Source of the DNA: Desulfobacterales bacterium
Lineage (GTDB): Bacteria; Desulfobacterota; Desulfobacteria; Desulfobacterales; JAHEIW01
Reading direction: 5' to 3'
Assembly (NCBI GenBank): GCA_030066985.1
Contig: JASJAN010000025.1
Location: 62,001 to 126,000 of the forward strand
Length of the DNA stretch: 64,000 nucleotides
This document shows positions 1 through 64,000 of the stretch, in pieces. A program made the position numbers and the translations under genes. Within the stretch, counting starts at the first letter, position 1. Each line of letters begins with the position of its first letter. The notes beneath the pieces are model-generated. The model was given only the letters and a program-made list of their open reading frames with translations, was not told the DNA's origin and ran no database searches.

Positions 1-89
1 GAATCGTAAAAGGCATACCGGATATATTGGATGTCACTGTTCATGTGGACCCACCGGAAAAAGCGCTTCAGGAAATGGACTTGCATTGA
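1..89 (+). CDS. C-terminal end of a cation diffusion facilitator (CDF) transporter, partial
   Basis: An open frame enters from the left edge (first full codon at position 3) and stops at TGA 87-89. The 28 visible residues include IPDILDVTVHVDPPEK, which resembles the end of the cytoplasmic C-terminal domain of CDF metal efflux proteins, where an HVDP-like motif closes the last beta strand. The transmembrane part lies outside the window. The gene runs in the same direction as the secretion operon but is separated from it by 232 bases. The family assignment rests on a short tail and is tentative. Confidence 0.5.
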   Translation, partial: IVKGIPDILDVTVHVDPPEKALQEMDLH

Positions 90-201
90 TAAGCCAGGCA
101 AAAACAGACCTGCAGTATTATATTTTAAAGAGCTACATCTTGCATGAAAATTATTGAAAAGGTAAAATTGCCTTAATTGCCAGCAAGATTATCAAATTGT
201 G

Positions 202-230
202 TGGATCAGAAAAAACCGATCGGTTATAAT
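202..230 (+). promoter_or_regulatory. Possible promoter of the type II secretion operon
   Basis: A perfect TATAAT lies at 225-230, 92 bases before the gspF start. The -35 position with 17-base spacing reads TGGATC, a poor match, so the -10 box is the only strong evidence. No other promoter-like element is obvious between the upstream stop codon and gspF. Confidence 0.35.
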
Positions 231-321
231 AGACAGAACGCAAACATCATTCTGGACATCGGAAATCTTATAGCTGCTGCTGTTTCCATGGCCGACTTGC
301 AAATTACGGAGTAACTGTAAA

Positions 322-1548
322 ATGCCCGTTTTTGAATACACCGCCCTGGATGCCAAAGGCAAAATGACATCCGGCATCATCGATGCGGACGGTGCCCGTG
401 CTGCTCGACAAAAGTTAAGGGCCAACGGCATCTTTCCGGTTGATGTCAAAGAAGCCCAGGAAAAACCGGAAAAAAAGACCGAACGGGTGACCGATCTATC
501 GCGCTACCTGCGGCGGGTTAAGCCGTCTGAAATTGCGATTATGACGCGACAGCTGTCCACCTTGATCACAGCCGGTTTTCCGTTGGTCTCCGCCATTGAC
601 GCCCTTGTGCCCCAGACCAAATCCCACCAACTCAAAACCGTCTTGGCACAGGTCAAGGATGCCATTGTCGAGGGACAGAGTTTTGCGCAGGCCTTGTCGC
701 AATATCCTAAGATCTTTTCAGAGCTTTTTGTGAATATGGTGCGTGCCGGGGAGACGTCTGGCACGCTGGAAATTGTACTCGAGCGATTGGCTGATATTAC
801 TGAAAAGCAGCAGGATTTGACCAATCGGATTCAGACCGCCCTGGCATACCCGATATTTATGTGCGTGATCGGAACGATCGTTTTGTTTGTACTCTTAACT
901 TACATTGTTCCTAGCATCACCTCTATATTTTTGGATATGGGCCAGACATTGCCAACACCGACCCGCATATTAATCTTCTTAAGTGGTTTTTTTAAATCAT
1001 TTTGGTGGGTTATCCTGATCGCCATCTTTGGCGCAGCCATTGCTTTGCACCGCGCAAAAAAGACGGAAAAAGGGCGTTATGCCTACGATAAAACCGTGCT
1101 GGCAATGCCCGGATTTGGTGTTTTGGCAAAAAAACTGGCTGTGGCCCGTTTTACGCGCACCCTGGGCTCATTGCTTGAAAACGGTGTCTCCATGTTAATC
1201 GCGTTGGACATTGTCAAAAATATTGCCGGCAATGTGCTGCTTTCCAATGCCATTCAAAATGCGGCGCAGGAAGTCGGTAAGGGCCAAGCTTTGTGGGCGG
1301 CTTTGAATGAAGCTCAAGTTTTTCCACAATTGTCAATTCAAATGATTCAGGTGGGCGAACAAAGCGGCGAATTGGAAGGGATGCTCAATAAAATCGCTGA
1401 TGTTTTTGAAAAAGAAGTCGAAAATACGATCATGCGCCTGACATCTTATCTGGAGCCAGTCATGATTCTGGTAATGGGCTGTATTGTCGGATTTATTGTG
1501 CTGTCGATTTGTTTGCCTATTTTTGAAATGAACACGCTCATCAAATAA
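322..1548 (+). CDS. gspF: Type II secretion system inner-membrane platform protein GspF
   Basis: GspF is the polytopic inner-membrane core of the type II secretion platform, contacting the ATPase GspE and GspL. The 408-residue product has the family's usual length, with two T2SSF domains (about 70-193 and 272-395), each followed by hydrophobic segments (about 177-200, 218-240 and 375-398). The N-terminal [14 protein letters not shown] is the typical opening of this family. A GGAG sequence at 308-311 precedes the ATG by ten bases. It is the first gene of the operon here, whereas many proteobacterial gsp operons begin with gspC and gspD; these lie at the far end in this window. Confidence 0.96.
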
Positions 1549-1591
1549 TGGTGCGGACATCATACAACTTGCAAGAGAAGGGAAATGGGAT

Positions 1592-2041
1592 ATGAGGACC
1601 ATATCTAGCAATGACAACCGGGGGTTTACGTTAATTGAATTAATGGTTGTTGTCATCATATTGGGCATCCTGGCGCTTTATGTAGGCCCCAAAATAATGG
1701 GAGAACCCGATAAAGCCAAGCGTGTTAAGGCCCAATTGGATATTGCCACCTTTGAGACGGCTTTAAAAATGTACAAGCTCGATAATGGCATTTACCCGTC
1801 AACCGATCAGGGGCTTCAGGCGCTGGTCGAAAAGCCAGAAACCGGCACAATTCCCCCGAAATGGCGCGAAGGCGGATATCTTGAGAAACGCAAGGTGCCC
1901 AAAGATCCCTGGGGAAACGAATTCGTGTATATTGCACCGGGTGTAAACGGCGACTATGATTTGATCTCCTATGGCAAAGACGGCGTCCCTGGCGGCGAGG
2001 GGGAGGATAATAGGGACGTTAATAACTGGGAACTCGAGTAG
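1592..2041 (+). CDS. gspG: Major pseudopilin GspG
   Basis: This is the main subunit of the periplasmic pseudopilus. The leader ends in the prepilin peptidase site G11|F12 followed by TLIEL, with the conserved Glu at mature position 5 (E16), then a hydrophobic helix. The C-terminal half carries the T2SSG signature, including [11 protein letters not shown] and [10 protein letters not shown], and an acidic calcium-loop-like tail ([16 protein letters not shown]). The length of 149 residues is normal. A GAAGGGAAATGGG stretch upstream gives a ribosome site. The TAG stop overlaps by one base the first base of a long palindromic element. A separate prepilin peptidase, needed for maturation, is not in this window. 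Confidence 0.97.
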
Positions 2042-2181
2042 TTTGCTGTCAGAAACGGCCCTTTTGCGCAATCTCTGTGTCAATCAGGGAATTGCATTGT
2101 GCGGCGTACTAAAGGTACGCCTCCGCCCAATTCCCTGATTTTCGTGACCTTGCACAAAATGGCTCGACTCTGACAGCAAAC
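2041..2181. repeat. 141-bp imperfect palindrome between gspG and gspH
   Basis: Outer arms at 2041-2053 (GTTTGCTGTCAGA) and 2169-2181 are perfect reverse complements. A second perfect pair of 13 bases lies at 2082-2094 and 2128-2140 (AATCAGGGAATTG and its complement). A third stem, GGCGTAC at 2103-2109 with GTACGCC at 2115-2121, closes the centre. The regions between are imperfectly complementary, so the transcript could fold into one long hairpin. There is no reading frame. The form suggests a non-autonomous MITE- or REP-like element, which could also act as a processing or attenuation point inside the secretion mRNA. Confidence 0.8.
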
Positions 2182-2248
2182 TCAAATTCTTCTACATCAA
2201 AAGATTTCTAATTTAAAAAACGAAAACATTAAATTTAATATAAGCGAA

Positions 2249-2806
2249 ATGCGCTCAATAGCTTTGAGAAAGGAATTGAATCAACGCAACGGACCACGGA
2301 CGACCTGCAACGGACAGTTGAGTGGGTTTACATTAATGGAACTGATTGTGGTCATGGCGCTGCTGGGCATCATGCTCGTGTTTAGCGTCCCCCGCCTGCA
2401 TAAAACCTTCTTTTTGGACGAAAGCAAGGCCAGTTCCCGATGGATCATCGGTAAAATCCAGGCATCAAAGGAAGCGGCGGTCCGAAACCAGATGCAATAT
2501 ACGCTGCATTTCGATCTGGATACCGACCATTACTGGGAAACCGATGAATCAATGCCGGCCACGGATCAAGAAGAGGCCGCCATTCATACCCAGCCGCTTC
2601 CGGACGGCCTTAAAATTGCAGATATCGAATTTCCCATACGCGGAAAAGTCAGCTCCGGTCGGACTGATATTAGCTTTTACAAAAACGGCACCTCGGATAA
2701 GGCCCTGATTCACGTGCAAGACGGCGATAATTTCGTGACGTATCTTATCGAGCCTTTTCTTTCAGAGGTGACGCGCTATGAGACTTACGCCGGTTTTGAC
2801 AATTAG
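2249..2806 (+). CDS. gspH: Minor pseudopilin GspH
   Basis: A minor pseudopilin thought to join the tip complex of the pseudopilus. The prepilin cleavage site is G26|F27 with TLMEL and Glu5 (E31), followed by a hydrophobic helix (VVMALLGIMLVFSVP). The remaining 140 residues are rich in beta strands, as expected for the GspH/FimT fold. The total of 185 residues is typical. No good ribosome site precedes the ATG at 2249, and the upstream sequence is very AT-rich; a start slightly downstream cannot be excluded, but no nearby ATG keeps a basic leader. The 207-base gap to gspG is filled mostly by the palindromic element. Confidence 0.9.
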   Translation: MRSIALRKELNQRNGPRTTCNGQLSGFTLMELIVVMALLGIMLVFSVPRLHKTFFLDESKASSRWIIGKIQASKEAAVRNQMQYTLHFDLDTDHYWETDESMPATDQEEAAIHTQPLPDGLKIADIEFPIRGKVSSGRTDISFYKNGTSDKALIHVQDGDNFVTYLIEPFLSEVTRYETYAGFDN

Positions 2807-3099
2807 ACGACATATATTACCTGAATTTTGCACGAGTCACCTATTAACCAGTACCTTCATATCCCCCTTCATATTTAAGGAAAGCGGCGCGGCAATACCC
2901 GCGAACGGGCTATCACGTCATTTAAATTTATCATCCGTCCGCTAAGGGCGGACAGGTCGACGCCTTTCATCTGTATGATTCAAATTCAAACTGTTTAAGA
3001 ATGGCAAAAAATGTTCCCTTTTTTTAAAAAAAAGGTTGGATGTTGGTGTCAAATTTTGTATAATATAAATTTAAACCCTGTATAAAAAAGTGCACATTA
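2807..3099. other. Non-coding spacer between gspH and gspI
   Basis: A 293-base gap without a credible gene. It holds the inverted repeat GTCCGCTAAGGGCGGAC (2937-2953), related to the TCCGCC/GGCGGA core palindromes found elsewhere in the window, and an AT-rich stretch just before gspI with A and T runs at 3000-3090. No clear promoter is visible. Confidence 0.6.
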
Positions 3100-3525
3100 A
3101 TGGCGACCTATAAAAGGCACCCGTTCAAAAAATCTTGCGGCATTCAACGCCGGGCATGCGGTTTCACGCTGTTCGAGGTCTTGGTGGCCATGGCCGTCCT
3201 GTCCATCGTGCTGGTGAGCGTCTATCGTATGCATTCCCAGACCTTAACGATGAACACCGCGGCCCGCTTTTATACCCAAGCGCCGTTGCTGGCACAAAAG
3301 AAAATGGCCGAAGTGACCACATCTTCGGCAGGCATTTTCTCATCTGATTCAGGCGATTTCGGTGAAAATTATCCCGGCTACAGCTGGCAGGTGACCACCA
3401 CTGATGTGGCTTCTGAATTACTCGCAGAAGTCGCCAATGATTTAAAACGCATCGACATTAAGGTGTCTTACGCCAACAATCAATTCTCCTTTGATTTAAC
3501 AACTTATCGGTTTCAAAGGGATTAG
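3100..3525 (+). CDS. gspI: Minor pseudopilin GspI
   Basis: The 141-residue product has the prepilin site G21|F22 with TLFEV (E26 is Glu5) and the helix LVAMAVLSIVLVSVYR, followed by a compact domain of the T2SSI type. The motif order FEVLVAMAVLSI is the best discriminator from GspH and GspJ. It should form the tip complex with GspJ and GspK. No strong ribosome site precedes the ATG (AAAGTGCACATTA); the 20-residue basic leader is slightly long. Confidence 0.92.
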   Translation: MATYKRHPFKKSCGIQRRACGFTLFEVLVAMAVLSIVLVSVYRMHSQTLTMNTAARFYTQAPLLAQKKMAEVTTSSAGIFSSDSGDFGENYPGYSWQVTTTDVASELLAEVANDLKRIDIKVSYANNQFSFDLTTYRFQRD

Positions 3526-3540
3526 ACAAATTACGCTTTA

Positions 3541-3575
3541 CAGAGGGCAGATGTCAGAGGACAGAAGACAGAATC
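3541..3575 (+). repeat. Degenerate 7-nt tandem array (CAGAGGA type) entering the gspJ start
   Basis: Five consecutive heptads, CAGAGGG, CAGATGT, CAGAGGA, CAGAAGA and CAGAATC, keep an exact 7-base register. The gspJ ATG at 3551 lies in the second unit, so the first residues of the leader (MSEDRRQNR) are encoded by the array. The same sequence family occurs near 13442, 13501, 13792, 18599 and 19498. Confidence 0.8.
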
Positions 3576-4330
3576 GCGGATCACCCGGGCATCCAATATA
3601 TGCCAGAAGCCGGCCTGCGATAAGACCGGCCAAGTCAAAGCCGGCAACCGGCAGACAGCACCGCGCTGCCGGCTTTACCCTGATGGAAATTTTGATCTCC
3701 ATCGCCATACTGGCCCTTGTTGTGACCACTGCCCTGGCTTCGTTTAATGCTGTTTTTTCAACCACGGATGCGCTCGACGACAGCTCTAAAATTTATGAAA
3801 TGGCCCATACCTGCATGAAACGTTTGGTGCTGGACCTGACATCGATACACATCAGCCAGCGGCCTTTATACAAACCGCCGGAATTTGATCAACCACCGGA
3901 TCCATACCGACTGGTGGCGGCCGCCGAAGAGACCGGTGGCACGGGATTTGCACAAAATTTAAGGTTCACCAGTCGAGCCCACCTGCCCTTTGAAAAAAGT
4001 TCCAGAGATGGAATTGTTGAGATCGTTTATTACGTTCAGGCCAATAAGGACGATCATCTGGAGCTAAAACGTGCGGATAATCCCTATCCGTTTCCCGAAT
4101 TTGAAAAAAAAGGAAGCGATCCGATACTGTGCAAGTACGTCAAATCCTTGTCGTTTAAGTTTTTCGACAAAGATGAAATTGAGTTTGATACCTGGGATTC
4201 GGACGCCGATGAATTTGGTTATGCGACACCGACGGCCATAGCAATCAAACTTGAATTGGCCCACAAGGCCGAAACGCACACTTTTGAGACCATGGTATCC
4301 TTGCCGTTGGTGCGTCAGCGGGCGGAATAA
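3551..4330 (+). CDS. gspJ: Minor pseudopilin GspJ with an unusually long leader
   Basis: GspJ is a core subunit of the pseudopilus tip. Prepilin cleavage is expected at G41|F42 within AGFTLMEI (E46 is Glu5), followed by the helix LISIAILALVVTTALASF and a T2SSJ domain; 259 residues in total. The leader of about 41 residues is long for a prepilin, and its beginning is encoded by a short tandem repeat array. The true start could lie further in, but no alternative ATG precedes the cleavage site in frame, so a GTG/TTG start or this extended leader must be used. AGAGGGCAG upstream could serve as a weak ribosome site. Confidence 0.88.
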   Translation: MSEDRRQNRGSPGHPIYARSRPAIRPAKSKPATGRQHRAAGFTLMEILISIAILALVVTTALASFNAVFSTTDALDDSSKIYEMAHTCMKRLVLDLTSIHISQRPLYKPPEFDQPPDPYRLVAAAEETGGTGFAQNLRFTSRAHLPFEKSSRDGIVEIVYYVQANKDDHLELKRADNPYPFPEFEKKGSDPILCKYVKSLSFKFFDKDEIEFDTWDSDADEFGYATPTAIAIKLELAHKAETHTFETMVSLPLVRQRAE

Positions 4331-4333
4331 CAC

Positions 4334-5416
4334 ATGCTGAACCTAACCAAAACGATCAACAACAACCGGGGCATTGCCCTTTTGCTGGTCATATCCGTGA
4401 CAACCATTCTGATTGCGGCGGCGCTGGAATACAATCGCCGGTCGCGTTTCATGGTACTGTCATCTGTCGTCGCAAGGGATCGACTGACCCTTTCACAGAT
4501 GGCGTCTTCGGGTATCCATGCGGCCATGGCACTGTTGGCCAAGGATCGCGCCGAATCGAATATGGATTCATTGCGGGAAGATTGGGCCAATCCGGATAAA
4601 ATAAAAGAGCTGCTCGATGACATACCATTTGATGAAGGTGAGCTGACGGTTACCATCAGCGATGAAATGGGACGCATTCAAATCAACGCGCTGGTCACAT
4701 CTCCCGATAGTCGCAATTTTGATGACGGCCAGCGCCAAATGCTCGAACGCTATTTAAATTTTTTAAAAGATGAAACAGAAGAAACACCGGAAGACAGCCA
4801 GCCGCCGGCGATTATCAATTCACTCAAGGACTGGCTGGATTCAGGAGACGATGATGCGATTACCGGGCTCAGCGGTGCTGAATCAGCCTATTATCAGGAT
4901 TTGAGCCCATCTTATAACAGTCGCAACGCACCCATAGCTGATATTTATGATCTTTTACTGGTTAAAGGCGTTACACCGGAAATGTTTTACGGCAATGCCG
5001 AAAAACCCGGCATGATAGATGCCTTAACGGTTTTTGGCATGAAACCAGGGGCCGGTACCGGATTTACCTTTTCCGGAAAGATCAATATCAATACGGCTGA
5101 CCTTCCGGTGCTGGTGGCCTTAATGCCGTCCGAAAACCCTGAACTGGCCGCAGCTTTCTATACGTTGCGCGAAGAAATGGCCACCGATAAAAGTGCCCCG
5201 GATTTTTCCAACCCAGCCTGGTATCAGAATATTGCCGCGCTGAGCGGGCTGAACCTGGATTCAAAGCTGCTGACCACCGCAAGTGATATATTTCGGATCG
5301 TATCAGAGGCAAAAGTCAACGATTCCAAATTGATCGCTACGGCTGTGGTTGAACGGCAGAAAAATGAAAATAGCGGCAAATGGACCTGTCAGATCCTTAG
5401 CTGGGACACGCAATAG
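4334..5416 (+). CDS. gspK: Minor pseudopilin GspK
   Basis: GspK caps the pseudopilus and is the largest minor pseudopilin. The 360-residue product starts three bases after the gspJ stop. The cleavage site is G13|I14 with ALLLVISV, and mature position 5 is Leu rather than Glu, which is the normal state of GspK and supports its place at the tip. A helix-hairpin-helix-like region near 250-280 (INTADLPVLVALMP) is typical of T2SSK proteins, as are the acidic insertions around 145-170. Confidence 0.93.
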   Translation: MLNLTKTINNNRGIALLLVISVTTILIAAALEYNRRSRFMVLSSVVARDRLTLSQMASSGIHAAMALLAKDRAESNMDSLREDWANPDKIKELLDDIPFDEGELTVTISDEMGRIQINALVTSPDSRNFDDGQRQMLERYLNFLKDETEETPEDSQPPAIINSLKDWLDSGDDDAITGLSGAESAYYQDLSPSYNSRNAPIADIYDLLLVKGVTPEMFYGNAEKPGMIDALTVFGMKPGAGTGFTFSGKININTADLPVLVALMPSENPELAAAFYTLREEMATDKSAPDFSNPAWYQNIAALSGLNLDSKLLTTASDIFRIVSEAKVNDSKLIATAVVERQKNENSGKWTCQILSWDTQ

Positions 5417-5558
5417 GCATACCGTAAAAATATTTCGAATAAAGTCCTATATTTTTCAAATTTTAGAAAAATGTAATTCACGGCCCCAGACATTGAGTTT
5501 AGGCCAATAAATTGATAAACTATGATATCAGCACCAGTCGGTAAACATTAGAGGAACG

Positions 5559-7010
5559 ATGAGCAGAAAAGTTCTCGGCATCGATATTCGAAATCAGTCA
5601 CTCAGCGCTGTGCTTTTAAACAGCAGCTTGCGCGAGCACCATGTGGATGATTTCATTCATTTGCCATTTTCAGGCCCGGATGACCCCGAAAGAAGTCTGT
5701 CGGCCGCCCTGGAAACGTTGAATGAAAGAATGGACTTAAGCGGCAGTGATTATGTCGTTTCCGTCCCAGCTCACCGGTTTATTTTCCGCAACATGCAGGT
5801 TCCTTTTCATAATGTAAAAAAGATCCGAATGGTTCTGCCGTTTGAGCTTGAGCCCAGTCTCCCTTTTGCGGTCGATGAGCTGGCCATCGATTTTCATCTG
5901 TTAAACGGCGCCCAGTCGGGTGATCAAACCGAACTGATTGCGGCGGCAATAGAAAAAGACCAGTTGACGCCTTACATTGAAGCCCTGGCATCGGTGAACA
6001 TCGATCCGGAAAAACTAACGCTCAGCGGCTTACCCATCGCTTTGTGTCTGGCTCACCAGGCCGATCCGGGGGAAGATCTCATTTATATTGAACTTGATGA
6101 CGCCCATGCCACGCTGTTTGTTCTGGCGGGTGGCCGTCTGCAACTGATACGATCGTTTCCGATACCGGCTAAAGGCCCGTCAAAAACGTCAATGCTGTGC
6201 ATCCAGACCCAGCAGACAATAGCGGCTTTCCAGGAATCATCCGGGATGGACCTTGAGCCCATCGAAGCAGTTATAAGTGGCACCGGTGATGTCAAAACCG
6301 ACCTGGCGGCCACCATTTCAGAAATATTGAAAATACCGGTGAAGGTCGCGTCTATCTCAGAAAGGATGGACATTCCGGTAAAAACGAAAACCGAAAGCCC
6401 TTGGGTGGCGGGTCATATGGATAACGCCCTGGCGCTGGCATTGATGGAAGTTGAGGGCTATGGCGGTTTGAATTTCCATAAGGGCCAATTTGCCGCCCAA
6501 AAATTCTTGGCCAAGCAAAAGAGCGCCCTGATCAAAACCGGCATATTGGCGGCAGCCGTTCTGGTATTGATGTTTTTTAGCCTGATCATGAAAACCTATA
6601 CGTTAAACAATAGCATTGACGCCATCACAGGCCAGATGACCCAGATTTTTAAAGAGACATTTCCAGATGTGAAAACGGTCCGCTACCCTTTTCAGGAAAT
6701 GCAGGCCAAGATGCGCGAGGCCAAAGGTAATACGGCCCTGCAGGGTGAAAGCGGACCGCATGTCCGCAGTATCGACATCATCAACAACATCAGTGAAAAG
6801 ATCCCCGAAAGTATAACGGTCAATCTGAACCGGATGGTCATTCAGCCCGACAATGTGTTAATCTCGGGCACCACTGACGCTTATGACTCGGTGGACACCA
6901 TAAAAAGCAGCCTGGAAGAAATTCAGCAATTTGAAAAGGTCAGTATCAGCTCGGCCAATATAGATCGCTCAGGCAAAGAAGTGCAGTTTATGTTAAAAGT
7001 GGAGCTATAA
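5559..7010 (+). CDS. gspL: Type II secretion assembly protein GspL
   Basis: GspL links the cytoplasmic ATPase GspE to the membrane platform. The N-terminal half (about 1-290) has the actin-like fold of the PilM/GspL type, opening with VLGIDIRNQSLSAVLL and containing YVVSVPAHRFIFRNMQVPF. One transmembrane helix lies near 323-343 (LIKTGILAAAVLVLMFFSLIM), and the C-terminal 130 residues form the periplasmic ferredoxin-like domain. The ATG at 5559 is preceded by GAGGAACG. The length of 483 is somewhat above the family norm. A 142-base AT-rich gap separates it from gspK. Confidence 0.9.
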   Translation: MSRKVLGIDIRNQSLSAVLLNSSLREHHVDDFIHLPFSGPDDPERSLSAALETLNERMDLSGSDYVVSVPAHRFIFRNMQVPFHNVKKIRMVLPFELEPSLPFAVDELAIDFHLLNGAQSGDQTELIAAAIEKDQLTPYIEALASVNIDPEKLTLSGLPIALCLAHQADPGEDLIYIELDDAHATLFVLAGGRLQLIRSFPIPAKGPSKTSMLCIQTQQTIAAFQESSGMDLEPIEAVISGTGDVKTDLAATISEILKIPVKVASISERMDIPVKTKTESPWVAGHMDNALALALMEVEGYGGLNFHKGQFAAQKFLAKQKSALIKTGILAAAVLVLMFFSLIMKTYTLNNSIDAITGQMTQIFKETFPDVKTVRYPFQEMQAKMREAKGNTALQGESGPHVRSIDIINNISEKIPESITVNLNRMVIQPDNVLISGTTDAYDSVDTIKSSLEEIQQFEKVSISSANIDRSGKEVQFMLKVEL

Positions 7011-7032
7011 CATCACGCAAGCAGATTTTCGC

Positions 7033-7584
7033 ATGGAATTTATTAAAAAATACCTGAACCTGAAAAAGCTCAATCGCCGCGAAAAATACATTGTCTATGG
7101 TGTGGGCTGCCTTTTGGGTCTGCTGATTATCGTGCAGTTTGTTATCCGGCCCTTTTTTGCCAGCAAATCTCAGCTGGAGCGAGCCCTGCGAACCAAAAAA
7201 GCTGAGCTCGCCCAAATGCGCGATATGCAGGCTGAGTATGAAACCCTGCGGGGCAAAATGCAAAAGTCCCACATGCGCGCCAGCAAAAGACCAAAAGGGT
7301 TCACGCTGAATTCGTTTCTGGTCCAGCAGGCGGGTCAGGTGGGCATAAAGGACCGCATCAGCTCGATGAAACCATCTAAAACCGTTCAGAAAAACAGTAA
7401 CTTCAAAATTTCACGGGTGGAGATGAAATTGGATGCCATCACCCTCGAGCAACTGACTGCTTATCTGTATGGTGTTGAAACATCAGAAAATATGGTCATG
7501 GTCAAAAAACTGTCGATTTCGAAAAAAGATAAAAAACAGGGCCTCATAAACGTCATTATGCAGGTTGAGACCATTGAAACCTAA
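7033..7584 (+). CDS. gspM: Type II secretion protein GspM
   Basis: A 183-residue bitopic protein: short basic cytoplasmic part, a transmembrane helix at about 20-40 (YIVYGVGCLLGLLIIVQFVIRPFF), a coiled segment (46-75) and a small periplasmic domain. This is the layout of GspM, which pairs with GspL. Sequence conservation in the family is low, so the call leans on size, topology and its place directly after gspL. Confidence 0.82.
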   Translation: MEFIKKYLNLKKLNRREKYIVYGVGCLLGLLIIVQFVIRPFFASKSQLERALRTKKAELAQMRDMQAEYETLRGKMQKSHMRASKRPKGFTLNSFLVQQAGQVGIKDRISSMKPSKTVQKNSNFKISRVEMKLDAITLEQLTAYLYGVETSENMVMVKKLSISKKDKKQGLINVIMQVETIET

Positions 7585-7619
7585 AATAATTTCTAATGGT
7601 CATAAAATGCCATCAGAAA

Positions 7620-7724
7620 TTATTAGTTATTCGTTATTTGTTATTGGTTAGTTGTTAGAAGGGATTAAATTATTTTTTCTATAATCTATGAGCGAACTAA
7701 ACAATTAACACATAACACTTATTG
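7620..7724. repeat. Facing heptad arrays (TTATTAG and CTAAACA types) in front of gspN
   Basis: Six heptads at 7620-7661 (TTATTAG, TTATTCG, TTATTTG, TTATTGG, TTAGTTG, TTAGAAG) are followed 35 bases later by a reverse-oriented set at 7697-7724 (CTAAACA, ATTAACA, CATAACA, CTTATTG). The two sets are roughly complementary and could pair. The second set ends one base before the gspN start codon, leaving no Shine-Dalgarno sequence there. Confidence 0.75.
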
Positions 7725-7725
7725 G

Positions 7726-8589
7726 ATGAAATTTTATAAAACGCGATTTGCCTGGGCTGCATATATTTTGTGCGCTGCCCTGTTATTCTTATATGTGCTT
7801 TTTCCGTCCGATTTGGCAAAAGAATACCTGGCGGATTATATCCGTCAAACCCATCCCAAGGTGACCCTGGAAATTGGCCGCCTCAAGCTGGGATTTCCGC
7901 CGGGCTTAACGCTTTATGACGTTAGTGTGTATCATTCGGGAAGGGCCATTGCCGATGTCGATAAATTGAAAATTTCGCCAGACCTCCTATCCTTATTTTT
8001 GGAAACCACCCGTATCGGGTTCAAGGGCAAGGGCTACGGCGGCAATTTCAAAGGCAATGTGGACATCATCAACCAAACGGATAATCGTGAGATTATCATC
8101 GATGCTGACCTGGCCGGAATACAGGTCAACCAGCTGGAGGCATTGAGCGATTTAACGCGCCACAAAATCTATGGCAACCTGGACGGTACGCTGACATTTA
8201 CGGCCAAAGTGCCCGATCAGGCGCTGGTCGGAGACCTGACCCTGACGGATGGAAAAATTGAAATGGCACCGCCGCTATTGGCACAGCGCGTATTGACTTT
8301 TGACAGCATTGATGCCGAGCTGTCGTTCAACGGCCGCTCACTGACGATTGAACACTGTGAGCTGCACGGCGATCAGCTTGATGGTGCGCTGGCGGGTTCG
8401 ATAAAGTTCAGCCCGCATTCGTCAGGCAAAATTTTGGATTTATCCGGCACTGTCAGGCCGCATGAGGCCTTGCTGGCCCAGATGGGCAAGCAGATCCCGC
8501 AATTGCTGGCCGACAAAACGTTGCAGACTCAGGGCGTTCCCTTTAAGATCAAAGGGCCCATGGATTCGCCCACATATTCTTTTTATTGA
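7726..8589 (+). CDS. gspN: Type II secretion protein GspN
   Basis: A 287-residue protein with one N-terminal signal anchor (about 7-24) and a long beta-rich periplasmic region resembling AsmA-like/GspN proteins (LEIGRLKLGFPPGLTLYDVSVYHSG). GspN is an accessory component found in some type II secretion operons; its exact role is not settled. The ATG lies directly after a heptad repeat array, so translation may rely on an AT-rich unstructured start region rather than a Shine-Dalgarno sequence. The stop codon is four bases before the gspC start. Confidence 0.85.
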   Translation: MKFYKTRFAWAAYILCAALLFLYVLFPSDLAKEYLADYIRQTHPKVTLEIGRLKLGFPPGLTLYDVSVYHSGRAIADVDKLKISPDLLSLFLETTRIGFKGKGYGGNFKGNVDIINQTDNREIIIDADLAGIQVNQLEALSDLTRHKIYGNLDGTLTFTAKVPDQALVGDLTLTDGKIEMAPPLLAQRVLTFDSIDAELSFNGRSLTIEHCELHGDQLDGALAGSIKFSPHSSGKILDLSGTVRPHEALLAQMGKQIPQLLADKTLQTQGVPFKIKGPMDSPTYSFY

Positions 8590-8593
8590 GCCG

Positions 8594-9478
8594 ATGATAC
8601 TGACGACCAAAAAAATCTTTTTAATGATCAATGTGCTGCTGATTACCGCAGGCCTGTATTTTGGTATCAGCGCCTTTTACACGATCGGTACGGCCTGGCT
8701 CGGGGATCCGGTTGAAAAACCGCTGCCGCGTTCGGTTAAAAAACCCGTCGCTAAGCCCAAAGTGGAAACCAAATCCATGTCGGCATATGGCGCCATTGCG
8801 CAACGAAACCTGTTTAACACCAGTCCGGAATCCGCTGCCCCGGTTAAGGCCATTAATGTCGATGACCTGAAAGAAACCGATCTGAAGCTGAAACTATGGG
8901 GTACCGTAGCCGGCAAAGAGTATGCTGTTATTGAAGATGCCAAGACCAGGGAACAGAGCCTGTATCGTGTTGGCGATAGCATCCAGAATGCTACCGTCAA
9001 GATGATCTTGCGTCAAAAAGTGGTTTTGAGTGTAAATGGGCGTGATGAAATTTTGGGAATGGAAGAACCCGGCACCGCCTCCCGAAGAGGCGGCGGCCCC
9101 AGCCCGCGAGTAGCCAGGCAAGGATCCTCGCCGCCTAAAATGCCCGTTTCATCTTATCCGCGTCAACTGACGTTGAAAAGCGACCAGATTGAAAGCGCCC
9201 TGGAAAATCTGGACCAGCTCATGGAGCAGGCCCGTATCCGGCCCCACATCGAAGAAGGCCAGCCGGCGGGGATATCGATCACCGGGATAAAACCCAATAC
9301 GGTTTTCAGAAAAATGCGTCTGCGCAACGGCGACATCATTACCGGCGTCAATGGGGCTCCCGTTGAATCGGTTGAAGATGCCATGAAAGTTTTTGGTGAC
9401 CTGTCATCGGCGTCGGAAGTGCAGCTGGAAATAAAACGGCGCGGCCGCAAACGGACACTGAACTATAAAATCGAATAA
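8594..9478 (+). CDS. gspC: Type II secretion protein GspC (HR and PDZ domains)
   Basis: GspC connects the inner-membrane platform to the secretin. The 294-residue product has a transmembrane helix at about 9-32, a homology region at about 65-150 (IAQRNLFN..., KLKLWGTVAGKEYAVIED) that contacts GspD, and a C-terminal PDZ domain at about 210-294 (GITGIKPNTVFRKMRLRNGDIITGVNG). The ATG at 8594 is preferred because it lies just after the gspN stop and opens with a short cytoplasmic tail; a longer frame to 8462 would overlap gspN and lacks family-like sequence. Encoding GspC next to GspD after gspN is unlike the common gspC-first order. Confidence 0.92.
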   Translation: MILTTKKIFLMINVLLITAGLYFGISAFYTIGTAWLGDPVEKPLPRSVKKPVAKPKVETKSMSAYGAIAQRNLFNTSPESAAPVKAINVDDLKETDLKLKLWGTVAGKEYAVIEDAKTREQSLYRVGDSIQNATVKMILRQKVVLSVNGRDEILGMEEPGTASRRGGGPSPRVARQGSSPPKMPVSSYPRQLTLKSDQIESALENLDQLMEQARIRPHIEEGQPAGISITGIKPNTVFRKMRLRNGDIITGVNGAPVESVEDAMKVFGDLSSASEVQLEIKRRGRKRTLNYKIE

Positions 9479-9494
9479 ACTAAACGGTAAAAAA

Positions 9495-11459
9495 ATGAAG
9501 ATTGTGAAACCCTGTTTGATCCGCACGATCGCAGCATTGGCGATCATCACAATTGTGCCCCCTTTATGGATCGCAACCAGCAGCGCTCAGGAAGCCAGAC
9601 CGGTATCAGAGCAAGCGGAAGCGTCAGAGCAGTTTGTCTCCATTGATTTCAACAATGTAGATATCAATGTTTTTATAAAGTTCATGAGCGAGCTGACAGG
9701 GACCAATTTTGTGGTTGATCAGCGTGTCAAAGGCAAAGTGACGATCATATCGCCCTCAAAGATATCGATTAAAGAAGCTTACCAGGTATTTTTATCGGTC
9801 CTGGAGGTTCATGGCTATACCACCGTCAAATCCGGCGAGGTCATTAAAATTATCCCCTCACCGGATGCCCGTTCAAAAAGCATTGAAACCCGCCTGCGTG
9901 AAGAGGCAACCGATCCCGCGGATCGGGTCGTTACCCAATTGATACCGCTAAAATATGCCGATCCGGTTGAAATCAAACGCTTATTTACGCCCATGGTATC
10001 AAAAAGCAGCGTCATTTTGGCCTATCAACCCACCCAGATGATGATCATCACCGACGTGCTTTCCAATATCCAACGCCTGCTCAAAATTCTTAAAAAAATC
10101 GATGTGCCCGGCATTGGTCAGCAAATTTCGGTGATCCCCGTCGAATACGCGGATGCCTCCAAGATGGTCGGCCTGCTCAGCACGGTCTTCAAACCGACCC
10201 GTAAACGCACAAAAGGCACGAAGGATGTGGTGGTTACCATGGTCGCTGATGAGCGCACCAATGTCATTGTCCTGCTGGCCAACGAAGTGGACACGATGCG
10301 CATCAAACAGCTAATTGCCATGATTGACAAGGAAACCCCCCGCGGCAAAGGCAAGATCCACGTTTATTACTGTGAAAACGCCAACGCGGAGGATCTGGCC
10401 AAGGTGCTGCAGGAGGTACCCACCCAGCAAGCAGGAGCTGCCAAAGGCAAAGCGGCCGCCCCGGTGGTTGCCGGCAAAGTCAGAATTTCCGCCGACAAGG
10501 CCACCAATAGCCTCATCATCATGGCAGATCAGGAAGATTTTTTGGTGTTAGAAGAGGTGATCAAAAAACTGGATATTCCGCGCTCGATGGTTTTCATTGA
10601 ATCGCTGATCATGGAAGTGGACCTGGACACCAGTCTGAATATCGGAATTGACTGGCAGACGTTCGGCGAGGTTCGGGATGCAAACGTGGGTGCCACCTTT
10701 AGTGACCAAATCCAGCCCAGTACCGATGACACCGGAAACCTGGTCAATCCTTTTTCAGGAAGCACCGGCTTAGCGGTCGGCTTGATCAGCGGCACCACCG
10801 AAATTGCCGGCATTACGGTCTCCAATATTTCGGCTATCATAAAAGCCGTTAAAACCGACGATGAATTTCGCATTTTATCCACACCCCAGATTTTGACCAC
10901 CGACAATGAAGAGGCCCGCATTACGGTGGGTGAAAACCGACCGTATCAGACGCGTTCGACCACCGATCCCTCGGGCGGAACATTTGAATCTTTTGAATAT
11001 CGGGATGTGGGCAAAATTTTAAAAATCACACCCAGCGTGACCGAAGGCCGTCTGGTGCGCATGAAGATTTCACTGGAGGTAACCAACATCGATCTGACCT
11101 CCACTCTGGCCACCTCGTCGACCCTGCCGGTCACCCAGAAGCGAACGGTCGATACCACCGTTATCGTCAAAGACAGCCAGACGGTGGTCATCGGCGGTCT
11201 GATCGATAATTCCAGCACCCGCAATGACACAAAAGTCCCGGTGCTGGGCGACATTCCCGTGCTCGGGTGGATGTTCCGCAAACGAACCGAAACCAGCGAA
11301 AAAACCAATCTTTATATTTTCCTGACACCGCGGGTCATTAAAAGCCCGCTGGAGGCCCAGGAAATTTTGCAACATAAAGAGGGAGAGATGGGCTCTGTCA
11401 AAGAAGGCGGCATAAAACTGTATGAACCAAAAGAGTCGTCACCCAAGGTCATCGAATAG
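9495..11459 (+). CDS. gspD: Type II secretion secretin GspD
   Basis: The 654-residue outer-membrane channel. A signal peptide (about 1-32) is followed by the N0 domain (about 47-117, FNNVDINVFIKFMSELTG), three N1-N3 repeats (about 145-380) and the secretin core (about 400-610), which ends in VPVLGDIPVLGWMFRKR and a beta-lip sequence (NLYIFLTPRVI). There is no obvious lipobox, so insertion would need a pilotin or be spontaneous. A basic, alanine-rich linker (AGAAKGKAAAP) sits between N2 and N3. It starts 17 bases after gspC. Confidence 0.96.
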   Translation: MKIVKPCLIRTIAALAIITIVPPLWIATSSAQEARPVSEQAEASEQFVSIDFNNVDINVFIKFMSELTGTNFVVDQRVKGKVTIISPSKISIKEAYQVFLSVLEVHGYTTVKSGEVIKIIPSPDARSKSIETRLREEATDPADRVVTQLIPLKYADPVEIKRLFTPMVSKSSVILAYQPTQMMIITDVLSNIQRLLKILKKIDVPGIGQQISVIPVEYADASKMVGLLSTVFKPTRKRTKGTKDVVVTMVADERTNVIVLLANEVDTMRIKQLIAMIDKETPRGKGKIHVYYCENANAEDLAKVLQEVPTQQAGAAKGKAAAPVVAGKVRISADKATNSLIIMADQEDFLVLEEVIKKLDIPRSMVFIESLIMEVDLDTSLNIGIDWQTFGEVRDANVGATFSDQIQPSTDDTGNLVNPFSGSTGLAVGLISGTTEIAGITVSNISAIIKAVKTDDEFRILSTPQILTTDNEEARITVGENRPYQTRSTTDPSGGTFESFEYRDVGKILKITPSVTEGRLVRMKISLEVTNIDLTSTLATSSTLPVTQKRTVDTTVIVKDSQTVVIGGLIDNSSTRNDTKVPVLGDIPVLGWMFRKRTETSEKTNLYIFLTPRVIKSPLEAQEILQHKEGEMGSVKEGGIKLYEPKESSPKVIE

Positions 11460-11607
11460 AGTGTCAACGTATTCGAAAATTGGCGCAATGGAGTACTGAT
11501 TGCAAGCTCTATCTTTATACAACACGCCAATACTCCTTGATGACAATACCTGAAAGTTATAAAGAAAACGAAAGCTGATCTTATATGCCAAGTCGTTCAC
11601 TATTATT

Positions 11608-13368
11608 ATGATTTCACGATTAACCGACATACTCAAAAACAAATTCGGGCTCGATGAAGAAAACCTGGATGAAGCTCAGCGTCTGCGGACCGAATCCGGA
11701 GAACATCTGGGCCAGATTCTCATCGATCAAAAAAATTTATCAGAGGATCAGCTACTGGAAGCGTTGAGCATCCAATACGGGATGCCATTTTGGTCGCGAT
11801 TGCCGTTTGAGAGCACCGATTCGGATTTTACCGACAAGGTCTCGATCCAATTTTTAAAAAAATACCACCTGGTCCCTCTGGAATACACCGAAGCCATCTC
11901 TGCTAAAGATTGCGGTCTTAAGCTTCAGGACGAAACCCAAAAAGAGGATACGCAATTTCAGCCGGGCTGCGTTATTGCCATCAACGACCCGCTCAATTTT
12001 CAACCGTTGGATGACCTTGTTAAAACCATCGGCATATCTGATTATCGTGTGGTTTTATCGACCCGCGATGCAATCGTTTCAGCCATCAACCTACAGTATG
12101 ACTTACGCCGTGACTCTGCTGAACAATTGGTGCAGGATATGGAGGAAAACGGCACCAATATTATCAGCGAAATTGAGGAAACGGCTGATTTGCTTGATGA
12201 CACCAGTGATGCACCGATCATTAAACTGGTCAATCACATTATTTCCCAGTCCATCAAGGCAAGGGCCAGCGATATTCACTTTGAGCCTTACCAGAACAGT
12301 TTTACGGTTCGCTATCGGGTCGATGGTATCCTGTATGATTTGCTGACGCCACCCAAATGGATTCAACCGGCCTTAATCTCGCGAGTTAAGGTCATGGCCA
12401 AAATGAATATTGCCGAAAAACGACTGCCTCAAGACGGGCGCTTTGAAGTCAAAATCGGCGACCAGGACATTGACGTCAGGGTGTCCACCATCCCGACTGC
12501 TTTTGGCGAACGCCTGGTTTTGCGCCTGCTAAACAAATCCGGTTCCCTGCTCGAGTTGGAAGACCTGGGCCTTGAGCCCGGCCGGCTGAAATTGCTCAAA
12601 AAGCTGGTGACATCCCCCAATGGCATCATTCTCAACACCGGCCCCACCGGCAGCGGTAAAACCACAACCCTGTATGCGATTTTATCGTCTATTAACGAGC
12701 CCAACATCAATATCATCACCATCGAAGATCCCATTGAGTATCAGATCAAAGGCATCAGTCAGATACAGGTTAATCCCAAAATCGAGCTGACGTTTGCCCG
12801 GGGTCTCAGATCGATTGTGCGACAGGACCCGGATGTCATCCTGGTCGGGGAGGTCCGGGATAAAGAAACCGCCGAGATCGCAGTCCAATCCGCCCTGACC
12901 GGCCATCTGGTATTTTCAACCCTGCATACCAACGACTCCGCCAGTGCCATTACTCGCCTGGTGGACATGGGAGTTGAGCCCTTTTTAATCTCATCGTCCA
13001 TATTGGCGGTGGTGGCCCAGCGCCTGGTGCGGGTGCTTTGTAAAGACTGTCGCCAGTCCTACGAGCCCAACCCGATTTATTTAAAGAGCATCGGTTTTTC
13101 GCCGGAGCTTTTCAGTGAGCATACGGTCTATAAAGCCGCCGGGTGCGAAAATTGTTTCAGTACTGGCTACCGGGGAAGACTGGGCATATTTGAAATCATG
13201 GTACTAACCGAGCGCTTAAAGAGCCTTATTCTAAAAACCTTTGATTCAAATCGCATCAAAAGTGAGGCCGTGCGGCAAAAAATGAGGACTTTGCGTCAGG
13301 ATGGTATGGCGAAGGTGTTGAAAGGGTTGACCACGGTTGAGGAAGTTCTGCGTGTCACCCAGAAATGA
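11608..13368 (+). CDS. gspE: Type II secretion ATPase GspE
   Basis: The 586-residue cytoplasmic motor of secretion. An N-terminal T2SSE-N/MshEN-like domain (about 1-165) precedes the ATPase. The Walker A motif GPTGSGKTTT is near 345-354, followed by an Asp box (TIEDPIEY), Walker B (DPDVILVGEVRD) and His box (STLHTNDSASA). A zinc-binding tetracysteine motif is present: C478-x2-C481 and C513-x2-C516. No strong ribosome site is seen, and the 148-base gap after gspD lacks a terminator. It is the last gene of the operon. Confidence 0.96.
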   Translation: MISRLTDILKNKFGLDEENLDEAQRLRTESGEHLGQILIDQKNLSEDQLLEALSIQYGMPFWSRLPFESTDSDFTDKVSIQFLKKYHLVPLEYTEAISAKDCGLKLQDETQKEDTQFQPGCVIAINDPLNFQPLDDLVKTIGISDYRVVLSTRDAIVSAINLQYDLRRDSAEQLVQDMEENGTNIISEIEETADLLDDTSDAPIIKLVNHIISQSIKARASDIHFEPYQNSFTVRYRVDGILYDLLTPPKWIQPALISRVKVMAKMNIAEKRLPQDGRFEVKIGDQDIDVRVSTIPTAFGERLVLRLLNKSGSLLELEDLGLEPGRLKLLKKLVTSPNGIILNTGPTGSGKTTTLYAILSSINEPNINIITIEDPIEYQIKGISQIQVNPKIELTFARGLRSIVRQDPDVILVGEVRDKETAEIAVQSALTGHLVFSTLHTNDSASAITRLVDMGVEPFLISSSILAVVAQRLVRVLCKDCRQSYEPNPIYLKSIGFSPELFSEHTVYKAAGCENCFSTGYRGRLGIFEIMVLTERLKSLILKTFDSNRIKSEAVRQKMRTLRQDGMAKVLKGLTTVEEVLRVTQK

Positions 13369-13373
13369 TAAAT

Positions 13374-13528
13374 GGCTTCTGGCTGCTTGTTTCTGGCTGC
13401 TTGCGTTTATTCGGTTTCGGGAACTAGTTAAGGACAGGTTTCAGGTGTCAGGAGACAGAGGGCAGAGGACAGATAATTTGCCTGATCCTCAAATTTTCCG
13501 TCTGTCATTTGTCGTCTGACCTCTACTT
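13374..13528. repeat. Cluster of degenerate 7-nt arrays after gspE
   Basis: Three period-7 runs are packed here: 13374-13408 (GGCTTCT, GGCTGCT, TGTTTCT, GGCTGCT, TGCGTTT), 13442-13476 (CAGGTGT, CAGGAGA, CAGAGGG, CAGAGGA, CAGATAA) and 13501-13528 (TCTGTCA, TTTGTCG, TCTGACC, TCTACTT). The last two are approximate reverse complements and form an inverted pair around a 24-base spacer. The region from gspE to 13819 holds no credible gene. Confidence 0.75.
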
Positions 13529-13653
13529 GCCGCGCCATAGCTTCCTGACTTCCAGAGCTTTAGCGACGGAGGTTAGCGACGGCGAGTTGTGCGGCCTTGC
13601 CCAACAAAAAAATCCCTCATTTTTGATCTGGAAACTTACTATTCATAAAACAC

Positions 13654-13694
13654 GGGCACAGAGTAAAAGGATGATCACTCTGTGCCCCTTTTTT
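13654..13694 (+). terminator. Rho-independent terminator downstream of the secretion operon
   Basis: GGGCACAGAGT (13654-13664) and ACTCTGTGCCC (13677-13687) form an 11-bp perfect stem with a 12-base loop, followed by CTTTTTT. It lies 286 bases after gspE and reads in the operon's direction. Confidence 0.75.
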
Positions 13695-13719
13695 AAACGT
13701 TAATAAATTAAAGTTGAGT

Positions 13720-13740
13720 GGGCGGGGATAAACCCCGCCC
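13720..13740. repeat. Short GC-rich hairpin (GGGCGGGG/CCCCGCCC)
   Basis: Perfect 8-base arms at 13720-13727 and 13733-13740 around ATAAA. This form, a GGCGGGG-ATAAA-CCCCGCC hairpin between genes, looks like a REP-type repeat. Between convergent gspE and the DUF1566 gene it may also slow read-through from either side. Confidence 0.6.
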
Positions 13741-13791
13741 CTACATCAGAACTCTGTTTGCCGCGGCGTAGCTTGAAAAAGCGAAGACGGG

Positions 13792-13819
13792 TCCTCTGTC
13801 TTCTGATATCTGACTTCTG
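13792..13819. repeat. Heptad array abutting the DUF1566 stop codon
   Basis: TCCTCTG, TCTTCTG, ATATCTG and ACTTCTG in exact 7-base register, ending one base before the stop codon (complement of CTA, 13820-13822) of the minus-strand gene. Same family as 13442 and 3541, in inverted orientation. Confidence 0.7.
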
Positions 13820-14311
13820 CTATTTCAAACTCCTGACCGGCAGCGCGCGGTAGCCCCGCTTGTGCGCTTTGCGAACCGTGTAGTGATAGACGTTGTCAAA
13901 ATTAAAAATCCGAGCGGTGGGTGCAATCGGATCGGTTTCAGAGGTCCAGACCCAGCCGCAGCTTAATTGTATCTCGGGCACCATCTGTACCCATTGGCCG
14001 CAATCGGTCTCATGCCCTTTAGAGTTCATATCGTCTACCAGAAGACTCTGCAATTCCGCCAGTGTCGGCAATCGCCAGTTGTCGTATCTTTTTGGAATCG
14101 TATCGGGGAAGGTAAAGCGCACCCATTTATCGGCCTGGATCCAGTTGATGTCGCCCTGATTGTCTGTTTTTGACCACATCAGGTTCATTTTGCGGTCGGT
14201 AACGGTTCCATCACCATTATCAACAAAACGATCACCAGCCATCACCGGGGCCCAACCGATCAAGATCCCGGTGACCAGGATAGCGAGCGTCACACAAAGG
14301 TACCTGAACAT
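13820..14311 (-). CDS. Secreted DUF1566 (Lcl C-terminal-like) protein
   Basis: A 163-residue protein with a signal peptide (about 1-25, ending VMAGD) and one DUF1566 domain. The signatures are NGDGTVTDRKMNLMW, WRLPTLAELQSLL and the closing YRALPVR. The domain is common in secreted proteins of environmental bacteria; its function is unknown and a carbohydrate- or ligand-binding role is only a guess. GGAGGG lies five bases upstream of the ATG at 14311; an ATG one codon earlier is too close to it. It follows uspA by 31 bases on the same strand and probably ends the TRAP operon. Confidence 0.85.
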   Translation of the reverse strand: MFRYLCVTLAILVTGILIGWAPVMAGDRFVDNGDGTVTDRKMNLMWSKTDNQGDINWIQADKWVRFTFPDTIPKRYDNWRLPTLAELQSLLVDDMNSKGHETDCGQWVQMVPEIQLSCGWVWTSETDPIAPTARIFNFDNVYHYTVRKAHKRGYRALPVRSLK

Positions 14312-14342
14312 CATGCCCTCCTTTCAGGGTGGCAGGCCCCAG

Positions 14343-14837
14343 TTAGGATAAACGGATATGTTTTTTCAGGCGTTCGGCCATTTCATTGTCCCGATAGGAA
14401 AGGATCGGAACCGGGGAGCGGCGAAAAACTTTTTCGGCTACAGATCCAATCAGGGCATATTCAATGTCGCTGCGGCTTTTAATACCCATGATCAATAAAT
14501 CGATATTTTCCTTAACTGCTATTCTGAGCAACTCCTCGCTCGGATTGCCGATTTTGAGAATCAGGCGAATCTTATTGGTTGAATGACCGATCTTTTTTAA
14601 AATAGCAGCAAATTCCTGCTGACGCTCTCCCTTAATGCTGTCAACGTAATTATCGCCGTCGACCTCATACCCCATATCCGCAATAGTCCCCACGGCCTCG
14701 ACATCACGCGCATTGATGATATTGGCACAGATCAGCTCGGCACGCATGCTGTCGGCCATATCGGTTGCATATGTCAGCAGACCTTCAGTATACCGATTCA
14801 TGCCAACTGCTGCCATAATTTTTTTTGCAGCACCCAT
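14343..14837 (-). CDS. Universal stress protein (UspA family)
   Basis: A 164-residue cytoplasmic Usp-fold protein (KKIMAAVGMNRYTEGLLTYATDMA, ENIDLLIMGIKS, GSVAEKVFRRSPVPIL). ATP-binding Usp proteins carry G-x2-G-x9-G-S/T; here the first part reads MGIKS, so the second glycine is missing and nucleotide binding is uncertain. AAGGAAA lies seven bases before the ATG, and the gene follows the TRAP permease by only 12 bases. A UspA protein encoded with a TRAP transporter is known from the TeaABC-TeaD ectoine system, where it regulates transport; a similar role here is inference. Confidence 0.9.
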   Translation of the reverse strand: MGAAKKIMAAVGMNRYTEGLLTYATDMADSMRAELICANIINARDVEAVGTIADMGYEVDGDNYVDSIKGERQQEFAAILKKIGHSTNKIRLILKIGNPSEELLRIAVKENIDLLIMGIKSRSDIEYALIGSVAEKVFRRSPVPILSYRDNEMAERLKKHIRLS

Positions 14838-14849
14838 AACTATTTCCTT

Positions 14850-16925
14850 TCATGCGGCTGCCGGTTCGGCAGCTATTTTAGGTGTGCGCGGCCGCTGCAT
14901 CAGATATAGCACGCCGTAAACCGCCAAACCGATCAGATACGTCCAATAGCGCTGCTCATGCGGCAGTCCGATCAAGCGCGCAATTAAATCCGGGCGCATC
15001 AAATTTAAGGTAACGAATAAAAACAGCGGGATCTCATATATTCTGTTTTTGGCTACAAACCATCCCTGGGTTGCGGATGCAAAAGCGAAGTTACCGACGC
15101 AAGCCATCACAAAAATAAGCAGCCCTTGAGGCCAGCTATAGATATTGTGCAGGATCAAATCCGAGTTGAAAATGAACATGAACGGCAAAATCGCAGTGCG
15201 AATATCATACATAAATCCCTGCAAGCCGGTTGGTATTGGTGGTGACTTGGCAATGGCCGCCGCAGCATAGGCTGCCAGCCCCACCGGTGGTGTGTCATCG
15301 GCCAGGATACCAAAATAAAAGCAGAACAGATGCGCAGCCATCAAGGGTACGATGAATCCCTGCATACCGCCGATGGTCACGATGGCCGGGGCGGTCAGCG
15401 ATGCCATGACAATATAAGTGGCAGTAGTGGGCAGACCCATCCCGATAACCAGACTGGCCACAGCGGTAATCACCAGCATCAGAAAGATATTGCCGCCCGA
15501 AAGGGTGTCGATGATCTGGGTGATCAGTTGCCCCAAACCCAGGGCTACCACCCCCACGATGATCCCGGCAGCAGCCGTTGCCAGGGCCACCGAAACCATG
15601 TTGCGCGCGCCGGAAGCCAGTGCTGAAAAAATGTCTTCGACACTCTTTTTAAACGCCGGCCCCAGAGGCTCTTTTTTCAGGTACGCTTTTACCGGATTTT
15701 GCAGGAACATCACGATGGCCATCACCCAGATGGCGTTGAATGCTGCCAGCTCCGGTGAGTGGCGCACGACAATCAACTCATAAAGTAAAAAACACAGCGG
15801 TATCAGGTAGTGTGCGCCGCTGAGCAGGGTCTTCAAAAAAGGCGGCAGCTCGGCCCGCGACATGCCCCTGAGCCCCAGTTTGGAGGCCTCAATGTGGGTA
15901 ATAAAAAACAGGGCCGCATATGATGCAAAAGCTGGAATCGCAGCGGCTTTAATCACATCGATGTAAGGGACATTCACATATTCGGCGATGATAAAGGCCG
16001 CCGCACCCATAATCGGTGGCGCCAACTGGCCGTCGGTGCTGGCCGCCACCTCAACGGCAGCCGCTTTGGTGCCCGGGTAACCGACTTTTTTCATCAAGGG
16101 GATCGTAAACGTTCCGGTGGTGACAATGTTGGCGATACTGGAACCCGACACCAGACCGGTCAACCCGCTGCCCATGATGGCAGCTTTGGCCGGTCCGCCT
16201 TTAAATCCGCCCAGCAGCGCCAGCGCCAGCTTGATAAAATATTGACCCGCACCGGCCTTATCGAGCATGGCGCCGAAAAGAACAAACAGAAACACAATGG
16301 TGGCTGAAACATCCAGCGGAATACCGTAGATCCCCTCGGTGGACATGGTCATCTGGCCCATCAGACGGTTGAGCGATGTGCCCTTAAAAGCGATTAAATC
16401 GGGCATATAAGGCCCTAAGAAGGAATAAACGATAAAGATAGTGGCAATGACCGGAAGAGCCGGTCCAATGACACGACGCGTGGCTTCCAGCAAAAGCACC
16501 ATCAGGGTAATACCGATGACGATGTCGCGTGTAATCGGGGAACCGTAACGCGTGACCAGCCCTGCGTAATCGATGACAATGTAAATGGCCGCAAAGGCGG
16601 CAATGATACCGATAGCATAATCTAAAATGGGAATTCGATTTTTAGCAGAGAAATACTTCAGACCAAAGTGGGTTTTCTTAAAAAGGGGATAATTCAGATA
16701 GACAATTAACAGGGCAAAACCCAGATGAATGGCCCGGATGAAGGTAGAATCCATGATCAGCCAGCTGGCAATGGACAGTTGAAATAAGCTCCAGCAAACC
16801 GCAACGGTGGGGATTACATACTTCTGGGGGCCTTTGGGTCTTCTTCCGATGCCTTCTTCTTCTTCGGCCATTCGCCGTGCGATTTCAATGCCCTCGTCCT
16901 TTTCTTGGATTTCGTGGTTACTCAT
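14850..16925 (-). CDS. TRAP transporter permease, fused small and large subunits (TAXI type)
   Basis: The 691-residue inner-membrane protein contains many hydrophobic helices: an N-terminal DctQ-like four-helix part followed by a DctM-like domain (TAAAGIIVGVVALGLG, GMGLPTTATYIVMASLTAPAI). This fused arrangement is typical of TRAP transporters that use a TAXI receptor, encoded just upstream. Such systems are secondary importers of organic anions; the substrate cannot be read from sequence. The start at 16925 (MSNHEIQ) is chosen because a GGGTGA sequence precedes it and the acidic, Glu-rich cytoplasmic start is typical; a longer frame reaches 16982. Confidence 0.95.
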   Translation of the reverse strand: MSNHEIQEKDEGIEIARRMAEEEEGIGRRPKGPQKYVIPTVAVCWSLFQLSIASWLIMDSTFIRAIHLGFALLIVYLNYPLFKKTHFGLKYFSAKNRIPILDYAIGIIAAFAAIYIVIDYAGLVTRYGSPITRDIVIGITLMVLLLEATRRVIGPALPVIATIFIVYSFLGPYMPDLIAFKGTSLNRLMGQMTMSTEGIYGIPLDVSATIVFLFVLFGAMLDKAGAGQYFIKLALALLGGFKGGPAKAAIMGSGLTGLVSGSSIANIVTTGTFTIPLMKKVGYPGTKAAAVEVAASTDGQLAPPIMGAAAFIIAEYVNVPYIDVIKAAAIPAFASYAALFFITHIEASKLGLRGMSRAELPPFLKTLLSGAHYLIPLCFLLYELIVVRHSPELAAFNAIWVMAIVMFLQNPVKAYLKKEPLGPAFKKSVEDIFSALASGARNMVSVALATAAAGIIVGVVALGLGQLITQIIDTLSGGNIFLMLVITAVASLVIGMGLPTTATYIVMASLTAPAIVTIGGMQGFIVPLMAAHLFCFYFGILADDTPPVGLAAYAAAAIAKSPPIPTGLQGFMYDIRTAILPFMFIFNSDLILHNIYSWPQGLLIFVMACVGNFAFASATQGWFVAKNRIYEIPLFLFVTLNLMRPDLIARLIGLPHEQRYWTYLIGLAVYGVLYLMQRPRTPKIAAEPAAA

Positions 16926-17129
16926 AATAATCACCCAATCTATCAGGAAAGTTTGACGGCAAAAACCCGCTATCCGGATCAAAATCTCAGTTTGACGGGC
17001 ACGCGGGAACGCAGATTCTAAAGACGATTATTACTGGATAGAGCTCAGCACAAAGGCTGCAGAGACAGGACGCGCCCGATCAGCGCGATAGAACCATATT
17101 GCTGATATACGTTTAAAGTTGATCAATAG

Positions 17130-17158
17130 GGAGACGGCGGCTGGCCACCGCCGTCTCC
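17130..17158 (-). promoter_or_regulatory. Strong intercistronic hairpin between receptor and permease genes
   Basis: GGAGACGGCGG (17130-17140) and CCGCCGTCTCC (17148-17158) make a perfect 11-bp stem with a 7-base loop, placed 34 bases after the receptor stop codon on the minus strand. No T-run follows, so it is unlikely to be a full terminator. A stem at this place could protect the 3' end of the receptor mRNA and give more receptor than permease, as known for some binding-protein operons. Confidence 0.65.
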
Positions 17159-17192
17159 GCAGGCAGGTTACACGATGTATTATGGATATCGC

Positions 17193-18212
17193 TTACTTTA
17201 ATCCGGCTTCTTTGTAATATTTTTCAGCACCCGCATGCAGCGGTGCGGAAAGGCCTTCCATCATGTTTTGCTTGCTTAAAATAGCATAGGCCGGATGAAG
17301 CTTTTTAAAAGAATCAAAGTTGTCAAAAACCTCTTTGGTAATGGCATATACCACTTTTTCCGGCACTTTAGCAGAAGTAACGAAAGTGGCTTTGACGCCA
17401 AAGGTTTCGACGTCAGCATCGTTCTGGGCTCCGGGATAAACACCGACTGGAATTTTGGCCTTGGCATAATAAGGATTGTCGGCAATTAGCTTGTCGATCC
17501 CCGCACCGGTGACCGGCACAAAACGAACCTTGCGGGCGCCGGCGGTAGCCTCTTTGATGGCGCCACTGGGATGCCCGACGGTGTAAAAGAAGGCATCGAT
17601 ACGACCGTCCTGCAGCAGACCGGGCGCTTCGGCGGCCTTGACGCTTTCTGCGGTGATATCGGTATTGTAATCGATCCCCGCTGCAGTCAGGGCGTCAATG
17701 GAATTCTGGCGTTGGCCTGAGCCGGGGTTGCCGATGTTGACGCGTTTGCCCCTCAGATCCTCAATCGACTCAATGCCGGCATCAACTGCAGCCACAAGGG
17801 TAATGGACTCCGGATGGATACTGAATATCGCCCGCAGATCATCCTGCTTGCCTTTATCTTTCCATTCGGCCAGACCATTGATGGCCTGAAACTGCCTGTC
17901 AGACTGGACGACACCGAATTCCAGGTCGCCGGCCATAACGGCATTGACATTAAACACCGAACCGCCGGTGGATTCCACTGTTGCACGGATGCCATATTCG
18001 TCTTTCTTTTTATTGACGATTTTGGCAATAGCACCGCCGGTGGGATAGTAAACACCGGTGATTCCGCCGGTCCCGATAGTGACAAAAGTTGTCTTTGCCG
18101 GCGCCTCGGCAGCGGCTTTTTCTTCAGTTTTGGCCTTTTCTTCGGGTGCACAGCCCATAACAAGGGCAAAACCAAAGATGACGGCTAAACTCAAAATAAG
18201 CACTTTTTTCAT
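17193..18212 (-). CDS. TAXI-family TRAP solute-binding lipoprotein
   Basis: The extracytoplasmic receptor of the TRAP system, 339 residues. A lipoprotein signal ends at LVMGC (C21), followed by a charged Glu/Lys/Ala linker and the TAXI domain (FVTIGTGGITGVYYPTGGAIAKIVN, RVNIGNPGSGQRQNSIDALTAAG). The start at 18212 is supported by a perfect AAGGAGGT seven bases upstream on the minus strand; a longer frame to 18341 adds a meaningless tail. Lipid anchoring fits a receptor held at a membrane. Ligands known for TAXI proteins include glutamate and other carboxylates; the ligand here is unknown. Confidence 0.95.
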   Translation of the reverse strand: MKKVLILSLAVIFGFALVMGCAPEEKAKTEEKAAAEAPAKTTFVTIGTGGITGVYYPTGGAIAKIVNKKKDEYGIRATVESTGGSVFNVNAVMAGDLEFGVVQSDRQFQAINGLAEWKDKGKQDDLRAIFSIHPESITLVAAVDAGIESIEDLRGKRVNIGNPGSGQRQNSIDALTAAGIDYNTDITAESVKAAEAPGLLQDGRIDAFFYTVGHPSGAIKEATAGARKVRFVPVTGAGIDKLIADNPYYAKAKIPVGVYPGAQNDADVETFGVKATFVTSAKVPEKVVYAITKEVFDNFDSFKKLHPAYAILSKQNMMEGLSAPLHAGAEKYYKEAGLK

Positions 18213-18596
18213 TTGAACCTCCTTATGGTTAACCGTTAAGGTTGATGATGAAAACTTGCTCGACGACATGCGAGTACGCGCTTTATGCTTAGCTAGCTCA
18301 TAACATAAGCGGCTTGAAAATGATTTCAATGGGGATGTCACGTCGAAGACCTAACAAATCCAAATTATGAATGCAAGAAGTTTGTAACAAATTGATATTC
18401 AATGGGTTAATGAAACGACACGATGTGCCAACATGAAAGTTGCGCGTTTTACAACATCTCAATCGAAATAATCATAAATTTTTTATAGTTACGAGCCATT
18501 GTTTTTCGTTCCAAGGCATTTTTCTGATACATTGCCAACCCTCCTGGAAGGAAACAACAGCAGCCAAATCAGGAAATGCTGCCTGCCTTTTTTCTA
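18213..18596. other. Promoter-bearing spacer upstream of the TRAP operon
   Basis: A 384-base gap between the divergently placed start of the receptor gene and the end of the glycosyltransferase gene; no gene is visible. It contains the AAGGAGGT ribosome site and 5' leader of the TAXI receptor gene. No sigma70-like promoter of good quality was recognised by eye. Confidence 0.5.
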
Positions 18597-19454
18597 TCAA
18601 CTGTCATCTGTCTTCTGCTGCCTATATCGATCCGCCAGTTGATAATAGGTTTCGGCTTCTTCTTCTCTTCCCCGTTTGCGACACCCACCGGCGTATACGG
18701 TACATTTTTCATATAAGGTATCAATGACGACCCGCTGCTGTTGGGGCGCCAGCAGGTCGCTTTCAAGCAATTTGACTAAAGAGCGGATCCGATATTTATC
18801 CAGCCCCGCAGCTCTGGAAAGCTGATCTTCATGCCCTCCCCGTTTAATAATCAAGGCTGTTTCAATCAGATGGACCGGGTATCGGCAGCTGATTCGCAGC
18901 CACAAATCATAGTCTTCGCAAGCCGGCAAGTCTTCATCAAAAACACCGACGGTATCGAAAAGAATTTTTTTAATCATGACCGCCGAAGGACTGACCAGAC
19001 ACAAGGCCAGGGAACGCTCGAATATCATCCCTGAAAATTTTAGGTGTCGCTTTTTGGGATTGACCCGCACACCGTTTCGGATCCAGCGCTCCTCGGTCTG
19101 GTTGATGACGGCATCCGGATGGTCAGAAAAAAATTTCACCTGGGTGGATAATTTTTGCGGCAGCCAGAGATCATCTGAATCTAAGAATGCAATCAGCCGA
19201 CCGGCTGCCGCGGCAATGCCGCAATTTCTGGCCGCACTGACGCCTTTATTCGATTGGTGCAACACCGTAATGTTATCCCCGTATGCCGCCAGAATTTCGG
19301 CTGTACGATCTTCCGAACCGTCGTCAACCACCAACAGCTCATAATCACTGAAGTCTTGAGCGAGTACCGAATCAATTGCCTCCGCAACGATCCAGTCCCG
19401 GTTGTAAGTCGGTATAATGACGCTCACCAGAGGTTTATTTCGACGCTTTCCCAT
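18597..19454 (-). CDS. Family 2 glycosyltransferase
   Basis: A 285-residue GT-A fold enzyme. The N-terminus has VSVIIPTYNRDWIVAEAIDSVL, then LLVVDDGSEDRT, and the DxD-type metal site in FLDSDDLW near residue 93. It should transfer a sugar from a nucleotide donor, probably to an envelope glycan, but donor and acceptor are unknown. It stands alone, not in a polysaccharide cluster. The last codons (QKTDDS) and the stop are encoded by a 7-nt repeat array, and a second array lies just upstream at 19498, so the gene is bracketed by inverted repeats of one family. No clear ribosome site precedes the ATG. Confidence 0.9.
   Translation of the reverse strand: MGKRRNKPLVSVIIPTYNRDWIVAEAIDSVLAQDFSDYELLVVDDGSEDRTAEILAAYGDNITVLHQSNKGVSAARNCGIAAAAGRLIAFLDSDDLWLPQKLSTQVKFFSDHPDAVINQTEERWIRNGVRVNPKKRHLKFSGMIFERSLALCLVSPSAVMIKKILFDTVGVFDEDLPACEDYDLWLRISCRYPVHLIETALIIKRGGHEDQLSRAAGLDKYRIRSLVKLLESDLLAPQQQRVVIDTLYEKCTVYAGGCRKRGREEEAETYYQLADRYRQQKTDDS
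18599..18619. repeat. Heptad array forming the 3' end of the glycosyltransferase gene
   Basis: AACTGTC, ATCTGTC and TTCTGCT in exact register. On the minus strand these encode the last residues of the glycosyltransferase and most of its stop codon. Inverted relative to the array at 19498. Confidence 0.6.
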
Positions 19455-19497
19455 TATTAAAAATTCGTGGATTTCATCTAATTGCTTTTTTCTACAA

Positions 19498-19518
19498 GGT
19501 TTCAGGTGTCGGGTGTCA
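19498..19518. repeat. Heptad array between hrpA and the glycosyltransferase gene
   Basis: GGTTTCA, GGTGTCG and GGTGTCA in register, ending two bases before the hrpA stop codon on the minus strand. With 18599-18619 it brackets the glycosyltransferase gene as an inverted pair of the CAGGTGT/CAGAGGA family. Confidence 0.6.
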
Positions 19519-19520
19519 GT

Positions 19521-22500
19521 CTAGATCATCCGATTAATTTCAGAAAGCTTTTTTTCCAGGCGCTTTTTGGAGACCGGTATGGCTGTTTTTAGCTCCTGGG
19601 CAAAGATGGACACCTTAAATTCTTCAATCATCCAGAAAAATTCTTCCAGAGCCTTTCTCTTTTCAGCTGTTGCAAGGGGTGAAAGGGTTTTAAGCAATTT
19701 TTCCAGCCGATCGGCAATCGATTTAACCTCTTTATCCTTGGCCCGGTCTTTTTCAAAATCCAGCAACGCCCGCTGGGCCCGGATCTGCATCGCTTTAATG
19801 TAGCGTTCGATGTGCGCCAGCCGCTCGACGTCGTAAAGATTGATAAATGAATCGGGCACCAGTCGTTCGAGCGCTGCTAATAATTCCTGGCAAAAACGTT
19901 GGACAGCCGCATTGGCCAGATGACCCCGTTTTAACTTTTCAAACTCTTTGCGCGCAGCATGATAGGCCTTTAAGACTACCAAACAGGGATCAAGCAATTT
20001 CTGCCCGTGTGAAATAAGAATTGGTGATATGGTTTTGGCATGGGCGTTGAAAGCATTTTCGGTGCGGATATTTTTGCAGAATAAATCCGATATAACCCGA
20101 TCTATCAGACGCTGCTCGATTTGCGCGGGACCTCCGAAATAATCGGCCGCTGCCTTGACCTCCCCCGGCAGTTTGAGCCCTTTCTTCACAAATTTCAAAT
20201 CTTTTGCAAAATGAATTTTATACAAGCCGGCAACTCCGTAACTATGCACCCTCTGTGCTTTGTCCTGCTGTAAAAACAAGGTTAGGCACACCGATTTGAC
20301 AGGATCGTCTCCGGCTTCCAGGGCCGGATAGGCGACCCATCTGGATCGCGCATTTTGGGGGCTGTTGATAAACTCGGGCAAGTCACCAAAATCCCAACGG
20401 GTGATCCCTGTTCGCTGCCAATTGCGACGATAGGTTTCAAACGCATCGGCAGCGATGCCTTCTCTTGCAGATTGGGCAAGAACAGCGGTATCCCTGCCCG
20501 AATGCAGCACCTGGCCGTCAGGACCCATTATGGAAATGCGCATTTTAAGATGATCCGGCAGGGTTTCAATCGGCCAGGCGGCCGCCGGAATATCAACTCC
20601 GAAACGCTGCAGGATAAATTCTCCGAGTGCTGAATATAATGATTGCAGCCCCCGGGGCATCTCCCGGTTGATGATTTCTACCGTTTCATTTACCGGAACC
20701 AGCTTTTTGCGATAGGCTTTGGGTAGGCCTTTGATGAGGGTTTCAATTTTATCTTTAATTAGCCCCGGCACCATCCAATCGAAGGTTTCCTTTGGAATGG
20801 CAGTTGCCAGGGAAAGCGGTACCTTGATCGTCAGGCCGTCATCTTGCTGGCCGGGCTTGAAGTGATAGGCATATTTGAACCGCTGCCCCTTAATTTTCGT
20901 GCTTAGTGGGAACTGCCCCAGTTCAGCAGCATCCGGATCATAATTCATTAGGTCCTGTTTTTCCAGACGCAAAAATCGATCACTGCCTTTCTTTTTTATC
21001 AGATTCTTCAGCATTTTCACGCTATAGATACACGGTAATTTAGCGGCGTAAAAATCAAAAAGGGCCGCTTCGCTGATCAGCAGGTCACGCCGCCGCAATC
21101 GATCTTCGAGCCGCGTGATATCATCAATCAGGCGCTGGTTGTGGGTCATAAAAGACAGCGGTTTTTTCAGATCTCCGTTTATAATCGCCGATTGTAAGAA
21201 AATATCGGCCGCTTCATCCGGGTTTATGGGGCCATAGGCCACCGATCGCTGGGCAACTATCAATCCAAAAAGACTGACCTGTTCATCGGCCATAACCGCA
21301 TTCTGGCTTTTTTGCCAGCGGGGATTCAGGTAGGTGCGCCGGCACAAATTCCCTGCGAGCGATTCCAGCCAATCACTGTCGATGTTGGCCACTGTGCGGG
21401 CAAACAGCCGTGAGGTTTCAACCATTTCAGCGGCCACGATCCAGCGGCCGGCGTTGTCAAACAACCCCGATCCTGGGAAAATCATTACCTCACAATTCTG
21501 AGCGGCCCGGAAAAAATTCTTTTCTTTTCTCTCGGCGATATTGGAAAGAAAACCGCTGAGAATCGATTGGTGGATCGATTGATACAAAGGCTGCTCACGG
21601 TCCAAATTCAGATTTTGCGCAGAGCTTTTTTTGCTGCGGCGCCGCTTGGCGATGCCGAATTCTTCCAAAATGGCGCGAATCTGATGATGAATATCACGCC
21701 ATTCGCGCATGCGGTTGTAGGATAAAAAGTTCTGCCGGCAAAAGCGTTTTAGCTGATTATTGCTTTTGCGGGTTTGCCAAAGATGGTCATAATGAATCCA
21801 GATATTCAGCAAAGTGGTAAAATCAGATAAGGGATCATCAAACTGCGCGTGGGCTTGATCGGCCTCGGCGGTTTTTTCAAGGGGGCGTTCCCGCGGGTCC
21901 TGGATGCTCATTGCTGCAGCGATGACAGCGATTTGATCGATACATCTCCGATCTTTGGCCTCGAGCAGCATCCTTGAAAGCCTGGGGTCCAGCGGGATCC
22001 TGGCCATCAGGTGCCCCTTCTCGGTCAGCTTAACACCGCCAGCTGAAGGCCTGTTGGCGGTTTGTATTTCTGCCCAGTCAGGTCGCGCCTTGCGCCTTGC
22101 ACCTTGCGCCGTGCGCCGTGCCGTTATTGCCCCCAGCTCATAGAGCAAATCATAGCCATCTTTAATACTCTTTGAATCCGGCCGGTCGATAAAGGGAAAA
22201 TCAGCGATGTCGCCCAGCCGCAGGGCAATCATGCGCAAAATGACTTCGGCCAGATTGGCCCGCAAGATCTCCGGCCGGGTATACAGGGGCCGGCCGATAT
22301 AATCTTTTTCGGCAAACAGACGCATGCAGATGCCATTTTGGACCCGGCCGCAACGCCCTTTGCGCTGGTCGGCGCTGCTGCGCGAAATCGGCACCACCGG
22401 CAAAGAGGTGGTGCGTGAGCGCGGCGAATAACTGGAGATGCGGGCCAGACCGGAATCCACCACATATTTGATGCCCGGGATAGTGATGGAGGTTTCCGCC

Positions 22501-23576
22501 ACGTTGGTGGCCACGATGATCTTGCGTTGGGACGAGTGTGCAAAAACCCTGGCCTGCTCGGCGGCTGTCAGTCGTGCATACAGCGGCAATATGCGCGTTT
22601 TTTTGAACTTTGAGCCTTCAAGCAATTCACAGGTCTCCCGGATATCCTGCTCGGTGGGCATAAACACCAGGATATCACCGCGGCTGCTTTCAGCTGCAAG
22701 CTGTCTGACAGCCTGCGCGGCAAGATCAACATGGGTGACCTCGTTTTTTTCCGCCTTTTTGGATTCCGCTGCCTGATAGCGCACGTCCACCGGATACGTG
22801 CGACCCGACACTTCGATGACCGGGGCACCCCCGAAGGCCTTGGAAAATTTTTTTGTGTCAATGGTGGCCGACGTAATGATGAGCTTAAGATCGTCCCGCC
22901 GAGCGAGCAGCGTCTGCAAAATGCCCAGGATAAAATCGATGTTCAGGCTGCGCTCATGGGCCTCATCGACAATAATCGTATCGTAGGCGTTCAGATAGCG
23001 ATCGGTTTGCGTTTCGGCCAGCAGGATGCCGTCGGTCATGATCTTTAAATAAGCCTTGGGCGAAGTGCGATCCTTAAAGCGAATTTTGTAGCCGACCGCA
23101 TCGCCCAGATCCTGGCCGAGTTCCTCGGCAATCCGCCGTGCTACGGTCATGGCGGCAATCCGGCGCGGCTGGGTATGCCCGATGATGCCGGCGATACCCC
23201 GTCCGGCGGCCAAACAGTATTTGGGCAATTGGGTGGTTTTACCGGAGCCGGTTTCACCGGATACGATAATGACCGGATGCTGTTTGATGGCCTTTATGAT
23301 TTCCGTCTTTTTGGTGGTTATCGGCAGGCTATCGATATCGCTGAATGACGGCGCATTTTTGATGCGCAGATTGCGTTTGCGTTGGGATTTTTGCAGGCGG
23401 CTCTCCAGGCGCTCGAGCCTGTTGCGCATTTTCTCCGCCGGCAGCGCTTTGGCTTTTTTACCGCGCAAGCGCTTGAGCTCCCGGATGGCAAAACTGCGGT
23501 CGGCGATCATCACCTCCGGCAACAGCGATTTGATGTGCTTTATTTTTTTTTTAAAATGCTTCAATTCAGCCGCCAT
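19521..23576 (-). CDS. hrpA: ATP-dependent RNA helicase HrpA
   Basis: A 1351-residue DEAH-box helicase of the long HrpA type. Walker A is GETGSGKT (107-114), the DEAH box lies in IIVDEAHERSLN (about 208-220), SAT in ITSATIDT, and the QxxGRxGR-type motif VI reads QRKGRCGR. The helicase-associated and OB-fold regions follow, then the long DUF3418 C-terminal part typical of HrpA. In E. coli HrpA is involved in mRNA processing and resolving stalled ribosomes. An internal segment near 478-495 (ARRTAQGARRKARP) is encoded by a degenerate 7-nt array on the DNA and looks like an insertion in a surface loop that kept the frame. The ATG at 23576 lacks a clear ribosome site. Confidence 0.96.
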   Translation of the reverse strand: MAAELKHFKKKIKHIKSLLPEVMIADRSFAIRELKRLRGKKAKALPAEKMRNRLERLESRLQKSQRKRNLRIKNAPSFSDIDSLPITTKKTEIIKAIKQHPVIIVSGETGSGKTTQLPKYCLAAGRGIAGIIGHTQPRRIAAMTVARRIAEELGQDLGDAVGYKIRFKDRTSPKAYLKIMTDGILLAETQTDRYLNAYDTIIVDEAHERSLNIDFILGILQTLLARRDDLKLIITSATIDTKKFSKAFGGAPVIEVSGRTYPVDVRYQAAESKKAEKNEVTHVDLAAQAVRQLAAESSRGDILVFMPTEQDIRETCELLEGSKFKKTRILPLYARLTAAEQARVFAHSSQRKIIVATNVAETSITIPGIKYVVDSGLARISSYSPRSRTTSLPVVPISRSSADQRKGRCGRVQNGICMRLFAEKDYIGRPLYTRPEILRANLAEVILRMIALRLGDIADFPFIDRPDSKSIKDGYDLLYELGAITARRTAQGARRKARPDWAEIQTANRPSAGGVKLTEKGHLMARIPLDPRLSRMLLEAKDRRCIDQIAVIAAAMSIQDPRERPLEKTAEADQAHAQFDDPLSDFTTLLNIWIHYDHLWQTRKSNNQLKRFCRQNFLSYNRMREWRDIHHQIRAILEEFGIAKRRRSKKSSAQNLNLDREQPLYQSIHQSILSGFLSNIAERKEKNFFRAAQNCEVMIFPGSGLFDNAGRWIVAAEMVETSRLFARTVANIDSDWLESLAGNLCRRTYLNPRWQKSQNAVMADEQVSLFGLIVAQRSVAYGPINPDEAADIFLQSAIINGDLKKPLSFMTHNQRLIDDITRLEDRLRRRDLLISEAALFDFYAAKLPCIYSVKMLKNLIKKKGSDRFLRLEKQDLMNYDPDAAELGQFPLSTKIKGQRFKYAYHFKPGQQDDGLTIKVPLSLATAIPKETFDWMVPGLIKDKIETLIKGLPKAYRKKLVPVNETVEIINREMPRGLQSLYSALGEFILQRFGVDIPAAAWPIETLPDHLKMRISIMGPDGQVLHSGRDTAVLAQSAREGIAADAFETYRRNWQRTGITRWDFGDLPEFINSPQNARSRWVAYPALEAGDDPVKSVCLTLFLQQDKAQRVHSYGVAGLYKIHFAKDLKFVKKGLKLPGEVKAAADYFGGPAQIEQRLIDRVISDLFCKNIRTENAFNAHAKTISPILISHGQKLLDPCLVVLKAYHAARKEFEKLKRGHLANAAVQRFCQELLAALERLVPDSFINLYDVERLAHIERYIKAMQIRAQRALLDFEKDRAKDKEVKSIADRLEKLLKTLSPLATAEKRKALEEFFWMIEEFKVSIFAQELKTAIPVSKKRLEKKLSEINRMI
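22085..22122 (-). repeat. Heptad array inserted within the hrpA reading frame
   Basis: Read on the minus strand the units are GGCGCAC, GGCGCAA, GGTGCAA, GGCGCAA and GGCGC, an exact 7-base period inside the coding sequence. It encodes an Arg/Ala/Gly-rich stretch between two helicase-associated segments. Period 7 does not match codon period 3, so the array was probably not made by protein-level selection. Confidence 0.7.
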
Positions 23577-23883
23577 GGAATTCGGATTGAAAATAATCCC
23601 CTAATAGCCTATGAATTAATAACGAATATTTCTTAGCCACGAATTAACATGAATTATTGCCAAAATTAAATACAAAATTTAACCAGAGTTCAAAAACTAC
23701 AACTCAACAGGTCAAACATCAAGGACGTCTTGGGATTAAGAATGTGTCAAGCCTCAGGACCAAAAATACGGTAAGGGTGGTAAATGTTACTCGCGTCCTC
23801 ACGCATTTGGGGCACTTGGAAAGTGTTCGAATCAGCCTATAAAAAACCCAATCAATGCGCTTAAGATGAAAGGAGCGTATGAT
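23577..23883. other. Spacer between divergent hrpA and the FadL-type porin gene
   Basis: About 300 bases, AT-rich next to hrpA. It must hold the promoters of both genes, but none stands out. A frame of 61 codons at 23657-23842 has no family features and no ribosome site and is not called. The AAGGAG of the porin gene is at 23870-23875. Confidence 0.5.
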
Positions 23884-25233
23884 ATGGCACTGTCCAGGCT
23901 GTTTTTCTCAATCACAGTTGCAGCATTGAGTCTTTTATCTTTTTGTTCAAACAATTTAATGGCCGGTGGTTTTCTTCTGTTTGAACAAGGCGTAAAGGGG
24001 CTTGGCAATGCTTATGCCGGAGGATCTGCTATTGCAGAGGATGCATCTACTGTTTTTTTCAATCCGGCAGGGATAACCCGTCTGTCCGGCACTCAATTTG
24101 AAGTTGCCGCCTATTACATCAAAACTCAAGCTAAATTTGATAACAAAGGATCAACGGTTTCACCGGCTTTGCCTGTCGTTGGCGGCGCGCCGCTAACTGG
24201 AGGTGATGGCGGTGATGCCGGCGGTGGGGCAGTTATTCCCAATTTCTATTTTACCCAGCGCATCACGGATAAATTTCATGCCGGAATCGGCATTAATGTG
24301 CCATTTGGATTGGAGACGGAGTACAGCAAGAGCTGGGTCGGGCGCTATCATGCCGTTAAGTCAAATGTATTAACCATTGATATCAATCCCACAGTTGCTT
24401 ACAGAGTCAATAGATGGTTATCGCTTGGAGGGGGCATAAGCGCCCAATATATTGATGCCGAACTTACCAATGCTGTAGATTTTGGAACAATTGGCTTCAT
24501 CGGCGGGGGACCTACACTGCCGCAAACACTCGATGGATTTGCCGAGCTGGAAGCGGATGACTGGGGATGGCGCTGGAATCTTGGTGTTCTCATCGAACCG
24601 ACTGAAAACCTGCGGTTCGGCCTATCTTATCGCTCCGATATTGATTATAACTTAGAGGGTGATGCGGACTTTAATATACCTGCGGGAGCCGAAGCCATCG
24701 CAGCCGGTGCGGGACTTGTCGATACCAGTGCTGAAGCCGATATTGAATTTCCCGGTCACGCCTCTCTGAGCGCTTACTGGAGATTGCACCCCAAATTTGC
24801 CATTATGGCAGATATTTTTTGGACCAATTGGAGCACATTGGACGATATTCCCGTAGAACTGGGCACGGGAACAGATATTTCAACAACATTGGACTGGGAG
24901 GATACCTTTCGTTATGCCTTTGGCACTAACTACTACATTAACAATAATTGGACATTACGGGGTGGTGTGGCATATGATGAGACACCCGTGCCAAGTGCGA
25001 GGCGCAGGAGTCCTCGCGCACCGGGTGAAGACAGAATCTGGACTGCTATTGGATTGAGCTACAGATTTTCAGATCGTTTTAGTTTTGATTTGGCTTACGC
25101 GCATTTGTTCGTTGATGATCCCAAAATCCGTAAAACCGGTCTTGACACCGAAGATATCGCACGGGGCGCTCTAAGGGGTGATTACGATGCCAGCTCGGAT
25201 GTAATCGGTTTTCAGATTGGCATTAAATTCTAA
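23884..25233 (+). CDS. OmpP1/FadL-type outer-membrane transport protein
   Basis: A 449-residue outer-membrane beta barrel of the FadL/TodX family, which takes up long-chain fatty acids and other hydrophobic compounds. A signal peptide (about 1-27) is followed by GGFLLFEQGVKGLGNAYAGGSAIAEDASTVFFNPAGITRL, here cited as the family hallmark: the N-terminal hatch with an NPA motif. Alternating strands follow and the chain ends in aromatic-type GFQIGIKF. The start at 23884 is chosen because GGAG lies eight bases upstream; an ATG six codons earlier overlaps that site. It stands alone; no beta-oxidation genes are adjacent. Confidence 0.93.
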   Translation: MALSRLFFSITVAALSLLSFCSNNLMAGGFLLFEQGVKGLGNAYAGGSAIAEDASTVFFNPAGITRLSGTQFEVAAYYIKTQAKFDNKGSTVSPALPVVGGAPLTGGDGGDAGGGAVIPNFYFTQRITDKFHAGIGINVPFGLETEYSKSWVGRYHAVKSNVLTIDINPTVAYRVNRWLSLGGGISAQYIDAELTNAVDFGTIGFIGGGPTLPQTLDGFAELEADDWGWRWNLGVLIEPTENLRFGLSYRSDIDYNLEGDADFNIPAGAEAIAAGAGLVDTSAEADIEFPGHASLSAYWRLHPKFAIMADIFWTNWSTLDDIPVELGTGTDISTTLDWEDTFRYAFGTNYYINNNWTLRGGVAYDETPVPSARRRSPRAPGEDRIWTAIGLSYRFSDRFSFDLAYAHLFVDDPKIRKTGLDTEDIARGALRGDYDASSDVIGFQIGIKF

Positions 25234-25580
25234 TAGCCAAGTACATCAAGCCAGATGTTTAAAAAATGAACTTTTTTCGGAGTATTTTGATGCGAACCGG
25301 CATGTGGTCGAAGAGCACCATTACGATGGATTTAGTTAATTGCCATGGCGTTTTGATACAATATTGATGTCACAAAGTCTTTAAAAGCTGTGACCATTTG
25401 CGGAAAACGAAACTTATGGATCCTGAATGCGAATTAGATATGTCAACCTTTCGGCGGGATTCGAAATTGCAGATACATCAGGTTTTTTGCTGATAAGAGA
25501 ATTGTTGTCTATAGCCATTATTTGTAATTATATTTAAATACGGCTATTGAATAAAATGCCCAATCACTTAACTGGGCTTT
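25234..25580. other. Spacer between convergent porin and orphan genes
   Basis: A 347-base AT-rich gap with no credible gene. GCCCA (25558-25562) and TGGGC (25573-25577) followed by TTTT could form a weak terminator for the porin gene; the stem is only five base pairs. Nothing else is recognised. Confidence 0.45.
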
Positions 25581-26102
25581 TCATGGCATAGACCTTATAG
25601 CACTTTCTAAAAAGGTCGCCGTGGATTCAATCTCACTGAGTGAATCCTTAATAATTTTTTGGGCTATCTCAGCGGAATTCAAGGCCGCTTTGTTTTCCAA
25701 TAATCTATAAGTATTTTGCAGGTTTTTCTGCAATGAATTTATCTCCATCTTAGAATATTGAAGCGTCTGAAAAATGTGCTGACAATATGGTTTAATATTG
25801 TCATCGTTTATAAATGGCTTTGTAACTAGAAGAAAGAACTCATATTTATAAATGGTTTCGACGCTGTTTATATCGCCGGCTAATTCTAATATTATGCTTG
25901 CTTGCGTATAGTTTTTTGCAGAATTTTCAACTTCAACTGTTGGTATCAAATCATTACGAATAGAATTTAATTCTTCGGAATATTTCCAGATATTTTTGGC
26001 CAGACTTCTAAATGCTTCATCTATTTTTACGTCTTGTGCAAATGAAATATTAAAGCCAAAAACCATCCATATGAAAGTAACTGAAAAAATAAATTTTATC
26101 AT
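25581..26102 (-). CDS. Secreted helical protein of unknown function
   Basis: A 173-residue product with a signal peptide (about 1-22, ending ISFAQ) and a mostly helical mature part rich in Asn, Ser, Glu and Lys, with heptad-like spacing near 115-150. No known domain is recognised. The DNA is clearly more AT-rich than its neighbours, hinting at transfer. AAAGGG lies four bases before the ATG. It follows the AOR-family gene on the same strand in the opposite order of translation (it lies downstream by 60 bases), so it could be the second gene of that transcript, though no functional link is evident. Confidence 0.7.
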   Translation of the reverse strand: MIKFIFSVTFIWMVFGFNISFAQDVKIDEAFRSLAKNIWKYSEELNSIRNDLIPTVEVENSAKNYTQASIILELAGDINSVETIYKYEFFLLVTKPFINDDNIKPYCQHIFQTLQYSKMEINSLQKNLQNTYRLLENKAALNSAEIAQKIIKDSLSEIESTATFLESAIRSMP

Positions 26103-26162
26103 TTCATTTGCCCTTTCGTTTCATTCACACCTCCCACTGGTTCGACGACGCAGACCTGCCTG

Positions 26163-28043
26163 CTAGAATTCCCGCAGGGATTCATGCACTCCTTTATGCA
26201 TTTCGTACCAATAACTTAGGGAAGCTTCTCTTCTGTCTTTTTGGAAGGCATCGAGCCATTTCAGCAGTTCCGGATCGGTATTGCCTTCGACATCCCGTTC
26301 GCGTTTCAGAAAGGTATGGACGTAGTCCACATTGCGTTCCGACTCCCAGAAAACCGAGGAGTTGCGGCTGCTGATCCGACCGGCGGTAATCTCGATGCTG
26401 GTGAGAAATTCCGCCTTCATGTCGACCAGGGCCCCGACTACATCGGGCAACATTTCTTCGGCCCAACCGCGGTGGAAACGGCAAAACCCGAGATTGTCCA
26501 GAACCAGCTCCTTGGTCATTCTCTCGGCATTCTTGCGCCCTAGCTCCCGGGGAGGAATGAATTCGTTCCCGTAGTACATGTAGTATTTTCCCATGATTGT
26601 CATGGGGGAGAGGACTCCGGGAGTCCAGTATTGATTGGGGACCATCCAACCTTTACGGGCATAGGCCGTGTAAAGGAAGCCGTCCAGCACTTTCTGGCCA
26701 TGGGTTCGGGCCAGACGGCGGGCCAGTTTTCTGGCTCCCTGACTGAGATCCAGTAAGCCGCGTTGGTCAATGATTGCATCCAGAAGCCCGATCCCGATCT
26801 CGGCATTGTGCAGGGAGGCCCCGACAACATCAAAGTCCTTGGCTCTGAAGATGGGGACCCCCTTTACCCCCAGCTCTTGGGGCTTGAGGTATTCCTTATC
26901 CAGACATTCCATCAGCCAAGCGATTATTCCGCCGCTGGAAATGCCGTCAAACCCCAGCATATCGGCGTGATGGTTGAGCTGTTCAGCGGCCCGTTGATCA
27001 AAGATCCCGGAAAGGGGGCCCATGGTTTGATAGGGCTCGTAGTCCTTCTTGAATTCGCCTTTCATCTTCTTACATACAGCGACGCAGGGCTCGCCGCAAT
27101 GCTTCTGCTGTTTGGTAGCGATGGTTTCTTCGTTGAACTGCTTTAGATAATGGTCGAGGACAAAGTTCTTATGGATGGCCAGGCGTTCGGCTTCATCCAT
27201 GTAGATGCTTTGGTAATTGAATGAGAGCATTCGGCCGGCGAGTTTCGCATAATTCACCCCGAAAGTACCACCGGTATTGAACTTCTTGTCATAGCGGTAT
27301 TTGGTGGTTGCATCCAGGTCCTTGGCGGCCATTTTCTGATCATATTTGTCGATGAACCACTGGTCGGCAACTTTCCGGTCCCGGAAGTCTTCGTCGATGT
27401 GGGTCCCACCGTAGATGATGGCGGCGATGCCGTGCTCCTGGAAGAGCTTGGAGCCAAACCCGCCGCGACCAGCCCAAGTATCGATAAAGGTCAGCTTCCC
27501 TCTCCGGATGGGCACGGAAGCGACGGCCCCGAAGTCGGTTGCCCGGGAGGCTGGGCCGACGGATAGGATGCGGGGGTCTGTTAGGTAGTCTTCCCCAAAT
27601 CGTTTGTAGGTGTAGTCCATCAAATTGTAGATGCCGCGGCGGCCTTCGCTCCAGATTTTCTCGATGTCTACCGGGACGATTTGGAGCTGGATTTCTTCGC
27701 CATGTACCCGGTTCAGATAGAGAATAGAAGGGGTAGGCGCTTTGCGGACAATGGAGAGGGTATTGATCCCGAGATTATTAAAAACCAGCGCTGCCCCGCC
27801 CATGGAGGAAATGTAAAAACCACCCCAGCAGGGTGAAAAACCGGTGAAGAACAAGCGGTTGGAGCCGGGAAAGATCGAACCCGCAAATGGGCCGGCTCCG
27901 ATATTCATGCTCTGGAATTTTCCGGCCAAGTGCAGGCCAAGGTCCACCGCGCCGAAAAAATCTCCCAGCGGATAACGGTCAATACGGTAGAAGCCGGAAA
28001 CGGCATCGACAAACAGGACTTTCTGGTTAATCGTTGTAGACAT
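26163..28043 (-). CDS. Tungsten-dependent aldehyde:ferredoxin oxidoreductase family protein
   Basis: A 626-residue AOR-family enzyme, expected to hold a tungsto-bispyranopterin and one [4Fe-4S] cluster and to couple aldehyde/acid conversion to ferredoxin. The N-terminal domain contains GAGPFAGSIFPGSNRLFF and SSMGGAALVFNNLG, more like the glyceraldehyde-3-phosphate oxidoreductase branch than classic AOR; this subfamily placement is inference. The cluster motif is C-x3-C-x3-C (HCGEPCVAVC), one residue longer than the usual C-x2-C-x3-C, with a later Cys in DNLGFCRFH. GGAG lies upstream of the ATG. It has no adjacent ferredoxin or molybdopterin-sulfur carrier gene. Confidence 0.88.
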   Translation of the reverse strand: MSTTINQKVLFVDAVSGFYRIDRYPLGDFFGAVDLGLHLAGKFQSMNIGAGPFAGSIFPGSNRLFFTGFSPCWGGFYISSMGGAALVFNNLGINTLSIVRKAPTPSILYLNRVHGEEIQLQIVPVDIEKIWSEGRRGIYNLMDYTYKRFGEDYLTDPRILSVGPASRATDFGAVASVPIRRGKLTFIDTWAGRGGFGSKLFQEHGIAAIIYGGTHIDEDFRDRKVADQWFIDKYDQKMAAKDLDATTKYRYDKKFNTGGTFGVNYAKLAGRMLSFNYQSIYMDEAERLAIHKNFVLDHYLKQFNEETIATKQQKHCGEPCVAVCKKMKGEFKKDYEPYQTMGPLSGIFDQRAAEQLNHHADMLGFDGISSGGIIAWLMECLDKEYLKPQELGVKGVPIFRAKDFDVVGASLHNAEIGIGLLDAIIDQRGLLDLSQGARKLARRLARTHGQKVLDGFLYTAYARKGWMVPNQYWTPGVLSPMTIMGKYYMYYGNEFIPPRELGRKNAERMTKELVLDNLGFCRFHRGWAEEMLPDVVGALVDMKAEFLTSIEITAGRISSRNSSVFWESERNVDYVHTFLKRERDVEGNTDPELLKWLDAFQKDRREASLSYWYEMHKGVHESLREF

Positions 28044-28529
28044 ATACGGATCTCCTCATTCTTCTATTTCCGGGGCAATAGAACCTCAAGCACGGAAAAC
28101 GAAAAGTAGCGTGAGCCGGCCCTCGTCAATCCACCGAGCGCTCTCCTGCAGGCCCTCGCGCGGTCAGCCAAACGGGAACTGAACTCGATACTCACGGGCT
28201 TGTCTTCCTCTCTTCAGCCAACATTAGATATTAACTAGCCGGCTAAATAACATACCAAAAAGGGCGCAATAACAGCACCGAGATTAAAGCGATACCTCAG
28301 ATCTCTTCACGGTATCACATAAGCATCCAAACTGCATGTATATTGGGAATATCAAAAGAATGGCATAAGTTGCGATATCCTCTAAATTCTACCCTTCTAA
28401 AAACCTACCATTTCTATCAAACTCAAGTTCACACACTTCCAAATTCTTTGGATATGATGTACATAGCACGAATCTCACAATGAGTTAAATCATATCCGAA
28501 TCTTCATCATCAACCGCAGGAGATCCATA
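28044..28529. other. Spacer between divergent AOR-family and yjbQ genes
   Basis: A 486-base gap. The part next to the AOR-family gene (28080-28200) is GC-rich, the part next to yjbQ (28210-28500) AT-rich. It must contain the promoters of both genes. I see no gene, tRNA or convincing operator here. Confidence 0.5.
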
Positions 28530-28946
28530 ATGAAAACTTTTCGCAAAGAGCTCTGGTTCGAGGTGCCCACCCGGCGGGCGTTTATCAACATCACCCCGCA
28601 GGTCGAGGCCTGCCTGCAGGAAAGCGGCATCACAGAGGGCCTGGTGCTGGTCAACGCCATGCACATTACCGCTTCGGTTTTTATCAACGACGATGAATCC
28701 GGGCTGCACCATGATTATGAGGTCTGGCTGGAAAAAATCGCACCGCATGAGCCGGTATCGCAATACCGCCACAATGTCGGCGAAGACAATGCCGATGCTC
28801 ACATGAAACGCCAGGTCATGGGACGGGAGGTGGTGGTGGCTGTTACCGACGGCCGGCTTGACTTTGGCACCTGGGAGCGCATTTTTTACGGTGAGTTTGA
28901 CGGCCGGCGGCGCAAACGGGCGCTGGTTAAAATTATTGGGGAATAG
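28530..28946 (+). CDS. yjbQ: YjbQ / UPF0047 family protein
   Basis: A 138-residue protein of the YjbQ family, annotated in several genomes as a secondary thiamine-phosphate synthase because E. coli YjbQ has weak activity of that kind; the physiological role is open. Typical features are [22 protein letters not shown], the conserved [13 protein letters not shown] and [26 protein letters not shown], with conserved His residues likely at the active site. AGGAGA lies upstream of the ATG. It is monocistronic as far as can be seen. Confidence 0.93.
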
Positions 28947-28952
28947 GTTTAG

Positions 28953-29062
28953 ATTGAGCCCGTTTTCCGCTGTCCCGTTAGCCGGTCAAAAAAATAAAAT
29001 CAGATAATTTCCCTTGTCTAACAGGCTCAATCCGCCGCAGGCGGACTCAACTGGCCAACCTG
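28953..29062. repeat. Inverted repeat element with TCCGCC/GGCGGA core
   Basis: TTGAGCCCGTT (28954-28964) pairs with AACAGGCTCAA (29020-29030), one mismatch, and a core palindrome TCCGCCGCAGGCGGA (29031-29045) follows, then ACTCAACTGGCCAACC. The words TTGAGCC and GGCGGACTCAAC recur at 42950 and 54491, in inverted orientation here. It fills most of the yjbQ-qor gap. Confidence 0.7.
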
Positions 29063-29196
29063 AAAGGTGAATTACCTGTTTTAGGATCGTTTGTGGTTTG
29101 AATACGGTCTGTTTAAGATTTAATATGTATTGTTAATCGCTTAATATATTTCACCCGCAAGAATCCATTTTAAAAATGAGGGAAGGAGAAACAGTC

Positions 29197-30174
29197 ATGC
29201 CTAATGCCATCAGAATTTATGAAACCGGGGGGCCGGAGGTGCTGCGCTGGGAAGCCGATGATCCCGGCTCACCGTCAGCAGGAGAGGCTTTGGTGCGGCA
29301 TGAGGCCGTGGGATTGAATTTTATCGATGTCTATCATCGCACCGGCATATATCCGCTGCCCGAGCTTCCGGCGGTTCCGGGAATGGAGGGCGCGGGAATC
29401 GTGGAGGCCATCGGCGAAGGTGTGACCGAAATTGCCGTCGGAGATCGCGTGGCCTATGCCGGCCTGCCGCCGGGCGCCTATTCCGAAGTGCGACGCATGC
29501 CGGCTGATCGGCTGGTTCAGCTGCCGGATGCCATAACCTGCGAACAGGGTGCGGCCATGATGCTGCAAGGCATGACTGCCCGTTACCTGCTGCGGGGCTG
29601 CTATGACGTCAAGGCCAGCACCACCCTGTTAATTCATGCGGCCGCCGGCGGGGTTGGATTAATTGTATGTCAATGGGCCCGTCATCTGGGGGCCACGGTC
29701 ATCGGCACTGTCGGATCACAGGAAAAGGCCGAACTGGCCGGTGCCCATGGCTGCCAGCATCCGATTCTGTATAATCAGGAGGATTTTGCCGAACGCACCC
29801 GCGAGATCACCGCGGGCAAAGGGGTGGATGTGGTTTACGATTCAGTGGGCCAGGCCACCTTCATGAAGTCGCTGGATTGCCTGCGGCCCTTGGGCATGAT
29901 GGTCAGCTTCGGCCAGGCCTCGGGGCTGGTGCCGCCGTTTGATCCCGGTTTGTTATCGGCTAAAGGGTCGTTATTTTTAACCCGTCCTACCCTGATGGCC
30001 TATACGGCCGAGCGTGAGGCCCTATTGGAACATGCACGTGACCTGTTTGACGTTATCGAAAACGGTGCGGTCAAAGTTGAGGTTCGACAGACCTATCCGT
30101 TGGCGGAGGCCGACCGGGCCCATCAGGATCTGGAAGCCCGTAAAACCACGGGCTCGACGGTTTTATTGCCTTAA
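29197..30174 (+). CDS. NADPH:quinone oxidoreductase, zinc-free MDR family (QOR)
   Basis: A 325-residue medium-chain dehydrogenase/reductase. The N-terminal GroES-like domain contains NFIDVYHRTGIYPLP and PGMEGAGIVEAIGEGV, and the Rossmann domain has LLIHAAAGGVGLIVCQWA near 142-160, the AAGGVG motif for NADPH. The catalytic zinc ligands of alcohol dehydrogenases are absent, as in quinone oxidoreductases. AAGGAG lies eight bases before the ATG at 29197; an ATG seven codons earlier precedes that ribosome site and is rejected. It is encoded 235 bases upstream of the HdrCB-like selenoprotein gene; a shared role is not shown. Confidence 0.93.
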   Translation: MPNAIRIYETGGPEVLRWEADDPGSPSAGEALVRHEAVGLNFIDVYHRTGIYPLPELPAVPGMEGAGIVEAIGEGVTEIAVGDRVAYAGLPPGAYSEVRRMPADRLVQLPDAITCEQGAAMMLQGMTARYLLRGCYDVKASTTLLIHAAAGGVGLIVCQWARHLGATVIGTVGSQEKAELAGAHGCQHPILYNQEDFAERTREITAGKGVDVVYDSVGQATFMKSLDCLRPLGMMVSFGQASGLVPPFDPGLLSAKGSLFLTRPTLMAYTAEREALLEHARDLFDVIENGAVKVEVRQTYPLAEADRAHQDLEARKTTGSTVLLP

Positions 30175-30409
30175 GATATTAAAATATTTGGATTTATTTG
30201 AACGCCGGGAAGATTTCTTAATTCAGTTACAGCATGAAAAGATTGGGCAAAAAAAATCCCAGACGCATCAAATAACTAAATCAGATTCAGTGGTCCTGAA
30301 CCCTTGACAGATAGGCTATTTTTTGAAATAAAAGGCGCTTGCACTTGAAATTTTGCAACCCAAATTGCACTGTATCAGATCTCAAATAATGCATGGAGGA
30401 TTTTAAAGC

Positions 30410-31732
30410 ATGGCTGAAGAGGCAATCAAGCTTGGTGGAAAGAAAAAAAGCAAGTTCATCGACCAGGTGAAAGAGCTTCTGCCCGAAGGCGGAAATCTCA
30501 ACCTGTGTTTGACTTGCGGCGCCTGCTCTTCCGGATGCCCGGCCACGGGCATTGAAGACATGGATCCGCGTAAATTTCTGCGGATGGCAGCCCTGGGGAT
30601 GGACGAAGAAATTTTAAGTTCCGAATGGGCCTGGTGCTGCACATTGTGCATGCGCTGCATCTATGTATGCCCCATGAAAATCGACATCCCGCAACTGGTG
30701 TTCAACGTCCGAAAGAGCAGGCCCAGAGAAGATCGGCCCAAAGGCATTCTGGGTTCCTGCGATATGGCATTGCGCAACGACACTTGCAGCGCCATGGGAG
30801 CCGGCGAAGAAGATTTTCAATTCGTGGTCGAAGATGTGCTCGAAGAGGTCCAGCAAACCCAGGAAGGCTTTGAAGATCTGAAGGCACCGGTCAACAAAAA
30901 AGGGGCCAAATATTTTTTAAACCAGAATTCCCGCGAGCCGGTCACCGAGCCCGATGAAATGGTGCCCCTGTGGAAAATCATGCACATTGCCGGTGCGGAT
31001 TGGACTTACGGCACCAAGGGCTGGGCTGCTGAAAACTACTGCATGTTTATGGCCGACCTGGAAAACTGGGAAAAAATCGTCAGGACCAAGGCCAAAGCCG
31101 TCGATGATCTGGGCTGCAAGTACTGGCTCAATACCGAGTGAGGGCACGAACTGTTCGCAGTCCGGGTCGGACTGCAAAAATTCAACATCGAGCACAAGTT
31201 TGAAATCGAAAGCATCATTAGGTTGTACGCCCGCTGGATCCGCGATGGCAGGCTGAAGGTCAACTCCGAATGGAACAAAGAGCGCCAGATCAAATTTACC
31301 TGCCAGGACCCCTGCCAGCTGGTTCGCAAAACCCTTGGCGATCCGATAGCCGAAGATATGCGCTATGTGGTCAAGGCCGTGGTGGGCGAGGAAAATTTTG
31401 TCGATATGACCCCCAACCGCTCCAATAACTATTGCTGCGGTGGTGGCGGCGGCTTTCTGCAGAGCGGTCTGCCCGATCAGCGCCGGGCCTTTGGCAAACT
31501 GAAATTCGATCAGATCATGGCCACCGGCGCAACTTACTGTATTACCCCGTGCCACAACTGCCATGCCCAGATTCATGATATCAGCGAGCATTTTGAGGGC
31601 GGCTATCATTCGGTGCACCTGTGGACCCTGATCTGCCTGTCCATGGGTATTCTGGGGGAAAATGAGCGCGAATATCTGGGACCGGATCTGGCGGATGTGG
31701 ATGTGCTGCCGTCCAAGGAGCTGGAGGAATAA
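30410..31732 (+). CDS. HdrC/HdrB-like iron-sulfur selenoprotein with in-frame UGA (Sec244)
   Basis: Read through the TGA at 31139-31141, this is one 440-residue protein. The HdrC-like part holds two [4Fe-4S] motifs, C33-x2-C36-x2-C39-x3-C43 and C77-x2-C80-x2-C83-x3-C87. The C-terminal CCG-type part has C298-x3-C302, C342-C343-GGGGG and C377-x3-C381-x2-C384. The UGA falls in NTE-U-GHE, where relatives have TECGH, so selenocysteine replaces a conserved Cys of the CCG cluster site. A perfect hairpin with a GGTC-containing loop follows 15 bases later. Two separate genes are unlikely: the downstream half has no start context and stays in frame. Such proteins move electrons between thiols/disulfides and iron-sulfur carriers; the partner is unknown, with no hdrA or qmo gene nearby. 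The ATG is preceded by ATGGAGG. Confidence 0.9.
31142..31175 (+). promoter_or_regulatory. SECIS-like element of the HdrCB-like selenoprotein
   Basis: Directly after the UGA, GCAGTCC (31157-31163) and GGACTGC (31169-31175) form a perfect 7-bp stem with loop GGGTC. Bacterial SECIS hairpins sit within the coding region just 3' of the UGA and show a GG(U/C) type apical loop recognised by SelB; loop sequence and distance (22 bases from UGA to loop) both fit. Confidence 0.85.
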
Positions 31733-31766
31733 GCGCAGCAGCTATTCTAATTTCAAAACAAACAAA

Positions 31767-31797
31767 AACCCGGCCTATCAAAGGCCGGGTTTTTTTA
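31767..31797 (+). terminator. Rho-independent terminator of the HdrCB-like selenoprotein gene
   Basis: AACCCGGCCT (31767-31776) and AGGCCGGGTT (31782-31791) form a 10-bp stem around ATCAA, followed by a run of T. It lies 34 bases after the stop codon. Confidence 0.92.
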
Positions 31798-31816
31798 TGT
31801 TATAACCTAGTTGGCG

Positions 31817-31892
31817 AAAGCTATCTCAAAAATAGTAGATCACGCTCAAGGGTCCGCCTCAGGCGGATTAGGTGCATTTTTGAGATGGCTTT
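31817..31892. repeat. 76-bp palindromic element between the two selenoprotein genes
   Basis: AAAGCTATCTCAAAAAT (31817-31833) and ATTTTTGAGATGGCTTT (31876-31892) are reverse complements with one G:T-type mismatch. A core palindrome TCCGCCTCAGGCGGA (31853-31867) sits inside. The design, outer arms around a TCCGCC core, matches the element at 59252-59352. It lies between convergent genes, eight bases from the fdhA stop. Confidence 0.75.
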
Positions 31893-31899
31893 AAGGCAG

Positions 31900-34668
31900 C
31901 TATGCGGCTTTGGAGACCTTAACCGCACACACCTTAAATTCCGGGATACCCGAAATCGGATCCAGTGCCCCGTTGGTCAACCGGTTGGCAGCTGCGGTAG
32001 CGAAATGAAAAGGAATGAAAACGGTCCCGTCAACAGCCTTGCGCGATATTTTAATGCGCGCCTGGATGGTGCCCCGACGAGAGGCTATGTTGACCAGGGT
32101 GCCGTCTTCGAATTCGAATTTGCGCGCATCCTGTGATGAAATTTCCACAAAGGCCTCCGGCGCAATCTGATTCAACCCTCCGGTTCGCATGGACATCGTG
32201 CCGGTATGGTACTGGTAGAGCAGCCGGCCGGTGGTCAGATACAAGGGGTATTCCGCATCGGTCTTTTCGGCCGGCTCGATGAAATCAATGGCATGGAAAA
32301 GACCCTTGCCGCGCGTAAATTGCGCACCGTGCAAGATGGGGGTGCCGGGGTGTTCGGCTGTCGGGCAGGGCCAGTGCAGCCCCTCATGCTCGATGCGCTC
32401 ATAGCTGATGCCGGTATAAGACGGCGTCACCTTTGATATTTCTTCCATAATCTGCTGGCTGCTGTCATAATCCATGGTAAATCCCATCCGCTTGGAAATT
32501 TCACACAGAATTTTCCAATCGTCCCAGGCCTCTCCGGGTGGGTCAACGGCTTTGCGCACCCGCTGGACGCGACGCTCGCTATTGGCAAAGGTGCCGTCTT
32601 TTTCGGCATAACAGGCAGTCGGCAAAACGACATCGGCCAGCTGGGCGGTTTCGGTCAGAAAGATGTCCTGCACCACCAGAAGCTCGAGATTATCCAAACA
32701 TTTTTCAGCATGGTTGACATCCGCATCGGAAACCACCGGATTTTCACCGATGACATACAGGGCTTTAAAGGTGCCGTCATGGGCGGCCGGCATCATGTGG
32801 GTGACCTTCATGCCGGGCTGGTCGGGCAGCGTGTCAACCCCCCAGGCCTCAGCCATGCGCTGGCGCGCTGCCTCATCAATGACTTTCTGGTAACCGGAAT
32901 ACACATCCGGCAGCCCGCCCATGTCACAGGCGCCCTGCACATTGTTTTGGCCGCGCAGTGGATTGACCCCGCCGCCGGCGATGCCCATATTGCCGCACAG
33001 CATGGCCAGATTGGCCAAAGATTTGACATTATCGGTCCCGGTGGTGTGCTGGGTGATACCCATACAGTATAAGATGCAGCCGCGCTCGGCGTTGGCAAAC
33101 AGCCGGGCAGCCTCGATAATATCCTTCGCCGGGATACCGGTGATTTGCTCCACCATATCCGGGGTAAATTTTTCAACCATTTGCTGCATTTCATCAAAAC
33201 CCTCGGTGCGGTTTTCGATGAATTGCTTATCGTGCAGCCCTTCCTTGATGATCACATGCATCAAACCGTTGATCCAGGCCACATCGGTTCCCAAATTCTG
33301 GCGCAGCCATTTGTCCGCATATCGCGTGATGCGGATGCGCCGCGGATCGACAACGATGAGTTTGGTCCCTTTTTGGGTGACGGCCCGCTTAACCCCGCTG
33401 GAGATCACCGGATGGTTTTCAGTGGTATTGGATCCGGTGATTAAAATGACATCCGCCTCTTCAATATCGGCGATGGTGTTGGTCATTGCCCCGCTTCCGA
33501 AAGCTGCGGCCAGACCGGCCACGGTGGAAGAATGTCAGAGCCGGGCGCAGTGGTCCACATTGTTGGTTTGTACCACTGCGCGGGCAAATTTTTGGGCGAT
33601 ATAATTTTCTTCATTGGTAATGCGTGCCGATGTTAAAAACCCGATGGTATCAGCGCCATGCTCGGCTTTGATCTTGCTCAGCTTATCGGCCACAAGATCC
33701 AGGGCCTCATCCCAGGAAGCTTCACGCAAGGCCCCGTTTTCTTTAATCAAAGGGGTTTTGAGACGATCGGGTGAATGGATAAAGTCAAACCCGAAACGCC
33801 CTTTGACGCAAAGACTGCCAAAATTGGGCTTGGCTTCCTCCACCCCGCTGATCTTGACCACCCGGTTGTCCTTGACATGCAGATTGAGCTGACAGCCTAC
33901 CCCGCAATAGCTACAGGTGGTGCGCACCTTTTGGGTTTCCCAGGGGCGGGCCTCGTAGCGTGAATCTTTTTCAACCAGGGCGCCTACCGGGCACGCCTGG
34001 ACACACTCACCACAAAAGACGCAATCCGAGTTGATGTACGGTCGATCGCCGGCCGCAATAATTTTACTGGCAGCGCCGCGGTAGCCAAAATGTATGGCCT
34101 GGTTTACCTGTACTTCGTTGCAGGCCTGAACGCAGCGTCCGCACTGAATGCAGCGCGAAAAATCGCGCAAGATGAACGGATTGGCCGTTTCCATTGGATA
34201 GGCCGTTTCGTTGGGCTCAAACTGCTCACCGGTAACCTGATAGCGAAAAGCCAGGTCCTGCAGGCGGCAGTCCCCCCAGACCGGGCACAGTTCCGTATCT
34301 TCTTCAGCTTTGATGACATTCAATTGAAATTCGGTCCAGTTGTTGGCGGTGCTGCCGCTAACGGCACAATTGTGGTTGCCGGAAGACAGCAGCAGCTGCA
34401 GGACCATCCGACGCGCTTCGATGACCTTGGGTGTTTCGGTCTGGACTTCCATATTGGGGGCCACCGGCGCGGCGCAGGCCGCTACAAGGCTGCGCGCCCC
34501 TTTTACCTCAACCACGCACATGCGACAGGCACCTGTGGGGGTCGCTCCTTTCAGATGACAAAGCGTCGGGATATCAATACTGTGTCGATGGGCCACATCC
34601 AGAATGGTATCGTCGGGTTCAAACGGTAATTCGTTGCCATTGATGAGAACGCTGTTTTCGGAAGGCAT
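31900..34668 (-). CDS. fdhA: Formate dehydrogenase catalytic subunit, selenoprotein (Sec378)
   Basis: A 922-residue molybdenum/tungsten formate dehydrogenase, read through TGA at 33535-33537. It carries a [2Fe-2S] domain (C37, C48, C51, C65), a His-Cys cluster (H99, C101, C128/C134 region), two ferredoxin motifs (C173-x2-C176-x2-C179-x3-C183 and C216-x2-C219-x2-C222-x3-C226), the pterin-domain cluster (C252, C255, C259, C287) and the catalytic domain with a C-terminal dinucleotide-binding part. The UGA lies in DHCARL-U-HSSTVAGL, exactly the active-site Sec of FdhF/FdhA. AAAGGAG precedes the ATG. The architecture is that of NAD(P)- or ferredoxin-linked soluble enzymes, yet no fdhB, hydrogenase or Nuo-like partner is adjacent. 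No second UGA is needed. Confidence 0.95.
33503..33534 (-). promoter_or_regulatory. SECIS-like element of fdhA
   Basis: On the minus strand, after the UGA, GGCC (33520-33517) and GGCC (33511-33508) can pair across a GGTCT loop (33516-33512). The loop sequence GGTCTG and its position match those of the E. coli fdhF SECIS, where GGTCTG also forms the apical loop. The lower stem is less regular than in the HdrCB-like gene. Confidence 0.7.
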
Positions 34669-34895
34669 CCGGTTTCACTCCTTTGATCGGTTTATATGGC
34701 AGGAAATACATCATTTCGGATGATCGAAAGGATCGGCATGAAGCAATCCCTCAATATCCATTCAAGCATTTTGTTGTAGCGAAATTCACAGATCTTGTCA
34801 ATCCGCATCGCTTTGCAAAATCGATTTTCGACACCGCTGACATGACAGGGGCAACTTGGGCCATCCGTCGCGGTTGGCCGGCTGCACCTTCGGTG

Positions 34896-35309
34896 TCATG
34901 GGTTGCCGGGCAATGGCGTTTTTTTTCGCATTTTCCACCTATCGTAAAAAAGGACGCCGCAAATGCTGCCGATTGTGTTGGCAACCACATCCATCATATC
35001 GGCATGCCGGAAGGGAACAAAATATTGATGAATTTCATCACTGATACCATAGAGGGTTGCTGAGAAAATACTTATCAATATCAGAAGGTTACGGCTATTT
35101 TTAAGCGGCAGGGTCTCATAGGCTCTATAGAACAGGATCGCCAGCACGGCATAAGCCCCAAAATGCAGCAGTTTGTCTAAAAACCGTACCTCCGGCATAC
35201 GCTCAGGGCCGCGGAAGCTGGATTGAATGAATATGGCCACACAGGCGGCGATCAACGGCAGCCAGTAGAGGAGGAAAAGACGAACTTTTGATTGAAGCTT
35301 ATCAGCCAT
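34896..35309 (-). CDS. VanZ-like membrane protein
   Basis: A 137-residue protein with four hydrophobic helices and the VanZ-type signature (VRFLDKLLHFGAYAVLAILFYRA, then SDEIHQYFVPFRHADMMDVVANTIGSICG). VanZ confers low-level teicoplanin resistance in enterococci; most homologues have no known role. The frame extends to 35360, but that extension would begin in a repeat array and adds unlikely residues, so the ATG at 35309 is preferred, though it lacks a clear ribosome site. Confidence 0.82.
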   Translation of the reverse strand: MADKLQSKVRLFLLYWLPLIAACVAIFIQSSFRGPERMPEVRFLDKLLHFGAYAVLAILFYRAYETLPLKNSRNLLILISIFSATLYGISDEIHQYFVPFRHADMMDVVANTIGSICGVLFYDRWKMRKKTPLPGNP

Positions 35310-35345
35310 AGGGCAGAATTCTTGAGTTGAATCCAAAAAAGCCTC

Positions 35346-35432
35346 ACGCAAAGACGCCAAGTCGCAAAGTTTTTTTATATTTGATAAACAGGATATTTAG
35401 CGTCTTTGGACATTAGCGGCTTTGCGTGCAAA
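35346..35432. repeat. Facing 8-nt arrays (ACGCAAAG type)
   Basis: ACGCAAAG, ACGCCAAG and TCGCAAAG at 35346-35369 face CGTCTTTG, GACATTAG, CGGCTTTG and CGTGCAAA at 35401-35432. Both halves keep an 8-base register and are approximate reverse complements around a short AT-rich spacer. They lie upstream of the VanZ-like gene. Confidence 0.7.
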
Positions 35433-35718
35433 TTTAAAGATAGCTCAAAAACGGGTGGTTGGGCGGCGTTTACCGAAGTGCACCTCACATGGCGAATTTT
35501 TGGTGACATGCTTTTTGAGCTTCTTGCACCACAGGGATTGAAAGGTATGGCAACTGCCATCCAGGGCATCGAGTTTGGCACTATCGGCCCATTTGCAGCG
35601 CAAATCGCACCATTGAATTCTTGATGTTTTCACCCCGGCATTATGTTTTTCGTTATCGCCCATATAAGTTTTAACTGCCTTTTTCTATGGATTTGTTTTT
35701 ATGATTTCCTTTTTTATT

Positions 35719-35960
35719 AGACAGGATTAACAGGATTTTAAGGATATTTTTTTGGCTTTCCGGATGAAAGCCAAAAATTTCAATCGCCTTCGGCGAAAAA
35801 AAATACTCATCATAAATAAAAGTTAGTCGCGTATTTTTATTTTGAGGCGTCTAATTTAAGTAAGAATTTTTCCCGCCCGTAGGGCGGGATTGGGTTTCGC
35901 CACTTTCTTCCGGAAAGTGGCGAGAAAAAGGAAATCCGAACAATCCTGTAAATCCTGTCT
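35719..35960. repeat. 242-bp element with 9-nt terminal arrays and nested hairpins
   Basis: Ends AGACAGGATTAACAGGATT (35719-35737) and AATCCTGTAAATCCTGTCT (35942-35960) are reverse complements with one mismatch and each contain a 9-base tandem unit ACAGGATTA/T. Inside lie further stems: TTTGGCTTT/AAAGCCAAA (35751-35775), CGCCTTCGGCG, CCCGCCC/GGGCGGG (35872-35888) and CGCCACTTTC/GAAAGTGGCG (35898-35922). No reading frame is present. It fills the gap downstream of thrS. Confidence 0.75.
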
Positions 35961-35980
35961 AAAAATTAATCTGTTAGGCC

Positions 35981-37903
35981 CTATTCCTTAAAAAGGTCCA
36001 ATGCCAGCTCCCGTTTGCGGATATGCGCCTGCACCGTATTTAGAAATTCATCGTGGGAAAGGCCGTATTTGACGTGGCCATCCAGGGTGCGTACCGACAG
36101 GGTGCCGGCATCTTTCTCCTTGGCCCCCACCGTCAAAATCAGCGGGATTTGATTTAGCTGGGCTTCGCGGACTTTTTTGTTCAGGCTTTCGGCCCGATCA
36201 TCGATCTCCACCCGCAGCTCGGCTTTTTCAAGCTCGGCTTTGACCGCCTGGGCATGGGATATCAGGTCATCGTTGATCGGCAATATCGTGGCCTGAACCG
36301 GCGCTAGCCACAGCGGAAGCTTGCCCGCAAAATGCTCGATCAGGATGCCCAAAAAGCGTTCGATCGAGCCGAAAACCGTGCGGTGAATCATAATCGGTCG
36401 GTGGCGCTCGTTGTCCTTGCCGATAAAGGTCAGGTTAAAGCGCTCCGGCAAGGCCATATCCAGCTGGATGGTGCCGCATTGCCAGGTGCGGTTCAGGGCG
36501 TCTTTAATATGCAGATCGATTTTGGGTCCGTAAAACGCGCCGTCGCCCTCATTGAGCGTATAATCGTGGCCGTAAGCCTTGAGACCGGATTCTAAACCGG
36601 TGGTGGCCTCATCCCATTGGGCGTCGTTGCCGATGGATTTTTCCGGCCGCGTCGACAGCTCGAGATGGAACCCCAGCCCAAAAGTGGTGTACATTCGCTC
36701 GGACAGACACAGCACCCCCAGAATTTCATCTTTGATGTGCTCGGGCATCATGTACAGATGGGCATCATCTTGATGAAAGGCTCTCACTCGAAACAGACCC
36801 TGCAGCACCCCGCTGAGTTCATGCCGGTGGACCAGCCCCACCTCTGCGGCACGCAGCGGCAAATCCCTGTATGAGTGCGGTTTGCGACCATAAATGAGCA
36901 TACCGCCGGGGCAATTCATCGGTTTGATGGCATAATCATTGTCATCAATGCTCGATGTATACATATTTTCGCGATAATTTTCCCAGTGGCCGCTTTTTTC
37001 CCACAGCGCGCGATTGAGCATAATCGGCGTTTTGGTTTCCACGTATCCGGCAGCACGGTGCTCGGCGCGCCAATAGTCCAACAGGGTGTTCCAGACCACC
37101 ATTCCTTTGGGATGGAAAAATGGCATCCCCGGCGCTTCATCGTGAAAACTGAACAGATCCAGCGCCTGGCCGATTTTGCGATGGTTTCTTTTTTTGGCCT
37201 CTTCCAGAAAATTCAGGTGGGCCTTCAGCTTTTTTTTGGAAAAAAAAGCTGTTCCATAAATTCGCTGCAGCTGGGCCCGGGTCGGATCCGCCCGCCAGTA
37301 AGCGCCTGACACCTTGACCAGCTTGAGGGCTTTGACATGTCCGGTATGCGGCACATGGGGGCCGCGGCACAGGTCGGTAAATTCGCCCTGCTGGTAGATC
37401 GAGATGGTGCCGTCTTCCAAATCGGCTAACATTTCCTGCTTGTAAGGCTCATCTTTGTAAAATTCAATTGCTTCGGCTTTGGGGATCTCTTTGCGGTAGA
37501 TCGGCATCTTGGCTTTGATGATTTTTTTGATTTCAGCTTCAATTTTGGGAAAATCATCTTCTGACACCGGCGGCATGTCGATGTCGTAATAAAACCCGTC
37601 CTCGATGGCCGGGCCAATGGTCAGTTTGGCATCCTTGTAAAGCCGCAATATCGCCTGGGCCATCACGTGAGCCGCCGAGTGCCGTAATATGTGCAGCGCT
37701 TCAGGATCTTTTTCGGTGATCAGACGCACGCGGGCATCGCCGCTGATTGCTGTATTCAAATCAACCAGCTCATCGTTTATTTCCATGGCCACGCAGCGAC
37801 GGGCAAAGTCGGCGGAAATGCCTTCTGCCAGGTCTGTTCCGGTGGGAGAATTCTCAAAAGCCTTTCGGCTGCCGTCTGGAAGTGTTATATTTACCATAGT
37901 CAT
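35981..37903 (-). CDS. thrS: Threonyl-tRNA synthetase
   Basis: A 640-residue class II synthetase of normal bacterial length. It has the TGS domain (1-65, VNITLPDGSRKAF), the editing domain with HILRHSAAHVMAQA (HxxxH), and the catalytic core with zinc ligands in IKPMNCPGGMLIY and VHRHELSG, then the anticodon-binding domain (about 535-640). A second ATG two codons later is an equally possible start. The gene is not followed by infC, unlike in many bacteria. A hairpin followed by T residues lies about 100 bases upstream in the leader. Confidence 0.97.
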   Translation of the reverse strand: MTMVNITLPDGSRKAFENSPTGTDLAEGISADFARRCVAMEINDELVDLNTAISGDARVRLITEKDPEALHILRHSAAHVMAQAILRLYKDAKLTIGPAIEDGFYYDIDMPPVSEDDFPKIEAEIKKIIKAKMPIYRKEIPKAEAIEFYKDEPYKQEMLADLEDGTISIYQQGEFTDLCRGPHVPHTGHVKALKLVKVSGAYWRADPTRAQLQRIYGTAFFSKKKLKAHLNFLEEAKKRNHRKIGQALDLFSFHDEAPGMPFFHPKGMVVWNTLLDYWRAEHRAAGYVETKTPIMLNRALWEKSGHWENYRENMYTSSIDDNDYAIKPMNCPGGMLIYGRKPHSYRDLPLRAAEVGLVHRHELSGVLQGLFRVRAFHQDDAHLYMMPEHIKDEILGVLCLSERMYTTFGLGFHLELSTRPEKSIGNDAQWDEATTGLESGLKAYGHDYTLNEGDGAFYGPKIDLHIKDALNRTWQCGTIQLDMALPERFNLTFIGKDNERHRPIMIHRTVFGSIERFLGILIEHFAGKLPLWLAPVQATILPINDDLISHAQAVKAELEKAELRVEIDDRAESLNKKVREAQLNQIPLILTVGAKEKDAGTLSVRTLDGHVKYGLSHDEFLNTVQAHIRKRELALDLFKE

Positions 37904-38002
37904 TTCACCACTGTAACAATTGAACGATTGATAAATTGGTTAAAAACGGTATAAAATGAAAGGATACCATTCTTAAGAAGCTAAGCAAAGCCTAAATTAA
38001 AA

Positions 38003-38036
38003 CCCCAATTGATGTAAAAATCAACGGGGAGTTTTT
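38003..38036. promoter_or_regulatory. Bidirectional hairpin in the thrS-rnd divergent region
   Basis: CCCCAATTGAT (38003-38013) pairs with ATCAACGGGG (38020-38029) with one bulge. On the plus strand AGTTTTTT follows; on the minus strand TTTTAATTT follows. Either could terminate transcription. On the minus strand it lies in the thrS leader 100 bases before the start, a place suitable for attenuation of thrS; no T-box or other known leader motif was recognised. Confidence 0.55.
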
Positions 38037-38159
38037 TATTTTTGAGTATGGGTTTAATAGAAATATAAACCATACTTATGTTTTATCAATCATCACGCGC
38101 CCGAAACGGATAAGGGAACTAAACCGATAAGCGAAACGCTCAGAAGGGTCAAGTAAAAA

Positions 38160-39308
38160 ATGCGAAGACGCCGCGCTCACCGCCACCTAAACATCGCCAC
38201 TTATTCCGAACTCGAACGGTTTGCCAACCGGCTGGCGAAACAGCGCATTATCGGCGTTGATCTTGAGGCAGACTCCATGTATCATTTCCGCGAGAAGGTC
38301 TGTTTGATCCAGATTGCCACCTCGCACACCACGGCCGTCATTGACCCCCTGCAATTGGATAACCTGACTGTTTTGAAGCCTGTTTTTAAACGCCGCGATA
38401 TTTTGAAAGTCTTTCATGGGGCCGATTATGACATTCGCTCCCTTTATCGTGATTTTAAAATCAACATCAACAATCTTTTTGACACCGAGCTGGCGTGCCG
38501 CTTTTTAGGATTTAAAGAGACCGGTTTGGAAGCTGTGCTTAAAAAGCGGTACAATGTGCGCCTGGACAAAAAATATCAACGTAAAGATTGGTCAAAACGC
38601 CCGCTGCCGCAAGAAATGATTGCCTACGCCGCCAAGGATGTGCGCTATCTGATCCCGCTGGCAAAAAGCCTGCAACAGGAGCTTAAAAACAAGGGGCGTC
38701 TGGGCTGGGTTGAAGAGGAATGCCACCATCTGAGCAGGGTCAGACCGGCTAATAACAATTCGCGCCCCCTGTTTGTGGCTTTTAAAGGTGCCGGCAAACT
38801 GGGTCCCAGGGGGCTGGCAGTCCTTGAAGAGCTGCTGCAAATGCGCAAAAAAATTGCACTGCGGCAGGACAAACCCCTTTTCAGAATTATTGGAAACAAA
38901 TCCCTGCTGAAGCTGGCCGAGGCACGCCCGCAGAATCTAACCAAACTCAAAAAATCGGAAATTCTGGGATCAAAACAATTCGATCGATACGGCAGCAGCA
39001 TTATGGCGGCCGTTACCAAAGCCCGGCAGATCCCAACCAAAAATTTACCGAAATACCCGCGCAAAACCGCTCCCATGGTTCCCGCGATAGTGGCCAAACG
39101 CGTTAAAGAGCTCCGTACCTGGCGGGACCGCATGGCAGAACAGCTGAAAGTGGATCCGGCCATCATCTGCACCAAGGCCCTGATCAGCGCCATCGCCGTG
39201 CAGAAACCCGTTAACAAGAGCAGTCTATCCAAAATAAAGGGGCTCAAAAACTGGCAGGTGACAGAATTTGGCCGTGATATCATCAATATTTTAAATACGG
39301 TCGGTTAG
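38160..39308 (+). CDS. rnd: Ribonuclease D
   Basis: A 382-residue 3'-5' exoribonuclease that trims tRNA 3' ends. The DEDD nuclease domain contains IGVDLEADSMYHFREKVCLIQIAT, VFHGADYDIRSLYRDF, LFDTELACRFLG and a final YAAKDVRYL, supplying the metal-binding acidic residues and the Tyr of the DEDDy type. One or two HRDC domains follow (about 220-290 and 300-382). The product starts abruptly with an Arg-rich segment and lacks a strong ribosome site. The next gene starts three bases after its stop. Confidence 0.95.
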   Translation: MRRRRAHRHLNIATYSELERFANRLAKQRIIGVDLEADSMYHFREKVCLIQIATSHTTAVIDPLQLDNLTVLKPVFKRRDILKVFHGADYDIRSLYRDFKININNLFDTELACRFLGFKETGLEAVLKKRYNVRLDKKYQRKDWSKRPLPQEMIAYAAKDVRYLIPLAKSLQQELKNKGRLGWVEEECHHLSRVRPANNNSRPLFVAFKGAGKLGPRGLAVLEELLQMRKKIALRQDKPLFRIIGNKSLLKLAEARPQNLTKLKKSEILGSKQFDRYGSSIMAAVTKARQIPTKNLPKYPRKTAPMVPAIVAKRVKELRTWRDRMAEQLKVDPAIICTKALISAIAVQKPVNKSSLSKIKGLKNWQVTEFGRDIINILNTVG

Positions 39309-39310
39309 TT

Positions 39311-39940
39311 ATGGCGACGGAAGAAAAATTGACCATACCCTCCGGAGGCTATGCGCTGGAAGGCCTGTGGCAGGCCGGCACCGGCGACAGGGGTGTTGTG
39401 ATCACCCACCCCCATTCTCTGTATGGCGGTACGATGCACAATCCGGTCGTCGAAACCATTCAAAGTGCCTACCGCCAAAACGGTTATGCCACCCTGCGAT
39501 TTAATTTCAGAGGCGTGGGGGGCAGTCAGGGAGACTTTAACAACGGGATTGGCGAGCAGGACGATGTTCGCGCTGCTATTGCAAGCATTCAAGAAAAGGG
39601 CGTCAGTGCAGTAGATCTGGCCGGCTACTCTTTCGGCGCCTGGGTCAATGCCCGACTGATTGCCAATGATCCCATTGCCATCGCGTCTATGCTGATGGTG
39701 GCGCCGCCGGTTGGATTCATTGAATTTGGCGATGTCAGCACACTAAGCTGTCTGAAAATGGTGGTCACCGGCAGCCGGGACGACATCGCACCTGCAGGCC
39801 AAATCCGCGACCTGTTGTCGATCTGGAATTCAGATGCCCGTTTTGAGATCATCGACGGCTGTGACCACTTTTACGCCGGCTATCTGGACAAGCTGAACTC
39901 CATCCTGACATCCTTCCTGCAAAACCAGCAGGTTCAATAA
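39311..39940 (+). CDS. Alpha/beta hydrolase
   Basis: A 209-residue serine-hydrolase-fold protein. The oxyanion-loop region HPHSLYGGTMHN, the motif FNFRGVGGSQG, the nucleophile elbow GYSFG (Ser near 110), an Asp in GSRDDIAP and His in GCDHFY make a complete catalytic triad. It resembles short soluble hydrolases of the COG2945 type, often annotated as dienelactone hydrolase-like; the substrate is unknown. It begins three bases after rnd and is probably co-transcribed. Confidence 0.9.
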   Translation: MATEEKLTIPSGGYALEGLWQAGTGDRGVVITHPHSLYGGTMHNPVVETIQSAYRQNGYATLRFNFRGVGGSQGDFNNGIGEQDDVRAAIASIQEKGVSAVDLAGYSFGAWVNARLIANDPIAIASMLMVAPPVGFIEFGDVSTLSCLKMVVTGSRDDIAPAGQIRDLLSIWNSDARFEIIDGCDHFYAGYLDKLNSILTSFLQNQQVQ

Positions 39941-39973
39941 CGCCCTACCATTGCCCAATACCGAATACCCAAA

Positions 39974-40885
39974 CTAACTTTCAAAGTACCGCATCAGCAC
40001 CTTTTTCCTGCCCGTCAAACCCTCATAGTCTTCATCTGGGTAGCCGATGGCGATAACGCTGCAGATCGTTTCCTCTGCCGGAATCTTTAGAAACTGCTGG
40101 ATTCCGGCATCCTTGTTCATGGCTTCGACGGCAAAACCAATCAGGCATGTGCCCAGCCCCATGCTGTGGGCCGCCAGCAGCATGTTTTGGGTGGCCAGCA
40201 GGGCATCTTCTGTGGGGCAGCTGGCGCCGGGCTGCGTCGCCACAACAATAACTGCCGGAGCACCGTGAAACAAACGGTCGCGACCATAAAGCTCCCATTC
40301 CTGCAGAGCCTCTGCAACCGACTGGTAATAATCGCGGTAATAATTGTCCAAAGCGGGTTTGCCGATGAGTTTGAGCGCTTTGCAAACCAAACGGTTTTCG
40401 GCCAGTTGATTCAGTTTTTTGAAAAAGGCCCCAATGCGCTGCCCAAATGCGTCCACAGCGGCCCGATTGGGCAAAATCGTAAAAGTCCACTTTTGGCTGT
40501 TGGTGCCTGAAGGTGCTTGCGTGCCGATCTTGACCATATCTTCAAGCAGGGTGCGCTCCACGCCCTGGTCGGTATAGTTGCGGCACGAGCGCCGCGATGC
40601 CATCAATTGAACCAGATGGGCGGTATCAAAATCGCCCGGAGCCAGCCAGCGACTTTTGAGCTCAAAACTGTTAAACGCCAGGCTTTGAGCATCGATGGCA
40701 TCCACCCGCACGGCAGCCACCGGGCATACCGCCATGCAGTGACCGCATTGTAATGAACGCTCACCGGTTACCCGGGCCTTGTCATCCTGCATGCTGATGG
40801 TATTGGAAGGGCATACTTTGACGCATAATTCACACCCGATGCATTTTTCCGCATCGATGACCGTCGTCACTTTTCTATCAATCAT
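39974..40885 (-). CDS. Ferredoxin-nitroreductase fusion protein
   Basis: A 303-residue fusion: an N-terminal two-cluster ferredoxin domain (about 1-65) and an FMN-dependent nitroreductase domain (about 90-303, ASRRSCRNYTDQGVERTLLEDMV, QAPSGTNSQKW, GLGTCLIGF, IAIGYPDE). The first cluster motif is complete (C15, C18, C21, C25). The second reads S44-L-Q-C47-x2-C50-x3-C54, so the usual first Cys is Ser; it may hold a [3Fe-4S] or Ser-ligated cluster. Such fusions are frequent in anaerobes and may use ferredoxin-level electrons; the substrate is unknown. Confidence 0.92.
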   Translation of the reverse strand: MIDRKVTTVIDAEKCIGCELCVKVCPSNTISMQDDKARVTGERSLQCGHCMAVCPVAAVRVDAIDAQSLAFNSFELKSRWLAPGDFDTAHLVQLMASRRSCRNYTDQGVERTLLEDMVKIGTQAPSGTNSQKWTFTILPNRAAVDAFGQRIGAFFKKLNQLAENRLVCKALKLIGKPALDNYYRDYYQSVAEALQEWELYGRDRLFHGAPAVIVVATQPGASCPTEDALLATQNMLLAAHSMGLGTCLIGFAVEAMNKDAGIQQFLKIPAEETICSVIAIGYPDEDYEGLTGRKKVLMRYFES

Positions 40886-41223
40886 GGGGGTCTCCGAATT
40901 TTGATAATTGGCAGTTTAAGTTCATTTTTTAAAATTTAGGCCTGATGTTATATCATCGCGCCCAAGGCGGACAACCCTGATCGGGAAAGGCCTTAAAACA
41001 GCTCGTCACACCGTCCAAAAGAGCTATGCAGATGGTTTAGATGAATCCAGCTAGTTTCCCTGGCCATTAGAAACCAATAAAAATTGACACCGATTTTTCA
41101 GGGTCTTAATTTTAAAATAATAAGATGCTGTTTGCATCAGCGGTGCCGGGATGATGCAGACCCAATTTTGCGTCTCCCTGTTTACATAAACCATACCTTC
41201 AAATTTAAATATAAGGAGGTCCT
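40886..41223. other. Spacer between divergent nitroreductase and kinase-like genes
   Basis: A 338-base gap that must hold both promoters. A strong AAGGAGGT ribosome site (41212-41219 region) serves the kinase-like gene. A CCCAAGGCGGACAACCC sequence near 40971 resembles part of the GGCGGA repeats. No gene is recognised. Confidence 0.5.
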
Positions 41224-41904
41224 ATGAAAAGTATCCCTCAAATTATTGAAGAGCAGGTGCATCGCTGGCATCTGAGCCAGAAAAAGGAGGTCCCTGAAAA
41301 AGAGGGCGTGTCCATCGTTACGTTATCCAGAGAGCCCGGTAGCGGAGGGCGCATCATTGCCAGCCGCCTGGCCGAAAAACTGAAGATCGATATTTTCCAT
41401 CAGGAAGTTATCCATCAAATCGCCAAAGACGCAGATGTCAGCGAAACGCTGCTGGAAACCCTGGATGAGCGCGGCTTGAATACTTTGGAACACTGGATTG
41501 CCTCTCTGGTGCACGATCGCCACCTGTGGCCGGACCGCTACATGCAGCATCTGATGAAAGTTATCGGCACCATCGGAAATCATGGCCGGGCGATCGTTGT
41601 GGGCAGGGGCGCCAACTTTATTTTGCCAAATGATAAAAGATTCGCCGTTCGCATCGTGGCCCCGCTGGCCTGGCGTACTGAAAATGTTGCCAAAGAGTTC
41701 GACCTGTCTCCAGAAGACGCAAAGCGACGGGTTTTGCGAACCGACTCGGACCGCAAGGCGTTTATTCGCAAGTATTTTAATGCCGATATTGCCGATCCCA
41801 ACAATTATGATCTGACGATTAACACTGCCACATTGGACCTCAATGATGCCGTCAACGTAATATCGGCCGCCCTGGGCATGGTGGAGTGTGTCCTGGTGGA
41901 GTAG
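41224..41904 (+). CDS. Cytidylate kinase-like protein
   Basis: A 226-residue P-loop kinase of the cytidylate kinase-like family (REPGSGGRIIASRLAEKL near 37-55; the loop is GSGG rather than GxxGxGK). Other conserved parts are IFHQEVIHQIAKDA, VVGRGANFILP and the lid RRVLRTDSDRKAFIRKYF. It is distinct from the housekeeping Cmk; members are common in deltaproteobacteria and their substrate is not established. A consensus AAGGAGGT lies five bases before the ATG, suggesting efficient translation. Confidence 0.88.
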   Translation: MKSIPQIIEEQVHRWHLSQKKEVPEKEGVSIVTLSREPGSGGRIIASRLAEKLKIDIFHQEVIHQIAKDADVSETLLETLDERGLNTLEHWIASLVHDRHLWPDRYMQHLMKVIGTIGNHGRAIVVGRGANFILPNDKRFAVRIVAPLAWRTENVAKEFDLSPEDAKRRVLRTDSDRKAFIRKYFNADIADPNNYDLTINTATLDLNDAVNVISAALGMVECVLVE

Positions 41905-41943
41905 TTGGTCAATAAATCCAAGAAGTGCGCGCTGTGCAGCTGG

Positions 41944-42633
41944 CTAGCGAGCGGCTTTGCGAGACAGTCGCTGCTGGATCTTGTTGCTGCGCAGCTCCCG
42001 CAGTGCATCACTGGCCACCCAGCGGGCCGCGCGGGATTCCAGTTGCTGGATCTCCTCGGCTACAGCTACGGCTTTTCTGTTCAGTGATAGATTGCGCTTG
42101 CCGATCTGACGCAGGGCCCAGTTGACCGCTTTTTTAACAAAGTTGCGATCATCAATGGCCCCCTGCTTTATCCGTTTGAAAAAAGGGTCAAACTGCCGAT
42201 CTGCTGCGCTTTTGTCATGCACTGCCGTGACAGCCATCAGCACAAAGCCGGCGCGTTTGACATATTCTTCGGGCCGCTGAGACCAGATCAGCGCCTTCCG
42301 GCGCGCAAAAGATGTTTTACTGAACAATCGATTGCAGCATTGATCACACAAATCCCAGGAATTAAAATCTTTGACCCAGCGCTCCAGCTGCGCTTCGGAC
42401 ACCTGTTGAGGATCGGCGACCATACAGGCCAGGATACGGGCTTCATGAATGGTGCTCGGCCACAATTGGCCGGCCAACTTATTATTGGTGCCGATTTTTC
42501 TGGCCAGCCCCAAAAGATTCGGGATCGAAATTCCCAGCGCCCGGTCGGATTTGATACCGAATTTTGCCATGCCGGCAACCGATTTCGTATCGCCCATCGA
42601 TTTCAACTCAGCCATTACATCGTTCAGCTGCAT
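41944..42633 (-). CDS. DNA alkylation repair protein, AlkD-like
   Basis: A 229-residue HEAT-like repeat protein of the AlkD family of DNA glycosylases that excise alkylated bases. Recognisable segments are MAKFGIKSDRALGISIPNLLGLARKIG, LAGQLWPSTIHEARILACMV, WVKDFNSWDLCDQCC and FVKKAVNWALRQIGKRN. The Trp and Asp residues of the AlkD DNA-binding concave face appear kept. It converges with the kinase-like gene across 39 bases. The C-terminus is Arg/Lys rich. Confidence 0.92.
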   Translation of the reverse strand: MQLNDVMAELKSMGDTKSVAGMAKFGIKSDRALGISIPNLLGLARKIGTNNKLAGQLWPSTIHEARILACMVADPQQVSEAQLERWVKDFNSWDLCDQCCNRLFSKTSFARRKALIWSQRPEEYVKRAGFVLMAVTAVHDKSAADRQFDPFFKRIKQGAIDDRNFVKKAVNWALRQIGKRNLSLNRKAVAVAEEIQQLESRAARWVASDALRELRSNKIQQRLSRKAAR

Positions 42634-42675
42634 AGCGCTCCGTGAAAGCCATCGATCGGACCAGGGACGCCGCCA

Positions 42676-42915
42676 TCAAACAGCCGCTTCTAATTCGCCT
42701 CTTAAAAACTGTTTGAACCCTTTGAGTGTTCCCCGCCAGGCGGCATCCTCGCCAACCATAATGGCCACAACAACGTCCTTTTCAATACTGATTTCAACGA
42801 CAATTTCCTCATCTCCGATTGTAAAAACCGCTTCGCCCCAGCGTTCGGCCGGCAGGCCGCTGGTTTCGCAATCATAATCCGTGCGCATTTCCCCAATCAT
42901 TCGGATTTCCCCCAT
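42676..42915 (-). CDS. Small conserved-looking protein of unknown function
   Basis: A 79-residue acidic, strand-rich product (EAVFTIGDEEIVVEISIEKDVVVAIMVGED). The start at 42915 is fixed by AAGGAGGG six bases upstream on the minus strand; an earlier ATG would include that site. It reads like a single small beta-sheet domain without cysteines or membrane segments. No family is recognised. It sits directly upstream of alkD on the same strand, 42 bases away, and is probably co-transcribed with it. Confidence 0.7.
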   Translation of the reverse strand: MGEIRMIGEMRTDYDCETSGLPAERWGEAVFTIGDEEIVVEISIEKDVVVAIMVGEDAAWRGTLKGFKQFLRGELEAAV

Positions 42916-42949
42916 GATTGCCCTCCTTGGTGCTGTCAATAATTGCGCC

Positions 42950-43013
42950 GGTTGAGTCCGCCTCCGGCGGATTGAGCCCGTTACCGGTTGAGCCCGTTGC
43001 CCGTTGAGCCTGT
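42950..43013. repeat. GGTTGAGCCCGTTACC-type repeats with TCCGCC core
   Basis: GGTTGAGTCC, the palindrome TCCGCCTCCGGCGGA (42957-42971), then tandem units GATTGAGCCCGTTACC, GGTTGAGCCCGTTGCC and CGTTGAGCCTGT. The unit is about 16 bases. The same words occur at 28953 and 54491. Confidence 0.7.
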
Positions 43014-43056
43014 AGAATAAAGAAATGCAAGTTTAGGTCTACAAAAGGTCATGTTT

Positions 43057-43216
43057 TTTTCTGAAAGGCGCTACGTTACCAAATCGATAGAAGTGTAGAT
43101 CGTGGTCTGATATTTGGGATGATCGGCACCCTGACTTTTGGATTGAAATTAAGCGTTGCCCAAATCCCAAATATCAGGCCACCGGCTACTTGTTATTCGT
43201 AGCGCCTGGAAGAAAA
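43057..43216. repeat. 160-bp imperfect palindrome downstream of the GcvT-SHMT gene
   Basis: AGGCGCTACG (43066-43075) pairs with CGTAGCGCCT (43198-43207), extended outward by T-rich and A-rich flanks. An inner perfect pair of 15 bases, TCTGATATTTGGGAT (43106-43120) and ATCCCAAATATCAGG (43164-43178, first 14 matching), surrounds a loop that holds no gene. It resembles the 2041-2181 element in size and nested-arm design but not in sequence. Confidence 0.7.
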
Positions 43217-43262
43217 TGATATGACCGATTCATGCCATACCTGTTAATACCTGTATCGCCCT

Positions 43263-45914
43263 CTAAAACAAGCTGTGTAATTTCTGTTCTAACTCATCAA
43301 ACTCGTCGCCCTTAAAGCAGTAGTGCATCTCTACAAAGCGCTGGCGAAAATCCGTCACTTCTTTTTTCACATCTTTGTTTTTCAGGATAACGTCTGCCAT
43401 CAACTGGGCCAGCTGTTTGAAATCTTCGGCTGCCATGCCAAAGCGCGTCATTTCCTGCACGCCGGTGCGCAGTGAGCCGGATGCTGAAAAGCTTTCCTCG
43501 TCCGGTGCGGCCTGGTAGTTGAGAATGATGTTATTGTCTTCCAAGCGGCGGGCGATTTCAGGTCCACGGGCATAACCGACGTTGATGATGACCTGATGGG
43601 TTTCGGTATAGGAAATCGACGGATCGCCGGCAATATCCAGCCCGCATTCCTTTAAGGCCGAGGCAAATGCTTTGGCGTTGGTGACCACATTTTTCTGATA
43701 TTCGTCTTTGAAGGCATTCATCTCATAGGCCGCCAGCAGCAGACCCAGTAAAGTGCCCAGGTGGTGGTTGCTGGTGCTGCCGGGAAAAGCCCTTCGCTGA
43801 ATGGCTTCCCAGAAGGCATAATGCACGTCGTCTTCGGCATAATTTACGGCCGCAATGCCACGCTGGGAGCCATAAAAGGTTTTATGGGTCGATCCGGTGA
43901 CAATGTCGGCCCCCTCCTCAAAAGGCTGCTGGAAATAAGGGCCCACCAGTCCCAGCACATGCGCCATGTCATACATCAACATACATTCCAGCTCGAGCTC
44001 ATCAATAATGGCGCGCATTTCCTGCACCGGCTCTTTATGAATGATCATGCTTTTACCCAGGATCATCAGCTCCGGTCGATGTTCAAAGATCAATTCCCGG
44101 GCGGCTTCAACATCAATTTTATAAGGGTTGTCTTCAAGAACCGGAAAGTTGACCACCGCCGGCTTTTCCCATTTGGGATCGCGCATCACGAAATCCCGCA
44201 GGGCGCCCATCGGCTGGGCGCTCAAATGGCCGCCTTTGATAATATGATTGTTCATCACCTTGCGAATACGGCGCTGTTCTTTTTTGCGATCGGCGCGGTT
44301 GACATAATCCACCAGGGCACTGAACACTGCCATATTGGCCATTTGCCCGGAAATCACCCGGGTTTCCACTTCGCGGCACCCTAAAAAGCGCTGAAACTCG
44401 CAGGTAAGCAAATATTCCGTCTCAGCGATAAAATCGGTGCCCTGGTAGTAGAACACATTGGCCTCCTTGAACGCTTTGACCTGTTTGTGTTCGCCATACC
44501 GGCCGGCCGGGTCCGTGATCGAAAGTATGTGCGTCTGTGGGGAGGCGGTTTGTTCGGAAGGGATCAAGTTGATGCACTGCTGCTGGCGCCAGGTATGGTT
44601 GTCGATGGCTTTGCCGATCAGCGTTTTGGCATTTTGCGCCATCTCTTCGGCCGCACACACCGCTTCACGGTCGGTGCGCAATTGATCATGATGGATCGGC
44701 CAGCAATGGGGCGGCGCTTCGGCCCGCAGGTGATAGGGAACAATGACCGCACGGGCGCGTTTGCCCCGGATGTCGATCTCGACTTCATCGCCTTCCACCA
44801 GATTGCTGTCCAGCAGCGCCAGGCCGATGGCGCGCCGGCCTTTTTCTTCGGATTGACGCGTGGACAACCCGACACCATCGCTCTGCCACAGCGGCACCAT
44901 CGTCCCGCTGGTCACATAACCCACATGCCGTTCGCCGCGAAATACCTTGGCTTCGGCCCGGGCAACGCCCTTGTCCATCAGCGCGATGGGCTGGATGATG
45001 CGCGGCAGATCGGCAATCAGCGAAAAGTCGCGATCAACGATCCGTTTAAAGGCTTCATATTGCTTGGTCAGCGCCGCCCGTCCAATGAAATCACCTTTGA
45101 GCGGTGACAGGCTGACGCTGAAACGAGCCAGCATGCTGGCAAAGGCCGGTATTTCATTGCCCTCGGGGTCAAGCCCCAGCTCGTGCCCATAGAGCGGCAG
45201 AATGGCCTCCAGGCGCAGGGTATCCCTGGCGCCCAGGCCGATGGGTTGCGCGCCTTTAACAAGCAGCGCCTGCCAGATGGCGGCCACATCGTTGCGCGCG
45301 ATGAAAAGCTCAAAACATATCGGCTCGCCGGTGTAGCCGGTGCGCGATATTAGTACCTGGCTGCCGTTGATTTGCGCGGTGCTCAAACAGTTGCGCAGCG
45401 GTTCGGGCAGGCGTCCGCCGGAGATTAAACCCAGCATGATGTCTTTGGCAGTGGGCCCTTGCAGGCTGAGCATAGCCATCTCCGCGGTCCGATCGATCAA
45501 TTCCACATCGCCGAATGCCGGGCGGATTTTTTCCAGATGGGCAAAATCCTTTTCACGGTTGGCGGCATTGACCACTAAAATGAATTCATCGGGCACAAAG
45601 CGGTACAGATAGGCATCATCGATAACACCGCCGTTTTCATTGGGGATCATCGTGTAATGTCCCTCTTCTTCCTCCAGGGCGGCGGCGTTGTTGCTGAGCA
45701 CGTGCTGCAAAAAAGCAACTGCATCCTTGCCCCGCACCGTAAAGCGGCCCATATGCGAAATATCGAAAAGACCGGCGGCCTTGCGGGTGGTCAGGTGCTC
45801 CTGGATGATACCGGATTCATAATGCAGCGGCATTTCCCAGCCGCCAAACTCAACCATGTTGGCGCCCAGTTTGACATGTTGATCGTTTAACGCGGTTTTG
45901 TTTAGTGTTCCCAT
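43263..45914 (-). CDS. Fusion of glycine cleavage T protein and serine hydroxymethyltransferase
   Basis: An 883-residue two-enzyme fusion. Residues 1 to about 375 are a GcvT aminomethyltransferase (LGANMVEFGGWEMPLHY, FDISHMGRFTVRG, SRTGYTGE, GLGARDTLRLEA, GYVTSGT). From about 415 on lies a PLP-dependent serine hydroxymethyltransferase (NLIPSEQTASP, VISGQMANMAVFSAL, GSTHKTFYGSQRG, with K678 as the likely Schiff-base lysine). Both halves make or use 5,10-methylene-tetrahydrofolate, so channelling of the C1 unit between glycine cleavage and serine synthesis is plausible. The SHMT half is divergent from E. coli GlyA. The frame is continuous, with no sign of a sequencing join. The P, H and L proteins of glycine cleavage are not in the window. 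A good promoter lies 59 bases upstream. Confidence 0.92.
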   Translation of the reverse strand: MGTLNKTALNDQHVKLGANMVEFGGWEMPLHYESGIIQEHLTTRKAAGLFDISHMGRFTVRGKDAVAFLQHVLSNNAAALEEEEGHYTMIPNENGGVIDDAYLYRFVPDEFILVVNAANREKDFAHLEKIRPAFGDVELIDRTAEMAMLSLQGPTAKDIMLGLISGGRLPEPLRNCLSTAQINGSQVLISRTGYTGEPICFELFIARNDVAAIWQALLVKGAQPIGLGARDTLRLEAILPLYGHELGLDPEGNEIPAFASMLARFSVSLSPLKGDFIGRAALTKQYEAFKRIVDRDFSLIADLPRIIQPIALMDKGVARAEAKVFRGERHVGYVTSGTMVPLWQSDGVGLSTRQSEEKGRRAIGLALLDSNLVEGDEVEIDIRGKRARAVIVPYHLRAEAPPHCWPIHHDQLRTDREAVCAAEEMAQNAKTLIGKAIDNHTWRQQQCINLIPSEQTASPQTHILSITDPAGRYGEHKQVKAFKEANVFYYQGTDFIAETEYLLTCEFQRFLGCREVETRVISGQMANMAVFSALVDYVNRADRKKEQRRIRKVMNNHIIKGGHLSAQPMGALRDFVMRDPKWEKPAVVNFPVLEDNPYKIDVEAARELIFEHRPELMILGKSMIIHKEPVQEMRAIIDELELECMLMYDMAHVLGLVGPYFQQPFEEGADIVTGSTHKTFYGSQRGIAAVNYAEDDVHYAFWEAIQRRAFPGSTSNHHLGTLLGLLLAAYEMNAFKDEYQKNVVTNAKAFASALKECGLDIAGDPSISYTETHQVIINVGYARGPEIARRLEDNNIILNYQAAPDEESFSASGSLRTGVQEMTRFGMAAEDFKQLAQLMADVILKNKDVKKEVTDFRQRFVEMHYCFKGDEFDELEQKLHSLF

Positions 45915-45972
45915 GGCGGATGATCCTTTTTTGGCAGAAGTTCAAAATTCTGTTGCGCTATTGTAGCAGAAA

Positions 45973-46001
45973 ATAATAGATAAAAGCATTCTGAGTGTCA
46001 A
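45973..46001 (-). promoter_or_regulatory. Sigma70-type promoter of the GcvT-SHMT gene
   Basis: On the minus strand a perfect TTGACA (46001-45996) is followed after exactly 17 bases by TATTAT (45978-45973). The -10 box is 59 bases before the start codon. No glycine riboswitch-like sequence is seen between. Confidence 0.8.
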
Positions 46002-46058
46002 ACGGATATCGCGGAAACCGACTTATATCTTCACCCCCGAATTTTCACAGGTGACGGC

Positions 46059-47768
46059 ATGAACACAAAAACCAGCGGGACACCGGAAACTCTGCACGCC
46101 ATGTTTCAAACAGGCGGGCGCAGTGTGAGCTGGTGGCAGATAGCGGCCAATCTGATCGGCGCCATCATCGTCACGTCTTATTTTGTTTTTTTTGACCGCG
46201 TGTTTGCAGCCATGCGGGTTCAAAATACGTTTGTCGTCGTGGGCATCATGTTCCCGGTCCTGGCTGTCATTGCCTTCTTCTTTTTCAATTTCTGGATGAA
46301 AGATTTAGAGCGTTTTTTACAGTTAACTGCCCAGAACAAACAAATTGAGCCCCATCTGAGAAAAAAGGCCCAGCGCAAAATCCTTGAAATGCCGTTTTTT
46401 TCAGCACTGGTAAGTTTTTTTAACTGGTTTCTGGCGGCCATCACCATGACAATCTTCAGTATCATAGCTGATTCCAGCAACACCGCACCATTAATGGTTG
46501 ATCTGATTGATGGGCTGAGGGTTTTTATCGGCTGCATTATCGGCGGTATCATCACCGCCGCGATTATATTTTTCATCACCGAAACCAAATGCCGCCAGAT
46601 CTGGCCCTATTTTTTTCCTGCAGGAGGGCTGGCCAGCACACCCGGCGTATTTCGTCTGAGACTGCGTGCCCGCATGCTGATTATCTTTGTACTGGCCAGC
46701 ATATTGCCGCTGATCCTGATGGCGGTTTTATCGTACAATAAAGCCAGCATGATGCTGGAGATGGACCCGGGCCAGGTCATTCAGAGCCTGCTGTACCTAA
46801 CGGCCTTTTTGCTGGCCGTCACCCTGGCTGTGGCCGTCATCCTGTCACGCTCGTTTTCAACCGGCATCATTGATCCGATCAGACAGATGCAAGCCGCCAT
46901 GGCGAAGGTTGAAAAAGGCGATCTGTCGGCAAACGTAACGGTTAACAGCAACGATGAACTGGGCGCACTGGGAGAAAACTTCAATCAGATGACCGAAGGC
47001 CTAAAAGATCGCTATCGTCTGCGCCAGTCGTTGGATCTGGCCAAGGAAGTGCAGCAAAACCTGCTGCCTGCAGCAGATCCGCTTTTCCCCGGTTTGGATA
47101 TCGCCGGCAGAAGCATCTATTGCGATGAGACCGGCGGCGATTATTTTGATTTTTTTGACAGCGCCGACAAAAACGCTCAAAAATACGGCGTGGTCATCGG
47201 CGATGTATCCGATCACGGCATCCCATCTGCCCTTCTGATGGCCTCGGCCCGCGCATTTTTACGGCAGCGCACGACGCTGGCCGGCAACATTGCCGACATC
47301 GTCGGTGACGTCAATCGCCAGTTAACCCAGGACGTGGAAGACACCGGACGTTTCATCACCCTGTTTTATCTTCAAATCGATACGGACAACCGCCGGTTGA
47401 GCTGGGTGCGGGCCGGACACGAGCCGGCATTGCTGTTCGATCCCGCCAGCGGTCGCTTTGACGAGCTGAGCGGTGAAGGTATCGCTCTTGGCGTTGACGC
47501 CGATTGGCGATTTTCAGAGAATCAGCGAGAAAATTTAACCGACGGGCAGATTATTTTATTGAGCACCGACGGGATCTGGGAGGCCCGCGATCCCCAGGAT
47601 CAGATGTTTGGCCGGCAGGCCGTTTGCGATATCATCCGTCAGCATGCGCATGCCACCTCCGCCCAGATTCAGGATGCCATTCTGGCCGAATTAGATCGTT
47701 TTCAGCAGGGCGTCACAGCCGCTGACGACACCACCCTGGTGGTCATAAAAGTTGCCGGCAACAGTTGA
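46059..47768 (+). CDS. Membrane-bound RsbU-type PP2C phosphatase with HAMP domain
   Basis: A 569-residue signalling protein. The N-terminal half contains about six hydrophobic helices (about 25-47, 57-75, 110-130, 145-170, 205-225, 245-265), then a HAMP domain (about 267-320), a linker and a SpoIIE/RsbU phosphatase domain (about 345-569) with GGDYFDFFDS, VIGDVSDHGIPSALLMASARAF, VRAGHEPALLF and LLSTDGIWEARD, which retain the metal-binding Asp residues. Such enzymes dephosphorylate anti-sigma antagonists; no antagonist or anti-sigma gene is adjacent. The ATG is preceded by ACAGGTGACGGC. Confidence 0.92.
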   Translation: MNTKTSGTPETLHAMFQTGGRSVSWWQIAANLIGAIIVTSYFVFFDRVFAAMRVQNTFVVVGIMFPVLAVIAFFFFNFWMKDLERFLQLTAQNKQIEPHLRKKAQRKILEMPFFSALVSFFNWFLAAITMTIFSIIADSSNTAPLMVDLIDGLRVFIGCIIGGIITAAIIFFITETKCRQIWPYFFPAGGLASTPGVFRLRLRARMLIIFVLASILPLILMAVLSYNKASMMLEMDPGQVIQSLLYLTAFLLAVTLAVAVILSRSFSTGIIDPIRQMQAAMAKVEKGDLSANVTVNSNDELGALGENFNQMTEGLKDRYRLRQSLDLAKEVQQNLLPAADPLFPGLDIAGRSIYCDETGGDYFDFFDSADKNAQKYGVVIGDVSDHGIPSALLMASARAFLRQRTTLAGNIADIVGDVNRQLTQDVEDTGRFITLFYLQIDTDNRRLSWVRAGHEPALLFDPASGRFDELSGEGIALGVDADWRFSENQRENLTDGQIILLSTDGIWEARDPQDQMFGRQAVCDIIRQHAHATSAQIQDAILAELDRFQQGVTAADDTTLVVIKVAGNS

Positions 47769-47781
47769 GTTGAAACCGCTC

Positions 47782-47839
47782 CGAGGACGAGGACGAGTAA
47801 AATAAGCTATTTAGGATTTCGTCCTCGTGCTCGTCCTCG
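47782..47839 (+). repeat. 6-nt inverted arrays (GAGGAC/GTCCTC) after the phosphatase gene
   Basis: CGAGGACGAGGACGAG (47782-47797) faces CGTCCTCGTGCTCGTCCTCG (47820-47839). The hexamer GAGGAC and its complement repeat on both sides, so the transcript can form a stem of up to about 16 bp with a 22-base loop, 14 bases after the stop codon. No T-run follows; it may protect the 3' end. Confidence 0.7.
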
Positions 47840-47870
47840 TAATCGTAATCGAAAACTCAACCCACCAAAC

Positions 47871-48031
47871 TCGCAACTCGTAACCCGAAACTCGAAACTC
47901 GAAACTTAAAATTTGAAACGCGTAACACGTAACCCGCAATTGGATACTTGATACTTGATACTTGATACTTGAAATTTAAAAGACGCTACCCGCAGCCCGA
48001 AAATCGTAAATCAAAACACAAAATACTAAAA
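47871..48031 (+). repeat. 23-unit degenerate heptad array upstream of osmC
   Basis: From 47871 the sequence divides without a single indel into 23 heptads: TCGCAAC, TCGTAAC, CCGAAAC, TCGAAAC, TCGAAAC, TTAAAAT, TTGAAAC, GCGTAAC, ACGTAAC, CCGCAAT, TGGATAC, TTGATAC three times, TTGAAAT and so on to ACTAAAA. The base content drifts but the period does not. GATACTT occurs four times in a row at 47943-47970. The array stops exactly at the osmC ribosome site (GCAGGAGAA). Confidence 0.9.
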
Positions 48032-48046
48032 GCAGGAGAAACAACA

Positions 48047-48463
48047 ATGGCAACAGCAACAGTTCGTTGGTTAAATGACAGAAACTTTGTGGGGGTGGAT
48101 TCAACCGGCCATTCGGTGGTATTGTCCGGCCAAAAAAACGGGATCGGGGTCAGTCCCTCCCAGATGCTGCTGGTGGCCCTGGCGGCCTGTTCATCGGTGG
48201 ATGTGGTTGAAATCTTAGAAAAAAAACGCAAAAAGCTCACGCTGCTCGAAGTCACCGCCAATGGCGAACAGGACCCGGATCCCCCCTGGACCTATCGCAG
48301 AATTCATGTCACCTACCGGCTCGGCGGTAAGGATCTGACCGCTAAAGCCGTTGAGCAGGCCATTCAGCTCTCGGAGGAAAAATACTGTTCAGTGGCCGCC
48401 ACCGTGCGCGGTGTGGCCAAAATCACCACCGAATATGAAATTGTTAGCGAAGAACCTGCCTGA
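48047..48463 (+). CDS. OsmC/Ohr family protein
   Basis: A 138-residue OsmC-fold protein. Conserved elements are PSQMLLVALAACSSVDVVEILEKKR with the first reactive Cys and EEKYCSVAATVRG with the second. Such proteins reduce organic hydroperoxides with thiols, although the YhfA-like OsmC branch to which this one is most similar has no proven substrate. The start at 48047 is set by GCAGGAGAA seven bases upstream; a frame open to 47969 is made of repeat array. Confidence 0.93.
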   Translation: MATATVRWLNDRNFVGVDSTGHSVVLSGQKNGIGVSPSQMLLVALAACSSVDVVEILEKKRKKLTLLEVTANGEQDPDPPWTYRRIHVTYRLGGKDLTAKAVEQAIQLSEEKYCSVAATVRGVAKITTEYEIVSEEPA

Positions 48464-48660
48464 CCTCTCCATTGTATATCGGTTTTATCCGCATAGACAC
48501 ATTGGACGTTAAAAGCCGCCGCAGTGAGCGGCATTTCTTTCGGTCGGTTGACCATAGAGTCTAACCGTCTAAAATCTAAAATAAATATTGACACTTAACC
48601 GCTTAACCAATAAAATTTTAGGTGATCGAATCCCATTAAACTTCACCAAGGAGCATTCGC

Positions 48661-49209
48661 ATGCTGGATTTGGATCCGCAATTAGGCAAATATAGCATCA
48701 CCGCCCGCTTATTTAAACTGGTCAATGACATGCCGAGGGATAAAAAATTAATTCTGTTAAAGCAGCTCATCGGTGACGATGTCACCTCCCAGCTGTGCAA
48801 ACTGATCGTGGAAATGTCTGAAGATCAGCAAATCATTTTGCTCGAGCAACTAGAAGCCATGCCAACGATGGAGATGCCTGAAACAACGGTCAGTTTGGAA
48901 GGAAATGAATCTTCGATGCGGGAAAACCCCCGCAAGCCGTGCTTGATAAACGCCAAATACCGTATTCAAAATAAAGATTACAAAAGCTATATCCTGGATA
49001 TCAGTGTCGGCGGGGTGTTTATAGAAACGGCGGAAACATTTACTATCGGTCAAAAAATCGGTCTGAATTTTATGCTGCCCAATATCACCAAGCCGTTTAA
49101 ACTGATCGGAACGATATCATGGGGAAGCCCCCGCGGATTCGGTGTAAAATTTGATAGTGTGCCCGCGCCCCAAGGAGAGATTTTAAAATCATATATCGAG
49201 CAGGATTAA
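48661..49209 (+). CDS. PilZ-domain protein
   Basis: A 182-residue cytoplasmic protein. The N-terminal 80 residues are helical (LVNDMPRDKKLILLKQLIGDD). The C-terminal PilZ domain (about 85-182) shows the cyclic-di-GMP-binding signatures: an RxxxR motif in MRENPRKPC and DISVGGVF (the D/N-x-S-x-x-G motif). Binding to c-di-GMP is thus likely. A GGDEF protein encoded at 57-58.5 kb could be one source of the signal. CAAGGAG lies upstream of the ATG. Confidence 0.9.
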   Translation: MLDLDPQLGKYSITARLFKLVNDMPRDKKLILLKQLIGDDVTSQLCKLIVEMSEDQQIILLEQLEAMPTMEMPETTVSLEGNESSMRENPRKPCLINAKYRIQNKDYKSYILDISVGGVFIETAETFTIGQKIGLNFMLPNITKPFKLIGTISWGSPRGFGVKFDSVPAPQGEILKSYIEQD

Positions 49210-49358
49210 TTCGGTTGGCCGCAGCCCGGCTCGATTGACAGCGAATTTTTTAAGCGTTATATTGGCACTGAGGAAAAACCGCAACCCGCCGATAAGCAAA
49301 AGCTTTCAAGCAAATACCCCGTATTCTGCTTGCCGATGGCTTTAATGAGAGGTGAATT

Positions 49359-49880
49359 ATGAGACACATCCTCACCATATTGTTTGTGATGGGAGTCTTG
49401 CTGTGGGGTCCGGCGTCATTCGCAGATATTTATACCTGGACAGATGAAAACGGCGTCAAGCATTTCGGTAATCAGCCTCCTGAGAATGCCACCAACGCAG
49501 AGGTCATATTTGAAGAAGAGCCGCACAATGCAGCCGCCGATCAAAAGCGCACTGACGCGCAAAACCAAGAGCTTACCGAATTGCTCAGGGATCTTGAGAG
49601 AGAAGAGCAGCGGGAAGCCGCCGAAGCCAGAAGAAAGGCTGCAGAAGCTGAAAAAAACAAGCAGCCCACCCAGCAAGACCGTGTAGAAGCAGAAAAACAG
49701 CGCCTGGAAACAAAAATCGCTGAACTAGAAGAAAAACCACTGGATTATTTTGGTTCCTTTAAAAACAAGCGGGTGCGCCTGGGGTATTATCGCTATCGTC
49801 TAGAAACCCTGTTGAGCAATCCGGATAAATATTTTAACGACCCATCCAGCTTTGAGGGCAACGTTAAATACGAACGCTAA
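49359..49880 (+). CDS. Secreted DUF4124 protein with a coiled-coil region
   Basis: A 173-residue protein with a signal peptide (about 1-22, ending ASFAD) followed at once by a DUF4124 domain (IYTWTDENGVKHFGNQPP). A charged helix (about 60-125) rich in Glu, Lys, Arg and Gln forms a likely coiled coil. DUF4124 is a small domain at the N-terminus of many secreted proteobacterial proteins, of unknown function. GAGAGGTG lies upstream of the ATG. Confidence 0.88.
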   Translation: MRHILTILFVMGVLLWGPASFADIYTWTDENGVKHFGNQPPENATNAEVIFEEEPHNAAADQKRTDAQNQELTELLRDLEREEQREAAEARRKAAEAEKNKQPTQQDRVEAEKQRLETKIAELEEKPLDYFGSFKNKRVRLGYYRYRLETLLSNPDKYFNDPSSFEGNVKYER

Positions 49881-50173
49881 TCTCTTAAATCCTGACAATC
49901 GATCGAAGATCTGCCTATGGGCGTAAGTTGCATATCCATGGCCCTGCTGTGGGTGTGTCCCGTCGCCTTGCAACCCACTGATTATCTGATCCCCTGAGGT
50001 GGTGCAGCCCTTTGCGGTGGCCGCCGCCAGCCTGTGAAAAACCCCTAAAGTTTATCATCATTTATACCGATATGAGGTGTCGTAGCATTTATTGCACCGC
50101 ATCCGGTGTCTCAATGGGTTCACCACCTATTGAGAATAATTTCAATTACTTTGGATTTAAGGAGGAGAGTTTG

Positions 50174-50587
50174 ATGAAAACCAAAGTTTCTTTTTCCAGT
50201 GTTGTCATTTGGCTAATGTGTGTGTCTTTTTTGATTCCGGCAGCCAGCGCCCAGCAAACGGAAAAACTTGACGTTGTGGCCGCTGCCATCTGTGAAAGAG
50301 TTGAAGATCGTGAAGCCGTTAACGTCGGATCCCAATTTACCAATTCGACACCGCGGCTGTACTGCTTTACCAAAGTTGTCGGTGCCGCAACACCCACCGA
50401 GGTCGTGCATGTCTGGAGTTATGGCGATGTCGAGCGCGCCCGAGTGCCTCTGGCCGTAAACGGAGACTCATGGCGCACTTACAGCTCAAAAGCCATTCAG
50501 GCGCATGAGATTGGCTCATGGCGTGTGGATGTGCTGGACATGTCTGGCAACCTGCTGGAAACACTCAATTTTGAAATCACCCAGTAA
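50174..50587 (+). CDS. Secreted DUF2914 domain protein
   Basis: A 137-residue protein with a signal peptide (about 1-26, ending ASAQQ) and a DUF2914 domain covering the rest (VVAAAICERVEDREAVN, LYCFTKVVGAATPTEVVHVWSYG, SWRTYSSKAIQAHEIGSWRVDVLD). The domain is probably a small all-beta module acting in the periplasm or envelope; its function is unknown. AAGGAGG at 50159-50165 fixes the ATG at 50174; a frame open to 50012 has no supporting signal. Confidence 0.9.
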   Translation: MKTKVSFSSVVIWLMCVSFLIPAASAQQTEKLDVVAAAICERVEDREAVNVGSQFTNSTPRLYCFTKVVGAATPTEVVHVWSYGDVERARVPLAVNGDSWRTYSSKAIQAHEIGSWRVDVLDMSGNLLETLNFEITQ

Positions 50588-50622
50588 GCAAACCAAATGC
50601 GCATAACTGGCGCATTTTAGCG

Positions 50623-50650
50623 GAAAGCCACGCCCCCGGGCGTGGCTTTC
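50623..50650 (+). terminator. Hairpin terminator after the DUF2914 gene
   Basis: GAAAGCCACGCC (50623-50634) and GGCGTGGCTTTC (50639-50650) form a perfect 12-bp stem with loop CCCG, 36 bases after the stop. Only a weak T-rich tail follows, so termination may be partial. Confidence 0.65.
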
Positions 50651-50968
50651 GCTTAGCTTGCAAGTGCGACATTTGCCGGCAATGCCGGGATAAAAAATGG
50701 CTTTATACCCAAATTGAGGGCTGCGAAAAATTGATATTGAGTGTGTTTTTTGATAGACTGATAACAATTATATCAAATCTGAAACTGCCGTCCGATAACC
50801 ACGTAAGCATTATACCCGATCAGGTTGCCCTCGAAATATGCCGTAGTTATAGAGTGGTTGTTAAGAAAACGCTTTGATATTGCAGCGTTTTCTTACAGCC
50901 ACGAATACCGCATGCTGAACTGCAGATCATATCCGAAAAAAGCGGTATAGACCAAAATGGAGGGTTTT
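50651..50968. other. Spacer upstream of the membrane protein/VWA pair
   Basis: About 318 bases without a gene. A pair of similar words, AAGAAAACGCTTTGATATTGCAG then CAGCGTTTTCTTACAGCC, gives an inverted repeat AAGAAAACGCT/AGCGTTTTCTT near 50861-50895 that may be a regulatory hairpin. The GGAGG ribosome site of the next gene is at 50959-50963. Confidence 0.5.
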
Positions 50969-52462
50969 ATGACATTCGCCAATATGTTGAACATTACCAG
51001 CAGCCCAGCGCTATCAATACTCATTTGGATCGTATTGTTTCTGCTGGCACTGTATTTTGCCCGGCGGCCGTTTCACAGGGCGGTCATGTCGTTTAGCAAA
51101 ATCATTCGCAATGCCTTGCGGCTGAGCGCAGCCTCAGTGCTGTCGGCGGAAAAGCGCCTGGTGTTGCGCAATCGGGAAGTTCTGATGGCCGCTGGCCTGG
51201 AAAATTCCGAAAGGGTCGTCGAGCGGGAATTTGATCGCATTGCCGCCGCAGTAGCCCGCGATCTTGACGGTTATCCCAATGTTCACCGTCAGTTATCGGA
51301 AGTCATCGTCAAGTTGGATGAAGACTATACCAACAGCGCCGATGTGCCGCCGTCGCTGCCCAACTGGATGCCGATTATCGAGTCCATTGCTAAAATCGAG
51401 CACAGCGGTGACTCGATGGTGGCCAATATGCTGGCTGAAATCAACCGCTCGCTCACCGAACAGAACAAGAAAGCTGTCGAGGACTATCGTAATTCCACAG
51501 CCGCGCGCCACGGCATTTTAAATAAAATGATGCCCTTCTGGCGTAAGGTGCAACGGTCCCTGGACGGCATCTCCAATTCCATCGCCAACATCAAAAAGCG
51601 CGCCAAAACAGTTGACCGCAGTATGAACGAATACGAAAAAATTCGCGCCGGCTCCGATAAAGCGGCACGGGCCCTGTCCACCTCGGCGCTGACACAATTT
51701 GCCATCGCCGGACTGGTGCTGCTGATTGCCATTGGCGGGGCGATTATCAATTTTAACCTGATTGCGCTGCCCATGTCTGAAATGGTCGGCGGCGCCAGCT
51801 ACATCGGCCCTTTTAAAACCTCGGATGTGGCCGGTCTGGTAATCATTCTGGTGGAATTGACCATGGGGTTGTTTCTGATGGAATCGCTGCGCATCACCCG
51901 GCTGTTTCCGATCATCGGCGCAATGGATGATAAAATGCGCCACCGCATGATCATCATCACCTTTACCCTGCTGGCCATTTTGGCCGGTGTGGAATCAGCC
52001 CTGGCCTTTATGCGGGACCGTATTGCGCACGATATGGAAGTATTGCGCCAAACCCTGGCCGGTGCAGAACAATTGGGGCTGGCGCCCAGTATCATCCCCA
52101 CCGTCGGGCAAATGGTCCTGGGTTTTATTCTGCCTTTTGCGCTGGCCTTCGTCGCCATCCCGCTGGAAATGTTTGTGGCATCAGCGCGCACCGTGCTGGG
52201 CGCAGGGGCCGCCTGGCTGCTCAGAATATTTGCCTTTTTCCTGCGCCTGCTGGGCAACATCGGGTTTTACGCCGGCAGGTTCATCGTCAATTTATATGAT
52301 TTGGCGATTTTTCCTGCCATCTGGCTGGAAGGTATTATACTGGCATCCAGAGGCAAAAAAGTGGCTCTGCCGGAAGGAGAAATCCCCGATAATTCAAAGC
52401 TGGTCGAGAAAGCCGTCGACAGCTACGAGGAAACGATTCAAATAAAGGAACATCAGGAATGA
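50969..52462 (+). CDS. Multi-helix membrane protein of unknown function
   Basis: A 497-residue protein with one N-terminal helix (about 10-30), a long amphipathic cytoplasmic- or periplasmic-side helical region (about 35-225, rich in charged heptads) and about five further helices (near 235-258, 280-302, 318-338, 372-394, 408-435). The end is an acidic tail with IPDNSKLVEKAVDSYEE. No known family was recognised. The start at 50969 follows GGAGG by five bases. Its stop overlaps the start of the next gene (ATGA), so the two are translationally coupled and probably act together. Confidence 0.8.
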   Translation: MTFANMLNITSSPALSILIWIVLFLLALYFARRPFHRAVMSFSKIIRNALRLSAASVLSAEKRLVLRNREVLMAAGLENSERVVEREFDRIAAAVARDLDGYPNVHRQLSEVIVKLDEDYTNSADVPPSLPNWMPIIESIAKIEHSGDSMVANMLAEINRSLTEQNKKAVEDYRNSTAARHGILNKMMPFWRKVQRSLDGISNSIANIKKRAKTVDRSMNEYEKIRAGSDKAARALSTSALTQFAIAGLVLLIAIGGAIINFNLIALPMSEMVGGASYIGPFKTSDVAGLVIILVELTMGLFLMESLRITRLFPIIGAMDDKMRHRMIIITFTLLAILAGVESALAFMRDRIAHDMEVLRQTLAGAEQLGLAPSIIPTVGQMVLGFILPFALAFVAIPLEMFVASARTVLGAGAAWLLRIFAFFLRLLGNIGFYAGRFIVNLYDLAIFPAIWLEGIILASRGKKVALPEGEIPDNSKLVEKAVDSYEETIQIKEHQE

Positions 52463-53106
52463 AAAAATTATTCGCTCTCGCCGTTGTCATTTGCATGCTG
52501 ATTGCAGGCTGCACTGATACCAAAAGCCGCTCCACCGGTGTCTATATGCTGTTGGACACCTCCGGCACCTATGCCGTGGAGCTGCAAAAAGCTCAGAAAA
52601 TACTCAACTACCTGCTGGGGGTTCTGTCACCCGGCGATACCCTGGCGGTGGCCCGCATTGATACCGGCAGCTTCAGTGAAAAAGATATTGTCGCCAAAGT
52701 CACCTTTGACGAACGCCCGTCGGTGGCCAACAACCAGAAACGGGCCTTTATGCAGAACGTTGAAAACTTTGTCAAAACCGTCAAAGGCAGCCCGTATACC
52801 GATATCTCAGGCGGTATCCTGCAGGCGATTGAATACCTGAACGAAGCCGAATCCGGCAAAAAATACATCCTGATTTTTTCAGATCTGAAAGAGGAACTGG
52901 CCAAAGGGTACAAGCGCGATATTCCCTTTCAGTTGCCGGATTACAACGTCATCGCTTTAAATGTCACCAAGCTGCGCGGCGATAATATGGATCCCAAGGA
53001 ATATCTGGCGCGCGTCGAGGATTGGCGCGGCAAGGTTGAAAAGGGCGGCGGCGATTGGGGCATGATCAACGATCTGGAGCGTCTGGATAATATTTTCGCC
53101 AATTAA
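52459..53106 (+). CDS. Lipoprotein with VWA-like domain
   Basis: A 215-residue lipoprotein: the signal ends LIAGC (C18). The mature protein starts with GVYMLLDTSGTY, a MIDAS-like DxSxT motif (D33, S35, T37), followed by features of a von Willebrand A fold (LSPGDTLAVARIDTG, DISGGILQAIEYLNE, KYILIFSDLKEE). Metal-dependent ligand binding is likely. It overlaps the upstream membrane protein gene by four bases. The pairing suggests a membrane-anchored complex whose task is unknown. Confidence 0.85.
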   Translation: MKKLFALAVVICMLIAGCTDTKSRSTGVYMLLDTSGTYAVELQKAQKILNYLLGVLSPGDTLAVARIDTGSFSEKDIVAKVTFDERPSVANNQKRAFMQNVENFVKTVKGSPYTDISGGILQAIEYLNEAESGKKYILIFSDLKEELAKGYKRDIPFQLPDYNVIALNVTKLRGDNMDPKEYLARVEDWRGKVEKGGGDWGMINDLERLDNIFAN

Positions 53107-53177
53107 GCCGGACACGAAAAATGAAAAAATGCGGTTATCTGGGAAACTCCAATAGGATGCATCTGATATGATTTGCA

Positions 53178-53266
53178 CCACGAAGAACACGAAGATCTCA
53201 AAGGGAAAACACATTAGTTTACTTTTATCCTTTCGTGTCCTTCGTGCCCTTCGTGGTTTTGTGTGC
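53178..53266. repeat. Facing 9-nt arrays (CACGAAGA type)
   Basis: CCACGAAGA, ACACGAAGA and TCTCAAAGG (53178-53204) face TTTCGTGTC, CTTCGTGCC, CTTCGTGGT and TTTGTGTGC (53231-53266). Both sides keep a 9-base register and are near reverse complements around a 26-base spacer. Confidence 0.75.
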
Positions 53267-53320
53267 CTAACTTGAGCTTTCTGCATAACCATATTAAAAA
53301 ATAATCTGTTATAGGTTGGT

Positions 53321-53349
53321 TGGGGTCACTTTCGGTGACCCCATTTTTT
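53321..53349 (+). terminator. Rho-independent terminator after the VWA lipoprotein gene
   Basis: TGGGGTCAC (53321-53329) and GTGACCCCA (53335-53343) form a 9-bp stem with loop TTTCG, followed by TTTTTT. Confidence 0.92.
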
Positions 53350-53473
53350 CTTGTTTTGAACCTGCCATCATCCCCGCAGCGTTTAAAATCTTGACATCTC
53401 AAACAAGCGGGAATTAATATCAGCGCTGCACATCAACCTCCAATTCACCCTAACCCGAGCATTTTGGCTGTCA

Positions 53474-54418
53474 ATGGTGAAACCAAGAGCCCTGATAAAG
53501 CTGCCCGAAAAGGATCGCACGGCAAAATCATGTCTTGTGCTGCTGACAATGGCCGCCCTGATCCTTGCCATCACCGGCTGTGCCGCTGATCTGCTGACAA
53601 AAGGCGCGGACCCTGAGATTGTAGGTGCGCCTGCGCGGGTCGGCACGCTGACCAATCCGCAGCTCACGGAAGTCAGTGGGCTGGCCGCATCCAGCGTTTA
53701 TCCGAGCCTGCTGTGGGCCATCAATGACGGCGGTGATGATCCGCTGCTGTATGCGGTCGGCAGCGACGGGGCTGACTTAGGCACCTTCCGGGTAGAAGGC
53801 GCCCAAAACAATGACTGGGAGGCGCTGGCCTCATTTCGCCTTGGGGAAAACGCTTATCTGTTGATTGCCGATGTCGGCGACAACTGGGAGCAGCGCCCGA
53901 ACGCCACACTCTATGTGGTCAAAGAGCCGGACGTGACCGCCACCGGTTTGGACAGTGAGGCGGTAATCCCCATTGCCTGGCAGATCCACTTTACCTATGA
54001 GGATGGCCCGCGGGATTGCGAGGCTGCCAGTGTGGATGCGGCCCATCAAAGCGTGCTGCTGATGACCAAACGCGGACAGACACCCCTGCTGTATGAGGTG
54101 GCGCTGCAGCCCGCTGATTCAACCGCGCCGGCCGTGGCGCGCAAATTGGCGAGCGTGCCGCATTTTACCTGGCCCACGGACATGGACCTGTCACCCGATG
54201 GTCTGTCGGCGGTGGTGCTAAACTATAATCATGCTTATCTGTTTAGGCGCCGAACCCAGGATGGCTGGCCGGAAGCCTTCCAGAAAAAGCCCCGGCGTTT
54301 GCGCTTTGAAACCCTGGTGCAACAGGAAGCTGTCTGTTTCGGATTTTACGGCAAATCGGTCTGGGTGACTTCCGAACGGCGGCCGGCGCCGCTGGTGCGG
54401 ATAGAGCTGGAAGAATAA
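53474..54418 (+). CDS. Lipoprotein with beta-propeller-like domain
   Basis: A 314-residue product with a lipobox (LAITGC, C36) after an unusually long basic leader. The mature part has repeated beta segments (LTEVSGLAASSVYPSLLWAINDGGDDPLLYAV, NDWEALASFRLGENAYLLIADVGDN, CEAASVDAAHQSVLLMTKR) like esterase- or phytase-like propeller proteins, but no catalytic residues are assigned. The start lacks a clear ribosome site and a shorter form is possible. It stands alone. Confidence 0.8.
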   Translation: MVKPRALIKLPEKDRTAKSCLVLLTMAALILAITGCAADLLTKGADPEIVGAPARVGTLTNPQLTEVSGLAASSVYPSLLWAINDGGDDPLLYAVGSDGADLGTFRVEGAQNNDWEALASFRLGENAYLLIADVGDNWEQRPNATLYVVKEPDVTATGLDSEAVIPIAWQIHFTYEDGPRDCEAASVDAAHQSVLLMTKRGQTPLLYEVALQPADSTAPAVARKLASVPHFTWPTDMDLSPDGLSAVVLNYNHAYLFRRRTQDGWPEAFQKKPRRLRFETLVQQEAVCFGFYGKSVWVTSERRPAPLVRIELEE

Positions 54419-54490
54419 TATCTTAATATCAGAGTAGGATAGGATAATCTTCTTACAAGAATTTTCTCTAAAATAGATGATTCCACCAGC

Positions 54491-54617
54491 AGGTTACCCG
54501 GTTGAGTCCACCTCCGGCGGATTGAGCCTGTTAAAAAAGGAATAATGTCTTGTTTTTATTGAACCGGATAACGGGCTAACCCGCCAAAGGCGGACAAGCG
54601 GGTAACGGGCTCAACCT
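54491..54617. repeat. Inverted repeat element of the GGTTGAG/TCCGCC family
   Basis: GGTTGAGTCC (54500-54509), a degenerate core TCCACCTCCGGCGGA (54507-54521) and TTGAGCCTGTT face AACGGGCTAACCCGCC, GGCGGACAAGCGGG and GGGCTCAACC (54608-54617). Words are shared with 28953 and 42950. No gene is present. Confidence 0.7.
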
Positions 54618-54668
54618 ATTGTTGTTGGCAAAATGTTGAGATAGCCTTTAGACTCCACAGTTAATATA

Positions 54669-56042
54669 TTGGATACAGAACCCACCACATCTCCATACAA
54701 AATCCGCAATGTACGCCTGTTTATTGCTTTCCGGGTCTTTTTTAACTGCCGCTTTTACTATCCGGTATTTACCATTTTATTTTTAGACTATGGTCTGACC
54801 TTAGAGCAGTTTGCCCTGCTCAATGCCGCCTGGGCAGCCACCATTGTGCTGCTGGAGGTGCCCTCCGGCGCCCTGGCCGACACGGTCGGTCGTCGCAATT
54901 TACTGGTGTTTACCGGGATTTTGATGGTCATCGAAATGATCTTGCTGTGTTTTGCGCCGCGGGGCAACGCGCAGCTGTTGTTTCCCATTTTTTTGGTCAA
55001 TCGAATTTTGAGCGGCGCGGCCGAGGCAGCGGCCTCCGGGGCCGATGAAGCCATCGCTTATGACAGCCTCGAGGCTGAAGGTGATGTGCGGGATTGGCCG
55101 CGGGTTCTCGAAAAGCAGATGTGGGCACGATCCAGCGCCTTTATCATTGCCATGAGCCTGGGGGCCGCCGTTTACGACCCCCAGTTGATGCAGCGCGTCG
55201 CCGACGCACTGGGCCTCAATGTGACATTTAATCAGGGCATCACCCTGCGCATCCCTCCCCTGCTGACCCTGCTGATGGCCGTCTTCACCCTGATCACCGC
55301 CTGGTGCATGCGCGAAACCGAACCGCGGTACCAGCAGGCCAAAACCGGCGGCGGGTCATCAATTGGCCAGGCCTTTAAACTAACCTTTACCGCCGGCGGC
55401 TGGATTTTGCGAACGCCCTTTGCGCTGGTTATCATTCTGGCCGGTTTGGTTTTTGACAACTGCATTCGCATGATCATCACCCTCAACAGCCAGTATTACC
55501 GTTTGATCGAGCTGCCGGAAGCCACCTTTGGCCTGATCGGATCCGGGCTAGCGATACTGGGCCTGGTGATGCCGCGGCTTGCCCGACGCCTGGCACAAAA
55601 GCATTCGCCCGCGTTTAATCTGTCCGTGATGGCCGCACTGACCCTGATCGGATTGATCGGTATGACCTTTTTTTGGCCGATTATCGGATTGTTGCCGCTT
55701 ATCATATTGGTGGCGGTCATGTATCTGGAAAATTTTTTCCAGAGCCATTATTTGAACCGCATCACCGATTCCCATCAGCGGGCAACGGTCTTAAGCTTCA
55801 AGGGGCTGTCGTTTAACCTGGCCTATGGCCTGATCGGGGTGCTGTACTCTTTGCTGCTGGCATATCTGAGCCGAGGTGTTGTCGCCGCACAGCCGAACAT
55901 CGGCGACCTTCAACTGGAAAACCTGGTATTTGTAAAATCCATCGCCTGGTTTCCCGGCTATTTTCTGCTGACCATGCTGGCGGTGCTGGTACTTGCCCGC
56001 TGGCGGCTGAAAAACACCGACGAGCACCGGCGCATTGGTTGA
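54669..56042 (+). CDS. Major facilitator superfamily transporter
   Basis: A 457-residue protein with about twelve transmembrane helices. The conserved loop 2-3 motif is present as SGALADTVGRRNLLVF near 67-82. Acidic residues in helix 4-5 (GAAEAAASGADEAIAYDSLE) are typical of a drug-efflux/uncharacterised MFS branch. The substrate is unknown. The frame opens with TTG at 54669, since no ATG precedes the first helix; support for this start is modest, as no strong ribosome site is seen. Confidence 0.88.
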   Translation: MDTEPTTSPYKIRNVRLFIAFRVFFNCRFYYPVFTILFLDYGLTLEQFALLNAAWAATIVLLEVPSGALADTVGRRNLLVFTGILMVIEMILLCFAPRGNAQLLFPIFLVNRILSGAAEAAASGADEAIAYDSLEAEGDVRDWPRVLEKQMWARSSAFIIAMSLGAAVYDPQLMQRVADALGLNVTFNQGITLRIPPLLTLLMAVFTLITAWCMRETEPRYQQAKTGGGSSIGQAFKLTFTAGGWILRTPFALVIILAGLVFDNCIRMIITLNSQYYRLIELPEATFGLIGSGLAILGLVMPRLARRLAQKHSPAFNLSVMAALTLIGLIGMTFFWPIIGLLPLIILVAVMYLENFFQSHYLNRITDSHQRATVLSFKGLSFNLAYGLIGVLYSLLLAYLSRGVVAAQPNIGDLQLENLVFVKSIAWFPGYFLLTMLAVLVLARWRLKNTDEHRRIG

Positions 56043-56199
56043 AGCTGTGTGTCTATAAATTGGGGTAACAGGCCGGCGCAACCACTATATAGTGTACTTT
56101 TCTATTGCCTTTTCTCACAAATACATCTATTTTTAACATACGGCATGAGCGCATGGTCATCCTACTAATCTAAAAAACCAAAAACAATAGGATAGAAAA

Positions 56200-56859
56200 A
56201 TGGCACAATCCCAAGACAGCAGCGGCAAGGATTTCGTATTGAACAGCAGTTACGGGGAAACCGAATCCATGGAAAACGCTGAAGACGCTTACTATGGCTC
56301 CGGCGGCACTTCCAACGGACAGCCATTTAAACACATCTATATTGCCCTGGCCGGCTTCCTGGTGCTTATTGTGTTAACGGTGGTGGTTATTGCCAGAACC
56401 TATAGCCTGGCCGAAAAATCCCAGTTGCTGGCAATGGAATCCAGGCTCGAGCAATTGGAAAGTCGCCTGGGATCCATGGATGGTGAGGGTGGGCTCTCCC
56501 AGGCCGGCGGATCGGGGAATCAGTTGATTTTGTTGACAGAACGCCTGGACCAGCTTGAAGCCAATATGACCGCCCGCATCAAGAACCTGGCCACCCAGCT
56601 CAATACCGCCGCTGCCACAGCGGCTCCGGAGGCCGTCAAAAAGGCTGAGGCCGCCCCCAAGGCCAAGCCCGCTAAAGCCGCCCCGGCGGCAAAAAAGCAG
56701 GCCCCGGCTAAAATGCACACGGTCAAGCAGGGCGAAAACCTGTATCGCATCAGCCGCCGCTACAATCTTTCTGTTGACCAATTGAGACAATACAACAAGC
56801 TGGATTCAAAGGCCGCCATTTATCCCGGCCAGAAATTAAAGATTTCCGCACCCCAATAG
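56200..56859 (+). CDS. Membrane-anchored LysM protein
   Basis: A 219-residue protein with a transmembrane helix at about 47-68 (IYIALAGFLVLIVLTVVVIA), a coiled coil (about 72-130), an Ala/Lys/Pro-rich linker (about 135-170) and one C-terminal LysM domain (about 175-219, HTVKQGENLYRISRRYN). The LysM domain should bind peptidoglycan, so the protein probably spans from inner membrane to cell wall. The Ala/Lys/Pro linker is low complexity. Confidence 0.9.
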   Translation: MAQSQDSSGKDFVLNSSYGETESMENAEDAYYGSGGTSNGQPFKHIYIALAGFLVLIVLTVVVIARTYSLAEKSQLLAMESRLEQLESRLGSMDGEGGLSQAGGSGNQLILLTERLDQLEANMTARIKNLATQLNTAAATAAPEAVKKAEAAPKAKPAKAAPAAKKQAPAKMHTVKQGENLYRISRRYNLSVDQLRQYNKLDSKAAIYPGQKLKISAPQ

Positions 56860-57064
56860 GCTTCCGTCACCCGGCCGCCACTCCCACCGACAAGCTGCCC
56901 CCGGCGAGCGGAAGGCATTGCTCTGCTCCTATTTAGCACGCATTCATTTAATTTAAAGACCGCCCCTTTTTTCCTTAAGTTCGCTCCCGACTGAGCCGAT
57001 AACAACTCCAGATAAGTGCATGCAAATACGTATTTTTTGCATTTTTTAAAAATAATTACCGGGG

Positions 57065-58537
57065 GTGACCGTGGCTGACGGGAAACCATCAAAAAAAGAC
57101 AAAAAGAAACCATTCGACCGGCTCACAAAACGGATCGTTACCTCCTTTTACAGCCTGACCATCGCTCGCAAACTGATGCTGGGATACACGGTCCTGCTGC
57201 TTCTGCTGGTGGGCATCTCGGTGCTGGCGCTATACAATCTAAACAATCTGAATGAAATCAACAGCAGCATCCATGAAACCGATCTGCCGGTGGCCAACAT
57301 ATCGGGCAAAATGATCGATGTCATCCTGGCCCAGGAATTTTATGTCCAGCGTTACCTTATTTTAAAGAGCTCGGATGTGTTTAAGGATTTTTGGCACAAG
57401 GAAAAGGAATTTAACGAGCTGGTCGAAAAGCTGCAGGCCTTGCCCGGTCAAAAAGATTATCCCATCCAGGAAATCGTCAGCCTGCAAACCGAATATAAAT
57501 ACATCCTCTCAGAAGCCATCGGTTGGATCGAGGATCCCGAGTCTCCGATATCCAAGGCATTTGAGAAAAATATCAAAACCCAGCAGGAAAAGATCATAGC
57601 GGTCATCAAGAAAATGCAGGCCCGCGCGCTGCGGCAGCAGAAGAAAAAAACCGCCGAAACAGCCACCATTGGCCGCTACGCGTTTAAGGCTGCGGCGATT
57701 TTATGCGGCCTGGGGCTGCTGTTCTCGCTGACAGCCGCTTTTGCCATCACCCACAATATTGCCGGGGCCATCAAAAAATTAAAGCTCGCCACCGGCAAAA
57801 TCGCGGAGGGCGATTTTGATCACCGGCCTCAGATTCCCAACAAAGATGAGCTCGGTGATCTGGCCGATTCATTTGGCACCATGGCCCAGCGCTTAAAACG
57901 GCTGGAGGAAATGTATCTGGATACCAGCCCGCTGACGCGGTTGCCCGGCGGCATCGCCATTGAAAATGTGCTCAACAAGCGCATCGAAGCCGGCGTCCCG
58001 ATTGCTTTCTGCCTGATGGATATCGATAATTTCAAGGCCTACAACGATCATTACGGATACGCCAGGGGGAATGACATCATCCAGGCCACCGCCGAAATTA
58101 TCAGTGAGGCAACTGCCAGGTACGGGTCTGAAGATGATTTTATCGGCCACATCGGCGGTGATGATTATGTGCTAATCACCACCCCGGACCTTTATCCGCG
58201 CATTTGCCAGTCGATTATAGATCATTTTGATCGCACGATTCCCACCTTTTACGATAAGGCCGACTCCAAGCGCGGCCATATTGTCGGCGAAAACCGCCAG
58301 GGTCAGGAAGTCAAATTTCCTCTGGCATCCCTGTCTATTGCGGTGGTCACCAATGTTAAACGCAAATTTAAGAACCACCTCCAGATCGGGGAAGTGGCCG
58401 CTGAAATGAAAGAACACGCCAAAACAGTGAAAGGCAGCACGTTCATGGTGGATCAGCGCGGCGACGGATCACGCAAAGGCAAAAAAGATCGCAAACTCAT
58501 CAGCCTGCAGGATGCCAAGCGAGGCTCAAAAGGATAA
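57065..58537 (+). CDS. Sensor protein with HAMP and GGDEF-type domains
   Basis: A 490-residue protein: transmembrane helices near 37-58 and 205-225 flank a periplasmic helical sensor (about 60-200); a HAMP domain (about 225-280) and a GGDEF-type domain follow (about 290-470). The active-site motif reads GGDDY instead of GGDEF, and the domain also differs in SPLTRLPGGIAIENVL. GGDD variants can keep cyclase activity in some proteins, so c-di-GMP synthesis is possible but not certain. A Lys-rich C-terminal tail (KKDRKLISLQDAKRGSKG) is unusual. The GTG at 57065 follows GGGGG and is the likely start; the next gene begins four bases after the stop. Confidence 0.88.
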   Translation: MTVADGKPSKKDKKKPFDRLTKRIVTSFYSLTIARKLMLGYTVLLLLLVGISVLALYNLNNLNEINSSIHETDLPVANISGKMIDVILAQEFYVQRYLILKSSDVFKDFWHKEKEFNELVEKLQALPGQKDYPIQEIVSLQTEYKYILSEAIGWIEDPESPISKAFEKNIKTQQEKIIAVIKKMQARALRQQKKKTAETATIGRYAFKAAAILCGLGLLFSLTAAFAITHNIAGAIKKLKLATGKIAEGDFDHRPQIPNKDELGDLADSFGTMAQRLKRLEEMYLDTSPLTRLPGGIAIENVLNKRIEAGVPIAFCLMDIDNFKAYNDHYGYARGNDIIQATAEIISEATARYGSEDDFIGHIGGDDYVLITTPDLYPRICQSIIDHFDRTIPTFYDKADSKRGHIVGENRQGQEVKFPLASLSIAVVTNVKRKFKNHLQIGEVAAEMKEHAKTVKGSTFMVDQRGDGSRKGKKDRKLISLQDAKRGSKG

Positions 58538-58540
58538 TCA

Positions 58541-59155
58541 ATGCAAACAATTAGGACACAAACGGTTGCGACCCTGCTGATGGTGCTCGTATTTTCTATC
58601 GTCGGTTGTACCCATACCACTAACACCGGAACAGCCCCATCGGTTCAGGCCAGCCCTGCACCAGTGGCAAACGAAAAGCACAGTAAAGAAATTGCCAAGC
58701 TCAATCAGCTCGTCAAGAATAAAGGTAAATCTTCGGCAACCAAAGAGGCCCATCTAAAGCTGGCTAAGCTTTACTCAGACCATAAAAATCACAACCGCAA
58801 TTATCAGAAGGCCTTAACCCACCTGCAGGCCTACATGCGCATGGACAAATCAAAAGCCAACGGGGAAACGCTCAATTGGCTGGCGTCTTTAAAGGAAATT
58901 AACCGCCTGACCAAAGAACTCAACCGGCAACATGCACAAGTCAGCAAGATGCAAAAAAAACTTAAACAGTCCAAAAAAGAAACATCAGCGCTTACGCGCA
59001 CCAACCGCAAATTAAGGCGCGAGGAAATCAGCCTGCGTGACAAAACCCGCAAACTTGAGGAATCGAATCTGAAATTGAAAAAGACCATCGAGATGCTCAA
59101 AAACCTCGATCAGCGGCTGGAAGAGAAAAGACGCAATTTCAACAGCAAAAGATAG
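58541..59155 (+). CDS. Coiled-coil lipoprotein downstream of the GGDEF protein
   Basis: A 204-residue product. The signal ends SIVGC (C23) and the mature part carries a tetratricopeptide-like helical segment (about 50-110, HLKLAKLYSDHKNHNRNYQKALTHLQAYMR) and a long coiled coil (about 120-200). It begins three bases after the sensor gene's stop, so the two are probably co-transcribed and may cooperate at the envelope. No enzyme motif is present. Confidence 0.82.
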   Translation: MQTIRTQTVATLLMVLVFSIVGCTHTTNTGTAPSVQASPAPVANEKHSKEIAKLNQLVKNKGKSSATKEAHLKLAKLYSDHKNHNRNYQKALTHLQAYMRMDKSKANGETLNWLASLKEINRLTKELNRQHAQVSKMQKKLKQSKKETSALTRTNRKLRREEISLRDKTRKLEESNLKLKKTIEMLKNLDQRLEEKRRNFNSKR

Positions 59156-59251
59156 ATACCTAAATTGAGCGTTTCAAATTATAAAAATGAATCACTCTGT
59201 CTTTTGTTCAGTGAATTCTATCGATTTATATTTTTTTAAATTTGAAACCCT

Positions 59252-59352
59252 GGGGGATTGCCGATCTTACTCCGCCTCAGGCGGATTAGATGTCATTCCG
59301 CATAGGCAACTATAGCGGAACGGCATCTACCTTGTAGCTGCGGCAATCCTCC
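59252..59352. repeat. 101-bp palindromic element with TCCGCC core
   Basis: GGGGGATTGCCG (59252-59263) pairs with CGGCAATCCTCC (59341-59352). Inside lie the core TCCGCCTCAGGCGGA (59271-59285) and a second pair AGATGTCATTCCGC / GCGGAACGGCATCT (59288-59328, two mismatches). Same design as 31817-31892. It lies between the coiled-coil lipoprotein and PH-domain genes. Confidence 0.75.
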
Positions 59353-59392
59353 AGAGGCGGATCTTCGACCTCGACAATCGCTCAATAGAGGA

Positions 59393-59432
59393 GATAGTTA
59401 AATAGTTAAGCAGTTAAATGGTAAAATTAAAA
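59393..59432. repeat. 8-nt array (AATAGTTA type) upstream of the PH-domain gene
   Basis: GATAGTTA, AATAGTTA, AGCAGTTA, AATGGTAA and AATTAAAA in register. The reverse-oriented partner array lies at 61493-61548 near the integrase gene, so the pair flanks a 2.1 kb block of three genes. The rest of the 500-base gap between 59156 and 59655 shows no gene. Confidence 0.7.
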
Positions 59433-59655
59433 ATAGGCTGTTGAATGATTTGGTAACCGAAAAATTCATAAATTGGTTCGCTCACAATCTTGCTCGACGT
59501 ATCGAAACACTGACCTTCAGCCCGACTTGCCCTGCGGATTCTTGACCAAAAAATTCAACCCGGCGTTCATATAATCGCATGTCTGCAACTTGATGTTTCG
59601 CAGCACATAAAAAAGAGCAGCGCGCCGACGCGTTGGCAGGAGAAAGGATCATTAA

Positions 59656-60291
59656 ATGACGACAGATCATCACATTCCAAAAGAATTCGAGGCGGTCAAA
59701 GATAGCGATGAGAAGATTTACTGGGTGGGAAAACCCAATTTCGTGGCTTTCCTAGCCAGAGGCATACCATTTTTGTGCTTCGGACTTATATGGGGTGCCA
59801 TCGATTATTTCGGGTTCATTAGAAATATGCCGCCGCAAGCGGCTGGATTCGCAATTCCCTTTTTTGCGCTTCACCTTTTTCCGTTCTGGGCCAGTATCCT
59901 TAATTTCGTACGGCTCTTTCTGGTCCATGGAAACACCTTTTATGCCTTCTCGAATAAACGCCTGATGATGAGAAGCGGATTCTGGGGAACGGATTTCAAG
60001 GCCATCGATTACGATAAGGTCTCCGACATAGAAGTGAACGTAAACCCCATCGAAAATATGCTCAATGTCGGCACGATTCAGGCTTTTTCAGGCCGCGTTT
60101 CCGATAAAGGTGGGCGCATATACGATAAGTTCATCGGGATTCAAAACCCCTATGAGGTTTTCAAGCGGATCAAAGAAGTCATGGTGGATATTAAAACCGA
60201 CTGGAACTATCCGAATGCCATCCGCCCGGAAACCAACCCGGGCTATAAAACGAAATACGAGAAAGAGGGTTCCGGGCAAAAAACGCTTTAA
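59656..60291 (+). CDS. Bacterial PH-domain membrane protein
   Basis: A 211-residue protein with two hydrophobic segments (about 29-50 and 58-82) followed by a bacterial PH domain (about 92-185, NTFYAFSNKRLMMRSGFWGTDFKAIDYDKVSDIEV, shown by the RLMMRSG/DYDKVSD pattern of the bPH2 family). Function unknown; relatives are membrane proteins of unknown role. GGAGAAAGGA lies upstream of the ATG. Confidence 0.9.
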   Translation: MTTDHHIPKEFEAVKDSDEKIYWVGKPNFVAFLARGIPFLCFGLIWGAIDYFGFIRNMPPQAAGFAIPFFALHLFPFWASILNFVRLFLVHGNTFYAFSNKRLMMRSGFWGTDFKAIDYDKVSDIEVNVNPIENMLNVGTIQAFSGRVSDKGGRIYDKFIGIQNPYEVFKRIKEVMVDIKTDWNYPNAIRPETNPGYKTKYEKEGSGQKTL

Positions 60292-60324
60292 CAGATAGCG
60301 TCTCGCAGTTCATCAGGGAGGCAC

Positions 60325-60729
60325 ATGCTGCGGCATTTAACAACATTTTTGCTTTTAGGAGTATTAATACTTGGCGGTTGCCTGCTGGTGCAGGATCACA
60401 ATGGTGAGGCTGTGGTGTCGCCTTCGGGCAACTACGCGGTCTACGCCACGGTTAATCGCACCGATCAAAGCAGCAATGATTATACACACGTGATGATCCA
60501 CCTCACCGATGCGACAGGGACAGAGCCTTTTCAGGTGTACCGTTCACGCGCCGGTGATGTGATGAAGTGGGCTCTGGGATGGATGGAAAATGAAGACATC
60601 GTCATTCTTCAGAGCTCAGATCTGGGCTCAATGGCCTTTCGGATCGAGAATGACCGATTGGTGGAGATTGACCCCATATCTGACGAGATGTTTGACCGCG
60701 CCGAGACACTGAAGGCAGAAAAATACTAA
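60325..60729 (+). CDS. Small lipoprotein of unknown function
   Basis: A 134-residue lipoprotein (signal ending LILGGC, C19). The mature part starts VVSPSGNYAVYATVNRTDQSSNDYTHVMIHL and seems all-beta, resembling one or two blades of a propeller. No known family was recognised. GGGAGGC lies upstream of the ATG. It follows the PH-domain gene by 33 bases and is probably co-transcribed with it. Confidence 0.78.
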   Translation: MLRHLTTFLLLGVLILGGCLLVQDHNGEAVVSPSGNYAVYATVNRTDQSSNDYTHVMIHLTDATGTEPFQVYRSRAGDVMKWALGWMENEDIVILQSSDLGSMAFRIENDRLVEIDPISDEMFDRAETLKAEKY

Positions 60730-60809
60730 ACTTTGAACCAGAATAAACAGTGGGCAACCATAAGCCTTCACCGAGAGCTACGTTAAGATAAACAATAGGA
60801 TAAGCAGAC

Positions 60810-61346
60810 ATGAGAACACGTATATTCGTCATTTCAATCTTTTTGGTATGTTTTCTTTTTGGGTGTGAAAGACCGGCTGATGTCGCATCCCCTTTGATGT
60901 ATGATCATCATAGCATCCGGTTTTCCTATCCTGCAAATTGGCAAGTGACCGAAGATGTTGAGCAACCCGGTTTTCGCTATCTGTTTGTGGAGACCCCTGG
61001 TGATGCCATATTTATCGCCCAGATCTATTCTGAACAATATGCACTAACATTGGATGAATTTGCGGAGTCGTTTTCCGAATCGACCAAACAGGAAGTCCCC
61101 ATTGGCAAAATTGAAGAAAACGTATTTTTCGAAGCCGAAAAGGAAACAACATCAGGCATGCAGATCGGAATAAAAGAAAACTTTAATATTGTTCTTCTGG
61201 GCGAAAAAGTACCCCACACAAGGGAGTACTTTTCCATCAACACAATTGACAAAAGAGCTTTCTTGATTAGTCAGGCAGCTGCAGAAGATTGGATCAAGGT
61301 GGAGCCCGGCTTCGATCTTATCTTTAGTTCATTTGTGGTTGAATGA
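60810..61346 (+). CDS. Lipoprotein with PsbP-like fold
   Basis: A 178-residue lipoprotein: signal ending FLFGC (C19), then HHSIRFSYPANWQVTEDVEQPGFRYLFVETP, a pattern of surface-exposed PsbP-like/DUF1795-type domains (a beta sheet with a single helix, SYPANWQV). Function unknown. AATAGGATAAGC upstream is a weak ribosome site. It is the last gene before the integron. Confidence 0.78.
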   Translation: MRTRIFVISIFLVCFLFGCERPADVASPLMYDHHSIRFSYPANWQVTEDVEQPGFRYLFVETPGDAIFIAQIYSEQYALTLDEFAESFSESTKQEVPIGKIEENVFFEAEKETTSGMQIGIKENFNIVLLGEKVPHTREYFSINTIDKRAFLISQAAAEDWIKVEPGFDLIFSSFVVE

Positions 61347-61492
61347 TATCTTAATTACTGATTGCAAGCATGCAGCACCCTCAGGCACTTTGCGCTAACA
61401 CATTAAACCGGAAAACGACATTTCATACCCTCAAAACGACACTTCAGGCCGGAAATCTGCAAATCATTTTCGTACTTTTTCTTCTGCCACCG

Positions 61493-61548
61493 AACTATAT
61501 AACTATTCTACTATTTAACTACTAAACTATTTAACAAATCAACTAAAC
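61493..61548. repeat. 8-nt array forming the 3' end of the integrase gene
   Basis: AACTATAT, AACTATTC, TACTATTT, AACTACTA, AACTATTT, AACAAATC and AACTAAAC, seven exact 8-base units. The last unit contains the integrase stop codon (complement of CTA at 61543-61545). Inverted relative to the array at 59393. Confidence 0.75.
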
Positions 61549-62508
61549 ATCCAGTGGGCTTTTCACGGCCATAGCGCCCTTTTGCATCACATGGGTGTAG
61601 ATCATGGTGGTGCTGACATCCTTATGCCCGAGCAGTTCCTGGACGGTGCGGATATCGTAGCCGTCTTCAAGCAAATGGGTGGCAAAGCTGTGGCGAAAGG
61701 CATGGCTGGTGACCGCTTTGGGGATGCGGGTCAGGCGAACGGCTTTTTTGAGCGCCCTTTGAAAGGAGCTGGCGTGGATGTGCGGCCGGCGCTTGATTCC
61801 CGTGCGCGGATCTTTTGAAATGCTCTTGGATGGAAAGACATATTGCCAGATCCACTGGCAGCTGGCATTTTTGAATTTTCTTTCCAGGGCATGGGGCATA
61901 AACACTTTGCCGTAGCCCTGTGCCAGGTCATCGTCGTGCAATAGTTGAACACGGTCTAAATGCTGCTGCAGATCTTCTTTGACAACCTCGGGCAGCAGCG
62001 TAATGCGGTCCTTGTCTTCTTTTCCCTGGCGCACCACAATTTGATTCATCTCAAAATCAATGTCTTTGACCCGCAACCGAATGCATTCCATCAACTGCAT
62101 TCCGGCACCGTAAAGCAGCATGCCGATGATCTTCTGAGTGCCCGACATAGTATGGATTAACTTTGAAACCTCCGCTTTTGTTAACACCACCGGCAGCCGT
62201 TGCGGCTTTTTGGCGCGGATGGCATTGATCGGCTCTTTGAGTTCGATGCCCAGGATTTCGCGGTAAAGAAAAATGATGGCGTTGAGGGCCTGGTTCTGGG
62301 TGGATTGGGCGACTTTTCTTTCAACAGCCAGGTGGGTCAGAAATGCTTCGATCTCAGCAACACCCATATCTTTGGGATGCTTTTTATTGTGAAACAGGAT
62401 GAACCGTTTGATCCAGGAAGTGTAGCTGCGCTCGGTGCGGATGGAATAGTGCTTGAGCCGGATCCGGTCACGGACCTGGTCCAGCAGTTTTTTAGGCGGC
62501 TTAACCAT
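61543..62508 (-). CDS. intI: Integron integrase (tyrosine recombinase) IntI
   Basis: A 321-residue tyrosine recombinase of integrase length. The N-terminal SAM-like domain is about 1-95 ([31 protein letters not shown]). Catalytic residues appear in the box I Arg region ([13 protein letters not shown]), box [29 protein letters not shown] and the Tyr in TTMIYTHV. The extra segment between boxes, [19 protein letters not shown], is characteristic of IntI. The start at 62508 (MVKPPKKLL) is chosen because the frame upstream to 62637 is not integrase-like and overlaps the promoter region. The last codons run into the 8-nt array. No obvious frameshift. Confidence 0.95.
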
Positions 62509-62565
62509 TTTAAATAAATTTGAAAAATCAACGGTTTTGGGTGTAAAATATATATATAAGCCCTT

Positions 62566-62594
62566 TTGAGAAAGCAAGAATTTATCAATATAAT
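62566..62594 (+). promoter_or_regulatory. Candidate cassette promoter Pc
   Basis: TTGAGA (62566-62571) is followed after exactly 17 bases by TATAAT (62589-62594), pointing at the cassettes. The -10 box is 74 bases before the first cassette start. Integrons commonly have an outward promoter here. Confidence 0.7.
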
Positions 62595-62595
62595 C

Positions 62596-62635
62596 GCATT
62601 TTTGCAGCGTTACCCCGATATCCACGCAAAAATGC
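62596..62635. repeat. Perfect 10-bp inverted repeat between Pc and attI
   Basis: GCATTTTTGC (62596-62605) and GCAAAAATGC (62626-62635) are perfect reverse complements with a 20-base spacer. It follows the -10 box of Pc directly, so it lies in the leader of the cassette mRNA and may form a hairpin or act as a protein-binding site. Confidence 0.7.
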
Positions 62636-62648
62636 AACTCACTGACTA

Positions 62649-62655
62649 GTTATGC
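62649..62655 (+). other. Candidate attI recombination site
   Basis: GTTATGC has the GTT start of the integron core site GTTRRRY but with T at the fifth base. It lies just before cassette 1 and is the complement (6 of 7) of that cassette's R'' box, so the junction G|TTATGC is the likely left edge of the array. The full attI extends upstream and is not resolved. Confidence 0.65.
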
Positions 62656-62667
62656 GGCAGGATTAAT

Positions 62668-62964
62668 ATGATGACACATTACGCAGTTTCACTAAAAGGT
62701 GAAAACTTTTGGCTCGAACTGGACGGAAGGCCTTCTAGAATGGGATTTTTTACTACACAGTATGTAGTAGCCGAAAACGAATCAGAAGCGGAAAGCAATG
62801 CAGTACAAATGCTACGTGATGATCCTAAGCTCAAAAATATTCTCAACGATAAATCAGATCCACCGATGATCTATTGTGAGGATATTCAAACTGTAGATGC
62901 ATTCGAGCCTTCAACTGTTGTACAGCAAGGGTATGCTTTTTATCCGGAAGAATCGGACTCATGA
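62668..62964 (+). CDS. Cassette 1 protein of unknown function
   Basis: A 98-residue acidic protein without a signal or membrane segment (HYAVSLKGENFWLELDGR, FFTTQYVVAENESEAESNAVQMLRDD, MIYCEDIQTVD). The pattern of a small alpha/beta domain resembles many orphan cassette proteins; no function is assigned. The ATG at 62668 follows AGGA by six bases. It ends before the attC site, as expected for a cassette gene. Confidence 0.7.
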   Translation: MMTHYAVSLKGENFWLELDGRPSRMGFFTTQYVVAENESEAESNAVQMLRDDPKLKNILNDKSDPPMIYCEDIQTVDAFEPSTVVQQGYAFYPEESDS

Positions 62965-62971
62965 CCCAGCC

Positions 62972-63030
62972 TCATAACAAGGCGCTGCAGCCGTCGCAGT
63001 AAACTGCGCGGCTGAGTTCAACCGTTAGGC
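62972..63030 (+). other. attC site of cassette 1
   Basis: From R'' TCATAAC (62972-62978) to R' GTTAGGC (63024-63030), 59 bp. In between, CAAGGCGCTGCAGCCG and CGGCTGAGTTCAACCG form the L''/L'-type imperfect stem, and GCAGTAAACTGC the tip. This is the normal attC architecture of a chromosomal-type integron. Confidence 0.88.
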
Positions 63031-63046
63031 CAAATCAAATATCAGT

Positions 63047-63811
63047 ATGTCAACAATGATTCATAAAATTTTCGCACTTATTATTCTAATGATTGCTGGT
63101 GGTATTGGCTACGTATCGTTCATATCTTTCCTATACTTTCTGTACGCGGGATCTCTGAATTGGATACAACTGAATCTGAACGAATCTGAAAAATTTGTAT
63201 TAAATGGTGTACTATGTTTAGCCTTTTTCCTTCAGCATAGTGGCATGATTCGGCGCCCTTTTCGAAGAAGTTTATCGAGTTTTATCCCAAACCACTATCA
63301 AGGGGCAATATACACCTTGGCTTCAGGAGTTATCTTATTCGTTTTTGTTGCTTTCTGGCAGAATTCTGACACAATCTTGTTTGAAGCAGGTGGGCTGTTT
63401 CGAAATATCCTGCGCGCACTATTCTTTCTATCAATTCTTGGAATGCTCTGGGGCTTGTATGCATTACGTTCAATCGACATGTTTGGTCTGAATCCGATAC
63501 TTAAGTATATACGTACCACGCCAATACAAGAAATTCCTTTTACCGTTCGAGGTCCTTACCGCTGGGTAAGACATCCTCTTTACCTGTTCATGATCATATT
63601 ATTTTGGACCTGTCCGATACTGACAGCTGACCGGCTGTTCTTTAACATATTGTGGACAATATGGGTTGTTGTGGCAACAGTTCTCGAGGAGCGGGACCTT
63701 ACTAATGATTTTGGGGATGCATATCATGCTTATCAAGCAAGGGTACCTATGTTGTTGCCACGGAGATTTCGCCCGTCCTTTCCAAATAGCAAATTGGACG
63801 ATGCGGCCTAA
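63047..63811 (+). CDS. Cassette 2: membrane methyltransferase-like protein
   Basis: A 254-residue membrane protein with about six hydrophobic helices. The C-terminal part has VRGPYRWVRHPLYLFMIILFW and EERDLTNDFGDAYHAYQARVPMLLP, the pattern of integral-membrane methyltransferases of the isoprenylcysteine methyltransferase/NnrU type. MddA, which methylates methanethiol, has a similar C-terminal pattern, but the substrate here is not known. The TAA stop (63809-63811) lies inside the R'' box of attC2. The gene is AT-richer than the surrounding chromosome. Confidence 0.75.
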   Translation: MSTMIHKIFALIILMIAGGIGYVSFISFLYFLYAGSLNWIQLNLNESEKFVLNGVLCLAFFLQHSGMIRRPFRRSLSSFIPNHYQGAIYTLASGVILFVFVAFWQNSDTILFEAGGLFRNILRALFFLSILGMLWGLYALRSIDMFGLNPILKYIRTTPIQEIPFTVRGPYRWVRHPLYLFMIILFWTCPILTADRLFFNILWTIWVVVATVLEERDLTNDFGDAYHAYQARVPMLLPRRFRPSFPNSKLDDAA

Positions 63812-63867
63812 CAAGATGCATGCAGGCGGACGCGGAAAAGCAGCGCCGCTGATGCCTGGCGTTAGGT
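63806..63867 (+). other. attC site of cassette 2
   Basis: From R'' GCCTAAC (63806-63812) to R' GTTAGGT (63861-63867), 62 bp. The inner part GCAGGCGGACGCGG / GCGCCGCTGATGCCTGGC forms an imperfect stem with loop AAAA. R'' is the exact complement of GTTAGGC at the start of cassette 2. Confidence 0.9.
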
Positions 63868-63875
63868 CAACAATA

Positions 63876-64000
63876 ATGAAAGATACGATGCCTCAAATAA
63901 GAAGGGTCATAATAATTGGATGCGCCTCTTTATTGGCACTGATATCTATACGCAACTTTTTCATTGCAGCTACAATTGGCCAGAGCATCATCCAAAATAT
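63876..64000 (+). CDS. Cassette 3 membrane protein, partial
   Basis: An open frame starting at ATG 63876 runs out of the window after 41 codons. It begins with a short polar stretch and then IIIGCASLLALISIRNFFIAATIGQSII, a likely first transmembrane helix; the RNFF feature after the helix resembles the start of some MFS proteins. No ribosome site is clear. Identification needs the sequence beyond 64000. Confidence 0.55.
   Translation, partial: MKDTMPQIRRVIIIGCASLLALISIRNFFIAATIGQSIIQN

Follow-up and report, generated by a model that had tools for sequence, protein, structure and literature searches.

Directly upstream of osmC in a Desulfobacterales genome lies a degenerate tandem array of about 25 heptads, which is probably an expanded, drifting and stray gene-less member of a class of arrays that form the ends of S23/IVP elements. 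S23/IVP, the '23S rRNA intervening sequence protein' (PF05635), is a four-helix bundle, and its genes sit between inverted degenerate arrays whose period is nearly always 7. The osmC array was found in a stretch of 64,000 nucleotides, which is called the window below.

In the osmC leader, an indel-free 7-nt phase can be read from 47858 to 48032 on the forward strand (consensus CGAAACT), slightly more than the 23 heptads in unbroken register that a sequence-only reading had described at 47871-48031. Within the latter interval, lag-7 identity is 0.695; dinucleotide shuffles give 0.284 +/- 0.036 (z 11.3), and none of 2000 is as high as the observed value. The lags 14, 21 and 28 are raised too (0.57, 0.55 and 0.53), and every lag that is not a multiple of 7 is near chance or lower. 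The units, such as CGAAACT, TGATACT, CGTAACC and CGCAACT, belong to the word family YGNAACY. The array ends at the osmC ribosome site, as had been noticed before: the Shine-Dalgarno sequence GGAG (48035-48038) follows at once, and the ATG of osmC lies at 48047. The gene (48047-48463, forward strand) encodes an OsmC-like protein (PF02566) and has its ribosome-binding site at the array end; a HAMP-SpoIIE phosphatase gene upstream of it (46059-47768, forward strand) is syntenic with osmC in the congeners G001 and G002.

The unit drifts along the array, since a unit resembles its neighbour more than it does a unit picked at random (identity 0.68 compared to 0.55, with a mean of units of 0.55; p 0.0002), which bears out the gradual change first described. 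Substitutions in the arrays of this genome are spread evenly over the seven phases (p 0.6). Both p-values, like the one given below for IVP-flanking arrays, serve as guides, because lag-7 detection itself favours neighbour similarity and the units are non-independent. Even phases are what neutral relics would give, and the constraint on spacing that had been suggested finds no support in this array. The array is unpaired, as no inverted partner array was found for it. A tblastn search with 104 IVPs returned no IVP-like sequence anywhere in the 64-kb window, the osmC locus included, and positions 47000-49000 gave no Rfam match to a known RNA family. Period 7 and intergenic position are shared with simple heptanucleotide repeats, but the units are not near-identical. 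Neighbour likeness and even phases also agree with a plain slippage microsatellite, in which a chance heptad was amplified and then point-mutated without relation to any element; heptads were the most frequent simple repeats with long units in most of the genomes that Mrazek (2007) surveyed, as quoted in PMC4679880. Such an origin appears unlikely, though by no means negligible, in the light of the wider array class.

This class was charted in 627 kb of the genome, part of which was chosen for holding pattern matches; degenerate tandem arrays were scored there by log-odds on their lag matches. The scan revealed 61 period-7 arrays (shuffled sequence: 0), and 55 of them are intergenic, although intergenic DNA makes up 16% of the sequence. 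Period 8 is represented by 18 arrays (shuffled: 2), and periods 5, 11 and 13 by one or none. Density in the unselected part of the genome is about 5 arrays per 100 kb. The same class is present in the congeners, and the lag-7 autocorrelation of pooled intergenic DNA, to which the sequence-only reading had pointed, forms a peak with z 14.5 in this genome and 8.9 in the congeners. Among 95 intergenic period-7/8 arrays of this genome and its congeners, 52% are accompanied, at most 150 nt away, by an array of the reverse-complement unit, compared to 2% with shuffled units and 3% in direct orientation. Many of the paired arrays fold into long, very stable hairpins with heptad arms, and unit sequences vary widely within one genome. 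The microsatellite explanation accounts neither for the dominance of periods 7 and 8 and the near-absence of 5, 11 and 13 nor for the inverted partners of half of the arrays.

Gene-less hairpins in many intergenic regions also recall REP/REPIN-like elements spread by a Y1 (RAYT) transposase. This is very improbable here: the hairpins consist of tandem heptads instead of one short conserved palindrome, and the RAYT link was discarded because the flanks of all three Y1_Tnp genes of the genome are free of arrays. The arrays show no strong preference for a gene-orientation class, and a role as terminators was likewise rejected for want of enrichment between convergent genes in this genome (convergent 17%, tandem 16%).

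A link to S23/IVP genes is seen in this genome itself, where the inverted pair at C6:149277 and C6:149695 encloses a PF05635 gene. Four of its six IVP genes lie between clear inverted arrays, one lies between weaker ones and one does not. Under a strict rule 3 of the 6 pass; the fourth gene (L092) has matching arrays, but an extra hairpin blurs their orientation. IVP genes occur in 45 of 58 relatives, with up to 23 per genome, and inverted arrays were seen at about 22 of 25 inspected IVP loci of the order, each locus with a different unit. A cross-phylum sample of 80 loci, covering named genomes in at least 15 phyla, was drawn from a narrow IVP alignment and hence leans to one IVP subfamily. 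In this sample, matching inverted arrays flank 58 of 76 testable IVP genes; the count is 2 of 501 for ordinary genes of the present genome and 1 of 14 for neighbour genes in the same loci. Genes were taken from simple ORF calls, and the genomes are mostly MAGs. The density of period-7 arrays falls from 60 per 10 kb at less than 100 nt from an IVP gene to 18 between 100 and 200 nt and 0.7 between 200 and 300 nt, and other periods stay at about 0-2 per 10 kb. A microsatellite again leaves unexplained why period-7 arrays crowd so close to IVP genes (less than 100 nt) in many phyla. Among the flanking arrays, 7 is the best-fitting period for 84 of 93 on the left and for 91 of 98 on the right, and an array usually comprises 4-7 units. 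Heptad arrays around S23 genes are unreported in the open-access journal papers searched.

The surroundings of single IVP genes offer some further variation. In three Bacteroidota loci (L139, L173 and L178), the genes are accompanied by very long arrays, often of over 15-20 units, which run in one orientation on either side of the gene; at L178 an inverted block is present as well. Elsewhere, IVP elements part genes that usually work together, namely an Fe-S assembly gene and sufB in a Riemerella plasmid record (L236) and two ribonucleotide reductase subunit genes in a Nostoc edaphicum plasmid (L237).

The IVP unit moves, because 98%-identical copies occupy unrelated loci of one genome. The identity of these two copies (G021) extends across about 500 bp and takes in the arrays, of which the left ones differ in length by exactly two units. 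Two 88%-identical copies in another genome (G028) have left-array units of 7 and 8 nt, and a copy in a third (G041) shares 85% identity with one found in a different family of the order. The IVP gene between carB and purF is intact in the present genome (G000). G001 has an internal deletion in it, G002 has lost nearly all of it, and G003 has a decayed copy into which a hexad hairpin has been inserted; array units remain in all four. Arrays of this kind bound mobile IVP units, outlast the decay of the gene and change length in whole units. No nuclease or transposase is evident in the IVP element. At the purF start (L126, L127, L128 and L129), the propeptide reading frame contains the right array of this element, whose position is kept in four congeners.

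Units that differ between elements have a weak common motif in mirror orientation. Rotation-aligned left arrays yield A(0.78) G(0.86) [TG] [GA] G, right arrays independently yield the reverse complement of AG[TG][GA]G, and both arms exceed a column-permuted null. When left flanks are paired with right flanks of other loci, 22% still match because the units have this motif in common. Phase conservation in IVP-flanking arrays is uneven (p 8e-8), in contrast to the arrays of this genome. The proposal that a protein measures the period, made for the osmC array, is not supported there; for the class flanking S23/IVP genes it gains suggestive support from the prevalence of period 7, the common motif and the uneven phases.

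Probably, the class is made up of short degenerate tandem arrays that lie as mirror images at the two ends of small mobile elements of about 0.45-0.6 kb, each with a single S23/IVP gene (PF05635). The 7-nt period would be set by IVP recognition of the element ends, perhaps by an IVP ring with one heptad per subunit. The latter is possible because each entry of the two solved IVP relatives, 2GSC and 2RLD, contains five chains and because these proteins, together with the related Avd protein, are presumably pentamers. Against a strict ruler stand the 7-to-8 shift between close copies and the near lack of correlation between protein and unit similarity, which is weak overall (Mantel p 0.04) and absent among pairs below 50% identity; protein-unit co-evolution was rejected on this account. 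A far broader proposal would make IVPs the recognition factors of bacteria-wide minimal mobile elements, with a pentameric ring that binds single-stranded arrays at one degenerate heptad per subunit, or about 35 nt, and so measures the 7-nt period; it would turn cyanobacterial STRRs, Geobacter pairs and most drifting heptad arrays into ends or relics of such elements. We regard it as possible but rather doubtful.

The inverted arms might instead act as an RNA stem, as in the RNase III-cut intervening sequence (IVS) of 23S rRNA, with the heptad order as a by-product. The stable folding of paired arrays would suit this idea, as would the Coxiella IVS, whose 28-bp terminal stem is cut by RNase III (PMC4990558). 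However, the arms have a common unit but seldom a locked register, with p<0.05 reached at 10 of 68 loci, on which ground a model of hairpin stems alone was dismissed. The near-universal period 7 and the motif would also go unexplained, and the osmC array is unpaired; a stem function is hardly probable at all.

The case for placing the osmC array among the element ends is built on shared words and on synteny. CGAAACT and TGAAATT are common to the array and the carB-purF IVP element of this genome, whose CGATACT differs by one base from TGATACT in the array; a microsatellite would not explain these shared words. The osmC leaders of G001 and G002, which have the same neighbour genes, contain about 4-5 decayed heptads that score higher for the family than 99% of intergenic tiles do. 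The array has the unit words of an S23/IVP element and lacks both the PF05635 gene and inverted arrays on both sides. The origin of any single stray array, that of osmC included, can be inferred from shared words and synteny, because gene-less arrays are not demonstrably tied to resident IVPs. Across the whole genome, their units are not significantly nearer to resident than to foreign IVP arrays (0.557 compared to 0.531 +/- 0.033), tblastn with 104 IVPs found no IVP remnants between gene-less arms, and two IVP-rich genomes hold few gene-less arrays.

Once stranded at osmC, an element-end array would grow and shrink by whole-unit slippage and drift by point mutation. The sequence-only reading had held that slippage cannot give drifting units, a view not borne out by the two-unit difference between the 98%-identical copies of a related element, by the 25 heptads here compared to about 4-5 family-like ones in the orthologous leaders, and by the likeness of neighbours, which fits whole-unit duplication and point mutation. 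Whole-unit length changes and short remnants in the congeners count in favour of a microsatellite as well. A third possibility is a regulatory array of protein-binding sites that would act on osmC or genome-wide. It could draw on the position abutting the osmC ribosome site, the intergenic location of the arrays and a heptad register that suits a multimeric protein. Yet length and sequence upstream of osmC are unconserved in G001 and G002, the phases mutate evenly, units differ widely within one genome and no gene-orientation class is strongly preferred, and we consider a regulatory function quite improbable.

Several known repeats resemble these arrays. Cyanobacterial STRR repeats are intergenic 7-nt tandem repeats of near-identical units; the osmC array has their period and location, but its units drift. 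IVP genes on Nostoc, Calothrix and Trichormus plasmids are flanked by heptad arrays (AGTAGGG/TCCCTAC). The paired repeats of Geobacter metallireducens comprise 3-5 tandem degenerate 7-9-mers, mostly in opposite-strand pairs at variable distance, like the arrays described here, and the class 3 consensus MTYCTGA matches arrays of this genome and Trichormus IVP flanks (CTCCTGA, ATTCTGA). They were proposed as sites of an IHF/HU-like global regulator and described without a link to S23/IVP; the osmC array is longer and unpaired. The TAACTGA repeats of Beggiatoaceae, for which a translational regulator was proposed, are intergenic heptamers often found just upstream of start codons, like the osmC array (PMC4679880). 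They have one fixed unit in 2-6 direct copies, with longer arrays in some Bacteroidetes and Cyanobacteria, and no IVP link was reported (PMC4679880), whereas the osmC units are CGAAACT/TGATACT and kin. In the 23S rRNA IVS of Leptospira and Coxiella, long suspected to be mobile, an S23 ORF of the same protein family lies between inverted terminal sequences (PMC4990558). Unlike the IVS, the elements described here lie between ordinary protein genes and end in degenerate heptad arrays. Both the osmC leader and carB-purF are protein-gene contexts and not rRNA insertions, and the osmC array in addition has no S23 gene.

To our knowledge, S23/IVP genes, annotated as 'four helix bundle protein', are spread over many phyla without a known function, and bacterial heptanucleotide repeats have been described piecemeal with no owner assigned. 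By a rule that joins the two, the arrays become candidate ligands of the protein, which in turn offers them a candidate origin. The rule also carries a warning, as many small ORFs called within such arrays are not genes. IVP genes within operons, including cas loci (PMC3936711), may be insertions and not parts of the system.

Other arrays surround the osmC locus. Just upstream, and absent from the earlier reading, is a different repeat, an inverted hexad-array pair (47782-47862) with CGAGGA at 47782-47799 and TCGTCC/TCGTAA at 47819-47862, which is a gene-less element of the hairpin type; its family is also inserted within the decayed IVP gene of G003. At a score of at least 12, the window contains five period-7 arrays, compared to 0.2 in shuffles. 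The array scan located a CAGAGGA-family heptad array at 3541-3584, with an array of the same family but different units at the orthologous place in G001, and a GTTATTN array at 7612-7721 whose right half is partly inverted. One intergenic region (13361-13473) holds two heptad arrays, TGGCTTC at 13361-13404 and CAGGTGT to CAGAGGA at 13435-13473.

Elsewhere, a 19-kb run of this genome (L028 1-19411; G000:C28:25000-44410) has genes mostly in one direction, many of them parted by heptad or octad arrays and hairpins of several families at unusual density. Two inverted 9-mer hairpins in L078, at 9200-9280 (CACGAAGGN/CTTCGTGNN) and 18150-18441 (GCAGAGACGCAGAGG/CTCTGCGTCTCTGCGG), look like further, period-9 families of the same architecture. 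Near the end of the window, an octad array of AACTATTT (61493-61553, forward strand) overlaps the 3' end of a gene for an integron-integrase-like tyrosine recombinase (61543-62637, reverse strand), so named from its C-terminal sequence, and a matching inverted octad array of AAATAGTT (59392-59433, reverse strand) lies 2 kb upstream.
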